Shown here: piece by piece, positions 1 through 53,319 of the stretch
Numbering within the stretch: position 1 is the stretch's first letter
Layout: each line of letters begins with the position of its first letter
Notes under the pieces: model-generated
The model's input: the letters and a program-made list of their open reading frames with translations, nothing else
Told to the model about the DNA's origin: nothing
The model's database searches: none
Source of the DNA: Treponema sp.
GTDB taxonomy: Bacteria; Spirochaetota; Spirochaetia; Treponematales; Breznakiellaceae
DNA length: 53,319 nucleotides
Reading direction: 5' to 3'
Assembly: GCA_009785215.1 (NCBI GenBank)
Contig: WQWU01000009.1
Span: 1-53,319, forward strand
Translations under genes and position numbers: made by a program

Positions 1-711
1 AAAGCTATTCTGGAACGAATGGATTTGGTAAACAATGGTCTTAGTCAGGTGGCTTTTAATCAAACTGCAGATCAAAAAACTTTTCTTCGCATAGATGTAA
101 GTGATCGGCAATTACCTGAGGTTCGGGAATTTATACAAGGCATTAAACAGGTTTTAAGCCATGCCTGGAGTGAAGACAGTGAAAATGCCGAAGAGCGATT
201 TGCCGCGCTTCGCAAGCTAGTAGAACGCCTTTCAAGTCAGGATCCGGAGCAAAAACGCTGGCGTGAGTCTGTGCTTGATGTTCGCCAACATGTTGAATTT
301 ATCGGACGTGAAATTGATGAAAGCGGTGTCGAAGTTGAAATTTACCGCAGCGGAGCAGGTAAATCCGGCGGACAGCGCCAAAAACTTGCCACAACTTGTT
401 TGGCTGCAGCATTGCGTTATCAGCTTGGCGGAAACGATCATGGCGTTCCCATGTATGCTCCAGTTGTTCTTGATGAAGCATTTGACAAAGCAGATAATGA
501 GTTCACTGCGCTTGCAATGAATATTTTTAACAACTTTGGTTTTCAGATGATCGTTGCAACACCCCTTAGATCTGTGATGACACTTGAGCCGTTCATTGGA
601 GGCGCCTGCTTTGTCGATATTAAGGATCGATTTACATCTAGTGTTTTACTTATTGAATATGACAACGAACATCAGCGTCTTAATCTCCCGGCAGGCTCGC
701 AAGGAAGTTAA
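1..711 (+). CDS. jetC: Wadjet subunit JetC, SMC-like ATPase (C-terminal part, cut by window edge)
   Basis: Only the last 237 or so codons are present; the frame is open from base 1, so the start lies outside the window. The visible part is the C-terminal half of an ABC/SMC ATPase head: an ABC signature SGGQRQ at about 371-388 and a Walker B/D-loop with VVLDEAFDKAD at about 463-495, followed by the typical ATP-head end. In Wadjet type I systems JetC is the SMC-like motor that, with kleisin JetA and KITE JetB, extrudes loops of plasmid DNA. The assignment rests on this head plus the downstream jetD, separated by 2 bases. jetA and jetB should lie to the left of the window. A generic SbcC/MukB-like ATPase would be the alternative, but the jetD neighbour makes that unlikely. 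Confidence 0.85.
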   Translation, partial: KAILERMDLVNNGLSQVAFNQTADQKTFLRIDVSDRQLPEVREFIQGIKQVLSHAWSEDSENAEERFAALRKLVERLSSQDPEQKRWRESVLDVRQHVEFIGREIDESGVEVEIYRSGAGKSGGQRQKLATTCLAAALRYQLGGNDHGVPMYAPVVLDEAFDKADNEFTALAMNIFNNFGFQMIVATPLRSVMTLEPFIGGACFVDIKDRFTSSVLLIEYDNEHQRLNLPAGSQGS

Positions 712-713
712 TA

Positions 714-1886
714 ATGAAACATCCAGACGATGTTCGAGAAATTTTAAAGCGTAAATTTCAAAACAACCGCAAAGAATGGCTAAAGGCGCTTATACCTGGC
801 AATGCAGAGGTTTCATGGCCGCTGGAAATAAACTTGAGTGTTCCAAAAGAGCAAGATGTTTTGAGGCAGCCAGATGCGGTGCGAGCTTGGATTTCTATGT
901 GGAGAAAGAGGCAGGGTAATGGATCTCTGATTTGGACAGAGCGTCGTTGGCGTTCGCTTGGAACACAAAGTGTTCCGCATAAGCTGATATTGAAAAGCCC
1001 AAATGATATTGTCTCATGGATTGGCGAAACGGCAAGATGGTTACGCGTTGTCGAACGATATAAATTGTTAGTTCAACGTTGGTCTACATTGCTTGATGTA
1101 ACGCTAAGGTACTTTAATGTTTTAGCTGATTATGATGATGCAGATTTTTTACGTCTTTGTGATATGTTATCCTGGATAGAAAAAAATCCCAATTCTAATC
1201 TTTACATTCGGCAAATATCGGTCGCTGGTATCGACAGTAAATGGCTGGAATCGCGTAAAAGTATTGTCTGCGATCTGGTTACGGCGATTCTGGGAGATCA
1301 ATCAGGAGAACTGGATTTTTATAAACGCTGCGGCTTGAAACCGTTACCGCAATTAATTCGTATACGTATTTTAGATCCTTGTTTAAGAAAACATTTTGGC
1401 GGACTTGGAGATATATCCGCACCTTTGGAAGAAGCAGCTGCTCTTGATATAACACCTGTAAATGTATTCATTATTGAAAATATTCAAACCGGACTTGCCT
1501 TTGAAGCTTTGGCAAACACTGTCGTGATCATGGGATTGGGATATGGTGTTGATGTTTTGGGAAAGATCCACTGGCTAAAAAACGCGCGATGTTTTTATTG
1601 GGGAGACATAGATACTCACGGTTTTGCAATTTTAAATCGCGGCAGAACATACCTGCCCAATTTGGAGTCAGTGCTCATGGACGAAACAACACTCTTGAAT
1701 CATCGGGAGTTATGGGTAGAGGAAACAACACAGCTTGCCTCGGCAGAGCTGTCGATGCTCACCGATGCAGAGCAAAAAGTTTTTCAATCACTTAAGAGCA
1801 ATGTCTGGGGGCAGAAAGTGCGTTTGGAGCAAGAACGAATTTGCTGGGATGCGGCAGTAATTGCATTTCAGGAAAATCTGTTTTAA
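714..1886 (+). CDS. jetD: Wadjet subunit JetD, DUF3322/DUF2220 Toprim nuclease
   Basis: A 390-residue protein with an N-terminal DUF3322-type region (about 1-190) and a C-terminal DUF2220 region that resembles the Toprim fold of topoisomerase VI/Spo11. The Toprim acidic residues can be read as IIENIQT (about 251-257) and WGDIDTHG (about 296-303). In characterised Wadjet systems JetD is the nuclease that cleaves small circular DNA after JetABC loop extrusion. The gene follows jetC with a 2-base gap, the usual order. Length is normal and no damage is visible, so the system is probably intact if jetAB are present upstream. Function is inferred from family and gene order. Confidence 0.9.
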   Translation: MKHPDDVREILKRKFQNNRKEWLKALIPGNAEVSWPLEINLSVPKEQDVLRQPDAVRAWISMWRKRQGNGSLIWTERRWRSLGTQSVPHKLILKSPNDIVSWIGETARWLRVVERYKLLVQRWSTLLDVTLRYFNVLADYDDADFLRLCDMLSWIEKNPNSNLYIRQISVAGIDSKWLESRKSIVCDLVTAILGDQSGELDFYKRCGLKPLPQLIRIRILDPCLRKHFGGLGDISAPLEEAAALDITPVNVFIIENIQTGLAFEALANTVVIMGLGYGVDVLGKIHWLKNARCFYWGDIDTHGFAILNRGRTYLPNLESVLMDETTLLNHRELWVEETTQLASAELSMLTDAEQKVFQSLKSNVWGQKVRLEQERICWDAAVIAFQENLF

Positions 1887-1910
1887 TTTATGGTTTTAAT
1901 ACATGATGAG

Positions 1911-1935
1911 ATTCTCTACACACAGTGTAGAGAAT
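1911..1935. terminator. Perfect hairpin between convergent jetD and the radical SAM gene
   Basis: An 11-bp perfect inverted repeat (arms ATTCTCTACAC and GTGTAGAGAAT) with a 3-base loop sits in the 90-base gap between two convergent genes. There is no clear T-run on either side, so it may be a weak bidirectional terminator or an mRNA 3'-end protecting structure. Confidence 0.45.
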
Positions 1936-1976
1936 TGAACTGGTCGCATATTCAGCAGGTTTTATCTGTTTAATTC

Positions 1977-2978
1977 TTAAACATCAAACTCAGGGCAGCT
2001 CCTATTCGATTCTCTTAGCCTTTGTCGCCATTTATAAACATCTCCGGTTTTTCCTTCCCAGTAATCCTTAAAATTTCCGGTTAGCAAATCAAAACCTTTT
2101 AATTTTCCTGATTGTTCCATAAAAGAACAATGATAATAGACTCCATCAACATTGGAATATGCTGAAAAGCAGGAAGCCTCGCAGGGTTCCACCATTTGTT
2201 GAAGAATGTTCAGAAGTTCTTTTTTAATAAATTTTTCGTTCGCCATTTTTGAGATAACATAAAAAAACTTGTTTGCCTGACAGGAGTCAAATCCCAGTCC
2301 AATATTTTTTGCAAAAGCAGTTTTTATTAGATTTTCAAATTTCTCACCTGATAGTTTTGTGAAGCCAGTTTTTGCACGTCCGCATTGCTTTAATCCAAGA
2401 AGCACAATTGCATTAACATAATTAAATCTGTTGTCTGAATTTAAAAGCTCGATAAGTTTAAGAGCTTCACCATAGGTTTCCTCTGCAATCATGAAATGGA
2501 TATTGATTTGAGCAAGTTTGCTATTATTTTCGTTTTTCAAGTATGTTAATTTTTGCACGGTGTCAGTTAGAACATCGAAAGAGCCGTGATAGGACACGGC
2601 ACATCCGCCAAACTTGGATGCAATCATTTTGGCATTATAATCGTCAAGCTGTGCCACAGTGCCGTTTGGAACGATATGGTTCTCTCGCAAGTAATCACAC
2701 ATCGCCCACAGGTCGGGATTTTCTGATGCTGTTGAGCCCAAACCAAAGGCTACTTGTGCAAGTTGGGAATTGTAATTGATTTTTTTTATTACTGTTTTAA
2801 ATGCCTCCAAGGACATGTTCTTTCCATTCGGTGTATTGCTTTTATAACAATATTGGCAGTGTTTTCCGTCAACACCATGACATATGTCAGTTATCTCTAT
2901 GTCTAAAATCTCAGGACCAAATAGACTCATTTCTGGGTCTTTAATCGTTTCTTTCGTTTTTCCCCAACGAGCGAACAT
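1977..2978 (-). CDS. Radical SAM protein with unusual CX7CX2C cluster motif; start region damaged or non-canonical
   Basis: From the ATG at 2978 the product is 333 residues. An N-terminal EILDIEITDIC segment leads into C33, C41 and C44, a CX7CX2C variant of the radical SAM [4Fe-4S] motif (usual form CX3CX2C). The C-terminal part carries more cysteines (VEPCEASC, VYYHCSF and a last SCPEF), which could bind an auxiliary cluster as in SPASM or twitch domains. The reading frame stays open another 40 codons upstream to 3098 with protein-like content (a KIFRSDNYNYDFRF segment), so 2978 is probably not the true start. The frame's only upstream ATG, at 3102-3104, is followed directly by TAA. It lies 7 bases after the SNSSSSSF gene. 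Substrate is unknown; a peptide-modifying role is only a guess from the neighbour. Confidence 0.7.
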   Translation of the reverse strand: MFARWGKTKETIKDPEMSLFGPEILDIEITDICHGVDGKHCQYCYKSNTPNGKNMSLEAFKTVIKKINYNSQLAQVAFGLGSTASENPDLWAMCDYLRENHIVPNGTVAQLDDYNAKMIASKFGGCAVSYHGSFDVLTDTVQKLTYLKNENNSKLAQINIHFMIAEETYGEALKLIELLNSDNRFNYVNAIVLLGLKQCGRAKTGFTKLSGEKFENLIKTAFAKNIGLGFDSCQANKFFYVISKMANEKFIKKELLNILQQMVEPCEASCFSAYSNVDGVYYHCSFMEQSGKLKGFDLLTGNFKDYWEGKTGDVYKWRQRLRESNRSCPEFDV

Positions 2979-3104
2979 ACCATCAGAAAATCTGAAATCA
3001 TAGTTGTAATTATCAGATCTGAATATTTTCCATAGTTCACCTTGTTTGTCTTTTTTTAGGTATATTTTAAAATCGGATGATTGCTTAAAGGTTTTAATTT
3101 ACAT
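2979..3104 (-). other. Upstream coding extension of the radical SAM gene with ATG-TAA at its head
   Basis: On the minus strand a TAAGG ribosome-binding sequence overlapping the stop of the previous gene is followed by ATG (3102-3104), an in-frame TAA (3099-3101), then ATT and 39 further sense codons that run into the radical SAM protein. Either a point mutation (for example AAA to TAA at codon 2) has broken the gene, or translation begins at the ATT at 3096-3098 or at the internal ATG at 2978. Confidence 0.6.
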
Positions 3105-3111
3105 GACCGCC

Positions 3112-3426
3112 TTAATTAGCTTTTTCATCCTCGTTTTCATATTCATCCCACTCTCCATGCCAGTCACTTTCATCAAACTCAATGTGTTCTTTTCTTACTC
3201 CAAGTTTATTATGTATATAGGCAATCAGATTAAAGTTATCCATTATTGTAAAACCCTCTATTGTTTCTTCGGTTTCAGTGATTTCCCAATAGCCATCATC
3301 GGCATATGCCATTCCGCATGTAACATGGTTTTTAATTTCATCAATTTGTGATTGCGACAAATAATGTTTCTTGATTACAAAGGAACTTGAACTGCTGTTT
3401 GATACAAAGCCACATCTAATTTTCAT
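3112..3426 (-). CDS. Small protein with N-terminal FVSNSSSSSF motif, function unknown
   Basis: A 104-residue protein. The start at 3426 is chosen over a longer frame (to 3474) because an AAGGAAAG ribosome-binding site lies 8 bases before it and the protein then begins MKIRCGFVSNSSSSSFVI. This start motif (a few basic residues, G-F, then SNSSSSSF) is one I recognise from many unrelated-looking uncharacterised bacterial and phage proteins. The rest is acidic, ending in a DE-rich tail, with single cysteines at about 5 and 54. No membrane segment or known domain is visible. It lies between a 55-residue protein gene and a radical SAM gene, all on the minus strand, suggesting one transcript. It could be a substrate of the radical SAM enzyme, but nothing in the sequence proves it. 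Confidence 0.65.
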   Translation of the reverse strand: MKIRCGFVSNSSSSSFVIKKHYLSQSQIDEIKNHVTCGMAYADDGYWEITETEETIEGFTIMDNFNLIAYIHNKLGVRKEHIEFDESDWHGEWDEYENEDEKAN

Positions 3427-3461
3427 ATTTATTACTTTCCTTACAATTTTATTAGGTAATC

Positions 3462-3629
3462 CTATATTACCCATTTAATATCCATAGTCTCATTTTCAAC
3501 AAAAGCAATTTCCTTACTTTCTCTCTCAATTACACATCCGCAAACTTCACCCTCATAACCTCTTATAGTTAAACCGTTATCTTTCAATAATCCAACTATT
3601 TTTATTATTGTTTCTTTCTCGTTATTCAT
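3462..3629 (-). CDS. 55-residue hypothetical protein, first gene of the SNSSSSSF operon
   Basis: A short frame starting at ATG 3627-3629 (MNNEKETIIKIVGLLK...) and ending with TAG at 3462-3464. The sequence looks like a compact alpha/beta protein: an amphipathic first helix, then LTIRGYEGEVCGCVI and a final strand. A CGC pair sits near residue 30-32. A weak AGG-type ribosome binding sequence precedes the ATG and a promoter is predicted at 3692-3720. Stop is 35 bases before the next gene on the same strand. I recognise no family; coding potential rests on composition and gene spacing. Confidence 0.5.
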   Translation of the reverse strand: MNNEKETIIKIVGLLKDNGLTIRGYEGEVCGCVIERESKEIAFVENETMDIKWVI

Positions 3630-3691
3630 AGTTTTTACCTACTCATTATTTTAATCAATTTCCATATCTTGTGATCGGTCAATAAGGGTAT

Positions 3692-3720
3692 ATATTATAT
3701 TCTAAAAACATGATAATCAA
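3692..3720 (-). promoter_or_regulatory. Predicted sigma-70 promoter for the small minus-strand operon
   Basis: Read on the minus strand: TTGATT (3715-3720), a 17-base spacer, then TAATAT (3692-3697), overlapping an exact TATAAT (3694-3699). It lies about 63 bases before the 55-residue gene. The rest of the gap 3630-3823 shows only a weak CAGCTTT/AAAGCTG inverted repeat near 3750-3777. Confidence 0.5.
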
Positions 3721-3823
3721 TTTTTGCCATTGTAGGTTGACCTCAGCCCAGCTTTTTATAAATTGCCGGAAAGCTGAAAGTTGTTAATTTCTTATACCAC
3801 AATGACTTACAATGCTTCTATTC

Positions 3824-3897
3824 TGGAGCTAAGGGGAATTGAACCCCTGGCCTCTTGAATGCCATTCAAGCGCTCTAGCCAACTGAGCTACAGCCCC
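3824..3897 (-). tRNA. tRNA-Ala (anticodon GGC)
   Basis: A complete cloverleaf on the minus strand: 7-bp acceptor stem, D arm GCTC/GAGC, anticodon stem CTTGA/TCAAG with loop ATGGCAT (anticodon GGC), T arm AGGGG/CCCCT with TTCAATT loop, discriminator A. The acceptor stem shows the G3-U70 wobble pair that defines alanine tRNAs. CCA is not encoded. It lies 50 bases behind rlmB on the same strand. Confidence 0.95.
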
Positions 3898-3947
3898 GTA
3901 AGTTTCTTTACTCTACAAAATTAGCAGGTTTATGTCAACCTGCGGTT

Positions 3948-4712
3948 TTATTTCCTGCTCATCTGCCTTCTTATGTCATACAACAGAATTCCTGCTGCAA
4001 CAGAAACATTTAACGAATCAATTCTTCCGGACGAAGGTATTCCTACAAAGCCGTCGCACTTTTCGTAAATTAGACGCGAAATACCGCTTCCTTCGCTTCC
4101 CAGGACAAGCGCTGTTCTGCCTTTTAAATCTTTTTTATAAACAGGTTCGCCATCCATATCTGCTCCATAAATCCAAAAATCTGCATCCTTAAGATTTTCC
4201 ATAGCGCGGACAAGATTGGGAGTCTCTGCCTGAGGAACCCAGGAAACAGCGCCTGCCGATGTTTGTGAAATTACTGCAGCATGTTTAGCGCTGCGGCGGC
4301 TGCGGCTGATTACCAAATCTACAGCAAACTGATCGCAGCTGCGGAGAATAGCGCCGTAATTGTGCGGGTCTGTAATTTCATCAAGAATTAAAACAAGTAC
4401 ATTTTTTTTATCACCCAATTCTTCAATAAAGTTTTCAAGACTGATATCTGCGCTGTTGCCGCCGCCTGCGCCGCCGCCGCCGTAAATGTGATCTGAAACA
4501 AACATGGCTATTCCGCGGTTATCGGGAGCGAGATTTTCTAAATCGAATACGCCTGTTCGTTCAATCCGGATCTTGTTGTTAATTGCAAGTGAAACAATTT
4601 CTTTTGCGCGCGGCCCTGCTTTTGCAACAAGTAAAGGCCCGCAAGATAAGCCGCTGGCTTTACTCGATTTAATCATTTCTTCAATTGCATGAAATCCCGT
4701 TAAATACGCCAT
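3948..4712 (-). CDS. rlmB: 23S rRNA 2'-O-ribose methyltransferase, TrmH/RlmB family
   Basis: A SPOUT-superfamily methyltransferase that would methylate a ribose of 23S rRNA (G2251 in E. coli). The N-terminal L30-like substrate domain starts MAYLTGFHAIEEM. The SPOUT domain shows the three family motifs: LDEITDPHNYGAILRS, LVLGSEGSGIS and IDSLNVSVAAGI, which build the knotted SAM site. A glycine-rich linker (YGGGGAGGG, near 4456-4485) joins the two domains where a flexible linker is expected. The start at 4712 is preferred to 4721 because GGATGG lies 5 bases before it, giving 254 residues. The gene is 22 bases after the DUF2156 gene and likely in its operon. Confidence 0.88.
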   Translation of the reverse strand: MAYLTGFHAIEEMIKSSKASGLSCGPLLVAKAGPRAKEIVSLAINNKIRIERTGVFDLENLAPDNRGIAMFVSDHIYGGGGAGGGNSADISLENFIEELGDKKNVLVLILDEITDPHNYGAILRSCDQFAVDLVISRSRRSAKHAAVISQTSAGAVSWVPQAETPNLVRAMENLKDADFWIYGADMDGEPVYKKDLKGRTALVLGSEGSGISRLIYEKCDGFVGIPSSGRIDSLNVSVAAGILLYDIRRQMSRK

Positions 4713-4734
4713 ATGAACCATCCAAATAATTTAA

Positions 4735-5655
4735 TTAAACATATCTTGCTGTATATTTTCTCACAAAATCACAAGGACGATAAGTCATCTTTGCCTGGCG
4801 TAAACCTTCATTGCCCAAATCCTGTTCACGGTTTATAAGTGAGAAAAAATTAGGCAATGACGCGGCAAACGATTTGTTTACAAATTGATATATACCCCTG
4901 TATTCATCAATTGCTTTTTCAAAATGAACGGCAAACATCTTTCCTCTTGAAAGGCTTTCTCCAAGGCAATACGCGGCAGGTTTACCATCAATATAAAAAA
5001 CTGAGCCTCTCAAAGTTAGAGTATCAAAAAGCTCCAATGCTTCTTTTGCAGCTTTATAATCACCGTCATCACCTCCGTTTCTGGCGGAAGAATCAATACG
5101 CCATTGCTCTAAAATCTTTAAAGCATCCGGAATCAGATTGGAAGTCATAACCATTTGTTCATGATTGGGATAAGTATTTAAAAAATTATTTACATGATTT
5201 TTCTTTTTATGGAATTTTTTTCCGGCTAATTCCGCCAAATCCCGCCTATTATAAAGATAATCAAAATTATTTCTGTCTTCCGATACTTCTACGCCGTCTT
5301 TTTTTAATTCTTCTAAAATATTTTTTTCCTGGCATTCTTTTAGAATTGTTTCAGAAATATTTTTCCAGTAATTATGGGTTTTAAATAATTCTTTTATTAA
5401 ACCGGTATCCGGCGCACAGCAGGGAGTCATAAAAAAAGTTTTTTCTCCATCCTGATCTGGCTGCACTCCGGAAATAATAAAACCGCCGTTTTCTCCTTCG
5501 CGGGAAATCTGATAATTGTATTTTTTGCGGAACAGATAAAGCCCGGAAAAAGTAAATTCGGAAACACCGTCAAAAGTAAGGGAAAGCCTTGGGTGTAAAA
5601 TTTCTTTAAGACTAACATCCAGAGGAACAAAATCGGGGTAACATGGCACTTTCAT
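4735..5655 (-). CDS. DUF2156 protein, similar to the C-terminal domain of lysyl-phosphatidylglycerol synthase
   Basis: A 306-residue soluble protein of the DUF2156/LPG_synthase_C family with a double GNAT-like fold. The recognisable block is DYLYNRRDLAELAGKKFHKK followed by NHVNNF, with later GSVFYIDGKPAAYCLGE and a Y-(R/K)GIYQFVNK segment. In MprF the same fold moves an amino acid from tRNA to phosphatidylglycerol, but stand-alone members have no established substrate and this one has no membrane segments. ATG overlaps the stop of the AI-2E permease gene by 4 bases, so the two are translationally coupled. An acyl- or aminoacyl-transferase role is plausible but unproven. Confidence 0.8.
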   Translation of the reverse strand: MKVPCYPDFVPLDVSLKEILHPRLSLTFDGVSEFTFSGLYLFRKKYNYQISREGENGGFIISGVQPDQDGEKTFFMTPCCAPDTGLIKELFKTHNYWKNISETILKECQEKNILEELKKDGVEVSEDRNNFDYLYNRRDLAELAGKKFHKKKNHVNNFLNTYPNHEQMVMTSNLIPDALKILEQWRIDSSARNGGDDGDYKAAKEALELFDTLTLRGSVFYIDGKPAAYCLGESLSRGKMFAVHFEKAIDEYRGIYQFVNKSFAASLPNFFSLINREQDLGNEGLRQAKMTYRPCDFVRKYTARYV

Positions 5656-6767
5656 GATTGTGTTTCGTTTTTATCATGCTCCGTTTTTTTTGCCATGACA
5701 GATTTACGCGAACCTATCAATATGGACACCGGCTCCATAATGGGAATGTATTCGCAGACAATTTTGATAATTACAGTCATGGGAACTGCAAGAAGCATTC
5801 CTGCAAATCCCCAAATATAACCCCAAATAGAAAGCGAAACAAGAATAATTAAAGGAGAAATCCCGACATGATCCCCGATAATTTTTGGATCAAGGATATT
5901 ACTAAGAATTAGGTTTACAATTAATATTACAGCTACTACAAAAATTACAGGGCCTGGCTCCGGCCAGAACTGAAGCAATGCAAAAAGTGATATTACAACA
6001 CCGGCGGCAATACTGCCAAGCGTTGGAATAAAATTCATAAGAAATTGAATTACACCCCAGACAATGGCAAACTCTAGTCCAATAAGATAAAAAGCGACAG
6101 AGTAAATAATACCGTTTGCAAGAGAGAATAAAAACTTTGCGCCCAAGTATCGTGAAATCTGATTTATTATTTCATTTCCCATGTTATCGATGCGTTCTAT
6201 GCGGTTTTCAAATGCAGTTATCAGTTTTTCCCTAAAAAACCCTGCTTCAAAAAGGAAAAATATAGTGAATAAAACAACCAAAACCGCGCTTGATGCAAAT
6301 TGAAAAGAAATATTAGACAGCGAAATAGTCGCGTCTCGGACAAAACTGCGGATAGCTTCCTGATCCCACAGATTCTGCCAAATGCTTAAAGCTTCGTCAT
6401 TTGGAAGATCGAACAAACTGGCAGCCCAGTCGTATATAAGTTTAAAACGAATTTCATAATGATTTTCATTTGCCTGAAATTGTTCAAAAATCATTTTTCC
6501 GGATGTAAAAAGAACCATGCCAAAAAGGTACATTCCCGAAACAATAATAGTAACAACTAAAAAAATTGAAATTGTGCGGGGGCATTTTATATTATCCAGT
6601 ATTTTTATCAGCGGAAACATTACAAACGCAAGTAACGCCGAAATGGTAAAAGGCAGGATAACAGTAGACGCTATTTTTAATACAGCAGCGGCAATAATAA
6701 TGCAAATGAATACCATCATAAAAAAAAGAGCGCGGCCGGAATGAAATGTTCTAAAAACTTTGTTCAT
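5652..6767 (-). CDS. AI-2E family transporter (UPF0118 permease)
   Basis: A 371-residue polytopic membrane protein with about seven or eight hydrophobic segments: two at the N-terminus (about 12-55), one near 65-85, one near 155-175, and a C-terminal cluster (about 210-350). The segment LMNFIPTLGSIAAGVV and the later NILDPKIIGDHVGISPLIIL are typical of family PF01594. Members export small molecules or act as Na+/H+ antiporters; the AI-2 name does not prove quorum signalling. First gene of a likely operon with the DUF2156 protein and rlmB. The 190 bases before it hold a predicted opposite-strand RNA. Confidence 0.88.
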   Translation of the reverse strand: MNKVFRTFHSGRALFFMMVFICIIIAAAVLKIASTVILPFTISALLAFVMFPLIKILDNIKCPRTISIFLVVTIIVSGMYLFGMVLFTSGKMIFEQFQANENHYEIRFKLIYDWAASLFDLPNDEALSIWQNLWDQEAIRSFVRDATISLSNISFQFASSAVLVVLFTIFFLFEAGFFREKLITAFENRIERIDNMGNEIINQISRYLGAKFLFSLANGIIYSVAFYLIGLEFAIVWGVIQFLMNFIPTLGSIAAGVVISLFALLQFWPEPGPVIFVVAVILIVNLILSNILDPKIIGDHVGISPLIILVSLSIWGYIWGFAGMLLAVPMTVIIKIVCEYIPIMEPVSILIGSRKSVMAKKTEHDKNETQS

Positions 6768-6810
6768 ATATTCAGTATGTCATAAATCCGGGTGATAGAC
6801 AAGAAAGTCC

Positions 6811-6839
6811 TTGCCCCCGGTAACAGAAATTACTATGTT
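6811..6839 (+). promoter_or_regulatory. Predicted promoter of the small RNA
   Basis: TTGCCC (6811-6816), exactly 17 bases, TATGTT (6834-6839), each 4/6 to sigma-70 consensus. The start point would fall near 6846. Confidence 0.4.
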
Positions 6840-6845
6840 TATATA

Positions 6846-6959
6846 GACTGATGCTGCGTCTGGATACAATATCCAAGCTGATGAGCATTTTGTGTTTGTA
6901 CTTGGTGCACATCAGAGCCTCCCGGGTTTCCTCACCTCCTTTTCCCGGGGGGTTTTTTT
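6846..6959 (+). ncRNA. Predicted small RNA with an anti-Shine-Dalgarno sequence in its terminator loop
   Basis: This plus-strand stretch lies between two minus-strand genes and has no frame of its own. It shows three successive hairpins: TGGATA-caa-TATCCA (6861-6875); CTGATG/CATCAG extended by GCA/TGC around an A-A mismatch (6878-6915); and a 9-bp GC-rich terminator stem (6918-6926 with 6944-6952) followed by seven T. The 17-base terminator loop contains TCACCTCCTTT (6932-6942), identical to the conserved 3' tail of 16S rRNA that pairs with ribosome binding sites. Such a loop could bind AAGGAGGTGA-type sites in mRNAs, as C-rich loops do in several known sRNAs. RNA existence is predicted from structure and position only. 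Confidence 0.55.
6918..6959 (+). terminator. Rho-independent terminator of the predicted small RNA
   Basis: Stem CCTCCCGGG with CCCGGGGGG (one G-T pair), 17-base loop, then T7. The T-run is only on the plus-strand side; its last bases overlap the stop codon of the minus-strand gene at 6958. Confidence 0.75.
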
Positions 6960-7947
6960 ATAACTGGAATCTTAGACCAAGTGTAAAGCCCAAACCGCCG
7001 TCTCTTACATTGAGCATGCCTGTAAAATCGAGTTTTATCAGAGCCATGTTAAGGGAGAGCCCTCCGAAAAGCCGCATATTCCAATCTTTATCTTTTATTA
7101 TTTGTTCAAAACCTGTACTGGTTATATTGGTAATTCCAAGCTGCTTGATAAAATTTACATAACTGTCGATAGATTCTCCGTCATTAACAGAAAGGTTCGA
7201 TTTAACCTGATAACCGGCTTTTGACCAGGCATAACTTACACCTGCTCCGGCATACGGAGTAATAATAATAAGCGGAATGGAAATCTGAGCTTTTAGTTCA
7301 AGCATATTTGTTTCCCAGATAAAACCCAAATCCGGGTTGGAAATGTTCAGAGTATTTCCAAAAAAGCTAAAACTTTGTCCATAACCTTTAAGAGTTTTTG
7401 AAAGTCCGCCTTCCAACCGGTTATAACCCAATCCGATAGAAGCTTTAATTGGTAAGATACCTGGTTCCAGAGAATAACGTATGTCTGCGCCAATAAGCTG
7501 ATACCTGATATTCATTCCATCAAGTGTTTTGGCTAATAGTTCATTTTCATTTAAAAAGCCGAATTTTACGCCAATATCAAAAGGAAGGAAGAGCCCGCCG
7601 ATTCTGCCTTCCATAACATATGCAGGAAGCGGAAGACCAACAGCCAGAGACGGTACATTGATATTGAACAAATCTGTAAGACCTTTTAGGGAAGTTACCG
7701 GCATAGTTGTAGCGCCGGCAGCAATACCAATACCAAAATGCGGCGGTATGGATGGAAACAATTTTCCAATATAAGCATCTGACCAATTAAGTCCGATTGT
7801 TGAATTAAACGGCAGTGACTTTAACATAGCGCCGGAAAAGTCATTAACTTTCTTTGATAAATTTTCTATAGTAGCCTGAGAAAAAACCGGAGCTGTTATC
7901 AAGAAAAAGATAATTGTAAAAAAACATATTATTTTTGTATTTTTCAT
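6958..7947 (-). CDS. Predicted outer-membrane beta-barrel protein
   Basis: A 329-residue exported protein. The first 23 or so residues form a signal peptide (MKNTKI, hydrophobic core, then PVFSQA with likely cleavage after S or Q). The mature part is rich in alternating hydrophobic strands, glycine and aromatic residues and ends GLGFTLGLRFQL, the terminal aromatic strand pattern typical of barrel proteins inserted by BamA. No cysteine lipobox is seen. I recognise no named family; similar exported barrels are common in treponemes. The gene starts 120 bases before the SRP RNA in the opposite direction, with GGGGAAATT before the ATG. Confidence 0.65.
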   Translation of the reverse strand: MKNTKIICFFTIIFFLITAPVFSQATIENLSKKVNDFSGAMLKSLPFNSTIGLNWSDAYIGKLFPSIPPHFGIGIAAGATTMPVTSLKGLTDLFNINVPSLAVGLPLPAYVMEGRIGGLFLPFDIGVKFGFLNENELLAKTLDGMNIRYQLIGADIRYSLEPGILPIKASIGLGYNRLEGGLSKTLKGYGQSFSFFGNTLNISNPDLGFIWETNMLELKAQISIPLIIITPYAGAGVSYAWSKAGYQVKSNLSVNDGESIDSYVNFIKQLGITNITSTGFEQIIKDKDWNMRLFGGLSLNMALIKLDFTGMLNVRDGGLGFTLGLRFQL

Positions 7948-8034
7948 TATAAATTTCCCCTTAAAATGAAGATTTTATTCCGCAATAACTTTATTATACC
8001 ATTGTTTTTTCTAAAAATCCAGCTTTTAACAGAC

Positions 8035-8061
8035 TTGACCAATTATAACACGCCGTATAAC
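8035..8061 (+). promoter_or_regulatory. Predicted promoter of the SRP RNA
   Basis: TTGACC (8035-8040), 15-base spacer, TATAAC (8056-8061). The expected start coincides with the first base of the SRP RNA stem at about 8068. The spacer is short. Confidence 0.5.
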
Positions 8062-8067
8062 ATTAAC

Positions 8068-8181
8068 TGTCCAACGTCAGGAACCGTGCGAGCATGCGCC
8101 GCCCAACCCCGTCAGGTCTGGAAGGAAGCAGCGGTAAGCGAATGCCTGCTGCGCCGCGGAGCTCCTGACGCTGGACACTTT
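8068..8181 (+). ncRNA. ffs: Signal recognition particle RNA, small bacterial (4.5S) type
   Basis: A rod-shaped RNA of about 110 bases closed by TGTCCA-CGTCAGGA at the start and TCCTGACG-TGGACA at the end. The apical part contains the universally conserved SRP domain IV core CAGGTCTGGAAGGAAGCAGC (near 8111-8133) that binds Ffh. A short T-run follows at 8179-8182. It forms the RNA part of the particle targeting membrane proteins to SecYEG. Location just before dnaX is a common bacterial arrangement. Confidence 0.95.
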
Positions 8182-8235
8182 TATCATGGATTTATACCGC
8201 TATCCCATCTATCAATAAAATGTTATATTTAATTT

Positions 8236-9663
8236 ATGGCAGATCGATACGAAGTAACCGCTACAAAATACAGACCAAAAACGTTTAATGAATTGGCAGG
8301 GCAGGAATTTGTTGTTTCTACCATTAAAAATTCATTAAAAAACGATCAAATTGCACATGCTTATCTTTTTTCCGGTCCGCGGGGGTGCGGAAAAACCAGC
8401 GCTGCCCGTATTTTGGCGAGATCTTTAAATTGTAACGCCGGAACTGGTTCCAGCGAGGGGATACCCTGCGGTATCTGCGATAATTGCCGCACAATCAGCC
8501 AGGGCGTTAATATGGATGTGCTCGAAATTGACGGCGCTTCCAACAATTCTGTAAATGATGTGCGCCAGATAAAAGACGAAGTTCTTTTTCCTCCGCAGAC
8601 AGGGCGGTATAAAGTATATATCATAGACGAAGTTCATATGTTATCCGGGAGCGCTTTTAATGCATTATTAAAAACGATAGAAGAACCTCCTCCGTATATT
8701 GTTTTTATCTTTGCTACGACAGAGCTTCATAAAGTTCCTGCCACAATTAAAAGCCGGTGTCAGCAGTTTAACTTCCGGCTTATACCGATAGAAACAATTC
8801 AAAATATTCTAAAAAAAATATGCGAAGAAAACAACATAAAAGCAGAGGACGACGCATTGTTCTGGATAGCAAGAGAATCTACAGGCAGTATGCGTGATGC
8901 TTTTACCCTTTTTGATCAGGTTGTCTCTTTCAGCGCAGGAAATATCCGCAGCGATTTAATCCGGGAAAAACTCGGCATTATAGGCCTTGATAAACTTAAC
9001 GAAATTGCAGAAGCCTGCGCTGTAAATAATGCGCCTCTTGCTTTTGAACTTACCGGTAATATTCTTGATGGCGGTGTGGCAATAGAACAGTTTGTAATTG
9101 ACCTGGCGGGATATTACAGAAGTTTGCTTTTGTTAAAAAACGGAATATCAAGAGAATCACTTTTAGGCTACAGACCGGCGCTTTTTTCTGTTAAACCGCT
9201 GGAAGTACTTGATTCAATACGGCTGGAGCAAGCTTTGGATATTTTGCTGGATTGTTACCGCAATATGCGTTACAGCATATCTCCCCGCTTTGAACTTGAA
9301 ACAGCAATTTCTAAATTAACATGGTTAAATAAGTGGGTATCTCCGGCAGAATTAAAAGAAGCGGTAAACGAAGCGCAATTTGTGCTTTCACAAAATGGCA
9401 ATAATAGGCAAACTGCTCCCTCGCCGGTTTCAGAGCCGCATGAAAGAAAAGTGTATGATCAAAATCCGCAGTTTTATCCGCAGCCATCCGGCGGCGGAAA
9501 TTCATTAACTGATGCATTTAACCGAATGGCTGCTGCAAAGGGAAATGTTTCTTCTGAGCAGTCAGAAGCGCCGGAAGAAGAAGATGTACCCATGTGGAAC
9601 AGGAGCAAAACAAGCGAAGTTGATAATGTTTTATCGGTAATCCCTGGAAAAGTTGTTTCGTAA
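8236..9663 (+). CDS. dnaX: DNA polymerase III subunit gamma/tau
   Basis: Clamp-loader ATPase of 475 residues. Walker A GPRGCGKTS lies at about 47-55, the zinc-binding C-x14-C-x2-C-x2-C cluster at about 65-86, Walker B IIDEVHML at about 130-137, and the sensor/arginine-finger segment near KSRCQQF at about 172-178. The AAA+ and collar domains (1-360) are followed by a short, low-complexity tail, so the protein is closer to a gamma form than to a long tau. Convincing ribosome binding sequence is lacking before the ATG. It heads the dnaX-ebfC-recR cluster and follows the SRP RNA. Confidence 0.95.
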   Translation: MADRYEVTATKYRPKTFNELAGQEFVVSTIKNSLKNDQIAHAYLFSGPRGCGKTSAARILARSLNCNAGTGSSEGIPCGICDNCRTISQGVNMDVLEIDGASNNSVNDVRQIKDEVLFPPQTGRYKVYIIDEVHMLSGSAFNALLKTIEEPPPYIVFIFATTELHKVPATIKSRCQQFNFRLIPIETIQNILKKICEENNIKAEDDALFWIARESTGSMRDAFTLFDQVVSFSAGNIRSDLIREKLGIIGLDKLNEIAEACAVNNAPLAFELTGNILDGGVAIEQFVIDLAGYYRSLLLLKNGISRESLLGYRPALFSVKPLEVLDSIRLEQALDILLDCYRNMRYSISPRFELETAISKLTWLNKWVSPAELKEAVNEAQFVLSQNGNNRQTAPSPVSEPHERKVYDQNPQFYPQPSGGGNSLTDAFNRMAAAKGNVSSEQSEAPEEEDVPMWNRSKTSEVDNVLSVIPGKVVS

Positions 9664-9683
9664 AAAAATAATTTGGAGTGAGT

Positions 9684-9980
9684 ATGAACATTAACCCATT
9701 AGACATATTAAAAAACGCGCAGAAAATACAGGAACAGATGAGCGGCTTTCAGGAAAAGCTTGGGTTTATATCTGCAACAGGGTATGCCGGCGCAGGTCTT
9801 GTAGAAATCGATATTAACGGAAAACTGGAAGTACAGGCTGTACGAATTGCGGCTCAAGCCATGGATGACAAAGAAATGCTGCAGGATTTAATAATGGCGG
9901 CATTTACCGACAGCATGGTAAAAGTAAAAGATGTTATAAATGGAGAAGTCGGTAATATGGGTTTTCCCGGTATCTTATGA
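9684..9980 (+). CDS. ebfC: YbaB/EbfC nucleoid-associated protein
   Basis: A 98-residue DNA-binding protein of the YbaB/EbfC family (EbfC was studied in the spirochaete Borrelia, where it binds widely across the chromosome). The N-terminal helix carries ILKNAQKIQEQM, followed by a beta-sheet core with LVEIDINGKLEV and a C-terminal helix. The ATG at 9684 is chosen over the GTG at 9678 because GGAG lies 5 bases upstream. It is 20 bases after dnaX and overlaps recR by 4 bases, the classic replication/repair order. Confidence 0.92.
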   Translation: MNINPLDILKNAQKIQEQMSGFQEKLGFISATGYAGAGLVEIDINGKLEVQAVRIAAQAMDDKEMLQDLIMAAFTDSMVKVKDVINGEVGNMGFPGIL

Positions 9981-10573
9981 GCGCAAACGGGTATAATGCC
10001 CTGGATAGGCTTATAGCTTTATTTTCTAAACTTCCCGGTATTGGGAAAAAAAGCGCAGGCAGAATTGCGTATTACATACTGGATTCAAATCCTTCGCTTG
10101 CTCAGGCGCTTGCAAAAGAACTTGAAAGTATTCATCAGCTTATACGCCGCTGCAGCATTTGCGGAGGATTTACAGAAGCGGATCCTTGCATGGTCTGCAC
10201 AGATTCAAACAGAGATAAATCGGTAATTTGTGTTATAGAAAACGCTCAGGATTTACGTATTATAGAAGAGGGGCGCGAGTTTAGAGGAATGTACCATGTT
10301 TTGGGCGGACTCATTGCGCCGCTGGAAGGAGTAAGCCCTGCAAATCTTTCTATTGATAAACTTATAAAGCGGCTTAACGGCGTTAAGGAAATTATTCTTG
10401 CATTAAACCCGACAATAGAAGGAGATACCACAGCGCTTTATCTTCAAAAAGTATTAAAAGAATACCCAATAGAAATTTCCCGGCTTGCTTCCGGAATGCC
10501 GGTCGGCGGAAATATTGAATACATTGACAAACTTACACTCTCCCGCAGTTTCCGCGGCAGAGTGAAAATTTAA
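9977..10573 (+). CDS. recR: Recombination mediator RecR
   Basis: 198 residues with the RecR domain order: helix-hairpin-helix (LFSKLPGIGKKSAGRIAYY, about 13-31), a C4 zinc finger (CSICGGFTEADPCMVC, about 57-72) and a Toprim domain with ICVIENAQD (about 82-90) and YHVLGG (about 106-111), then a Walker-like C-terminal tail. RecR works with RecO/RecF to load RecA on gapped DNA. The ATGA overlap with ebfC shows translational coupling. Confidence 0.95.
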   Translation: MSANGYNALDRLIALFSKLPGIGKKSAGRIAYYILDSNPSLAQALAKELESIHQLIRRCSICGGFTEADPCMVCTDSNRDKSVICVIENAQDLRIIEEGREFRGMYHVLGGLIAPLEGVSPANLSIDKLIKRLNGVKEIILALNPTIEGDTTALYLQKVLKEYPIEISRLASGMPVGGNIEYIDKLTLSRSFRGRVKI

Positions 10574-10591
10574 TTTTATTAATCTGCTTTT

Positions 10592-12682
10592 TTACTGCCT
10601 TACAGTTTCTTTTTTCTTTGCAATCTCTTGTAATTCATGCATAGAATTGCTTAAGTCCTTAGTCATAGAAAGCATTTTATCGTAGACAGTTTTTACTTCG
10701 TCGCTTTGTTCTTTAAGGCTGTCCAGCGCCGCTGTAATTTCATTGCTTTCTGCAGATAACTCGTTGAATGTATTTATCAGGCTTGTCATGGTTCCCGCAA
10801 AATCATTTATTTCCCTTGACATTTCTGTAATGCGTGCATCTGTATCGCCTGATTGTTTTGAAGTAACGGCAATTCCGTCTATAATGCTCTTTAATGTCTG
10901 TGAAATGTTGCGTGAGTTTTCTCTTGTGCTTTCTGAAAGACGCCTGATTTCGTTTGCTACAACAGCAAAACCCATTCCTGCATCTCCCGCATGAGCGGCT
11001 TCGATAGCGGCGTTCATGGATAACAGGTTTGTGTTAGCTGCAATTGCGCTGATTATCTTGATAGCGGATGCAATACCGTCCACAGACTGGGAAATACCCT
11101 GTACAGACAGAATTGTTTCTCTCATGGATGTCTTGCCCATTTCTGCATTATCAATCAGTTCTTTTATTGCTTCCTGTTTGCTTCTGGAAAGTGCAGAAGT
11201 ATCCTTAAGCGATTTAACCATTACTTCTGTTTTTTTGGAGGATTCTTCTACCGAGCGTGACTGAGTTTCTATGCTTCCGCTTAGGTCTTGAACAATCGTA
11301 TTAATTCCATCGATAAGTTCAGATGCGCTGCTGATATGCGAAGTAAGCAGATTTAAAAGTTCTTCAACTTTCATTTCTTCCTGAAGCAATGCAAGAATAT
11401 AGTGCGAACAGTTGCTTGGTTTGTTTAATTTGTTAAATATTGCAGTCGCCATTGTTTTACAGCTTCCGTAACCGCATGCAGTACAATCATAAATATCTTC
11501 TTTGCCGTTTTTTCTTAAAGATTTGTAAACTTCGGTTAACTGCATGTCGTTTGGAATCTTTATAAAGTTATTCTCCGAAAGATCGAGATAACTGCGGTTA
11601 TATAAATTTTTCTTCCAGTATTTGTTTAAAACTTTGTGATATTTTTTATATACCCATTCACCCTTTTGATGCCCGTGATACTCTTCCAGCTTGTGCCGTC
11701 TTTTCCGCACAGGGTTTTCGATTAATGCCATTGGTGTTTTACTGTTTCCTGTTCCCGGGCCGCCGTTACAGCCTTTTTCACAATTTAAACAGTCGATTAA
11801 AAGCGCAAATTCTACATCGGTATCAAGGAGTTCTACCATTTCTTCCAGGTACGGATAGATGGCATGAACGCCTTCGGACTTGTGTGTTCTTCTTCTGATA
11901 CCCGGTAAAAAACGTTCTGCTGTATCCAGTAATCCGCCGGGAGAAGAAAATCCTACAGCGCGTTCGGCATGAGGACCTGTATATTCAACTTTAGGAAAAG
12001 CAGAAAGTTCAATGCCGTTTTCTTCCATATATTCTTTTAAGGCAAGCATGGTGATGTTATAATCAACCTTTCCGGTTTCGTCAAATTCTCTCTTTTTTGC
12101 AATACAAGGAGAAATCATTGCAATCTTATGATCCTTGTATTTAGGATAATATTGATGAATCATTTTTACAGTGTGCAGCATAGGGCTGTCTGCAGGTGCA
12201 AGGTACGGAATCAATTCGGGATGATAAATCTGAATAAAGCTGACAATCGCAGGGCAAGGCTGGGCAATTACAGTACGCGGTTTGTTATGTTTGATATGTT
12301 CAAGGTAGGAGATGACAGTTAATTCTGCGCCGAAACTGACATCAAAAATTACTTCTATACCCATGGATTTAAGCCAGCCGTTAAAGTTCAGGTATTTATC
12401 CGGAAAAACTGCGGCAATGGCAGGAGCCACAACAGCAGCCATTTTCTTGCCTTGTTTTAAATCTTCAAAGAAACGGGGAGTATCATCAATATGCGAGCGG
12501 GCATTATGTGTACAGATAACTATGCAGTTTCCGCAGCCGATACAGATATCATGATTTATCATGAGTTTTTCGCCCGACCCGTCCATACAGAACTTTACCG
12601 GGCATGCCGTTATACATGCATAACAATTGATACATTTTTCCTCATCAATTTTGATGACCGGTGTTAAGGAAGTTTTAGCCAT
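10592..12682 (-). CDS. [FeFe]-hydrogenase-like iron-sulfur protein fused to a cytoplasmic chemoreceptor signalling domain
   Basis: A 696-residue fusion. Residues 17-27 and 47-57 are two CX2CX2CX3C ferredoxin clusters. The hydrogenase large-subunit domain follows, with its three H-cluster loops readable as QPCPA (C143), SPCIAKKRE (C193) and NCEKGCNGG (C301, C305). In catalytic enzymes loop 1 reads TSCCPGW or similar; here the first, proton-relay cysteine position is proline. A further CX2CX4C...C cluster (400, 403, 408, 425; PF04060 type) leads into a methyl-accepting domain (about 440-690) with tip [29 protein letters not shown] segments. There is no transmembrane helix, so it should be a soluble receptor. 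It likely senses H2 or redox state and signals to CheA; this is inference. Confidence 0.88.
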
Positions 12683-12783
12683 AAAGAGCCTCTCACTAAA
12701 AATGTTTGCAATTTTTTAAATATCGTTCCATATGTGTACGTTACATTAAATTATATGTATTTTTTTTCAATTGTCAATGTTTT

Positions 12784-15642
12784 TTAGTGAAAATCACCCC
12801 AACTTCCGCCAGTCTCTACAGTGACACGTAACGGGATGATCAATGATACAGCTTGTTCCATTTCATTTTTAACCATTGTCACAGTTTTGCCGCATTCTTC
12901 TTTTGGGCATTCAAAAATAAGTTCATCATGAACCTGCAGTAAAAGGCGTGCTTTGCTGTCTTCTTTTACGAATTTTTTGTCTAAATTTAACATGGCAGTT
13001 TTTACTATATCTGCCGCCGAACCCTGGATGGGTGTATTCACTGCAATTCGCTCTGCTGCAGCTTTTTCAGTTTTATTGGGAGAATTAATAGTTGGAACAT
13101 AGCGGCGGCGGCCGTTAATAGATGTTACATAACCTTGCTGCTCTGTCTTTTTAATAGTATCTTCTATGAATTGCCGCACACCTGAATATGTTTCAAAGTA
13201 GGCATTTATAAACCTTTGCGCTTCGGTACGGGAAATATCCAATTCGTTAGCAAGGCGGAAAGCGCTCATGCCGTAAATTACTCCGAAATTGATAGTTTTT
13301 GCCATGCGCCGCTGGTCGCTTTTTACTTCGTTTTCGTTAATGTCAAAGATTAATGCAGCAGTGCGTGTATGAATATCTTTTTCTTCCTTAAATGCAGATA
13401 TTAGTTTTTCATCGCGGGAGAGATGAGCAAGCACCATAAGTTCAATCTGGCTGTAATCGGCAGAAATTAACTGGCAGTTTGGCTTTGCAATAAAAGCTTC
13501 GCGGATACGCCTTCCTTCTTCTGCGCGGATGGGAATATTCTGAAGGTTAGGTTCGCGGCTGGAAAGCCGTCCTGTGGCGGTTCCGGTTTGAATAAAGTTT
13601 GTGTGAAGCCGCCCTTCGCTGTCTGCCATATCCGCCAATGTATCAACATAGGTCGATTTTAATTTTGCCAGGGAGCGATGACGCAGAATGAGAGCCGGAA
13701 CCGGATCAATGCGTGCCAGCTCTTCTAAAGCAGCTGCATCGGTAGAGTAGCCTGTTTTTGTTTTTTTTCCGGGATTCAATTTGCGCTCTACAAAAAGAAC
13801 TTCCTGAAGCTGCTTGGTACTGGAAAGGTTAAATTCATGACCGACTGTCTTCCAGGTTTCGCTTTGAATCTGTTCAAGTTCGCCGGCTAATTCCTTGCCG
13901 TATTCGATAAGCGCCTTTGGCTCGATTTTTATTCCTTCTCCTTCCATTTCTGCAAGAATCGGTATTAACGGCATCTCAAGATTTTCAAACAGATTGATGG
14001 ATTCATCTTTTTTTAATAAAGGTTCTAAAAAGTGTTTTAGTCTAATGCAATAGTCTGCATCTTCGCCCGAGTATTGTGTTGCTGTTTCCAGAGAAAGAGA
14101 ATCAAAAGTTTTACCCTTTGGAACAATTTCTGCAAATTTTAAAGGCGAACAGTCAAAAGTATATGATGCAAGCGAATCCAGAGAATAGTTGCTGCGTTCC
14201 GGATCAGTAATCCATGCAGCAATCATTGTATCCCAGATTTTACACTTCCATCTATTGATGCCGCAGCCCCGGCTGACTTTGTAATCGAACTTGGCGTTGT
14301 GCGCTGCAATTGTCATTTCTTCGTCAGTAAATAAAGGAGAGAGAAGAGTAATAACCTTTTTTAAATCTGCAAATTCTGAAACAATAGCGCCGCTAGCAGT
14401 ATCATGCGGAGCAACCGGCACGTAAAAAGCTTCTTTCGGCTTTAATGCAAGAGATATTCCTATGGGGCGTGAATTCCATGCATCCAGCGAATCTGTTTCA
14501 AAATCCAATGCCAGTAATTTTTGTTTTTGTGCCTGTTCAATTATTAATTTTAATTCTTCTGTATCGATGATTGTTTTATAAATCCCATTACCTAAAAGTA
14601 AATTATCAGCTGCTGAAAATGCACTTTCTTCTTTATACTCTGTGTCCTTTGTGTCCTCTGTATTTTTGTGTTTTGTTTCCGGATCAAGCTGTTTTGCACC
14701 CTGACGAAGACCTTCACGTTTAAGGATATTTGCGCCGGAAGCCCTGTCTGTATTTTCTATCGAAAAATCATTTAAAGAAGAAATAGATAACTTTACATCA
14801 TCCCGCAGGCGGATTAACTCTTGCGAAAAATATGCGCTTTCTTTTCCTTCTGCAATTTTTTTTCCTGCAGAACCTTCTATAGCGGCAATGTTTTTATATA
14901 TTTCATCCAGAGAACCAAAACGTGCCAGCACTTTTACCGCAGTTTTTTCGCCTATCCCTTTTACACCTGGAATGTTATCTGAACTGTCGCCTGTTAATGA
15001 AAGCAAGTCCAAGACTTGATGCGGTTCTACTTCCCAGTCTTCTTTTACTTCTTCAGGGCCTACAAGATCCCATAAAGGGCCGGAGTTTACCGGAGAATTT
15101 TCGCTTCTGTTAATTTTAGAAGGGCGCAGTTCATAAGTTCCGTTTCCTACAAGCTGTAATAAGTCTTTGTCAGAAGATAAAATGTAACATTTTCTGTTTT
15201 CATTTTTACATTGCTTTACAAGAGTTGCAATAATATCGTCTGCTTCAAATCCTTCTGCTTTTATACATTTAATGCCAAGCGCATTTAAAAATTCTTCTAC
15301 CAGGGGAACCTGTTCATGAAGATCTTCCGGAGTTTTTTGTCTGTTTGCTTTATATTCGCTGTACATTTTATGGCGGAAAGTAGGAGTTTTGGAGTCGAAC
15401 ACTGCGGCAAGATAAAGAGGTTTTTCCGGTTTATCTTTGCGTTTTCCGTTTTCGTCTGCTGCAGGAGCTCCGTCATTTAACAATTGAATAATTGTACGGG
15501 AAAATCCAAACAGGGCAGAAACATTTTTTCCTGCATTATTCCGGAGCGGATGGGTTAAAAATGCAAAATATGAACGGTAAATAAGACCGTATGCATCTAT
15601 TAAAAAGAGAGGAGGCGGATCACTGCTTTTCATGTTTCCCAT
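12784..15642 (-). CDS. polA: DNA polymerase I
   Basis: 952 residues with all three domains: 5'-3' exonuclease/flap domain (about 10-300, with FLIDAYGLIYRSYF and TGDSSDNIPGVKGIGEKTA), 3'-5' proofreading domain (about 350-550, with LDFETDS carrying the D-x-E pair), and polymerase domain (about 580-952, with SADYSQIELMVLAHLS, RRMAKTINFGVIYGMS and the final VHDELIFE). The linker at about 320-338 reads KHKNTEDTKDTEYKEES and is encoded by a CAGAGGACACA-type repeat tract. Only 29 bases separate its start from that of ftsH on the other strand. A start three codons downstream is possible. Confidence 0.96.
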   Translation of the reverse strand: MGNMKSSDPPPLFLIDAYGLIYRSYFAFLTHPLRNNAGKNVSALFGFSRTIIQLLNDGAPAADENGKRKDKPEKPLYLAAVFDSKTPTFRHKMYSEYKANRQKTPEDLHEQVPLVEEFLNALGIKCIKAEGFEADDIIATLVKQCKNENRKCYILSSDKDLLQLVGNGTYELRPSKINRSENSPVNSGPLWDLVGPEEVKEDWEVEPHQVLDLLSLTGDSSDNIPGVKGIGEKTAVKVLARFGSLDEIYKNIAAIEGSAGKKIAEGKESAYFSQELIRLRDDVKLSISSLNDFSIENTDRASGANILKREGLRQGAKQLDPETKHKNTEDTKDTEYKEESAFSAADNLLLGNGIYKTIIDTEELKLIIEQAQKQKLLALDFETDSLDAWNSRPIGISLALKPKEAFYVPVAPHDTASGAIVSEFADLKKVITLLSPLFTDEEMTIAAHNAKFDYKVSRGCGINRWKCKIWDTMIAAWITDPERSNYSLDSLASYTFDCSPLKFAEIVPKGKTFDSLSLETATQYSGEDADYCIRLKHFLEPLLKKDESINLFENLEMPLIPILAEMEGEGIKIEPKALIEYGKELAGELEQIQSETWKTVGHEFNLSSTKQLQEVLFVERKLNPGKKTKTGYSTDAAALEELARIDPVPALILRHRSLAKLKSTYVDTLADMADSEGRLHTNFIQTGTATGRLSSREPNLQNIPIRAEEGRRIREAFIAKPNCQLISADYSQIELMVLAHLSRDEKLISAFKEEKDIHTRTAALIFDINENEVKSDQRRMAKTINFGVIYGMSAFRLANELDISRTEAQRFINAYFETYSGVRQFIEDTIKKTEQQGYVTSINGRRRYVPTINSPNKTEKAAAERIAVNTPIQGSAADIVKTAMLNLDKKFVKEDSKARLLLQVHDELIFECPKEECGKTVTMVKNEMEQAVSLIIPLRVTVETGGSWGDFH
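14631..14675 (-). repeat. CAGAGGACACA/GGACACAGAG repeat tract inside polA
   Basis: On the polA strand the tract reads ACAGAGGACACAAAGGACAC and related units between coordinates 14675 and 14631. It stays in frame and encodes a hydrophilic lysine/threonine/aspartate/glutamate-rich linker between the two exonuclease domains. Such CACAGAGGACACAGAG tracts are dispersed repeats in many bacterial genomes; its origin here is inferred. Confidence 0.5.
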
Positions 15643-15671
15643 GGTAGCATAAAACAGGTGTTTATGATACC

Positions 15672-17651
15672 ATGAACATTATGAGCGATAATTCCGGGGA
15701 TAAAAAAGATGATAAAGATGGTTCCATGTTTCCGTTTGGCAATGGAAATTTTCCCGATTTTAAAGGATTCGGGGGCTGGAAAAATCTTTTAATTTATCTT
15801 GCTATCCTGTTTGTTGGTATTAGTCTTTTTAATTATGTATTTCTTAACAGACTGAACCCTGCAATAGATTTTTCTGAATTTAAAATGCGTATTTCTTCCG
15901 GAGAAATTAAACGTGTTGTCATGACAGATTCATACTTTACAGGATATACAACCCTGGAAAGAAGGGATACAACAAGACCTCCTTCACGAACTTATGGTAC
16001 GCCGCAGCGTACGCCGCAGCAGGATAGAGTATACCGCACGGTTTCCCTGTATGACGAAAACTTTATCCAGTTTTTGGATGATAATAATGTTGCCTACGGC
16101 GCTGTTTCGCGCGAGGGAAATGCAGTTTTAGGTTTTATTTTAAGCTGGGTGCTTCCCATTACATTTTTTATACTTGTTTGGCGGTTTGTTATTAAGCGCA
16201 TAGGCAACATGGGGAGCAATGTTCTTTCTGTCGGACAAAACCGTGCGGTCATAGTTGCAGAGGGCGATATTACTACGCGTTTTCATGATGTTGCCGGAGT
16301 TGATGAAGCAAAAGAGGAACTTGTAGAAGTAGTTGATTTTTTAAAGAGCCCGGAAAAATACAAGGAAATCGGCGGCAAGATACCCAAGGGTGTGCTTCTA
16401 GTAGGTCCGCCGGGAACAGGTAAAACCCTTCTTGCCCGCGCAGTAGCAGGAGAGGCAGGAGTTTCTTTTTTCCGCATGAGCGGCGCAGACTTTGTAGAAA
16501 TGTTTGTCGGTGTCGGCGCGGCGCGTGTCCGTGACCTTTTTAAACAAGCAAGAAACAAAGCGCCCTGCATTATTTTTATTGATGAATTGGATGCAATAGG
16601 TAAAAGCAGAATTAACAGTATCGCCGGCGGCAACGATGAACGCGAACAAACGCTTAATCAGCTTCTTGTAGAGATGGACGGCTTCGACGGCACTAGCGGC
16701 CTTATCATTCTTGCCGCCACAAACAGACCAGATGTGTTAGATCCTGCGCTTCTTCGCCCCGGCAGATTTGATCGCCAGGTGCTTGTAGACAGACCCGATC
16801 TTAAAGGAAGAGAAGCAATTTTAAAGATTCATTCCAAACCTGTAAAACTTGACCCGTCTGTAGATTTAGAAACTGTCGCAAGAATAACATCCGGTTTTTC
16901 CGGGGCGGATTTGGCAAACATAGTAAACGAAGCAGCGCTTCTTGCAGTAAGAGCAGGGCGCAAAATGGTAAGCCAGCTGGATTTTGACGAAGCTATCGAA
17001 AAAACTGTAGCTGGTCTGCAGAAAAAAACACGGGTAATTAAACAGGAAGAGCGCCGCCTTACAGCGTATCATGAAGCAGGTCATGCAATTGTTGCCGCAT
17101 CCATACCTAATGCAGATCCTGTTACAAAAATATCTATTATTCCCCGCGGCTTTGCGCTTGGATACACAATGCAGCTTCCTGTTGAAGACCGGTATACAGT
17201 TACAAAATCCGATCTATTGGGAAGAATAGATATCCTTCTTGGCGGACGTATTGCAGAAGAAATGATCTCCGGCGAATATTCTACAGGTGCATCAAGCGAT
17301 TTAACAAAAGCAACAGATATTGCCCGTAAGATGATAACTGACTACGGCATGAGTGACAAGTTTAAAAACGTAGCGCTTGCATCCCGCGGCGTAAGTATGA
17401 CAGGGCAGGAACGGCAGGAACCTTCTTTCCAGAGGGAATATGCCGAAAGCACACAGCAGTATGTAGATGAAGAAATTGCGCGTATCATAGAAACTGAATA
17501 TGCCAAAGCTAAAAAAATTCTTGAAGGTAAAAAGGATGTTCTTAATAATGTTTCTGCAGCGCTTTTAATAAAAGAAACCCTGGACGAAAAAGAATTTAAG
17601 GCGCTTTTTCTTGGTCAAGAATCCGGTGAAAGTGTATCTTTAGAAGCTTAA
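15672..17651 (+). CDS. ftsH: ATP-dependent zinc metalloprotease FtsH
   Basis: Membrane-anchored AAA+ protease of 659 residues. One membrane helix near 38-57, an extracytoplasmic domain with a proline/threonine-rich loop near 100-120, a second helix near 153-175, then the ATPase: Walker A GPPGTGKT (about 243-250), Walker [12 protein letters not shown], second region of homology with [18 protein letters not shown], and zinc site HEAGH (about 466-470). It degrades unfolded membrane proteins and regulators. The start at 15672 lacks a strong ribosome binding site and another ATG is three codons downstream. It is divergent from polA and convergent with the M15 peptidase, whose stop is 3 bases away. 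Confidence 0.96.
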
Positions 17652-17654
17652 AAT

Positions 17655-18575
17655 TTATAACAGCCCGTTAAGTATCAGTATTTCCGGGCGGTATTCAAAG
17701 TGCATTGTATCAAATAAAGGCCATTTCCCGCCCCATACAAAGCCAGAAGCTTCGAATATTTTTATTACAACTGCGGGCGGATGGTATCTTTCATTATATG
17801 AAACATTCCACCAGTCTCTTCTGTATTGAGATGTCCAAAGCCAGTATGTCTGCCTGCCTCCAAGATTCCTTGGAAGAATATCAATTGCTATTCCGTAAGA
17901 ATGGTACGATCTTGCCTGAGTGTCGGCTATATTCCGCCAGCCCCAGCTTTCCATAGTTCCAATACTGTCTATCCAAACCTGAACAGGCGGATTTGTTCGT
18001 GCGGCAGCTCGAATTTGCGCTTCTACCTGCTTCAGATTATCATGAATCAATCTGTGAACCCTGGCGTTTCTTCCAAGGAAAGTGATTCTTACAAGATGGC
18101 TTTCTATTTCTGCTCTTGAATGAGCCTGCCAAAGAGCATCCAGGAAGTATGACGAGCGTGCAATTGTATTTTGGCTTCTGTTGTTTGTCCAGCTGTTAAA
18201 ACGCGCAGTTTCTTCCGGAGGCGGGGGCGTCCACGGGGGCAGTTCTTCCGGATAATTATAAAATTGCAATGATCTGTAATTTGCCGAATGTTCTATTCTG
18301 TGTTCAGGCAGTATTCTGCCTCCGGCAAAATAAAACCAAGTGCCGCGCATATGAAAAGCCCAGTCATCATTACGGTACTCTATAATATCGATTCTATCAG
18401 GATATGCCTGTCTAAGGGCCCTTATAACCTGTTCTGCCCTTGTTACTTCTACAGTTTCTGTATACGGATAAAAGTCAGTTTTATTGGAAAGAGACTGTTT
18501 GCTTCTGCAGGAAAAAACATTCATAAATAATACAATGAGTAAAAATACAGCCAGTTTTTTCTTCATTAAGAGCAT
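17655..18575 (-). CDS. Lipoprotein M15-family peptidase (D-alanyl-D-alanine carboxypeptidase-like)
   Basis: A 306-residue exported protein. The N-terminus has KKK, a hydrophobic core and VFSC, a lipobox-like site with the cysteine at about 23. The C-terminal half carries the M15 zinc-ligand motifs SYHSYGIAIDI (SxHxxGxAxD) near 220-230 and a second site MHFEYR near 293-298. Such enzymes trim peptidoglycan cross-link peptides or D-Ala ends in the periplasm. Its stop lies 3 bases from the ftsH stop on the opposite strand; a shared terminator is not visible. An N-terminal domain (about 35-150) is not recognised. A start two or three codons downstream (at MKKK) is possible. Confidence 0.85.
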   Translation of the reverse strand: MLLMKKKLAVFLLIVLFMNVFSCRSKQSLSNKTDFYPYTETVEVTRAEQVIRALRQAYPDRIDIIEYRNDDWAFHMRGTWFYFAGGRILPEHRIEHSANYRSLQFYNYPEELPPWTPPPPEETARFNSWTNNRSQNTIARSSYFLDALWQAHSRAEIESHLVRITFLGRNARVHRLIHDNLKQVEAQIRAAARTNPPVQVWIDSIGTMESWGWRNIADTQARSYHSYGIAIDILPRNLGGRQTYWLWTSQYRRDWWNVSYNERYHPPAVVIKIFEASGFVWGGKWPLFDTMHFEYRPEILILNGLL

Positions 18576-18617
18576 ATTCCCATTATATCACAGTATCGGC
18601 ATTTTAAGGACACAAAA

Positions 18618-18640
18618 AAAGACCGGCAGAAGCCGGCCTT
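18618..18640 (-). terminator. Rho-independent terminator behind the ABC importer operon
   Basis: On the minus strand a GGCCGGC-ttct-GCCGGTC hairpin is followed by seven T (18614-18620 as A on the plus strand). It closes the binding-protein operon and lies just before the M15 gene on the same strand. Confidence 0.8.
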
Positions 18641-18650
18641 TTAAAAACCT

Positions 18651-18683
18651 GGTTAATTGGTTAACTAAGTTAACCAATTAACC
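18651..18683. repeat. Large perfect palindrome downstream of the solute-binding protein gene
   Basis: Two 16-base arms, GGTTAATTGGTTAACT and its exact complement, are separated by one base. An overlapping second inverted repeat (CTAAGTTAA with TTAACTTAG, 18665-18695) reaches into the stop region of the binding-protein gene, so two alternative hairpins are possible. It precedes the GC-rich terminator in the mRNA. Confidence 0.8.
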
Positions 18684-18691
18684 TAATTAAC

Positions 18692-20251
18692 TTAGCGGGG
18701 ATACAACGCTGATCTTTCGTTGATAACTTCCTGGCCGCCTGATTGGAGCCAGTCTGCATATCCTGCATCCCAAACACGGTCAAAGTCTGCAGGTCTTGCC
18801 CTGATTGCCTGGGCGAGAAGCTGGTCGGCTTTATCGCGTAATGTTTGGTCATACTGGTTAATTGTAGTTGTTGCCTGATGAACTGCAGCAGCGCGTGCAT
18901 TGCGTGTTGAAATTTCATAAGCGTTTACAATGATATTTGGATCAATTGTGCCGTAACCAAGAGCCAATACTCTGGCGTTAAGTTCTGTGCTGCCCATTTC
19001 AATACCGTTCATCGGCATTGTAATGTCGATGTTCATTGAAGAGTTCTGGATCCAATCATGTCCAGGAGGAGCTGCGATAAGACGTGGAACGCCGTTTTCG
19101 ATCTGGTGGTTAATGCCTTCCTGGCCAATCTGGATAAACTGATAGTTTTCAGGTTTTGCAAGCCAGTTAAGGTATCTAAGAGCTGCAACATGGTTTTTTG
19201 AGAAAGAAGGAATAAAAATCTGTAATCCAACTTTGTCGAACATATCTTTGGTTGTTACGCCGTTTGCATCTGTAATTGCGTCAATAGCAATAAATTCAGC
19301 ATTAGGTACGTTTCTGCGAAGATCGCCGAGAATGTTGATGTCGGTTCTGTAGGGGAAATCCCAGTTCTGGGAGAAAGCGCCTACAACGCCGCTTTTGATC
19401 TGATTATAGAAATCGTCAGCAGTTGTCATAAGAGGGAAATCGCGGAAGATAAGACCTTCGTCGAACCATTTGTTAATCATGCGAACGCCTTCTTTGTAAC
19501 CAGGCATTGCAATGTTGCGGTCTGCTACGTTATAAACCCAGCGATCTCTGTTAGAAATTGCAGGATCAATGGAAGGATGAATAATGTTTGCAAGACCCCA
19601 GCGTGCATCACTGTTTACGCCAAAAGGAATAACTCTGTTTCTGCCTACGTTTCCAGGATCTCTGTCGCGGAATGCTACAAGAGTATTATAGAATTCTTCT
19701 GTAGTTGTAGGAACAGGGAGACCAAGTGTATCAAGCCAGTCTTTGCGGATAAATACGTTGCGCATTGCAATTGCAACACGGTAACTTGGAATTGAATAAA
19801 TGTTTCCAGTCTGGATGTCTGCGTTTCTGCGGATAAAATCTCTTCCGGGGAATGCAGGATCGTCACCGAGCAATTTTTTCAGATCCGGTAAATATCTGTC
19901 AACATAAGGAGCCAGGTTCATAACGCCGCCCTGGTCTCTGAAGCTGTTGATCATACCGCCGTTGTAGGTATAACAAAGGTCTGGTGCGCTTTGTGATGCC
20001 ATCAAGTTTACGATGTCATCAGATTCTGACCAGCGGCCAACGGGAATAAAGGTAACATCGATATTAAGATCTTCTTTTACCTTTTCTTTAATCCATGTCA
20101 TCCATGCATTGTCATGAGCCAGGGATCTTCCGCCATCTGTTCCACGGTCAAAAATTTGTACTGTAAGCTGTCCAGGTTCACTCTTACAGCCAGTAGTCAC
20201 AAACGCCATGGCTATCATTAAAATAACCAAAGCAAGTAACATTTTTTTCAT
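18692..20251 (-). CDS. Extracellular solute-binding lipoprotein of an oligosaccharide ABC importer (LplA type)
   Basis: 519 residues. The start at 20251 is fixed by AGGAGG 6 bases upstream and by the lipoprotein signal peptide that follows (MKKML, hydrophobic core, VTTGCKS with the lipid-modified cysteine at about 22); the frame runs 42 codons further upstream but these are not protein-like. The length and pattern (DLCYTYNGGMINSFRDQGGVM, RKDWLDTLGLPVPTT) match large family-1 binding proteins that work with LplB/LplC permeases on plant-derived oligosaccharides. Third gene of a permease-permease-binding protein operon. The exact sugar is unknown; xylo-oligosaccharide is likely from the context. 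An aromatic-rich, highly expressed product is suggested by the strong site and hairpin upstream. Confidence 0.88.
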   Translation of the reverse strand: MKKMLLALVILMIAMAFVTTGCKSEPGQLTVQIFDRGTDGGRSLAHDNAWMTWIKEKVKEDLNIDVTFIPVGRWSESDDIVNLMASQSAPDLCYTYNGGMINSFRDQGGVMNLAPYVDRYLPDLKKLLGDDPAFPGRDFIRRNADIQTGNIYSIPSYRVAIAMRNVFIRKDWLDTLGLPVPTTTEEFYNTLVAFRDRDPGNVGRNRVIPFGVNSDARWGLANIIHPSIDPAISNRDRWVYNVADRNIAMPGYKEGVRMINKWFDEGLIFRDFPLMTTADDFYNQIKSGVVGAFSQNWDFPYRTDINILGDLRRNVPNAEFIAIDAITDANGVTTKDMFDKVGLQIFIPSFSKNHVAALRYLNWLAKPENYQFIQIGQEGINHQIENGVPRLIAAPPGHDWIQNSSMNIDITMPMNGIEMGSTELNARVLALGYGTIDPNIIVNAYEISTRNARAAAVHQATTTINQYDQTLRDKADQLLAQAIRARPADFDRVWDAGYADWLQSGGQEVINERSALYPR

Positions 20252-20280
20252 AGAAATCCTCCTAAAAAATATATAGAAAA

Positions 20281-20304
20281 AACCAAAAACAATTGTTTTT
20301 GGTT
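20281..20304 (-). promoter_or_regulatory. Intercistronic hairpin before the binding-protein gene
   Basis: A perfect 24-base palindrome (AACCAAAAACAA and its complement) lies in the 71-base gap between the permease stop and the binding-protein start. Such structures often block 3' decay or partly terminate, raising the binding protein to permease ratio. Confidence 0.55.
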
Positions 20305-20322
20305 TATTTCTCGCTTTTAATA

Positions 20323-21237
20323 TTATCCCTTTACTGCGCCGATAGTAACGCCGGCAATAAAGTAACGCTGCAGCCACGGATAAACAACAAGAATCGGCAC
20401 TGTGGCAAACATAATTGCAGCAGCTTTAATCGCGTCAGACGCTCTTGGCACTGTGCCTGCAACCATTTCTACAGTACTTACATCGATAGATGTCATATTG
20501 TTAATAAGCTGCCAAAGTTTTAACTGGATAGGAACCCACTGAGGCGCCGCATTGATATAAAGAAGAGCATCGCCGAAACCATTCCAGCGGCCAACTGCAT
20601 AAAAAAGAGCCAGTGTTGCCAAAACAGGAGCGGACAGCGGAAGATAAATTCTTATTAAAACTGTAAAAGGATTTGCGCCGTCAATTTCTGCAGATTCCCG
20701 CAAGCTTTCCGGAATTCCAAAGAAGAAACTGCGAAGAATAATCATGTTAAATACAGAAAGACAATTTGGAATAATCAGTACCAATGGATTATTAAGCAGC
20801 CCCAGGTTCTGCATCAAAATATAATTAGGTATTGTTCCTGCGCTGAAATACATGGTAAAGATTATCACTGTATTAATAATGGTTCTTCCTCTTACCCAGT
20901 CATATGTAAGCGGATATGCGCACAAAACAGTCATGGTTAAAGAGATTATTGTACAAATAACAGTAAGTATGGTAGTCCACCACATAGACCTTGTAAACTG
21001 AGGATCCAAAAATACATATCTGTATGATTCCAGAGTTATGCCAGTATGAAAGGTGTTCTCTACATGGTCGTGAATTACTGGCATAAATGTAACTTTATTG
21101 TTAATAACCGACTGAGCGCTGCTTAAAGACTGTGCAAGCAGGTTAATCATCGGCATGATACATATAAGTATTACAAATATACAAATACCAGCTACGACCC
21201 AGTCGCCCATTTTCGCTTCTTTTGATCTTATCTGCAT
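20323..21237 (-). CDS. Carbohydrate ABC transporter permease (LplC/MalG type)
   Basis: 304 residues with six membrane segments (first at about 12-34, last near 275-292). The cytoplasmic EAA loop that docks the ATPase reads ESAEIDGANPFTVLIRIYLPLS (about 198-219, split here for clarity around the G-x9-LP core). Family members of this length pair with LplB. The gene lies 9 bases behind the other permease gene. No ATP-binding subunit is encoded nearby, so a shared MsiK/UgpC-type ATPase elsewhere in the genome is expected. Confidence 0.9.
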   Translation of the reverse strand: MQIRSKEAKMGDWVVAGICIFVILICIMPMINLLAQSLSSAQSVINNKVTFMPVIHDHVENTFHTGITLESYRYVFLDPQFTRSMWWTTILTVICTIISLTMTVLCAYPLTYDWVRGRTIINTVIIFTMYFSAGTIPNYILMQNLGLLNNPLVLIIPNCLSVFNMIILRSFFFGIPESLRESAEIDGANPFTVLIRIYLPLSAPVLATLALFYAVGRWNGFGDALLYINAAPQWVPIQLKLWQLINNMTSIDVSTVEMVAGTVPRASDAIKAAAIMFATVPILVVYPWLQRYFIAGVTIGAVKG

Positions 21238-21246
21238 AATTTTCTC

Positions 21247-22233
21247 CTACCAAATTCCGCGCTCGCCAAACTTTTTGGCAAGGGTATTAGCGCCGACAAG
21301 GAATACAACGCAGATTACAGATTGGAAAAGACCAATTGCGGCAGTTAATGAGAATTGGAAAGATCTAATACCAACACGGTAAACCAGGGTAGATATTACA
21401 TCCGCTACTTCTATAACGATATTATTCATCATTGTCCACGGGCGATCCAATTCGATTCCTAAAATACGGCCAATGTTCATGATTAATAAAACGATAATTG
21501 TAGGTCTAATTCCAGGAAGGGTAACATTCCAGAGTTTCCGCCAGCGGCCTGCGCCGTCTACTTCGGCGGCTTCGTACAATTCCGGGTTAATACCTGTTAT
21601 TGCCGCAAGATAAATAATTGTTCCCCAGCCCATATCTTTCCAAACGCCGAAGGTTATATAAGTTGCAACCCATTTTGCCTTATCCATAAGGAAGTCGATA
21701 GGACCTACACCTACGGTCTCTGTAAGGAATATATTAACAACACCGGTTGATGTTGCAAGCAGCCTTGTAGCAATACTTGATACGATAATCCATGACAAAA
21801 AGTGCGGAAGATAAATAATAGTCTGGGTTACTCTTTTGAATTTCTTGAAAACCAGCTCATTTAAGATAAGAGCAAGAATAATCGGAGCGGGGAAGCCAAA
21901 CAACAGATCCAGAAAATTGAGCCAAAGAGTATTTCTTATGGCATTCCAGAAATCCCGTGAAGCAAAAGCTACCTTAAACCAGTCAAAGCCTACCCAGTGA
22001 CTGCATGCTATTGTATGACCTGATTCCGGACAAGGATGCGCATTTGTTGCCCATACTCCCTGAAACATATTGTAATTTTTGAAAGCAATTACAATATTTG
22101 TCATTGGAATATACCGAAAAACTATAAAGAACGCCATTGGCAGCAATAACATCAGATAAAGCATCCATGAACGCTTAAAGTAAGTGAAGCTATTGACCCT
22201 GTTCAATTTGTTTAAAACGATTTTTTCTTCCAT
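21247..22233 (-). CDS. Carbohydrate ABC transporter permease (LplB type)
   Basis: 328 residues, six membrane segments, N-terminal cytoplasmic region with FKRSWMLYLMLLLP and EAA loop LYEAAEVDGAGRWRKLWNV followed by TLPGIRPT. First gene of the importer operon, 9 bases before the second permease. A promoter with exact TTGACA is placed 21 bases or more upstream (22255-22283), and a GH1 glucosidase gene starts 93 bases away in the opposite direction, suggesting shared control. Confidence 0.9.
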   Translation of the reverse strand: MEEKIVLNKLNRVNSFTYFKRSWMLYLMLLLPMAFFIVFRYIPMTNIVIAFKNYNMFQGVWATNAHPCPESGHTIACSHWVGFDWFKVAFASRDFWNAIRNTLWLNFLDLLFGFPAPIILALILNELVFKKFKRVTQTIIYLPHFLSWIIVSSIATRLLATSTGVVNIFLTETVGVGPIDFLMDKAKWVATYITFGVWKDMGWGTIIYLAAITGINPELYEAAEVDGAGRWRKLWNVTLPGIRPTIIVLLIMNIGRILGIELDRPWTMMNNIVIEVADVISTLVYRVGIRSFQFSLTAAIGLFQSVICVVFLVGANTLAKKFGERGIW

Positions 22234-22254
22234 TTATCCTACCCTGTCTTCAAC

Positions 22255-22283
22255 ATGGTATAAAAAAAATGGTATCTTGTCAA
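22255..22283 (-). promoter_or_regulatory. Promoter of the ABC importer operon with a direct-repeat operator candidate
   Basis: On the minus strand: TTGACA (22278-22283), 17 bases, TACCAT (22255-22260). On the plus strand the heptamer ATGGTAT occurs twice, 14 bases apart (22255-22261 and 22269-22275), covering the -10 and spacer. The repeat is a good candidate for a sugar-responsive regulator site shared with the divergent GH1 gene. Confidence 0.55.
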
Positions 22284-22326
22284 GGATTAAAAATTATGGT
22301 GTTCTATAAGGAAAGGGGGCAGAAAA

Positions 22327-23676
22327 ATGGAAAAAATGGTTTTTCCTACCGATTTTTTGTGGGGAACTGCGACAGCAAGTTATCAAGTTGAGGGTGCTGT
22401 ACGCGATGGCGGCAGAGGAGAATGTATCTGGGATACTTTTTCCCGTAAACCAGGAGCAGTTTATGCCGGAGAAAACGGCAATGTTGCCTGTGATCAATAT
22501 AACCGCTATCCCGAAGATGCCGCTTTAATGGCAGATTTGGGCTTTAAAAGCTACCGTTTTTCCATTGCCTGGCCTCGGATTCTCCCGGAAGGCCGCGGAA
22601 AGGTTAATAAAGAAGGAATAGCTTATTACCGCAGACTTTGCGATGAACTTCATAAAAACGGCATCCATACCTGCGCTACTATTTATCACTGGGATCTGCC
22701 TCAGCCTCTGGAAGATGAAGGCGGCTGGACAAACCGTTCAATTGTAGAAGCTTTCGAAGAATATGCAAAAATCTGTTACAGCGAACTCGGCGATGTAGTT
22801 GATATGTGGATAACCATAAATGAGCCTTATTGCATTGCTTACCTGGGTTATTTACACGGCGTTCATGCGCCCGGATACCGAGACCAGAAAAAAGCTTTGG
22901 CGGCGGCGCATCATGTAAATATGGCGCATGGAGCCGCTGTCAAAGAATACAGAAAAACCGGGTTAAAAGCGCCTATTGGCATCACATGGAATCCCATTAC
23001 GCCAAGACCCGCAACGAATAAACCCGAAGACAGGGAAGCGGCAGATTTTAGCAGGGCATTTAACACAGAAATTTTTATCTTTCCGTGTCTTGGAAAAGGG
23101 TATCCGGAGATATTAACCAAAAGTTTTCCGGATCTTATTCCTGTTAAATCAGGCGATCTTGAACTGATCGCCCAGCCTGTCGATTTTCTTGGAGTAAATT
23201 TTTACAATGACTATGCCGCCGCCGCCGATAGCGGTTCTCCGTATAAACATTCATTTAAACCTCCATGGCAGGATACTACAGCTATGGATTGGCCGGTAAC
23301 TCCGGCAGGACTGGAAAGGCAGCTTTTATGGCTGGCGGAAGTTTCCAAAGGTGTTTTTGGAAAAGCGGAAATGCCAATTTATATAACAGAGAACGGCTGC
23401 GCCTGCGATGACATCGTAACCCACAAAGGAAGAGTTCATGACAAAGAAAGGGTAAAATATCTTCAGCTGCATTTGGCAGTTTGCGCAGATGTTATAAAAA
23501 GGGGAGTGCCGCTAAAGGGTTATTATGTCTGGTCTTTGCTTGACAATTTTGAATGGGCATACGGCTACACAAAACGCTTCGGCATTATTCATGTCGATTT
23601 TAAAACCTTAAAACGGACACCCAAAGACAGCGCTTATTTTCTGCGTGATACAATCGCAGGTTACGGCGAATGGTAG
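22327..23676 (+). CDS. bglA: GH1 beta-glucosidase
   Basis: A 449-residue cytoplasmic glycoside hydrolase family 1 enzyme without signal peptide. The N-terminal signature FLWGTATASYQVEGA is followed by the acid/base TINEP (E166) and the nucleophile ITENG (E355). The retaining mechanism releases glucose (or xylose, galactose) from imported beta-linked oligosaccharides. GGAAAGGGGGC precedes the start by 6 bases. Divergent from the importer and 14 bases before an MFS transporter. The exact substrate cannot be read from sequence. Confidence 0.94.
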   Translation: MEKMVFPTDFLWGTATASYQVEGAVRDGGRGECIWDTFSRKPGAVYAGENGNVACDQYNRYPEDAALMADLGFKSYRFSIAWPRILPEGRGKVNKEGIAYYRRLCDELHKNGIHTCATIYHWDLPQPLEDEGGWTNRSIVEAFEEYAKICYSELGDVVDMWITINEPYCIAYLGYLHGVHAPGYRDQKKALAAAHHVNMAHGAAVKEYRKTGLKAPIGITWNPITPRPATNKPEDREAADFSRAFNTEIFIFPCLGKGYPEILTKSFPDLIPVKSGDLELIAQPVDFLGVNFYNDYAAAADSGSPYKHSFKPPWQDTTAMDWPVTPAGLERQLLWLAEVSKGVFGKAEMPIYITENGCACDDIVTHKGRVHDKERVKYLQLHLAVCADVIKRGVPLKGYYVWSLLDNFEWAYGYTKRFGIIHVDFKTLKRTPKDSAYFLRDTIAGYGEW

Positions 23677-23690
23677 GTTAACTTCATCCT

Positions 23691-24950
23691 GTGAAAAATA
23701 CATTATTTTCTACTGTAAAGGAATTAAAGGGCAATCCGCGCGTTTGCGTTTACACAGAGCCGCTTTGGGGTCTTTCCATGAACCTTTGCATGCCGTATTT
23801 GTCGGTATACATGCTGGCAATCGGGTTAAGTGATACGCGCATAGGTTTTATTGTTACTGTTAATACACTCATGCAGATGTTATTTTCGTTTTTCAGCGGC
23901 CCTATTACCGATAAAATGGGCAGAAGGAAAGCAACAGCTTTTTTTGATGTGGTTGCGTGGTGCATCCCAAGTTTAATCTGGTGGCGCGCGGAAGGTTTCT
24001 GGTTTTTTCTAATAGCGGCAATTCTTAACGGAACAAACGGAATAACCACCAACTCGTGGCACTGCCTTTTGGTAGAAGATGCAGAAAAAAAACAGATAAC
24101 AAAAGTTTATTCATTAATAATGATCTGCGGGCAGTTATCCGCCATTTTTGCGCCTATTTCCGCTGTATTAATTCACAGGTTTACGCTTATTCCTGCCATA
24201 CGTATACTTTTTATAAATGCATTTATTTTAATGCTTATAAAAGTTGTTATTCTGTATCTAACTTCCAAAGAAACAGGCACGGGAAAAATCCGCATAACAG
24301 AAACAAAAGGTAAAAATATTTTTCAGCTTGCAGGCGGTTACGGTGATGTAATTAAAATTATACTTAAATCGCGCGGCATGGTTTTTGCTATTGTAATAGC
24401 AGCATTGGGCTGGATAGTAGGAATGATTAACAACACTTTCTGGCAGATTCTCGTAAATAAAAAATTACTGGTTCCGGAAAATATTCTGCCGCTTTTTAAT
24501 GTATTCAGATCTGTTCTTGCAATTATATTTCTTTTTTTTGTAATTCCAAGATTCTTAAAAGGAATTTTAAAAGTTCCTTTCCTGCTTACATTCATTTCCT
24601 ATTTTATAGGACAGCTTTTACTTATATTAATACCTGTAGACAGCAGTATAAAATATCCTTTAATTCTGGTATCGCTTGTGTTTGAAGGTTTTGGATTAGG
24701 CGCTCTTTTTATGCTTTGTGAATCTGTGATTGCCATTCATGTAGATCCGAATGAACGCGCAAGAATAATGGCTATCCGTTATATGTTTATAATGATGGTA
24801 TCGGCGCCTTTTGGCTGGATAGGCGGATTCCTGTCTGATATTTCCAGAAATCTGCCCTTTATACTTAATATGATTATATTGATGATCGGAATAGCGGTAA
24901 TTTTGCTTTATTACCGCAGAGAGAATGACCACTCTGCGGAAAAAGCATAA
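23691..24950 (+). CDS. Major facilitator superfamily transporter
   Basis: 419 residues with about twelve membrane segments. The loop between segments 2 and 3 reads GPITDKMGRRKATAF, the G-x3-D-x2-GRR/K signature of MFS carriers. The start is a GTG at 23691 (no ATG until Met30) and the site upstream is weak, suggesting coupling to the GH1 gene that ends 14 bases earlier. Substrate is unknown; sugar uptake or efflux is likely from the neighbourhood. It runs convergently into the xylanase operon. Confidence 0.88.
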   Translation: MKNTLFSTVKELKGNPRVCVYTEPLWGLSMNLCMPYLSVYMLAIGLSDTRIGFIVTVNTLMQMLFSFFSGPITDKMGRRKATAFFDVVAWCIPSLIWWRAEGFWFFLIAAILNGTNGITTNSWHCLLVEDAEKKQITKVYSLIMICGQLSAIFAPISAVLIHRFTLIPAIRILFINAFILMLIKVVILYLTSKETGTGKIRITETKGKNIFQLAGGYGDVIKIILKSRGMVFAIVIAALGWIVGMINNTFWQILVNKKLLVPENILPLFNVFRSVLAIIFLFFVIPRFLKGILKVPFLLTFISYFIGQLLLILIPVDSSIKYPLILVSLVFEGFGLGALFMLCESVIAIHVDPNERARIMAIRYMFIMMVSAPFGWIGGFLSDISRNLPFILNMIILMIGIAVILLYYRRENDHSAEKA

Positions 24951-24969
24951 ATTTTGAAAAAACTTAAGT

Positions 24970-26490
24970 TTATGGAAGAGCGCCTACAAAATGATAATAT
25001 GCAGGTTTAGCTCTGCCGTAATGATCGAATAACAGCGGTAATCCCCTGGATCTCCAGCTTTGGCTGTCTACAACGCCCCATAAAGTTACACGCTCAATTA
25101 TATCGGAATTAGCCAGATACACTCCCATGTATTCTCTGTAGCGGTTAGCCTGTATTAAAAGCGCGGTGTTGGTAACATTGGAAATATTATGATTGTTTAC
25201 TCCTGTTCCGCCTGCATTGCTGAATTCCCTGTAATTTGAAAATGCAATTATATCAAGTTCAGATACAGCAAGTTTTACACCTAACGGTCTGAACAGGTTA
25301 ATTGTTGTACTTATTCTTGCAGCAGTTATTCCGTTGTTATGATGTTCCTGCATTCCAATACCTTCGATTAAGAGCCTGCCTCTGGCTTCTCCTGCCGGTT
25401 TTTGATTTGCAGGCAAAGCAAGGTATCTTGTATTAACATCGTTTACCATATTGCGGATTAACATGGCTCTTACCGGCATATCAGTATTGTAGTCGTTGTA
25501 ATAAAGGATTGCTTCCGGGTCTGCAAGACGTGTGGCAAGGAATGCTTCGTATACAAAATCAGGGCCAATGGCAATTAACCATGGGTTTGCAGCTTGTCCT
25601 TCTCCCTGGGCTCCCCTTCGCATGGAAGTTTCCCAGTTTGTTCCGGAAGCATTGTCCGGGAAAATTTCATTTAATACATCCCATGAATATATTTTTCCTT
25701 TGTAGCGGGATGCCACTTCTGTAATGTATGCTCTCATTATGGCAAGAGCCTGATTCCTGTCTGCAATGCGTGTACCGTCTCTGCCGGCAATCTGATTCCA
25801 CACCCAGTCTGGATTCTGGCTGTGCCAAAGCAGTGTATGGCCGATAACTTTCATTCCTGCATTGTTGGCGGCATTAATAAGATTATCTGCAAAATTCCGG
25901 TTTTCTGTATTCCATGAAAATGCGCCTGTAGAAGCATTTCTGCCTGTAACAAGGTAGCCGGGTTTCATGTGGTTTTCTGCAGTTATTGCATTATAGTGGT
26001 GAACAAGACGCTGATTATTAATTCTTGCATTTGCGCCGGAACCCGAGATTTCATTTGGTCCTCTTATGATGTTTCCCATAAGAAAGAAATCTTTAAATGT
26101 ATCTTTCATGGGAGGCAGAGTTAACATATCTGTCTGAGGCACCATAGTTGCAGTAACAGAAAACGAATGAGAACTATTGCCGGATCTTACAGTTATTACT
26201 GCTGTTCCTGTCGCAGGGTTCTGCGGCGAAAATCTTGATGTACCGCCGGCCGAAAAAGATACAGCCGTAACAACGCCGTTTTGATTAACGCTGGCAACAT
26301 CAGGATCACTGGATTCCCATGTCCGGTTTTCGGCTGATACTCTGGCAGGAACCATTTCTGAAAGGTCTATCTTGTCTCCGATTGTAAGAACAATTCCCGA
26401 ACCCGATTTGCCGCCTCTGCCTGGCTGTGAGCCGCATGTTAAGAACAGCGGAATAACCAATAATAACAGCCCAATTTGTTTTAAATTCAT
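24970..26490 (-). CDS. GH10 endo-1,4-beta-xylanase, lipoprotein with Ig-like N-terminal domain
   Basis: 506 residues. The N-terminus is a lipoprotein signal peptide (LFLTCGSQ, cysteine at about 19), then a Gly/Ser linker, a BIG2-like bacterial Ig domain (about 30-115; WESSDPDVASVNQNGVVTAV) and the GH10 barrel (about 125-500). The barrel shows HTLLWHSQ, the acid/base SWDVLNEIF and the nucleophile VSELDI. It would cleave the xylan backbone at the cell surface. TAAGGAG lies 8 bases before the ATG. Third gene of the GH11-GH10-GH10 operon, 10 bases after the paralogue at 26501 with which it shares most catalytic blocks, so a tandem duplication is likely. Confidence 0.93.
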   Translation of the reverse strand: MNLKQIGLLLLVIPLFLTCGSQPGRGGKSGSGIVLTIGDKIDLSEMVPARVSAENRTWESSDPDVASVNQNGVVTAVSFSAGGTSRFSPQNPATGTAVITVRSGNSSHSFSVTATMVPQTDMLTLPPMKDTFKDFFLMGNIIRGPNEISGSGANARINNQRLVHHYNAITAENHMKPGYLVTGRNASTGAFSWNTENRNFADNLINAANNAGMKVIGHTLLWHSQNPDWVWNQIAGRDGTRIADRNQALAIMRAYITEVASRYKGKIYSWDVLNEIFPDNASGTNWETSMRRGAQGEGQAANPWLIAIGPDFVYEAFLATRLADPEAILYYNDYNTDMPVRAMLIRNMVNDVNTRYLALPANQKPAGEARGRLLIEGIGMQEHHNNGITAARISTTINLFRPLGVKLAVSELDIIAFSNYREFSNAGGTGVNNHNISNVTNTALLIQANRYREYMGVYLANSDIIERVTLWGVVDSQSWRSRGLPLLFDHYGRAKPAYYHFVGALP

Positions 26491-26500
26491 TTTTTTCTCC

Positions 26501-28120
26501 TTATAAATTTTTCAATGCATTTACAAAACTATAATAGGCAGGTTTTGCCCTTCCGTTTGGATCAAATAAAAGCGGCAGTCCTCCGGAACGCCAGCTGTTA
26601 TTGTCGGTAATACCCCATATTGATACACGTTCAATTATATTTTTATTTTGCAGGTAGAGTAACATAAATTCTCCGTACTTGACTGCCTGATCTCTAATTC
26701 CGTTGTTCGTTACAGTTGATTGTGATTGTTTGTTTGTACCAGAACCGAGAGAGCTAAATTGACTCCATCCTTGACCCAGTATATCAAGTTCAGATACAGA
26801 AAGACGTATTTTTGCTGATGAACCTGTAAAATTCATAGCTCTGAACATATCTATAGAAGCTTTAATTTGCGCGGCAGTTACACCAGTATTATGATGCTCC
26901 TGCATGCCGATACCTTCGATAAGAAGTCTTCCTGGAGTTTCTCCGGGAGGTTTCTGTTCTGCAGGTAAAGCAATATATTGATTATTAACAGCTAACACCA
27001 TATCACGAATCATTGTGGCTTTACCAACATTCTCTGTATTGTAGTCGTTGTAATAAAGAATTGCAGCAGGGTCTGCTAAACGAGCAGCAAGGAATCCTTC
27101 AAATACAAAATCTGCGCCAATTGCTACATACCAGGGATTTGATCCCTGGTTGTCGGTTCCTGCGCCGCTTCCGCGCATAACAAGCCGCCAGTCGTTACTT
27201 GCAATAACTCCATCAGGAAAAACTTCGTTTAATACATCCCATGTATGTATTTTTCCTTTATAGCGGGTTACAACATCTGTAATAAATTGTTTCATTATTG
27301 GAAGGGCGGTTGAACTTGTATTTGAAACAGCTAAATTTCTCTGCCACTGCGGAATTTGGCTGTGCCAAAGCAATGTGTGTCCTATAATTTTAAAGCCGGA
27401 AGCCGTTGCCGCGTTTACAAACCTGTCTGCATTTCCCCATGTATAACTTATTACACCGCCGGTTCTCCCATTTGACAACGCATCCGGCTTCATGTGGTTT
27501 TCCGCAGTAAGAGTATTAAAATGACGGTTAAGCATTGAGTTTGTGATTGCCGATCCGTTAGATGCGGCATCAGCTCCTGTAGCAATATTACCTATCATAG
27601 AAAAATGTTCATAAAACTGATCTTTTAATGGCGGCAGTGACATAATATTAACTGTTGCTGCAGTAGTAGTTGTTATAACTATGGTATCAGAAAATGCATT
27701 ATCCGAAGTTCTTAATGTAATTGTTGCAGTATTCGTACCGGCTCCTGTTACAAAAGAATCGGTTGGGCGGCTTATTACTGTAGATGAAGTTAAAACTGTA
27801 TTTATAGTTCCGCCGTTATCGCCGGAGCCTGGAGTAACAGTTGCAACAGCCGGACTGCCCGATGACCATACAAGCGCTGCATTTTCGATATCCTCTCCGA
27901 TTGTATATCCAATAACCAATGAACTCCCCAATGTAAGAGTTACAACATTCATATCAAGTGTAATACCAGAGCCTTCTGCGCCAATTTTCTTTTTGCCGTC
28001 AGTATTTATTTGCTGCGGTCTATTTCCTCCGCCCGAATCACCTCCCGGCGGTTCTTTGTTACATCCAAAAAAAAGCGGAATTACAAGCATTATTAAAGCA
28101 ATACAAAATAATTTTTTCAC
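26501..28120 (-). CDS. GH10 endo-1,4-beta-xylanase, lipoprotein (second copy)
   Basis: 539 residues starting with GTG at 28120; an AGGA site 5 bases upstream overlaps the stop of the GH11 gene. The signal peptide ends LFFGCNKE (lipid-modified cysteine at about 20). A Gly/Ser/Pro-rich linker and Ig-like region (about 45-155, WSSGSPAVATV) precede the GH10 barrel, which carries HTLLWHSQIPQW, TWDVLNEVFPDG (acid/base E) and LSVSELDI (nucleophile E). It is a paralogue of the downstream xylanase. Two diverged copies suggest different xylan decorations or cleavage patterns, which sequence alone cannot tell. Confidence 0.93.
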   Translation of the reverse strand: MKKLFCIALIMLVIPLFFGCNKEPPGGDSGGGNRPQQINTDGKKKIGAEGSGITLDMNVVTLTLGSSLVIGYTIGEDIENAALVWSSGSPAVATVTPGSGDNGGTINTVLTSSTVISRPTDSFVTGAGTNTATITLRTSDNAFSDTIVITTTTAATVNIMSLPPLKDQFYEHFSMIGNIATGADAASNGSAITNSMLNRHFNTLTAENHMKPDALSNGRTGGVISYTWGNADRFVNAATASGFKIIGHTLLWHSQIPQWQRNLAVSNTSSTALPIMKQFITDVVTRYKGKIHTWDVLNEVFPDGVIASNDWRLVMRGSGAGTDNQGSNPWYVAIGADFVFEGFLAARLADPAAILYYNDYNTENVGKATMIRDMVLAVNNQYIALPAEQKPPGETPGRLLIEGIGMQEHHNTGVTAAQIKASIDMFRAMNFTGSSAKIRLSVSELDILGQGWSQFSSLGSGTNKQSQSTVTNNGIRDQAVKYGEFMLLYLQNKNIIERVSIWGITDNNSWRSGGLPLLFDPNGRAKPAYYSFVNALKNL

Positions 28121-28127
28121 GTTTTTC

Positions 28128-28874
28128 CTACCTTATAGTTAATGTATTCTGCGTAACAGTAGCAGTGCCGCTGCTGTTAAAACCTTCGATTGTAAAAGCT
28201 ACTTCATACAGTGTTCCAAGATTCATACCAAGGCTTTCCCATCTTTTTAAATGTTCAGAAACAGAGATGGTACCTTCTGTACGTTTTGTCCGCCGGACAC
28301 TCCAGTACTGTTCAAAAGTTCTTGTTCCTTCAATCGACGGCTGATTCACCCTTCTTGATGTATATATGTCATAAATTCCGCCGTCAATTTCTAATGTTCC
28401 TTTGCGGGATGCGCCTGACCAGCTCCCCGGCGGACGGTTGTTGTGCCCCCAGCTTTCTATAATATAGAATTCAATCAGCGGGTTTTGAGTCCAGCCGTAA
28501 ACACACAAATAGGAAACGCCAGTGCCGGAAGGCGCCCATGCTGCGGCGTATGTAACAGATATATCGCCGATTCGTTCATGTCTTAACCTTGGTTCAAATT
28601 TTCTGCCTGTACGGAACAAAACGTTAAAATTGCCGTTACTGCTCCAGCGGCAGTTAAATGTACCTGCTTCTCCTATTGTCATTCTTGCAGTAACAGGGCG
28701 ATCCTTCCAAAGTTCATACCCCATACCGCCGTAAGTTCCAATTTCATTCTGGGTGATTGTTTTTCCGGTAATGCCGTCTGTGTCATCGTTAGAAAAATCC
28801 TGGGAAATGCAGACACATAAAAGTAAAACAAAAATTACGGCAGGCAAAAACATGAATAATCTCTTTTTTTTCAC
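28128..28874 (-). CDS. GH11 endo-1,4-beta-xylanase
   Basis: A 248-residue exported xylanase. GTG at 28874 is preferred because GGAGAG lies 8 bases upstream and a normal signal sequence follows (KKKRLFMFLPAVIFVLLLCVC); the frame extends 41 codons further but without a site. The jelly-roll enzyme shows FNCRWSSNGNFNVLFR, YLCVYGWTQNPLIEFYIIESWG (first catalytic Glu in LIEFY), YDIYTSRRVNQPSI, FEQYWSVR and the second Glu in AFTIEGFNSSG. Whether a cysteine in LLCVC is lipid-modified is unclear. First gene of the xylanase operon. GH11 genes of this type occur in rumen bacteria and fungi, so transfer is possible. Confidence 0.93.
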   Translation of the reverse strand: MKKKRLFMFLPAVIFVLLLCVCISQDFSNDDTDGITGKTITQNEIGTYGGMGYELWKDRPVTARMTIGEAGTFNCRWSSNGNFNVLFRTGRKFEPRLRHERIGDISVTYAAAWAPSGTGVSYLCVYGWTQNPLIEFYIIESWGHNNRPPGSWSGASRKGTLEIDGGIYDIYTSRRVNQPSIEGTRTFEQYWSVRRTKRTEGTISVSEHLKRWESLGMNLGTLYEVAFTIEGFNSSGTATVTQNTLTIR

Positions 28875-28984
28875 AATAACCGCTCTCCAATATATTCTTT
28901 GTAATTGGATTATATACCAGAAATCCGGAATTGTCATGTTATTAATAGTGTGCCTTTTAAAGATCCTTTTTTGTATTTTAAGCA

Positions 28985-29034
28985 AAAAAAAGCCCACCCG
29001 GCGATATTATCGGCGATAAATCGCAAGGATGGGC
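28985..29034 (-). terminator. Terminator behind hsp20
   Basis: On the minus strand GCCCATCC and GGGTGGGC close a long hairpin with an inner GCGAT/ATCGC pairing, followed by seven T. It lies 19 bases after the hsp20 stop. Confidence 0.75.
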
Positions 29035-29053
29035 AATTTGATACTTAGCTTAA

Positions 29054-29497
29054 CTACGCAGCGTTAATTTGTATCAATCTTTTTTGTGTTTCAGCTCTTT
29101 TTTTAATTTCCAGGCTTAATACGCCGTTTTTAAAACTTGCGTTAACAGCCTGCGAATCGGCATTTTCCGGCAATTTAAAAGAACGTTGAAATGTACTTGT
29201 CTTTCTTTCTTTTAGAATGAAAGTATTTTCGTCCTTTTTTTCTTCGCTTTGTTTAGAAGATATGGAAAGGTTCGAGCCGTCAACATGAACATCGATTTCT
29301 TTTTCATCGAAACCGGGCAGATCCATTTCTAAAATGTAGGAATTTTCATTTTCTGAAATATCTACTGCCGGAATTTGTCTGTTTATGGCAGCTGAAGGAC
29401 TCAATATTGAGTCTCCAAAAAAGGATTCAAAATACCTGTCAAAATCACTCAGGGAATTTTGAATTGTGTTTGGGCGGAATAGACTTATAGTTCTCAT
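29054..29497 (-). CDS. hsp20: Small heat-shock protein, Hsp20/alpha-crystallin family
   Basis: 147 residues. A short N-terminal arm is followed by the alpha-crystallin domain (about 45-135) with VDISENENSYILEMDLPGFDEKEIDVHVDG pieces and the terminal FKNGVLSLEI strand (A-x-x-x-N-G-V-L signature), then a short tail. It holds unfolding proteins for refolding. The site AAGGA sits 7 bases before ATG. The gene has a sigma-54-type promoter, a structured leader and its own terminator, so it is a single-gene unit. No CIRCE element is visible. Confidence 0.95.
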   Translation of the reverse strand: MRTISLFRPNTIQNSLSDFDRYFESFFGDSILSPSAAINRQIPAVDISENENSYILEMDLPGFDEKEIDVHVDGSNLSISSKQSEEKKDENTFILKERKTSTFQRSFKLPENADSQAVNASFKNGVLSLEIKKRAETQKRLIQINAA

Positions 29498-29589
29498 TGT
29501 TTTTCCTTACCAATGCGGTCTTTGCGGATAATAGCAGTTCAACGAACCGGCCGTCTTTTGGACGAGATCTCCGTTTGACCGCATTGATA
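29498..29589 (-). promoter_or_regulatory. Structured 5' leader of hsp20, candidate RNA thermometer or riboswitch-like element
   Basis: From the predicted start near 29589 the leader folds at once: CAATGCGGTC (29577-29586) pairs perfectly with GACCGCATTG (29511-29520), leaving the AAGGA site and ATG directly after the stem. Inside lie hairpins CGTC/GACG (29552-29564) and GTTC-AAC-GAAC (29537-29547). The ribosome binding site is not visibly paired, so stacking or alternative folds would be needed for thermosensing. Confidence 0.5.
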
Positions 29590-29598
29590 CCTATTTAT

Positions 29599-29616
29599 TA
29601 GCAAAAACCATGCCAA
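29599..29616 (-). promoter_or_regulatory. Sigma-54 (RpoN) promoter of hsp20
   Basis: On the minus strand: TTGGCATGGTTTTTGCTA, matching the -24/-12 consensus TTGGCACG-N4-TTGCT at all but one core base, with the obligatory 10-base gap between GG and GC. The start point predicted 12 bases after GC coincides with the first base of the structured leader. Confidence 0.75.
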
Positions 29617-29693
29617 GTGTAAAAATTGTATAAAACACGTGTTTTTCACGATTATTTCATGAAAAATTGTTTATTTTTTGTTTCTATTGGGTA

Positions 29694-29744
29694 ATTTTGA
29701 TACAGTGAAAGAAATAACGCCAAATTTTGTGTCATTTTGACACA
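29694..29744. promoter_or_regulatory. Candidate enhancer (activator) sites upstream of hsp20 / operator before GH94
   Basis: A perfect palindrome TGTGTCA-ttt-TGACACA lies at 29728-29744. Its right part ATTTTGACACAGT recurs as ATTTTGATACAGT about 40 bases away near 29693-29706. Both lie about 105-150 bases upstream of the hsp20 start, the usual distance for sigma-54 activator binding, and also about 70-120 bases before the divergent phosphorylase gene. The remainder of 29617-29815 is AT-rich, with no further gene. Confidence 0.5.
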
Positions 29745-29815
29745 GTTTATTTTGTTTATTTGTAATTGATATATTTAATAACATAGGATATTCTACAATG
29801 AGCAGGAGGAATATC

Positions 29816-32329
29816 ATGCAGTACGGTTTTTTTGATGATAAAATGCGGGAATATGTTATAACCCGCCCCGATACGCCTTATCCGTGGATAAATTACCTTG
29901 GTAACGAAGATTTTTTTGGACTTTTTTCCAATACATCGGGCGGTTATTGTTTTTACCGTGATGCACGAATGCTTCGCCTTACCCGTTACCGTTACAATAA
30001 TGTGCCGACCGATGCAGGCGGCAGATATTTTTACCTGCGTGATAACGGTGCTAGCGGTACAGATATTTGGACACCTTCCTGGATGCCAATGAAATCAACG
30101 CTTGACCGTTATGAATGCCGTCATGGAATGGGTTATTCCCGTATTTCATCGGCGCGTAACGGGCTGGCTTTTTCGCAAGTTTCTTTTGTTCCGCTTCATG
30201 ATAAATGCGAGATTCACAAAATTACCCTTACGAATGAATCAAAAGCAGAAAAAAATATAGATATGTTTTCTTTTGTCGAATTCTGCTTGTGGAATGCAAA
30301 CGATGATATGACCAATTTTCAGCGTAACTTTAATATCGGAGAAGTTGAGGTTGAATGTTTGCCTTCAGGCAGTTCGCGTATATATCATAAAACCGAATAC
30401 CGTGAACGGCGTAATCATTATGCTGTGTGGGCTGTTAATTCTACTGTTCAGGGATTTGACACAGACAGGCAGACTTTTCTTGGTTTGTATAACGGGTTTG
30501 ATGCTCCGCAAACGGTTTTAAAAGGCGAAGCAAATAATTCAATGGCTTCCGGCTGGGCGCCTGTCGGTTCTCATCATATTAAAGTGTGTCTTTCTGCAGG
30601 TGAATCAAAAACATTTGTATTTGTGCTTGGTTATTGCGAAAACCAAGAAGATCAAAAATGGGAAAAATCAGGTTCCGGAGAAACCCATGGCATTATAAAT
30701 AAAAAACCAGCAAATGCGCTTTTGGAAAAATACAATACACCGGAAGCCGCAGATAATGCTTTAGCCGCGCTTAACAGTTACTGGAAAAATCTTCTTGGCC
30801 GTTTTACGGTGGATGTATCGGGTTCATCAAGATCTGAAGATATTAAAATGGCGCGAATGGCAGGTGTCTGGAACCAGTATCAGTGTATGGTAACTTTTAA
30901 TATGTCGCGCAGCGCATCTTATTTTGAATCTGGTATCGGGCGCGGTATGGGATTCCGCGATTCGAATCAGGATTTGCTTGGATTTGTGCATCTTGTACCC
31001 GAACGCGCCCGTGCGCGTATTCTGGATATTGCCGCAACGCAATTCCCGGACGGCAGCGCTTATCATCAATATCAACCTCTTACAAAACGAGGCAACAACG
31101 AGATCGGTTCAGGTTTTAACGATGATCCATTGTGGCTCATCTTTGGTGTTTCGGCTTATATAAAAGAAACCGGCGATTACAGCATTTTGGAAGAAAGAGT
31201 TCCTTTCGATAATAACGAATCATTGGCGGACTCTCTTTTTATTCACTTAAAACGTTCATTTTACTATCCTGTTACGCACACAGGTCCGCACGGGCTGCCG
31301 TTAATTGGCCGCGCAGACTGGAATGATTGTTTAAATTTAAATTGTTTTTCCAAAACTCCGGGAGAATCGTTTCAGACCACAGCAAACTTTGAAAGCGGTG
31401 TGGCAGAATCAATTTTAATTGCTGCAATATTTGCTTTTGTCGGCCCTGATTTTGTAGAAATCTGCCGTCATACCGGACGTAACGACGAGGCAGAAAAAGC
31501 GGAAAAATCTATCGCTGCAATGCTTGAAGTTATTAACAAACACGGCTGGGATGGAAACTGGTTCCTCCGCGCTTATGACGCTTATGGAAAAAAAATCGGT
31601 AGTCATGAATGCGAAGACGGAAAGATTTTTATTGAATCCAACGGTTTTGCAGTTATGGCAGGTATCGGTATCGAAGACGGCCGCGCAGTAAAAGCACTTG
31701 ATTCTGTAAAAGAACGCCTTGATACCAAATACGGCATTGTTTTATTGCAGCCTGCCTATAAGGAATACCATATTGAGTTAGGTGAAATTTCATCGTATCC
31801 GCCGGGATACAAGGAAAATGCAGGTATTTTCTGTCATAACAATCCCTGGATTACAATTGCCGAAACTTGTATTGGACGCGGTACCCGCGCGTTTGAAACT
31901 TATGCAAAAATTTGCCCTGCTTACCGCGAAGATGATAGTGAATTACGCCGTACGGAACCTTATGTGTACGCGCAGATGGTCGCCGGTGTAGATGCTGTCC
32001 GTCACGGTGAAGCAAAAAATTCCTGGCTCACAGGAACTGCCGCCTGGACATTTGTAAGTATTTCTCAATATATCCTTGGTGTGCGCCCGGTTTTTGACGG
32101 ATTATTAATAGATCCTTGTATTCCATCGGATATGAAGGGTTTTTCTGTTACCCGATATTTCCGGGGCGCGGATTATCATATCAGCGTAGACAATAGTGCA
32201 GGTGTAGAAAAAGGTGTAAAATCCATTACAGTAGACGGTAATCCGTTAAACGGCGAAGCTTTAAAAAATGTTGTGCTTCCTGTTTTTAATGATGGAAATG
32301 TGCATAATGTTGTTGTTGTAATGGGATAA
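29816..32329 (+). CDS. cbpA: Cellobiose phosphorylase, GH94
   Basis: 837 residues. The start at 29816 is chosen because AGGAGG lies 6 bases upstream; the earlier ATG at 29798 precedes that site. The whole length matches cellobiose phosphorylases: [20 protein letters not shown] at the start, TNFQRNF and [11 protein letters not shown] in the N-terminal beta-sandwich, [17 protein letters not shown], and the catalytic Asp in GRADWNDC (D501). It converts cellobiose and phosphate to glucose 1-phosphate and glucose in the cytoplasm. Monocistronic or with the HEAT gene 42 bases downstream. Divergent from hsp20. Confidence 0.93.
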
Positions 32330-32371
32330 TTTTGTTATATTCTATACATCAAACTTTATTTTGGAGATAAT

Positions 32372-33604
32372 ATGAAGCGTTATTTGTTAACTTTAATTTT
32401 ATGTTTTGCCGGGATTACGGTCTTTGCACAGGGCAGTGAAATGTCGTTCCTAACCACGGAATTTATGAGGTCGGACGCCAGCTTTGCTGATAAGCTTTCG
32501 GTTCTGGAAAGAGTACAAACATCTGGTCAAACAGGGATTGGAGAATTTTATCATGAAGCTCTGAAATATTTACATTTAAGAATTACCAGTGCCAGAGCAT
32601 TACAAGAACGCATTGCCGCAGAAAGGTCTGCGATTATTTTATGCCAGGGGCTTGCTGCAGAAAAATATACTGCCGCCGCTCCTGACCTTTGGCAGGCGGT
32701 TCAGGTTTTTGATGTTTCAAGGTCTGGCAGTTCTTATGAAGGTCTTGCAATGCAGGCGGCATTTATTGCGCTGGCGCAGATAGATGCCAGAGAATATATT
32801 CCGCATATTGTACTACGCCTTGATAGTTTTAATTCCCGGACCATTTCCGGCGATGATCAAAGAAGAAGAGCTCAAAGAGCTGTTATTGGCTGTATAAACG
32901 CTCTGGAAATTTTTAAGGACCCAAGCGGTTTTAGGCCGGTATTCCTTGCTTCGATTGGCAGTTATGATCCAAGTATAAGGGAAATTGCTTCTAATGCGCT
33001 TTTAAACATTATTAGTGATCCTGCAGATGTTGTAGCAGAAATTCTTCTGAGCCCTGCAAACAATCCAACTATTAAATTGGAAGTTTTAAGAGAAATGTTA
33101 CAATTTGATGTTCCAAATGCTTCAAAAGCAAAGGTTGCCGCTGCCGCTCTTGCAACAGGCTGGCTAACATCTACATCTAGCAGGCCGCAGCAGGTTACTT
33201 TGGGTAATCTTAGAAAAACAGCAATAGATGCTATCCGCCATTACGGAGCAGCTGATGATTCTGTTTATTTAAACCTGGACAGGTCTTATAGCAGGAACTT
33301 TGCAACAAGTTCGCCGGATTATGATGAAATTCAATTAACGCTTAATGCATTGGCAGCGCTGAAGACAGATGAAGCTGCTCAGCTTCTTCATAAATATCTG
33401 CAGGAACTGCATCTAAGAAGACGAAGCGGCCCCTGGGGAAATAAAGAAAGACAAGTTTTTGAATGGCTCGTTTACAGTATAGGAGCATCTGGTTCAAGGT
33501 CTACAGATATTAGATTTTTACTTACTACCGTATCTCATGCAGATCATTATACATGGATAGAAAGAAACATGGCTTCTGAAGCTTTAAGAAGATTGGGTTA
33601 TTAA
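32372..33604 (+). CDS. Exported HEAT-repeat protein
   Basis: 410 residues with a cleavable signal peptide (MKRYLLTLILCFAGITVFAQG, cut after FA). The mature part consists of helical repeats: segments such as DPSIREIASNALLNIISDP and LRKTAIDAIRHYGA match HEAT/armadillo units. Such periplasmic scaffold proteins are common in treponemes, with no assigned reaction. GGAG lies 6 bases before the start. It follows the phosphorylase gene but the 42-base gap does not prove co-transcription. Confidence 0.75.
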   Translation: MKRYLLTLILCFAGITVFAQGSEMSFLTTEFMRSDASFADKLSVLERVQTSGQTGIGEFYHEALKYLHLRITSARALQERIAAERSAIILCQGLAAEKYTAAAPDLWQAVQVFDVSRSGSSYEGLAMQAAFIALAQIDAREYIPHIVLRLDSFNSRTISGDDQRRRAQRAVIGCINALEIFKDPSGFRPVFLASIGSYDPSIREIASNALLNIISDPADVVAEILLSPANNPTIKLEVLREMLQFDVPNASKAKVAAAALATGWLTSTSSRPQQVTLGNLRKTAIDAIRHYGAADDSVYLNLDRSYSRNFATSSPDYDEIQLTLNALAALKTDEAAQLLHKYLQELHLRRRSGPWGNKERQVFEWLVYSIGASGSRSTDIRFLLTTVSHADHYTWIERNMASEALRRLGY

Positions 33605-33643
33605 TCTTATATAAATTAATTAATTTAATAGGGCTGTCCGCCT

Positions 33644-33667
33644 CCTGACCACTCACGAGTGGTCAGG
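33644..33667. repeat. Perfect hairpin with GACCACT/AGTGGTC arms
   Basis: A 10-bp stem (CCTGACCACT and AGTGGTCAGG) with a 4-base loop, between convergent genes, without a T-run. The inner GACCACT/AGTGGTC pair is the same as in the nifJ terminator at 53151-53195. Confidence 0.7.
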
Positions 33668-33679
33668 CAGGTGCAGTGA

Positions 33680-34819
33680 TCAGGTTAAACAGGCGTGAGT
33701 TTCCGCCAATTGTTTTATAATTGGCAGTTTCTGCGGACATTTTTCTTCGCATACGCCGCAAGCTATACACTTTGATGCATCTGCGCTTTTTACCCAGCTC
33801 CAGCCATTCATCATTTCAAAGTAGGCGCTTTTTGCGTGTTCCTTTAAACCATAAACCCGGTAACGATTCATGATTTCGAATAAATACGGAATATCGATTT
33901 TTTGCGGACACGGTTTGCAGTAATTGCATCCTGTGCAGTACAGTTTTGCATGATTTTTGTTTTCTTCCATCATTTTATTGATATGAATAATTTCCAAATC
34001 TGTTAAGTGCCCTGTAAGCGAAGCAATTTTAAAATTCTCGTTTACCATATTCATGTTTTCCATACCGGAAAGAGCTATATCTACATTTTCATTTGCTAAA
34101 ACAAAACGCAATGCCATTTCTGCAGTGCTTTGTACCTTGTTTTTTAACAATCCCTGAATCTGTTCGCTTGGAGCGCCGAGTCTTCCGCCGCCGACAGGCC
34201 CCATAACTACTATTCCCAAACCTTTGGATTTTGCATATGCGATATTTTCTTCGTTGGATCTGTCCAGCATATTGTATTGAACAAGAACCGATTCAAAAAT
34301 TCCTGAATCGATTATCGGTTTAAAATTTTCTGCCGCATCATGGTACGAGAACGAAATATGTTTGATAAGCCCCTGTTCTTTTGCTTTTATTGCCGCTTCG
34401 ATAGGGCCGTATTCTTTTTTACGGCTGCATTCTTGCCAGCCTTCGAAACTTTTTAAAGAGATTCCCCAAAAGTGATAAAAATCGATGTAATCTGTATCGA
34501 GTTTTTTTAAAGATTTTTCCAGCCTTTTTATCCAGTTATCGCCGCTATTGTCTTCGATTGGGTTTTTTGTAGAAAGATATACTTTGCCGTGCCAGCCTTT
34601 TAATGCCTTGCCGACAGCATCCTCGCTGAGTGTTTCGCAGTACAATGGTGCTGTATCAACATAATTAATACCCATTTCAAATGCCTGCTGCATGAGCGGA
34701 ACGGCAAGGTCTTCGTCTACGATTTTTTTACCGTTAATCTCTTTCATGGGTAAGCGCATTGCGCCGAACCCCAACGCCGAAATCTTTTTCCCAGTTTTAC
34801 CAAATTCTTTATAAATCAT
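33680..34819 (-). CDS. Aldo/keto reductase with C-terminal 4Fe-4S ferredoxin domain
   Basis: 379 residues starting at 34819, fixed by AGGAG 6 bases upstream; the longer open frame only translates a CGCAGAG repeat. The aldo/keto reductase barrel (about 1-280) begins MIYKEFGKTGKKISALGFGAMRLP and has the catalytic-type GINYVDTAPLY. The C-terminal part has CTGCNYCKPCPQ and CIACGVCEEKCPQ, ferredoxin-type clusters. Members of this class reduce small carbonyl compounds with NAD(P)H or cluster electrons; substrate unknown. It lies behind the GH94 gene at 34968 on the same strand, separated by a 148-base repeat-bearing gap. Confidence 0.88.
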   Translation of the reverse strand: MIYKEFGKTGKKISALGFGAMRLPMKEINGKKIVDEDLAVPLMQQAFEMGINYVDTAPLYCETLSEDAVGKALKGWHGKVYLSTKNPIEDNSGDNWIKRLEKSLKKLDTDYIDFYHFWGISLKSFEGWQECSRKKEYGPIEAAIKAKEQGLIKHISFSYHDAAENFKPIIDSGIFESVLVQYNMLDRSNEENIAYAKSKGLGIVVMGPVGGGRLGAPSEQIQGLLKNKVQSTAEMALRFVLANENVDIALSGMENMNMVNENFKIASLTGHLTDLEIIHINKMMEENKNHAKLYCTGCNYCKPCPQKIDIPYLFEIMNRYRVYGLKEHAKSAYFEMMNGWSWVKSADASKCIACGVCEEKCPQKLPIIKQLAETHACLT

Positions 34820-34830
34820 ATTATTCTCCT

Positions 34831-34960
34831 TTTTTTCTCGCAGAGGCGCAGAGGCGCAGAGGTCGCAGAGAAGAAATAATGTTTTTCTCTTTATGCTTTC
34901 TCCGCGTTCTCTGCTCTTAATATTGGCTGCGCTAGCAGCTTGCGTCTCCGCGTGAACTCT
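34831..34960. repeat. CGCAGAG-type interspersed repeat with inverted second half
   Basis: The first half (34831-34875) has TTTTTTCTCGCAGAGGCGCA followed by more CAGAGGCG units and ends CGCAGAGAAGAAAT. The second half (34890-34960) holds the opposite-strand version (CTCCGCGTTCTCTG, GCGTCTCCGCGTG) interrupted by a GCTGC-gcta-GCAGC hairpin. It separates two metabolic genes. The flanks TTTTTCTCGCAGAG and GCAGAGAAGAAAT recur in pstA. Confidence 0.75.
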
Positions 34961-34967
34961 TCTTGAA

Positions 34968-37382
34968 TTAAATCTCCAATACAATTTCGTTTTCGGGTTT
35001 TAATACAGAAGCTGGAATGTAGCTGCCTTCCATAACTGTGCCGTTGACCGTAAGTTTTTTACAGCCAGACTTCTGGTCTGACGATTCTTTTCCGTCCGGG
35101 TTATTCACTTTTATGTTAAGCTTACAGCCGCGGAAAACTTTTTCCATTGTGAATGATTTCCACTCTGCAGGAATTGCCGGCGCCAAACGTAAGCCGTCAA
35201 TATCCGGCCGTAATCCAAGGATTCCTTCTACGCAGCCGACCATTACAGTACTTGCAGTGCCTGTAAGCCAGTGTACATGACTGCGTCCTTCGAACGGACT
35301 GTCTGTGCTTTCTGTGAACTGCGAATATACATACGGTTCCATTAGGCGTGTGTCGGCAATGTCATTCTGCGCGGCAGGACAGCTTTCCAGATAATATTCA
35401 AAGGCGCGTTCTCCGCGTCCAAGCAAAGCTTCAGCTAAAATTATCCAGCCCTGCGATTGTAAAAAGATACCGCCGTTTTCTTTTGTAGATGGATTAAACA
35501 GAAGCGCAAGCGCTCCATCAAATGCATATTTAACATAAGAAGGTGACATTAAACGTACGCCGTATTTTGTATTTAATTCTTTGTGTACAAGATCAAGAAT
35601 TGCTTTACTGCGGTTTTCATCGGCGAATCCTGAAATTACAGCCCAGCTCTGCGGATTCAGCCACATACTTGCTTCGGGATCGCCTTTTTTGCCGACAACA
35701 AAATCATGTTCTGTAATGCCGCGTACAAAACGGTCATTATCCCAGCAGCGTTCTTCTATAACTTTTCCAAAACGCGCCTTTAGATCTTCCATTTTTGCTT
35801 CTGTTACTGCGTCTTTTTTATATTTTGCAAAGCGGATCATTATTTCAAATGCATAGTAAAGCTGTAATGCAACAAATACTGATACGCCGCTGGCGCCCAG
35901 TCTAAGGCAGTCGTTCCAGTCGGCATGAAGCCCAGCGGGGAGTCCATGAATACCCAAATGGTTTAACGAAAACTCAATAGCTCTTATTAGGTGGTTAAAA
36001 AGCGAATCTTCGCCTTCATCGGCGTATGGTATTATTTCGTCAAGCAGTGCAGTGTTACCTGTTTCTGCAATGTACTTCCAAACTGTTGGGAACAGCCACA
36101 ACGCATCATCTGCGCGGTAAGAAGGATGCCCTGTTGCTTGACGGTATGATTCATCTTCCGGTTTATCTTCGTGACCAGGGTTGTGGCTGTACTTAACAAG
36201 GGGGAGCACGCCGCCATGATTTACCTGTGCGGAGATCATAAATCTGATTTTTTCCAAAGCCATGTCCGGATCAAGGTGAATGATGCCCTGAATATCCTGA
36301 ACAGTATCACGGTAGCCAAATCCATTGCGCAGCCCTGAATAAACCAAAGAGGCGGCGCGCGACCAGACAAAAGTAATAAAACACTGATAGGCATTCCAGG
36401 TGTTAATCATATTATTAAAATTGCTGTTTGGTGTGGATACTTTTAAGTTATCAAGTTTTTTAAACCAGTATGTTTTTAATTCTGCAATTTCCTTTTCCGG
36501 CAAAGCTGCATCTTCATAACGGTTGATAATTTCTTTTGCCTGTGTTTCGCGTTTTTGTCCAAGCAGGAAGGCAAATACAGCTTCTTCGCCGGGATTTAGT
36601 TCCAGTACAGTGTGCAAAGCCCCGCATGGGTTCATGTTATAGTTTAATGTGCCGTCCAATTTGCCTTTTTCTACAGAGATGGGGTTTCCGTAATCACGGT
36701 AACTGCCAAGGAATGCAGCGCGGTCGCCGCAGAAGCTGACAGGTTTACTGCCGGCAATGCCGAAGAAGCGTGTGTCTACGCGGCTTTCGTTTACTGCATT
36801 TAAACAGTTTTCGTTTATTGTCTGCAGAATAAATTTTTCTTTAAAGTATGTGCGTGTTATAAACTGCGTGTACTGCAGGTTTACCTGATCCTGCTCATAA
36901 AAACTTTCACAGGTAAATTCGGCAAAGCCAAAAACAGATATTTTACGCTTTTTAGATCCTTTGTTTATTACTTTTACCTGCCATACTTCGTAATCAGCAT
37001 TATGCGGTACATAGTACAAAGCTTCTGAATGTATGTCCTTGTAATCAGCTTCTATTCTGGTATAACCGGTACCATGGCGGCAGACAGATTTGTATTGATC
37101 TAAAGGTTTGCCTACAGGCTGCCATGAAGCAGACCAATAATCGCCGTCCGGAGATTCATCATCGCGCAGATAGATGTAACGTCCTGGTCTGTCCTGTTCG
37201 TTAAAGCGGTAACGAATCAATCTGCCTGCAGCTCCGCTTTTAACAAAGCTGTAACCGCCGGCATTGTTGGAAATAATAGCACCATAAGCCGGGGAACCAA
37301 GATAATTTGCCCAGGGTGCGGGTGTGTCGGGTTTATCTATTACATATTCCCGTTTATCAGAATCAAAATAACCATACTGCAT
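34968..37382 (-). CDS. GH94 family disaccharide phosphorylase, substrate uncertain
   Basis: 804 residues with full GH94 architecture: MQYGYFDSDKREYVIDKPDTP at the start, a beta-sandwich, and an (alpha/alpha)6 barrel with SGLRNGFGYRDTVQDIQG and the catalytic Asp in LHADWNDCLRLG. It is clearly diverged from the cellobiose phosphorylase in the same window and lacks its [15 protein letters not shown] block, so it probably uses another beta-linked disaccharide (chitobiose, laminaribiose, cellobionate and others are known in GH94). GGAGGTTGTC precedes the ATG. The divergent partner gene starts 59 bases away. Confidence 0.88.
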   Translation of the reverse strand: MQYGYFDSDKREYVIDKPDTPAPWANYLGSPAYGAIISNNAGGYSFVKSGAAGRLIRYRFNEQDRPGRYIYLRDDESPDGDYWSASWQPVGKPLDQYKSVCRHGTGYTRIEADYKDIHSEALYYVPHNADYEVWQVKVINKGSKKRKISVFGFAEFTCESFYEQDQVNLQYTQFITRTYFKEKFILQTINENCLNAVNESRVDTRFFGIAGSKPVSFCGDRAAFLGSYRDYGNPISVEKGKLDGTLNYNMNPCGALHTVLELNPGEEAVFAFLLGQKRETQAKEIINRYEDAALPEKEIAELKTYWFKKLDNLKVSTPNSNFNNMINTWNAYQCFITFVWSRAASLVYSGLRNGFGYRDTVQDIQGIIHLDPDMALEKIRFMISAQVNHGGVLPLVKYSHNPGHEDKPEDESYRQATGHPSYRADDALWLFPTVWKYIAETGNTALLDEIIPYADEGEDSLFNHLIRAIEFSLNHLGIHGLPAGLHADWNDCLRLGASGVSVFVALQLYYAFEIMIRFAKYKKDAVTEAKMEDLKARFGKVIEERCWDNDRFVRGITEHDFVVGKKGDPEASMWLNPQSWAVISGFADENRSKAILDLVHKELNTKYGVRLMSPSYVKYAFDGALALLFNPSTKENGGIFLQSQGWIILAEALLGRGERAFEYYLESCPAAQNDIADTRLMEPYVYSQFTESTDSPFEGRSHVHWLTGTASTVMVGCVEGILGLRPDIDGLRLAPAIPAEWKSFTMEKVFRGCKLNIKVNNPDGKESSDQKSGCKKLTVNGTVMEGSYIPASVLKPENEIVLEI

Positions 37383-37405
37383 GACAACCTCCGTCTTTCT
37401 GTATA

Positions 37406-37434
37406 TTGATTTAGTATAAATATCATTCTATCAT
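37406..37434 (+). promoter_or_regulatory. Promoter predicting a leaderless mRNA for the 37442 gene
   Basis: TTGATT (37406-37411), 17 bases, TATCAT (37429-37434). Transcription would begin at about 37441, almost on the A of the start codon, and no ribosome binding site precedes that ATG. An opposite promoter for the GH94 gene overlaps it (TTGATT on the minus strand at 37438-37443). Confidence 0.5.
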
Positions 37435-37441
37435 AAAATCA

Positions 37442-39460
37442 ATGGAATTGGATCAAGAAGAAGCTTTGTATGAATTTCTCGAAAATACCTCGGAACCGTT
37501 TTCTCTGGAGGAAATAACTGTTTATGTGCAGGCTTCCGGGCAAAAACCCAATAAAAAGCTGGCTATAGAGATAAGTTCATATCTTGATGCGCGTAAAATT
37601 GCCTTTAAAAAGGACAATCATTGCTGGATTTCCCGCAGAGCCTGCTTTGAACCGGCTGTTTTTGTGATTACTCCGTCACGGCAGGAATTGCTTAACGGCA
37701 TTCTGATTCCAGGCCACAGATGCGTTCCTTTTGCAAACCCTTTAACGCTTCCGCACCGCTATAAATTTTTCTGGAAAGGCGAGATGATTCCTGTGACAAC
37801 AACAGAAGCTCCCCCCGAAGATTTGTATCCTTATTACTGCGTATACGGGGAAGAATTTGCTCCTCAATATATTGCAAGAGACAATTATAAAAACGAAGAG
37901 GCTTACAATGCCGATCCTTATGAAGATCCGCCGGAAGTATCGATACATACTTTGGATATGCGTGTTATCTACAGGGAGAGTTCGTTTGTGCCGGGCGATC
38001 GTTTTATAGTAAGGACGATAGACTGGAAAGAGTGCCGCTACGAACTGGAAAAAGCTGGAAAAGATGACTGGAATCGCGCCGATTTGGATAAATGGCTGGA
38101 AGCTGCAGAAAGCGGCTTTGAAGACAGTTTTGCTTTATTGGGGCCCGGAGCAGGAACAGAAGAACAGATTGCTTTTGCATACTGGTTTGGCGGCAAACGA
38201 ATGAGAGAAGTTCCGGCTTATTCTTTGGAAACTTTTCTTTATGAAAAAACCAACCGTATAGATATTGTACCTTATGGAATAGAATCGCGTTTTTGGTTTG
38301 CCGGCAGGGAAATACCAGACAGCAAGAATCTTCAGAACTATACAGTTCCGCCGGACAGAACATATATTGAAGATCTCTTGTATAAAAAAAATATTCCCAT
38401 TTCTGAATTTGTTATTCTTTCCTATATAAGGGATGCTTTTTTCAGGAACGAAAAAGAGATTGATAATGTAATTAACCGCTTGGTTCCTCCCGTTGTTCAT
38501 CTTGATGAAGAGGAGTGGGATATACTGGCAGATTATATTTCAGACAGCATGGATGATTTTTACAAAGGTTATTCATATTTTTTGGATCAGGGAGCAGGAC
38601 CTATCCGCCAGCGGGTTGCTGAATTGCATACTGCAGTTATCGAGCTTTCTGCTAAACTTCAAAAAGGCGAAATTGAAACAGTCTGGCTTCCCCGGCATAC
38701 TTTTATTGTCCTTTCACAGATTCAGGGTCATGCAGCGGCTCTTTTGGAAGATCTTGCTTTTGATGAATCTCCCGGAGATTCTGACATCTCGGCAATGGAT
38801 AATTCTTTGGACAGCATGATAGATACATTTGCCGATATTAAAGAACTTATTAATTCTGCCATGGATAATTTCAGAAGGAGTAACCTGACTATTATTCACG
38901 GCGGCAAGACATCTCCTGAATGGCGCGGGCAGTTATGGCGTATGATACAGATAAGTATAAGCGGGCTTGATGTTTGGCGCCGCGCCATTATTACTCACGA
39001 ATGTACAATGGAAGAACTTCATAAATTGATTATAACCGGTATGAATTGGAAGGGAAAATTGCGTTTCCGTTTTTACTGTGAGACTCCGGACGGCAGCAAA
39101 GAATACCTGCATGATAAAATAAAACTGGGAGATATTAACTTTAGCGGAAAAAAAGAGTTAATTTATGAATATGGTTCCAATTGGAATGTAAAAATTATTA
39201 TAATGTCATCGTATCAGCCTGCAAAAAATGAAAATACACGTTTTATTGCCGGCGACGGCGCGGCTCCGCCTGAACAGGTAGACGGCCCCCGCCATTTTAG
39301 AAGACTGCTTGGTTCTTTGGAGCTGGGCGGAAATTCAGAAAAGCAATCGGCTCAGCGTGAATTGGGTCAGGAATTTATTCCCGGAGTTTTTGATCTTGAT
39401 AAAATGAACCGCAGTTTACGCGAAATATTTGTTAATGTTAATGGAGAAAAAAATGAATGA
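37442..39460 (+). CDS. Large protein with C-terminal pRiA4b ORF-3-like domain
   Basis: 672 residues, soluble, acidic. The last 170 or so residues resemble the plasmid pRiA4b ORF-3-like domain (PF07929): ELIYEYGSNWNVKIIIM and RFIAGDGAAPPEQVDGPRHF match its FGDxW and GxGACPPEDxGGPxGY blocks. The N-terminal 470 residues are not recognised; a winged-helix-like start (about 1-65, LEEITVYVQAS) and a proline/tyrosine-rich stretch near 105-150 are visible. The start has no ribosome binding site and may be leaderless. The stop overlaps the start of the PTS-IIA gene by 8 bases, so the two act as a coupled pair. Function unknown. Confidence 0.7.
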   Translation: MELDQEEALYEFLENTSEPFSLEEITVYVQASGQKPNKKLAIEISSYLDARKIAFKKDNHCWISRRACFEPAVFVITPSRQELLNGILIPGHRCVPFANPLTLPHRYKFFWKGEMIPVTTTEAPPEDLYPYYCVYGEEFAPQYIARDNYKNEEAYNADPYEDPPEVSIHTLDMRVIYRESSFVPGDRFIVRTIDWKECRYELEKAGKDDWNRADLDKWLEAAESGFEDSFALLGPGAGTEEQIAFAYWFGGKRMREVPAYSLETFLYEKTNRIDIVPYGIESRFWFAGREIPDSKNLQNYTVPPDRTYIEDLLYKKNIPISEFVILSYIRDAFFRNEKEIDNVINRLVPPVVHLDEEEWDILADYISDSMDDFYKGYSYFLDQGAGPIRQRVAELHTAVIELSAKLQKGEIETVWLPRHTFIVLSQIQGHAAALLEDLAFDESPGDSDISAMDNSLDSMIDTFADIKELINSAMDNFRRSNLTIIHGGKTSPEWRGQLWRMIQISISGLDVWRRAIITHECTMEELHKLIITGMNWKGKLRFRFYCETPDGSKEYLHDKIKLGDINFSGKKELIYEYGSNWNVKIIIMSSYQPAKNENTRFIAGDGAAPPEQVDGPRHFRRLLGSLELGGNSEKQSAQRELGQEFIPGVFDLDKMNRSLREIFVNVNGEKNE

Positions 39461-39938
39461 AATAAAAAATAATGATACTCTTGCGCTGCTTGTTAAGCGC
39501 GGCGGAATTTTTTACGGTGTTGGCGGCAGCACCCGCCGGGAAATTATGGCTAATGTAATAGAAAATATAACCGTTTGGAACCCCGAAAAAAGGGAAATGC
39601 TTTTGCAGGCAGTAATGGAGCGCGAAGCCATAATTTCTACAGGTATAGAAAACGGCATTGCCTTGCCTCATCCGCGCACCCCAATGCTGGAAGATGATGA
39701 AGAACCTTTTGTGGTTATAGCGTTTCCCCAGACGCCGTCTCAAGACTGGCTAACTCCCGACAATAGCAGTGTTCATGCCATTTTTTTAATTGTATCAAAA
39801 TCGCCGAAACAGCACCTGGGAGTTATGTCCGGAATTAGCTATCTTTGCCAGCAGGAACAATTTTACAAAATGCTTTCTATGCGCGAGAAAAAGGAAAAAA
39901 TTATAACGGCTATTGAAAAAGCGGAAAGTGAGTGGTAG
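39453..39938 (+). CDS. PTS fructose-type IIA / PtsN-like regulatory protein
   Basis: 162 residues, a PTS EIIA type-2 domain. The phosphorylated histidine is H73 in GIALPHPR. The start at 39453 is chosen because GGAG lies 7 bases upstream inside the previous gene. No IIB or IIC domain follows, so it probably works as a regulator of the PtsN/nitrogen-PTS type rather than in sugar uptake. It is coupled to the pRiA4b-like gene by an 8-base overlap. The target is unknown. Confidence 0.88.
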   Translation: MNEIKNNDTLALLVKRGGIFYGVGGSTRREIMANVIENITVWNPEKREMLLQAVMEREAIISTGIENGIALPHPRTPMLEDDEEPFVVIAFPQTPSQDWLTPDNSSVHAIFLIVSKSPKQHLGVMSGISYLCQQEQFYKMLSMREKKEKIITAIEKAESEW

Positions 39939-39962
39939 AAACGTAATTTTATTCTTATAGCA

Positions 39963-40763
39963 TTAAGCAATCTTTGTAACTATAAGTCCGATAATTATGC
40001 CGAACAATGTAACGATGGATGCCGTACGGTTTTTTGTCATTATAATTGACTGAGGAATTATCTCGCCGAAAACAATGTAGAGCATTGCTCCGCCTGCGGC
40101 AGATAGCGATAAAGCAATTGCAAGATCGGATATAATTCCTATTATTATGCCTATTAATCCGCCCAGGAGAGTTGTTGCGCCTGCAAGGGATGTTAGAAAA
40201 ATAACAGTTGTTTTTTTTATTCCGCCTGCCAAAAGAGGAGCCGCAATTGCCATTCCTTCCGGGATATTATGTACGGCAATCATAAACGCAATTAATGCTC
40301 CCAGTCTGAAACTGTGACTGCCTCCGGCTCCAATAGCTATTCCTTCCGGAACATTGTGCAGGGCAATTGCGATAAGCATTAATATTCCCGAACGAAGCAT
40401 TCTGGTAGGATTTTGAATTATTCTGCTTTCATGAAAAAGCTCTTCATGTGTGTGATGAACATTCAGATCGTTTTCTTTTGTTTTTGTTATTATATCTACA
40501 AGGCGGTTCAGGCACATTACAATAATTGTTCCAAGTATAAGGCCGGATAGTGTTACTGCAATTCCATTAAGTTCAATTGCTTCCGGTACCAGGCCAAAAC
40601 AGACAATACTGACCATAACTCCCGCCGCAAATGACAGAAGCCAGCAGTTCATTTTTTCTGAAGGTTTTTTGAGGAGGATCGCAGATATTAGTCCGCCGAG
40701 CCCCATCCCGCAGATTCCTGCAATTGCGCTGAATAAAATCATGTGTAACATACTATAAAACAC
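39963..40763 (-). CDS. ZIP family divalent metal transporter (ZupT-like)
   Basis: 266 residues with eight predicted membrane segments. The metal-binding helices carry the ZIP motifs HNVPEGIAIG (about 138-147) and HNIPEGMAIA (about 168-177). A histidine-rich cytoplasmic loop (VHHTHEELFHES, about 101-112) lies between segments 3 and 4, as usual. It would import zinc, iron or manganese. It is divergent from pstS; the intervening 125 bases hold the Pho box array. Confidence 0.9.
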   Translation of the reverse strand: MFYSMLHMILFSAIAGICGMGLGGLISAILLKKPSEKMNCWLLSFAAGVMVSIVCFGLVPEAIELNGIAVTLSGLILGTIIVMCLNRLVDIITKTKENDLNVHHTHEELFHESRIIQNPTRMLRSGILMLIAIALHNVPEGIAIGAGGSHSFRLGALIAFMIAVHNIPEGMAIAAPLLAGGIKKTTVIFLTSLAGATTLLGGLIGIIIGIISDLAIALSLSAAGGAMLYIVFGEIIPQSIIMTKNRTASIVTLFGIIIGLIVTKIA

Positions 40764-40804
40764 AACTTATCATATATATTGATTCTTGGCTAGGGAGTTG
40801 AAAT

Positions 40805-40852
40805 TTAACCAAATTTTAACAATTCATTCATTTAGTTTTAACACGGTATATT
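40805..40852 (+). promoter_or_regulatory. Pho-type box array and promoter of the pst operon
   Basis: Hexamers TTAACC (40805), TTAACA (40816), TTCATT (40827) and TTAACA (40838) are spaced exactly 11 bases apart, the phasing of PhoB/PhoP response regulator sites. TATATT (40847-40852) is a fitting -10. The operon encodes the matching regulator pair at its end, so autoregulation is likely. Confidence 0.75.
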
Positions 40853-40888
40853 TATTTTAAAACAAGTTTTTAACTTTAAGGAGAATTT

Positions 40889-41716
40889 ATGAAAATTAAA
40901 AATTATTCAAAGTTTGTCTTTGTATTGCTGGCAGCGGCGCTTGTATTAACAATTGGATGCACAAGAAGCGGCGGTCAGGCTGGTTCAGGCGAACAGTACA
41001 CAATCGAAATTGGCGGATCAACTTCTGTTACTCCGTTAATGGAATTATTTGCGGCAGCGTATGCAGATGTAAAACCTAACATTAAAGTAAACATTAACGG
41101 AACAGGTTCCGGCGATGGAATCACAAATGCAGGTGTTACATATCAGATTGGCATGTCAAGCCGTGAACTTACTCCGGCAGAGCAGGGCAGAGGACTTAAT
41201 GCTGAACCTGTTGCAATCGATGGTATTGCAGTTATTGTAAATAATAATAATCCTGTTTCTAATCTTACAATCGATCAGATTAGAGATATTTATACAGGCG
41301 CTGTTACAAACTGGAATCAGGTTGGCGGAAATAACGCTCCTATTGCAGTTATCAGCCGTGAAGCAGGTTCCGGAACAAGAGGCGCCTTTGAAGAAATTAT
41401 CGGGTTTCAGGGAAGATTACTTGCAGGTGCAAATGAATCAACAAGCACAGGCGCGATAAAAGCAGGTATTGTTCAGAATCCTAACGCAATCGGATATATT
41501 TCGCTTGGTTCTGTAGATGACACAACCAAAGCAATTTCTGTCGGCGGAGCAGCTCCGTTATCTTCAAATGTTTTAAATGGTTCGTATAGGGTTGCACGTC
41601 CTTTTATTGTTCTAACAGGCAGTAATGTTCATGCAGAAAGCGCAGCTTTCATAAATTGGATGTTTAGCTCTGCAGGTCAGGCGATTGTCGCCAGAAGCTG
41701 GATACCAGTTAGATAG
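40889..41716 (+). CDS. pstS: Phosphate-binding lipoprotein PstS
   Basis: 275 residues. Signal peptide with lipobox LTIGCTRS (cysteine at about 24). The mature part has the PstS phosphate-contact blocks GSTSVTPL, NGTGSGDGI, MSSRELTP and ISREAGSGTRGAFEE. It captures phosphate in the periplasm and hands it to PstCA. AAGGAG lies 6 bases before the start. First gene of pstSCAB-phoU-phoB-phoR. Confidence 0.95.
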   Translation: MKIKNYSKFVFVLLAAALVLTIGCTRSGGQAGSGEQYTIEIGGSTSVTPLMELFAAAYADVKPNIKVNINGTGSGDGITNAGVTYQIGMSSRELTPAEQGRGLNAEPVAIDGIAVIVNNNNPVSNLTIDQIRDIYTGAVTNWNQVGGNNAPIAVISREAGSGTRGAFEEIIGFQGRLLAGANESTSTGAIKAGIVQNPNAIGYISLGSVDDTTKAISVGGAAPLSSNVLNGSYRVARPFIVLTGSNVHAESAAFINWMFSSAGQAIVARSWIPVR

Positions 41717-41727
41717 TTTAGGAATTT

Positions 41728-42906
41728 ATGAATCGTAAATTAACGGATGTTTTTTTTAAACATCTGGTCAGCATTGTCGCTCTCTTTTCTGTTTTGGCGT
41801 TGGGAGCGATATTGCTGTTTGTTTTTGCTCAGGGAGCAATGCCGTTTTTAACATCGACATATTCGGGTGTCCGTCTTGTAGCGCAGCGCATTAACGAAAT
41901 TAATGTTAACGGTACTACCTATATAGATCATAACACTTTTATTAGAATTCCAAAAAATACTGATTTTATATCGATTCGTTTTCAGGAAGAAGTTCTGGAA
42001 ATTAAAATAGACAATAACGAAAAAGATCCGGAAAAAATACTTTCATTTACATATAATAACGAAGTAAATATCACTTATCCCGAAAGTTATGTATACACGG
42101 TTAGTTGGCCTTCTGTCATACAATCGCTGGAAAAGAGAATTCATATAATTCTGCCCGAACCGCCGTATAGTCCTGCTAAATTTTTAAGCGGCCTTGAATG
42201 GCGGCCTGACAGAGACAAAGTTTTCGGTATCTTTCCCATGATTGTAGGAACTTTGCTTGCAAGTTTTGGCGCTGTGTTACTTGGCGTTCCAATTGCTCTT
42301 TTGTGCGCACTTTTTATGGCTGAGTTTTTAAAGCCAAAGTATGCATCTGTTATAAGATCCGGCGTTGAACTTTTAGCCGGGATTCCTTCTGTAGTTTATG
42401 GTTTCTTCGGCCTTATGGTAATTGTTCCGTTTGTGCGCACAACTTTTAATATACCATCTGGGAATACACTGCTTTCTGCAATCATTGTTCTTGCGTTAAT
42501 GATACTGCCGACTGTAATAACAATTGCAGAAACCTCTCTGCGTGCGGTTCCGCTTTCTGTAAGAGAAGCGAGCCTTTCGCTTGGTGCAAGTAAAATGCAG
42601 ACTTCGTGGCGGGTTGTTTTGCCGCACGCAAATTCAGGTGTAATTGCAGGTATTATTCTTGGCATCTCCCGCGCAGTAGGAGAAACAATGGCAGTAATTT
42701 TAGTTGCAGGTAATTCTCCTCATTTAACATTTAATCCTTTGTCCAGCGTTAGAACTCTTACATCTACAATTGCAATGGAAATGGGTTATGCGTCAGGCAG
42801 ACACAGCGAGATATTGTTTTCTATCGGGGTAACATTGTTCGCAATTATTTTAATTTTAAATAGTTTTATTTTATGGTTTAGAAGGAGAATGGAGCACACT
42901 CTATGA
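41728..42906 (+). CDS. pstC: Phosphate ABC transporter permease PstC
   Basis: 392 residues with six membrane segments. A long extracytoplasmic loop (about 40-155) between the first two is larger than in most PstC proteins, as is common in spirochaetes and clostridia. The cytoplasmic EAA-like loop reads REASLSLGASKMQTSWRVVLPH. The stop overlaps the pstA start by 4 bases. Confidence 0.93.
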   Translation: MNRKLTDVFFKHLVSIVALFSVLALGAILLFVFAQGAMPFLTSTYSGVRLVAQRINEINVNGTTYIDHNTFIRIPKNTDFISIRFQEEVLEIKIDNNEKDPEKILSFTYNNEVNITYPESYVYTVSWPSVIQSLEKRIHIILPEPPYSPAKFLSGLEWRPDRDKVFGIFPMIVGTLLASFGAVLLGVPIALLCALFMAEFLKPKYASVIRSGVELLAGIPSVVYGFFGLMVIVPFVRTTFNIPSGNTLLSAIIVLALMILPTVITIAETSLRAVPLSVREASLSLGASKMQTSWRVVLPHANSGVIAGIILGISRAVGETMAVILVAGNSPHLTFNPLSSVRTLTSTIAMEMGYASGRHSEILFSIGVTLFAIILILNSFILWFRRRMEHTL

Positions 42907-43826
42907 TTAAAAAATTATCAGAATTTTTTCTCGCAGAGACGCAGGTCTCGAACCAACGGTTCGGCAGAGACGCAGAGAGAAGAAATTTTAGATTAGCTAA
43001 GAGAAAACTTTTTGACACATTAATGTATGGCATTATGGCGGCGGCATCCGGCGCTGTTATTATTGCTTTGTTGTTTGTTTTAATTTATATTTTCAGGTCG
43101 CAGGCGGGTTATCTTAATTGGTCTTTTCTTACCAGCGCAGAAACAGGCATTCTTCCAATGATTGTTACAACTTTATATGTTGTACTTGTTTCTATCGCTG
43201 TTGCATTGCCTGTTGGTTTGGCAACTGCAATTTTTCTTAACGAATACTCGGGTAATTCTCCGTTTATAAGAATTCTGCGTCTTGCGATAGAAACCCTTGC
43301 AGGGATTCCATCGATTATCTACGGGCTTTTTGGGCTTTTAATGTTCGTCCGTATACTGAATTTTGGACAGTCTATTATTGCAGGTTCATTTACATTAAGC
43401 ATAATGATACTTCCTGTTATTATCAGAACAACAGAAGAATCTTTAAAAACAATACCTAATTCTTTCCGTGAAGGCTCGCTTGCACTTGGCGCAACAAAGT
43501 TTCAGACAACTATATTTGTTGTTATACCATCGGCTCTTCCCGGAATTTTAACATCTGTCATTCTTGCAATCGGACGTGTGGTAGGCGAATCTGCTCCTGT
43601 GCTTTTAACAGTAGGGCTTGCCAAAAACATGCCGCGCAGTATTTTTGAATCGGGCAGAACATTAACAATACATCTTTTTTACCTTACAAACGAAGCAGTA
43701 CGCCCCGAGGATTTTGGCATTGCTTTTGCTACTGCATCGGTTCTTGTAATTCTTGTTGTGATTATTAACACCGCAGCAAAAATACTTACCTTTAATTTTA
43801 GAAAGAAACTTGGAGAAATATTATGA
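42903..43826 (+). CDS. pstA: Phosphate ABC transporter permease PstA with repeat-encoded N-terminus
   Basis: 307 residues. Six membrane segments begin at about residue 45, with permease loop EGSLALGATKFQTTIFVVIPS. The first 38 or so residues are unlike other PstA proteins: FFLAETQVSNQRFGRDAERR is translated from a CGCAGAG interspersed repeat (42925-42990). The insertion keeps the frame, so the product should still be made, with a longer charged cytoplasmic tail. Start overlaps pstC by 4 bases. Confidence 0.93.
   Translation: MIKKLSEFFLAETQVSNQRFGRDAERRNFRLAKRKLFDTLMYGIMAAASGAVIIALLFVLIYIFRSQAGYLNWSFLTSAETGILPMIVTTLYVVLVSIAVALPVGLATAIFLNEYSGNSPFIRILRLAIETLAGIPSIIYGLFGLLMFVRILNFGQSIIAGSFTLSIMILPVIIRTTEESLKTIPNSFREGSLALGATKFQTTIFVVIPSALPGILTSVILAIGRVVGESAPVLLTVGLAKNMPRSIFESGRTLTIHLFYLTNEAVRPEDFGIAFATASVLVILVVIINTAAKILTFNFRKKLGEIL
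42925..42990 (+). repeat. CGCAGAG repeat inserted in frame in pstA
   Basis: TTTTTTCTCGCAGAGACGCA, a GTCTC/GAGAC inverted repeat holding a CGAACC-aac-GGTTCG hairpin, then GCAGAGACGCAGAGAGAAGA. The outer ends match the repeat at 34831-34875, which lacks this hairpin. Confidence 0.8.
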
Positions 43827-43872
43827 AACAAAGTTTCATATTCGATTATAATGTGCAGCCATTCGGCTGCAC
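43822..43872 (+). promoter_or_regulatory. Two intercistronic hairpins between pstA and pstB
   Basis: TATGAAAC-aaa-GTTTCATA (43822-43840) covers the pstA stop, and GTGCAGCC-attc-GGCTGCAC (43853-43872) ends 15 bases before the pstB start. They could protect or separate mRNA parts; neither is followed by a T-run. Confidence 0.6.
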
Positions 43873-43887
43873 AACAATGAGGTTATT

Positions 43888-44643
43888 ATGAACGAGAATA
43901 AAATAAAAGTTCACAATCTGGATCTTTTTTACGGAGATTTTCAGGCTTTAATAAATATCAATTTAACGATAAACAGGGGAGATGTCGCCGCATTAATCGG
44001 GCCGTCTGGCTGCGGTAAATCGACATTTTTGCGGATACTAAACCGCATGAATGATCTTATTCCTTCATGTCGTATAACCGGGGATATCTTGCTTGACGGA
44101 GAAAATATTTACGGTACAATGGATATAACAGAACTGCGAACCCGTGTTGGAATGGTGTTTCAGAAACCGAATCCTTTTAACATGACTGTATTTGATAATG
44201 TCGCTTACGGTCAGCGGATGCAGGGTGTTAAGGACAAACGAGTCCTTGCGGAGATTGTAGAAACATCGCTAAAAAAAGCGGCTCTTTGGAACGAAGTTAA
44301 AGACAGGTTAAAAAAACCTGCACAGGCTCTTTCCGGAGGCCAGCAGCAGCGGCTGTGTATCGCAAGAAGTATCGCTATGGAGCCTGAAATTATATTAATG
44401 GACGAGCCGACAAGCGCTCTTGATCCAATTGCAACAGGCCGTATAGAAGAACTTATTGGGGAATTAAAGCAGGAATTTACCATAATTCTTGTTACACATG
44501 CCATGCATCAGGCATCCAGGGTAAGTAATAAAACAGCTTTCTTCCTATTGGGTGAATTAATAGAGTATAATGATACCAAGGAAGTTTTTACAAACCCGCG
44601 GGATAAGCGGACAGAAGATTATATTTCTGGTAGATTTGGTTAA
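43888..44643 (+). CDS. pstB: Phosphate ABC transporter ATPase PstB
   Basis: 251 residues. Walker [10 protein letters not shown] (about 38-46), Q-loop [11 protein letters not shown], signature [14 protein letters not shown] and Walker [13 protein letters not shown], followed by the H-loop VTHAMHQA. Family-typical length. It energises phosphate uptake. 61 bases after pstA with a hairpin pair between. Confidence 0.96.
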
Positions 44644-44661
44644 TGGGGGATTTTGTTTATT

Positions 44662-45327
44662 ATGGAAACTAGAAAATATTTCACAGAAGAATTAAGCCGG
44701 TTAAGACAGGATATTTTAACGATGGCTACCAAGGCAGAAGAAAACCTTGGCAAAGCATTAACTGCTTTAAGAACCCGCGATTCAGATTTAGCTAAACAGG
44801 TGCGTGCGAATGATGCTGAAATAAACCATCTTCAGTTAAAAATTGAAGATGCTGCCGCAATTGTAATTGCTACGCAGCAGCCTGTAGCAAGAGACTTGCG
44901 GGAGATGGTAACGATCTTTAAACTTACCAGTAATATAGAAAGAATCGGCGACCATGCTGTGCATCTTGCGCGTGCCGCAAAGAAACTTGCAAAAAAAGGC
45001 GAATCCCAGTTTAGAGCGCAGGAGCATCTGGAAAAAATGGCAGAAACAGGGCAGCTTATGCTCCGCGCGGCAATTTCTGCATATATGTCACAGGATGCAC
45101 AGGCTGCAAGAAAAGCTGCTTCCATGGACGATAAAATCGATGAACAGCACAAAGAACTTACAGAAGGTATTTTAAAAGTAATGAAAAAAAATCCTGACCT
45201 TTTAAAAAGTGCGCTTCAGATACTGCAAACATCGAATCAGCTTGAACGTCTCGGCGACCATATAACAAATATCTGCGAAGCGGTAATTTATATGGCAGAA
45301 GGAGTCCATGAGGAGCTGAATGAGTAA
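44662..45327 (+). CDS. phoU: Phosphate transport regulator PhoU
   Basis: 221 residues, two PhoU three-helix repeats with metal-cluster motifs ERIGDHAVHLA (about 93-103) and ERLGDHITNIC (about 196-206). PhoU links PstSCAB activity to the PhoR kinase. ATG at 44662 is preferred over a TTG at 44653 because the latter lies too near the GGGGGA site. Stop overlaps the phoB start by 8 bases. Confidence 0.94.
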   Translation: METRKYFTEELSRLRQDILTMATKAEENLGKALTALRTRDSDLAKQVRANDAEINHLQLKIEDAAAIVIATQQPVARDLREMVTIFKLTSNIERIGDHAVHLARAAKKLAKKGESQFRAQEHLEKMAETGQLMLRAAISAYMSQDAQAARKAASMDDKIDEQHKELTEGILKVMKKNPDLLKSALQILQTSNQLERLGDHITNICEAVIYMAEGVHEELNE

Positions 45328-46015
45328 AGCTGTAATTCTAATTATTGAAGACGACCTTGCCATTCAGGAATTACTGACTCATACAATGTCAAAAGAAGGC
45401 TGGAAACTACTGTTTGCAAAAAGCGGCGAAGACGGCCTTAAAATATTAAAAACAAAAAATGTAAACTGTATTCTGCTGGATATAATGCTTCCGGGCATTG
45501 ATGGTTTTAAAGTATTAAAAAAAATTAGAGATATAGAACAGTGCGTTAATATTCCTGTAATCATGACAACAGCAAGGGGAGAGGAGTCCGATATTATTAC
45601 CGGTCTTGAACTTGGCGCAGATGATTATGTGGTAAAACCCTACAGTCCAAAGGTGCTTATTGCAAGAATCCGCGCAGGGCTTCGGCGGCAGGAAGAAGAA
45701 ACTGTGCCGTCTTCTGCAGAGGTTTGGCAGCAGGGCGAATTAAAACTTGACGCTGCCCGGCATCAGGCTTTTTACGGCGATAAGTTATTGGATCTTTTTG
45801 CTACGGAGTTCGCCTTATTAAAACATTTTTTATCCAATCCCGAGATTGTTTTTTCGCGGAATCAGATTATTGCCGCAATTCACGGACCCGATTATCCTGT
45901 TACAGACCGTTCTGTAGATGTGCAAATACTTGGGCTTAGGAAAAAGTTGGGAGAAGCCGGAGATATGATCGAAACAATCCGCAGTGTGGGTTATAGATTC
46001 CGGTTGTCAGAATGA
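45320..46015 (+). CDS. phoB: PhoB/PhoP-type response regulator
   Basis: 231 residues: receiver domain with IIEDD and phospho-acceptor Asp in CILLDIMLPG (about 49-58), lysine in VVKPYSP, and an OmpR-type winged-helix DNA-binding domain (about 135-230; RSVDVQILGLRKKLG). GGAG lies 5 bases before ATG inside phoU. It probably binds the 11-bp repeats before pstS. ATGA overlap with the kinase gene. Confidence 0.92.
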   Translation: MSKAVILIIEDDLAIQELLTHTMSKEGWKLLFAKSGEDGLKILKTKNVNCILLDIMLPGIDGFKVLKKIRDIEQCVNIPVIMTTARGEESDIITGLELGADDYVVKPYSPKVLIARIRAGLRRQEEETVPSSAEVWQQGELKLDAARHQAFYGDKLLDLFATEFALLKHFLSNPEIVFSRNQIIAAIHGPDYPVTDRSVDVQILGLRKKLGEAGDMIETIRSVGYRFRLSE

Positions 46016-47361
46016 CCTTATTCAAAAAAAGTTTTCTTGTTTTAAGTATAACAATTTTTATTTTTTCCCTGTTGCTTGTATTAATAATTGTTTTTATAAG
46101 TCCGTCAAGATTATTAATATTTGCAGTGATTCTTTATCTTGTAACGGCGCTTTTCACGGTTTATAAACTTTCTTCTTTTCTTTCTGTTTCATTTGGAAGG
46201 CTGGTAAATATAGTTCATAACGGCGTATCTCTATTGCCGGGTTCTGATGTTATTCTTGTTTCTAAAGATTTTAGAACACTGGAAAAAACAATGCGTATAA
46301 TAACGCTGGAAATTAATCAGCGTTTTAAACAGGCAAAATCGGAAAGCAGCCGGCTGGAAGCAGTTCTTAACGGAATGTCCGAAGCTGTTTTTGCAATGAA
46401 TCATTCGCTGCGGCTGTATACGGTTAATCCCAAAGCTAGAGAACTTTTTAATCTTGGAAATACCGATGTAAAAACAATGACACTGCTGGAGGCAACCCGT
46501 TCTGCAGAACTTGCTGAAATTGCAAATAAATCGATTAATGCCGGAATGCCGCTGGAAATTGAGCTGACTTTTCATTCTAAAAATGAAAAACATTTTCAGG
46601 TTTATGCATCGCCTATTGGAAATAATAACGATGGCGTTATTCTTGTATTACAGGAGATAACCCGTCTTGTAAAGCTGGAAAGGGTTCGTAAAGATTTTGT
46701 TGCAAATGTATCACATGAATTGCGGACACCCATTCAGCTTATTAAAGGATTTTCAGAAGCTTTGCTGGAAAATCAATCTGATAAACAAAATGTTCACTTT
46801 ATCGAAATTATCCGCAAGAGCGCCGGTACAATGGAAAACCTTACAAACGATTTATTAATACTTGCAGATTTAGAGAACAATCTTAATAATACGCGTGATA
46901 TGGAAGAATTAAATGTTCTTCCAATAATACAAGAAGCTGTTTCATCACTGGAAATACAGGCAAAAAATAAAAATATCGAAATAATTATTAACTGCGATGA
47001 AAACCTGAAAACAAGGTTATACGGTTCTTTGATTCTTCAGGCATTAATAAATTTAATAGACAATGGCATTAAATATTCAGCGGTTAAATCAAAAATTTGG
47101 GTAAGTGTTTATTTGAATGATAACAGACAAAATGAGGAAGTTGTTTTTGAAGTGCGCGACAAAGGAATCGGTATTCCTGCTGAACATATGGAAAGATTAT
47201 TTGAAAGATTTTACCGTGCAGATAAAGCAAGGAACAGCGATGGCACCGGCCTTGGACTCTCCATAGTCCGGCACATCGCCTTATTGCACAAGGGAAATGC
47301 CGAAGCGGAAAGCCACGCCGGCGAGGGATCAGTATTCAGAATAAAAATTCCCCGTACTTAG
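46012..47361 (+). CDS. phoR: PhoR-type sensor histidine kinase
   Basis: 449 residues. Two membrane helices (about 8-26 and 29-50) with almost no external loop, so signals must come from the membrane or cytoplasm (PhoU/Pst) rather than an external sensor domain. A PAS domain (about 110-215), dimerisation domain with SHELRTP (phospho-acceptor H235), and ATPase domain with LIDNGIKYSA, DKGIGIP and GTGLGLSI follow. Last gene of the Pho operon; its stop overlaps that of the FKBP gene on the other strand by 4 bases. Confidence 0.92.
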   Translation: MTLFKKSFLVLSITIFIFSLLLVLIIVFISPSRLLIFAVILYLVTALFTVYKLSSFLSVSFGRLVNIVHNGVSLLPGSDVILVSKDFRTLEKTMRIITLEINQRFKQAKSESSRLEAVLNGMSEAVFAMNHSLRLYTVNPKARELFNLGNTDVKTMTLLEATRSAELAEIANKSINAGMPLEIELTFHSKNEKHFQVYASPIGNNNDGVILVLQEITRLVKLERVRKDFVANVSHELRTPIQLIKGFSEALLENQSDKQNVHFIEIIRKSAGTMENLTNDLLILADLENNLNNTRDMEELNVLPIIQEAVSSLEIQAKNKNIEIIINCDENLKTRLYGSLILQALINLIDNGIKYSAVKSKIWVSVYLNDNRQNEEVVFEVRDKGIGIPAEHMERLFERFYRADKARNSDGTGLGLSIVRHIALLHKGNAEAESHAGEGSVFRIKIPRT

Positions 47362-48062
47362 AAAAAGAATCCTTCATCGTCATTTAAAATTTCGATTAAT
47401 TCAACATTAAAAATTAAAGTTGAATACGGCGGGATTGCTCCCGGAATGCCTTCTTTGCCGTAGGCAAGGTTAGATGGTATATAAAACCTGTAGATGCTTC
47501 CCGGGCTCATCAGCATTAATCCTTCTGTCCAGCCGGTAATAACTAATTCTAAAGGAATATAAGAGCCTTCTTCTTCAAATGAACTGTCGAAAGGACTGCC
47601 ATCTATAAAAATGCCGGTGTAGTTTACCCTTACAACAGAATTACTTTCCGGCTTGTCGCCATCGGCATATTCTATAATTTCATATTGAAGACCGCTTGGA
47701 GTTACTCGTACACCCTCCCGCTGGCTGTTCTCTGCAAGAAAATTAATCTCCATCCGCTGATTTCTTTCTGAAACTCTTTCCATTGCGAGATATATGGCTG
47801 TTTCTACAATTTCCATTGCTTCCTGTTCGCTGAACTGGGCTTCTACGGATTCATCTACCAGCGCTCTAATCCCTTCTGCAAGCGCATGAAAATCAAAATC
47901 CATATCCAGAGAACCTAAGTTAAAATTGTGCCCGATTATCATTCCAAAGGCATAACTTATTCGCGCTTTTTCTTCGGCATTTCTATAGTCTTCCTGAATC
48001 CCTCTTGCATACAAAACAGAAGCCATCAAAAAGAGAAACAGCAAAATTGATATTTTTTTCAT
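47358..48062 (-). CDS. FKBP-type peptidyl-prolyl cis-trans isomerase, exported
   Basis: 234 residues. Signal peptide to about residue 20 (SVLYARG), an FkpA-like N-terminal helical domain (about 25-115), then the FKBP fold (about 120-225) with VRVNYTGIFIDGSPFDSS, ELVITGWTEGLMLMSPGS and IPGAIPPYSTLIFNVELIEI. It assists folding in the periplasm. Its upstream neighbour is a paralogue 36 bases away, suggesting duplication. No lipobox cysteine is present, unlike the paralogue. Confidence 0.92.
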   Translation of the reverse strand: MKKISILLFLFLMASVLYARGIQEDYRNAEEKARISYAFGMIIGHNFNLGSLDMDFDFHALAEGIRALVDESVEAQFSEQEAMEIVETAIYLAMERVSERNQRMEINFLAENSQREGVRVTPSGLQYEIIEYADGDKPESNSVVRVNYTGIFIDGSPFDSSFEEEGSYIPLELVITGWTEGLMLMSPGSIYRFYIPSNLAYGKEGIPGAIPPYSTLIFNVELIEILNDDEGFFF

Positions 48063-48098
48063 CTTTTTCCTCCCGTTAAATTGTTAAAAAAAATATTG

Positions 48099-48818
48099 TT
48101 AAAAACCAAAATCAAAATCTGTATCAGGTTTTACTTCGAGAAGCTCAACGTCAAAAATCAATGTAGAATACGGCGGTATTACCCCTTGTACTCCTTCTGC
48201 GCTGTAGCCAAGTTCAGAAGGAATGTAAAATGTAAACTTGCTTCCTACATTCATTAGCTGCAAACCCTCTGCCCAGCCTTGAATTATCCAGCCAAGTTTG
48301 AACTCGGAAGGATGCCCTCTGGTATGAGAACTGTCAAAAAATTTGCCGTCTATAAATTTTCCGTCATAATGAACGACTACTACATCATCTTCTGTAGGTC
48401 TTGGACCGTTTCCCTGGCTGATAACTTCATATTGAAGACCGCTAGGTGTGATAATAATGCCTGGTTTTCTGGCATTTTCTGCAAGAAATTCGATTTCTTT
48501 TTGTCTGGCTTCTGCATCCCTTGTTTCCATTAAGGTATCCAGCGCTAAATCAAGTACATCTCTTGCTTGAATTAAATCGAATCTTGGATTTCTTCCCGAT
48601 AAACCGTCTCTCATACCCTTAATAAATTCATCAATGTTAGGGTGAATACCGTCAGCTTCAAGACCGTCTTTTAGACCTGCTCCAATATTTAAACCCAGGG
48701 CATAAGATGCATCTTTGTCAAAATTAACTTCCTTTTTGGAAGAACCGGAGCTATTATTACAGCTCATTAATCCTGCTACAGCTATTACTGTTAAAACGAA
48801 CATAAGTTTATATTTCAT
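48099..48818 (-). CDS. FKBP-type peptidyl-prolyl cis-trans isomerase, lipoprotein
   Basis: 239 residues from ATG 48818, chosen because a lipoprotein signal peptide follows (MKYKLM, hydrophobic core, GLMSCNNSS with cysteine at about 20); the open frame continues 45 codons upstream without protein-like content. The N-terminal domain resembles FkpA/Mip (ALGLNIGAGLKDGLEADG), and the FKBP domain shows VVVHYDGKFIDGKFFDSS and VIPPYSTLIFDVELLEV. Membrane-anchored periplasmic folding helper. The ribosome binding site is weak. Confidence 0.92.
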   Translation of the reverse strand: MKYKLMFVLTVIAVAGLMSCNNSSGSSKKEVNFDKDASYALGLNIGAGLKDGLEADGIHPNIDEFIKGMRDGLSGRNPRFDLIQARDVLDLALDTLMETRDAEARQKEIEFLAENARKPGIIITPSGLQYEVISQGNGPRPTEDDVVVVHYDGKFIDGKFFDSSHTRGHPSEFKLGWIIQGWAEGLQLMNVGSKFTFYIPSELGYSAEGVQGVIPPYSTLIFDVELLEVKPDTDFDFGF

Positions 48819-48903
48819 TCTGGGATTGTAGCTTATATAAACATTAATGACTAGTGTCTTATAATATTCAAATGTACTATATATGGTAAATTTCCGGAAA
48901 TAT

Positions 48904-48933
48904 TTGCTTTTTTTTAAAAAATGGATGTATAAT
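48904..48933 (+). promoter_or_regulatory. Promoter of the single-domain response regulator
   Basis: TTGCTT (48904-48909), 18 bases, exact TATAAT (48928-48933). It leaves a leader of about 80 bases with a weak AACTGA/TCAGTT hairpin. Confidence 0.6.
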
Positions 48934-49022
48934 AGCGGTGAGCTATTACGCAAACTGACAATTTTGCCGACAATCAGTTAAGAGTCATATAGGAATGTCA
49001 TAGTTTTATGGGAGACAATGGA

Positions 49023-49391
49023 ATGAAAAAAATCCTTATAGTGGACGATAACGAAGTTCATCTTGTAATTGCTGAAAACATACTTAAGGGAAAGTATGAA
49101 ACAACTTCTGCTAAATCAGGAAAAGATGCTTTAGTCCTTTTGTCCAAAGGACTCGTTCCAGATTTGATTTTACTCGATGTTTTAATGCCTGAAATGGATG
49201 GCTGGGAAACATATAATAAAATCAAAGGTATAAGTCTTTTAAGGAATGTTCCCATAGCATTTTTAACTTCTCTGGACGGAGTAAGGGAAAAATTGTACGC
49301 TTCCAGGATAGGAGCTGCCGATTTAATCACAAAACCTTATGAGGGCGGAGAATTAATTAATAGAATAGAAAAAATGCTGGAAAATCGATAA
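49023..49391 (+). CDS. Single-domain response regulator (CheY-like)
   Basis: 122 residues, receiver domain only: VDDNEVH at the start, phospho-acceptor Asp in LILLDVLMPEMDGW (about residue 53), threonine/serine in FLTSLDG, and lysine in LITKPYEGG. The start at 49023 is chosen because GGGAG is 8 bases upstream; an earlier ATG at 49008 lies before that site. No kinase or output gene is adjacent, so its partner is unknown. It is its own transcription unit with the promoter at 48904. Confidence 0.9.
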   Translation: MKKILIVDDNEVHLVIAENILKGKYETTSAKSGKDALVLLSKGLVPDLILLDVLMPEMDGWETYNKIKGISLLRNVPIAFLTSLDGVREKLYASRIGAADLITKPYEGGELINRIEKMLENR

Positions 49392-49469
49392 ATAATACAA
49401 TTTGATTTCGACGTTTTTTACATAAAATCAATATTTCCGACCATAATTGCAATTTTACCAAAACTCCTC

Positions 49470-49498
49470 TTGAACTAACCCTAAATCCGTGCTAATAT
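49470..49498 (+). promoter_or_regulatory. Promoter of nifJ
   Basis: TTGAAC (49470-49475), 17 bases, TAATAT (49493-49498); start near 49505, about 42 bases before the ATG, with AGAGG 7 bases before it. Confidence 0.55.
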
Positions 49499-49546
49499 CC
49501 TTCTATAAAAGAAAACCTATTTTACCAAAAAAAGCAGAGGATTAAA

Positions 49547-52500
49547 ATGGCAAACAAGAATTATGTCACTATCGAAGGTAACACAGCGGCGGCGCACGTT
49601 GCCCACGCACTTAGCGAAGTAATCGCGATTTATCCGATTACCCCTTCCAGCCAAATGGGCGAGCTCTCCGATGAGTTTTCCGCACAAGGACGTAAAAACA
49701 TTTGGGGCGCTGTTCCTGATGTTATAGAATTGCAGTCCGAAGCCGGCGCAGCAGCGGCTGTACACGGCGCTCTTATGACAGGCGCAATGTCTACTACATT
49801 TACCGCTTCTCAGGGCTTATTGCTCATGATTCCTACCATGTATAAGGTAGCTGGGGAACTTACCTCTACGGTATTCCATATTTCTGCCCGTGCTTTGGCT
49901 ACATCCAGCCTTTGTATTTTCGGCGATCATCAGGACGTTTTAGCTTGCCGCCAGACTGGCTGGGCAATGCTTTCATCCAATAACGTTCAGGAAGTAATGG
50001 ATTTAGCGCTTATTTCACATTCATCAACATTACGCTCACGCATTCCTTTCCTTCACTTTTTTGACGGTTTCCGCACAAGCCATGAAATGCAGAAAGTAGA
50101 AGAATCAAGTTATGATTTGATGCGTGAAATGGTCACAGACGAACTTGTTGCTGAACACAGAGCCCGTGGTTTAACCCCCGAAAACCCAATGATTCGAGGA
50201 ACTTCACAAAACCCCGATACTTATTTCCAAGGACGTGAAGGCGTAAATAAATATTACGATGCAACTCCTGATATCGTTCAGAAAGAAATGGATAAATTTG
50301 CTAAATTGACAGGAAGAGCATACAACCTGTTTGATTACTACGGCGCAAAAGACGCAGAAAAAGTTATCATTATAATGGGTTCTGGTGCTGACACTGTAGA
50401 AGAAACAATCGATTATTTAAATGCAAAAGGCGAAAAAACAGGTATGGTAAAGGTTCGCTTGTACCGTCCGTTCAGCCCAAAAGCATTTGTAAAAGCAATA
50501 CCTTCTTCTGTTAAAGCAATTGCAGTTCTTGACCGCACAAAAGATCCCGGAGCAAACGGCGAACCGTTGTATCAGGATGTTCGCACAGCTATCGCAGAAA
50601 TGCAGGCATCAGGCGAATTCAAAGCTAACCCTGTTATTCTTGGCGGACGTTACGGTCTTGGTTCTAAAGAATTTACACCTACAATGGTTAGAGCAGTATT
50701 TGATAACCTTTCTGGCAAAAAAATCGCTAACTTTGTTGTTGGTATCAAAGACGATGTTCAGAATAAGAGTTTAGATTTTGATCCAGCATTCGTTCTTGAC
50801 GAAAAAGATGTATACGAAGCATTGTTCTACGGTCTTGGCGCAGACGGAACTGTCGGTGCTAACAAGAACTCGATTAAGATTATCAGCGAAGCTAAACCCG
50901 ATTATAGTGTTCAGGCTTACTTCTCTTATGACTCAAAAAAATCTGGCGGCTTTACAGTTTCTCACCTTCGCTTTAACAAAAGCGGCGGAAGAATTCGCCG
51001 TCCGTATCTTATCAACTCGGCTGACTTCCTTGCATGTCACAAGTTCTCCTATATGGAAATGTACAATATGTTAGCAAGAGTAAAAGCAGGCGGAACATTC
51101 CTTCTTAACAGCCCTTACAGTTCAGCAGAAGTTTGGAAAGAACTTCCTGTAGAAGTACAAAAGCAAATTGTCGACAAAAAATTAAAGTTCTATGTTATTA
51201 ACGGCGCAGAAATTGCACGCAGTACAGGAATGGGTAACCGCATTAACACAGTTATGCAGGCTGCTTACTTTAAAATTTCCGGCATATTAGCAGAAGACGA
51301 AGCTGTAAAATTGATGAAACAGCATATCGAAGAATCTTACGGTAAAAAAGGTTCCGATGTTGTTCAGAAAAACTACAATACTGTTGATGCTGCATTAAAA
51401 GCTGTAGAAGAAGTAAATTATTCCAGCGCAGACGGCAGCAAACACATGAAGCAGCCTTTTGCTACTGCAAAGAACGATAAACGTTCAGATGCAAACTGGA
51501 TTATGGATACACTCGGCGCAGTTTCGTTCCAATTTGGTTCGGATCTTCCTGTCAGCAAAATTCCTGCAGACGGTACTTTCCCCACAGCTACATCTCAGTA
51601 CGAAAAACGCTCAGTTGCAGAACGTGTTCCTTTATGGAACCCTGCTGATTGTACACAGTGCGGTATTTGTACTGTTGTATGTCCTCATGCTTGTATGAGA
51701 ATGAAAACTCTTACAGCTGATCAAGTTGCAAAAGCTCCTAAGGGTCTTTTAACTGCAGATATTGCAAACAAAAAAGCAGTAGCAGGCGACAAAGCAACAA
51801 TGGCAATCGCTTATGAAGATTGTTATGAATGCGGTCTTTGTATAACAGCTTGTCCTCAGTGTAAAGAAGACGGCAGCAAACAGGCTCTTAAATATGTTCC
51901 ATATTCAAATGATCCTGAATTCCATGCCGAACAGGTAAAAGTTTGGGATTACTTCTTAAGTCTCCCTGATACTCCAGTAACAGGTGATCTTAACAATGCT
52001 ATGTCTCTTGCTTACAAACGTCCGTTGTTTGAATTCTCCGGCGCTTGCGGCGGATGCGGTGAAACACCTTATATCAAACTTATTTCTCAGCTCTTTGGCG
52101 ATAGAGCTCTTATTGGCAACGCTACAGGTTGTTCTTCTATCTACGGCGGTAACCTGCCTACAACTCCGTATTGTCAGCGTGAAGACGGACGAGGTCCAGT
52201 ATGGTGTAACAGCTTATTCGAAGACACTGCAGAATTTGCATTAGGCTTTAGATTAACAAGTGATAAACTTGCAGAACATGCTCGTGAAATGGGTGTTAAA
52301 GCAAAAGGCGAAGGCATTGCAGCTAACATCATCGACAAATTGCTTAACAACAAACAGGAAGACGATGCAGCTATCGAAGAACAGCGAAAAAATGTTAACG
52401 AGCTTAAAGCAGCTCTTGCAAAAGACAGTAAACCAACAGCAAAAATGCTGCTCTCTCTTGCTGATCACTTTATTAAGAGATCTGTTTGGGGCTTCGGCGG

Positions 52501-53125
52501 CGACGGTTGGGCATACGACATTGGATTTGGCGGCTTAGACCATGTTATTGCTTCGGGTAAAAACGTTAACCTGCTTTGTATGGATACAGAAGTTTATTCC
52601 AACACAGGCGGTCAGATGTCTAAAGCTACACCTGTTGGCGCAATTGCAAAGTTCGCATACGGCGGAAAACCAATCGTAAAGAAAGACCTTGGCGCAATCG
52701 CAATGAGTTACGGTTATGTATACGTTGCAAAGATTTCGTTAGGCGCAAATATGGCACAGACAATCAAAGCAATCCGCGAAGCAGAAGCTTATGACGGTCC
52801 GTCGCTTATCATCGCTTACTCGCATTGTATCGCACATGGTATCGATATGAGTAAGGGATTGGAACAGGGCAAAGCAGTAGTAACAAGCGGCTTGTGGCCG
52901 TTGTATCGCTACGACCCAAGATTGAAAGATCAGGGCAAGAACCCGTTCCAGCTTGACTCCAAAGACCCAACAACTTCGCTTGAAGACTTTATGTACAAAG
53001 AAAACAGATTCAAGAGCCTTAAGGCAGCTAACCAAGCAGAAGCCGACAGACTTCTTGCAATTGCAAAAGCTCAGGCAGAACGTGTTTGGAAAGAGTACAA
53101 GTATCTTTCGGAAAGATCGTTCTAG
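49547..53125 (+). CDS. nifJ: Pyruvate:ferredoxin (flavodoxin) oxidoreductase, single-chain
   Basis: 1192 residues, the full fused PFOR: pyruvate-binding domain (YPITPSSQMGE near 28-38), domain II, gamma domain, a ferredoxin domain with clusters CTQCGICTVVCPH (about 702-714) and CYECGLCITACPQC (about 762-775), the CGGCGETPY loop (about 833-841) and the thiamine diphosphate site GDGWAYDIGFGG (about 984-995) with NTGGQMSKATP. It turns pyruvate and CoA into acetyl-CoA, CO2 and reduced ferredoxin, the electron source for hydrogenases. Codon choice is notably clean and the gene likely highly expressed. Single-gene unit with promoter and terminator. Confidence 0.97.
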   Translation: MANKNYVTIEGNTAAAHVAHALSEVIAIYPITPSSQMGELSDEFSAQGRKNIWGAVPDVIELQSEAGAAAAVHGALMTGAMSTTFTASQGLLLMIPTMYKVAGELTSTVFHISARALATSSLCIFGDHQDVLACRQTGWAMLSSNNVQEVMDLALISHSSTLRSRIPFLHFFDGFRTSHEMQKVEESSYDLMREMVTDELVAEHRARGLTPENPMIRGTSQNPDTYFQGREGVNKYYDATPDIVQKEMDKFAKLTGRAYNLFDYYGAKDAEKVIIIMGSGADTVEETIDYLNAKGEKTGMVKVRLYRPFSPKAFVKAIPSSVKAIAVLDRTKDPGANGEPLYQDVRTAIAEMQASGEFKANPVILGGRYGLGSKEFTPTMVRAVFDNLSGKKIANFVVGIKDDVQNKSLDFDPAFVLDEKDVYEALFYGLGADGTVGANKNSIKIISEAKPDYSVQAYFSYDSKKSGGFTVSHLRFNKSGGRIRRPYLINSADFLACHKFSYMEMYNMLARVKAGGTFLLNSPYSSAEVWKELPVEVQKQIVDKKLKFYVINGAEIARSTGMGNRINTVMQAAYFKISGILAEDEAVKLMKQHIEESYGKKGSDVVQKNYNTVDAALKAVEEVNYSSADGSKHMKQPFATAKNDKRSDANWIMDTLGAVSFQFGSDLPVSKIPADGTFPTATSQYEKRSVAERVPLWNPADCTQCGICTVVCPHACMRMKTLTADQVAKAPKGLLTADIANKKAVAGDKATMAIAYEDCYECGLCITACPQCKEDGSKQALKYVPYSNDPEFHAEQVKVWDYFLSLPDTPVTGDLNNAMSLAYKRPLFEFSGACGGCGETPYIKLISQLFGDRALIGNATGCSSIYGGNLPTTPYCQREDGRGPVWCNSLFEDTAEFALGFRLTSDKLAEHAREMGVKAKGEGIAANIIDKLLNNKQEDDAAIEEQRKNVNELKAALAKDSKPTAKMLLSLADHFIKRSVWGFGGDGWAYDIGFGGLDHVIASGKNVNLLCMDTEVYSNTGGQMSKATPVGAIAKFAYGGKPIVKKDLGAIAMSYGYVYVAKISLGANMAQTIKAIREAEAYDGPSLIIAYSHCIAHGIDMSKGLEQGKAVVTSGLWPLYRYDPRLKDQGKNPFQLDSKDPTTSLEDFMYKENRFKSLKAANQAEADRLLAIAKAQAERVWKEYKYLSERSF

Positions 53126-53150
53126 TAAAGCTGCGTAATGTGATTTGAAA

Positions 53151-53195
53151 GCCCTCAGCCCGACCACTTCAAGTGGTCGGGAGAGGGCTTTTTTT
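53151..53195 (+). terminator. Strong terminator of nifJ
   Basis: Inner stem CCCGACCACT-tca-AGTGGTCGGG enclosed by GCCCTC/GAGGGC, then T7. The inner arms share GACCACT/AGTGGTC with the hairpin at 33644-33667. Confidence 0.9.
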
Positions 53196-53198
53196 ATG

Positions 53199-53319
53199 GT
53201 GCGCCTAGCATGGGCGATAACTTGGCGGTGAGAGTCCGCTACACGGATTGCAGTAGGAAGTGTTAGCCAAAGGCAAGGGTGTCCATTGCGAGGTGGAATC
53301 TGAAGGAAGCCAGAGGCAA
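53199..53319 (+). mobile_element. Group II intron, 5' end (domain I), cut by window edge
   Basis: Starts with GTGCGCC, the usual group II 5' splice-site pattern, followed by the recognisable domain I sequence blocks CAAGGGTGTCC, GAGGTGGAATCTGAAGGA and AAGCCAGAGGCAA that I know from bacterial introns with LtrA-type reverse transcriptase/maturase. The reverse transcriptase frame and domains II-VI would lie beyond the window. It begins 4 bases after the terminator T-run. Confidence 0.78.

Follow-up and report, generated by a model that had tools for sequence, protein, structure and literature searches.

The window considered here is the whole analysed stretch of 53,319 nucleotides from a Treponema sp. 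contig (WQWU01000009.1, assembly GCA_009785215.1), belonging to a genome bin of 1.9 Mb that is 75% complete. A predicted small RNA (sRNA) gene was located on the plus strand in a gap of 190 bases between two minus-strand open reading frames (ORFs; 5652-6767 and 6958-7947), where a reading of the bare sequence (hereafter the sequence-only reading) had placed it. Its parts were as follows:

6811..6839, plus strand: putative promoter, with -35 TTGCCC (6811-6816), a 17-nt spacer and -10 TATGTT (6834-6839)
6846..6959, plus strand: predicted sRNA of about 114 nt, placed on the basis of fold, blastn matches and promoter, with a likely start 6-7 nt past the -10
6848..6915, plus strand: 5' domain, closed by the P1 stem CTGATG...CATCAG, its interior differing among relatives
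6916..6954, plus strand: intrinsic terminator hairpin with a stem of 11 bp
6927..6943, plus strand: open terminator loop of 17 nt, TTTCCTCACCTCCTTTT
6932-6942, plus strand: TCACCTCCTTT within the loop, the same as the 16S rRNA 3' tail of relatives
6953..6959, plus strand: terminator T run

Elsewhere in the window, a bacterial small SRP RNA was seen at 8075-8173, upstream of a dnaX-like ORF (labelled by inspection), and a group II intron starts at the window's end (53282-53319).

RNA folding closed the 5' domain, formed the 11-bp terminator stem and left the 17-nt loop entirely open; the loop was likewise unpaired in all seven further folds covering the hairpin (eight were made, and that of L183 did not cover it). 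A fold as stable (z = -3.13) was reached by none of 200 shuffles. The three stacked hairpins described earlier were an approximation of what is a branched 5' domain followed by a terminator, and the strong terminator was borne out by the GC-rich 11-bp stem running into T residues that characterizes intrinsic termination (6916..6959). A generic terminator scan, which covered loops of 3-8 only, returned partial stems at this hairpin. Membership of a known RNA family was rejected, as Rfam 15 gave no match at the gathering threshold for 6846-6959 (best sub-threshold model atoC, 17.4 bits vs 50) or for the sRNAs of 20 relative loci. A protein-coding reading was also rejected. Among 75 loci (the window and 74 relatives), an ORF of at least 30 aa spanned the loop in 64, that of the window having 103 aa on the plus strand, and an ORF of at least 150 aa did so in nine, which was counted against the sRNA reading; these ORFs differed in length, frame and strand between loci, and no conserved ORF was seen.

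Conservation of the locus was gene-like. A blastn search with 120 bases returned matches in 19 of 23 congeners (two each in G010, G011 and G016), none in congeners G002, G003, G012 and G014, and none in 15 genomes from the order's other genera. When one locus per matching congener was aligned, the second copies being left out, changes affected 0 of 323 loop positions vs 32 of 342 stem-arm positions, in a set for which blastn itself favours loci with a query-like loop. The hairpin conservation that the sequence-only reading had asked of related spirochaetes was thus found in the genus, with the loop unchanged in all 19 aligned loci. An exact 21-base scan of a species-genome collection yielded the 74 relatives mentioned above, all with spirochaete record titles, whose loop identity is circular because the loop formed part of the query; the same scan of a viral collection yielded 0 loci. 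According to their records, these relatives comprised Treponema, other spirochaete bins and Breznakiella homolactica, most of the bins presumably originating from termite guts, as their names led us to assume.

A stem kept with its loop lost, the pattern held to speak against the proposal, was unseen in the window's genus. Across the family's remaining genera, bases in the 5' part of the loop vary and TCACCTCCTTTT is retained, the loop reading TTTC[C/T/A]TCACCTCCTTTT or TTTT(T)CTCACCTCCTTTT. The string TCACCTCCTTTT was present in all 10 hit-bearing genomes of the family within the phylum sample, although CCTCCTTTT formed part of the search pattern and only TCA is independent. Six second copies in the family were more variable, with CCTCC in one (L251), CTCC in four (L250, L252, L254 and L255) and neither in L253. 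Within this family, R2, a model of the terminator, gave no strong match in G012 (94% complete), G329 or five g18 genomes. Since some congeners and family genomes were without a blastn or strong R2 match, in a survey that includes incomplete bins, the sRNA is probably not essential.

The stems covaried. Over P1 and the terminator together, both-sided changes affected 11 of 17 pairs and 97.4% of cells paired among 66 aligned transcripts (alignment A1, drawn from the 75 loci after leaving out three without a promoter call, five of outlying length and L064). These values were reached by none of 500 shuffles, the structure having been derived from the same alignment on which it was tested. In the terminator alone, seven of nine stem pairs showed both-sided changes and 100% of cells paired among 22 sequences (A3, used for R2), a figure partly due to selection, as eight of the 30 sequences of A2 had been left out, most of them out of register (L095, L104, L114, L115, L117, L119, L122 and L124).

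The promoter, judged fair by the sequence-only reading, was weak in the window and unlisted by a generic scan, but its counterpart in relatives, with which it aligned, was strongly conserved. The element CTTGACC-N17-TATNTT, following an A tract, was recognized in 72 of the 75 loci (TTG-type -35, TA...T -10, spacing of 17-18 bases), a count based on one scan-picked promoter per locus that includes an apparently wrong pick in L064; columns outside the selection were also conserved, such as a C ahead of TTG (68/71). The three loci without a call were L075, whose upstream sequence is missing, and L044 and L055, in which weaker likenesses were seen by eye. Neighbouring genes changed from locus to locus: where a long ORF lay on each side (61 loci), the orientations were (-,-) in 23, (+,+) in 14, (+,-) in 13 and (-,+) in 11. 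The AI-2E-like ORF of the window (labelled by inspection) was found upstream in 23 of 74 loci and other neighbours in fewer. A conserved promoter, covarying stems and an unchanged loop amid changing neighbours give good support to an sRNA gene with an anti-Shine-Dalgarno (anti-SD) loop.

The 16S rRNA 3' end reads ...GGATCACCTCCTTTCAC in four genomes, namely that of Breznakiella homolactica (G415) and three of the window's family. The loop shares 11 bases with this tail, so that the identity noticed from the sequence stands for the 16S rRNA of relatives. The comparison with the organism's own 16S rRNA, suggested at the same time, could be made through these relatives, the window's bin having yielded no 16S 3' end. 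The sole other TCACCTCCTTT in that bin is the complement of the SD site of rpsU, the gene of ribosomal protein bS21.

Related hairpins were scattered over the phylum. Of 392 phylum genomes, 130 matched model R2 at E<=0.01 and 68 at E<=1e-5, the latter distributed over the family (10/17), the rest of the order (23/94), the rest of the class (28/103) and other classes (7/178). Outside the family, 54 loci were read (20 from model R1, 20 + 14 from R2), and 52 had an anti-SD-type terminator loop (CCTCC in 51, TCTCC in L170; L121 and L258 without one); both models had been trained on anti-SD loops, and these loci show existence, not frequency. Several carried a second ACCTCC upstream (e.g. L172, L176, L183). 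The outside-family loops retain only (A)CCTCCTTT, the flanking 16S bases being lost. The pattern GGTTTN{0,6}CCTCCTTTTCC occurred in 42 of the 392 genomes and its reverse in 10 (15 places); the counts were 29 vs 5 genomes inside the class and 13 vs 5 outside, where matches are less secure. As a measure of background, R2 gave nine matches at E<=1 in Breznakiella, and the six read included, besides the sRNA, four ordinary hairpins (22.5-29.4 bits) and one with a partly anti-SD loop, TCACTCCTTT (L161, 33.5 bits). On pSymA and pSymB, R2 gave 0 matches at E<=1, a weak control in which no candidate passed the first look. The shorter anti-SD loops on related spirochaete hairpins suggest an old strategy of the phylum.

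A second kind of terminator RNA with an anti-SD or CTCC loop was encountered along the way (L250-L252, L254, L255, L161 and part of L107-L126, L168-L187 and L259-L267). A TGT(A/T)AC motif, possibly an ECF-type promoter, often lay some 50-105 bases upstream; L161 apart, TGTAAC was present in 19 of 55 upstream stretches vs 2.7 expected from mononucleotide shuffles.

Candidate targets were sought through the complement of the loop. Of 23 genomes searched, 22 had between none and four copies of the full complement AAAGGAGGTGA, and G024 had six. Among the loci read, this complement lay ahead of rpsU in 9 of 15 genus genomes searched, the window's own included; these nine rpsU genes start with TTG in eight cases and with ATG in G011. 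In the window's genome, AGGAGGTGA was found four times, namely at the complement of the sRNA, at rpsU, inside a long open frame and at one other place. A depletion of SD sites caused by the sRNA was rejected, the reversed control of AGGAGGTGA being found twice. Predicted duplexes of loop and rpsU reached -18.6 to -19.1 kcal/mol in nine genomes of the genus, vs a median of -9.1 for the best start of each of 381 sampled genes, only one of which attained the rpsU level; these energies leave out the cost of bending the loop. Pairing of rpsU with the 16S tail was stronger still (-20.8 to -27.7 kcal/mol, with a tail string from another family). The broad AGGAGG targets envisaged from the sequence became less clear, with AGGAGG before the chosen start in 22 of the 381 genes and AAGGAGGTGA in none; the target prediction pointed to rpsU, outside the window, as the best start-site complement in the genus.

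In 28 of 30 other spirochaetes, GG(A/G)GGTGA was seen by eye at rpsU (exceptions G048 and G234), and the extended SD was kept in all five g18 genomes without a strong sRNA match. As it is present where the sRNA was undetected, the sRNA is not the reason for which the site exists, and rpsU is a candidate only, albeit the foremost one in the genus. Co-evolution of loop and rpsU was rejected outside the family, where the loops of other orders do not track the site. Among 22 genomes searched, rpsU was not found in four, and two of the 18 rpsU starts were not located.

By eye, 20 of 30 spirochaetes outside the family (L220-L249) appear to start rpsU with ATA, ATC or ATT behind a very strong SD, the remainder using CTG, TTG, GTG or ATG. 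Most sRNA-bearing relatives read have TTG or GTG (ATG exceptions G011 and G171), and the five g18 genomes without a strong sRNA match (G324, G361, G367, G383 and G396) have ATG, an association that is weak because it concerns one clade. The ATA, ATC and ATT starts recall infC and suggest a control of bS21 based on the start codon.

Taken at its simplest, the locus would encode a stand-alone, trans-acting sRNA whose terminator loop occludes strong SD sites without Hfq, which we consider probable. A sigma-70-type promoter and an intrinsic terminator of its own would start and end transcription of the RNA, the terminator loop exposing a free anti-SD, UCACCUCCUUUU, as the seed. The partners of this seed would be extended SD sites of the strongest kind (AAAGGAGGUGA or close to it), rpsU presumably foremost, and pairing would keep 30S subunits off such mRNAs, repressing their translation. 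Hfq was found in none of 39 genomes, the window's own included, by a search whose control was positive in 5 of 14, so that action without Hfq is probable. Occlusion of strong SD sites appears to be the most economical mechanism; sequence data do not discriminate between pairing with mRNA and a role as ribosome-tail decoy.

Another explanation can be based on proteins. The loop could mimic the 16S 3' tail and titrate a protein that matures or binds the ribosome (Era or S1/bS21, for example) instead of pairing with an mRNA, as the 11-base identity with the tail of relatives and the constancy of TCACCTCCTTTT in the family would allow. However, the 16S flanks have been dropped outside the family, and GAUCA, the part of the tail read by Era, is missing even from the window's loop, which makes this explanation quite improbable. 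It is also conceivable that the RNA is a dedicated regulator of rpsU, its loop being tuned to the one start site that it complements perfectly over 11 bases, and that it sets ribosome composition. The AAAGGAGGTGA before rpsU in 9 of 15 genus genomes and the four occurrences of AGGAGGTGA in the window's genome agree with this, as does the autoregulation of bS21 through an extended SD described for Flavobacterium (PMC9976891); the same extended SD without detectable sRNA and the indifference of the loops of other orders do not, and such exclusive dedication seems unlikely, if less so than protein mimicry. The hairpin might finally be a plain strong terminator with a passive loop, given that ordinary terminators of this lineage also have GC-rich stems. 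The loop nevertheless changes least while the stems drift with compensation, a dedicated promoter precedes the hairpin and upstream genes often run in the opposite direction, leaving this possibility with very little probability.

A loop that occludes strong SD sites would have parallels elsewhere. The alphaproteobacterial 'cuckoo' RNAs alpha-r14 and NfeR1 (123 nt, Hfq-independent) are of similar length and combine an ultraconserved, unpaired anti-SD with differing stems and a sigma-70 promoter (PMC10746234). As described there, they carry CCUCCUCCC in three hairpins, whereas the window RNA, from another phylum, shows UCACCUCCUUUU once, in the loop of its terminator. A constant motif on varying stems is shared, and the likeness would be one of working principle only; the loop reads UUUCCUCACCUCCUUUU and only the terminator bears an anti-SD, which speaks against membership. 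The streptococcal csRNAs of the CiaR regulon are short, number two to six per genome and have sequences that complement an SD site or a start codon (PMC3091779). Sixteen csRNAs in that report have a termination stem-loop only; in the pneumococcal ones the complementary stretch lies unpaired between two stem-loops, not in the terminator loop, and promoters are activated by CiaR, whose TTTAAG direct repeat was absent from 6700-6860 of the window. In Neisseria, the conserved single-stranded anti-SD stretches of NmsRA/NmsRB repress translation; these RNAs, again from a different phylum, have two such stretches, one linking stem-loops 1 and 2 and the other within the loop of the second (PMC5362039). 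Maps of spirochaete sRNAs exist for Borrelia (PMC10319736; PMC5216591), and a literature search judged by titles and abstract openings found no spirochaete anti-SD sRNA.

The window RNA would extend the anti-SD strategy of alphaproteobacteria, streptococci and Neisseria to another phylum, in a very simple form and in genomes that yielded no Hfq. It also provides a short seed that can be tested, together with a ranked target. More speculatively, and with a probability that we regard as low, it may represent widespread spirochaete RNAs that use a terminator hairpin as a free anti-SD in genomes where Hfq went undetected and throttle extended-SD mRNAs, rpsU (bS21) first. If so, this class of spirochaete RNAs would tune which ribosomes get made.
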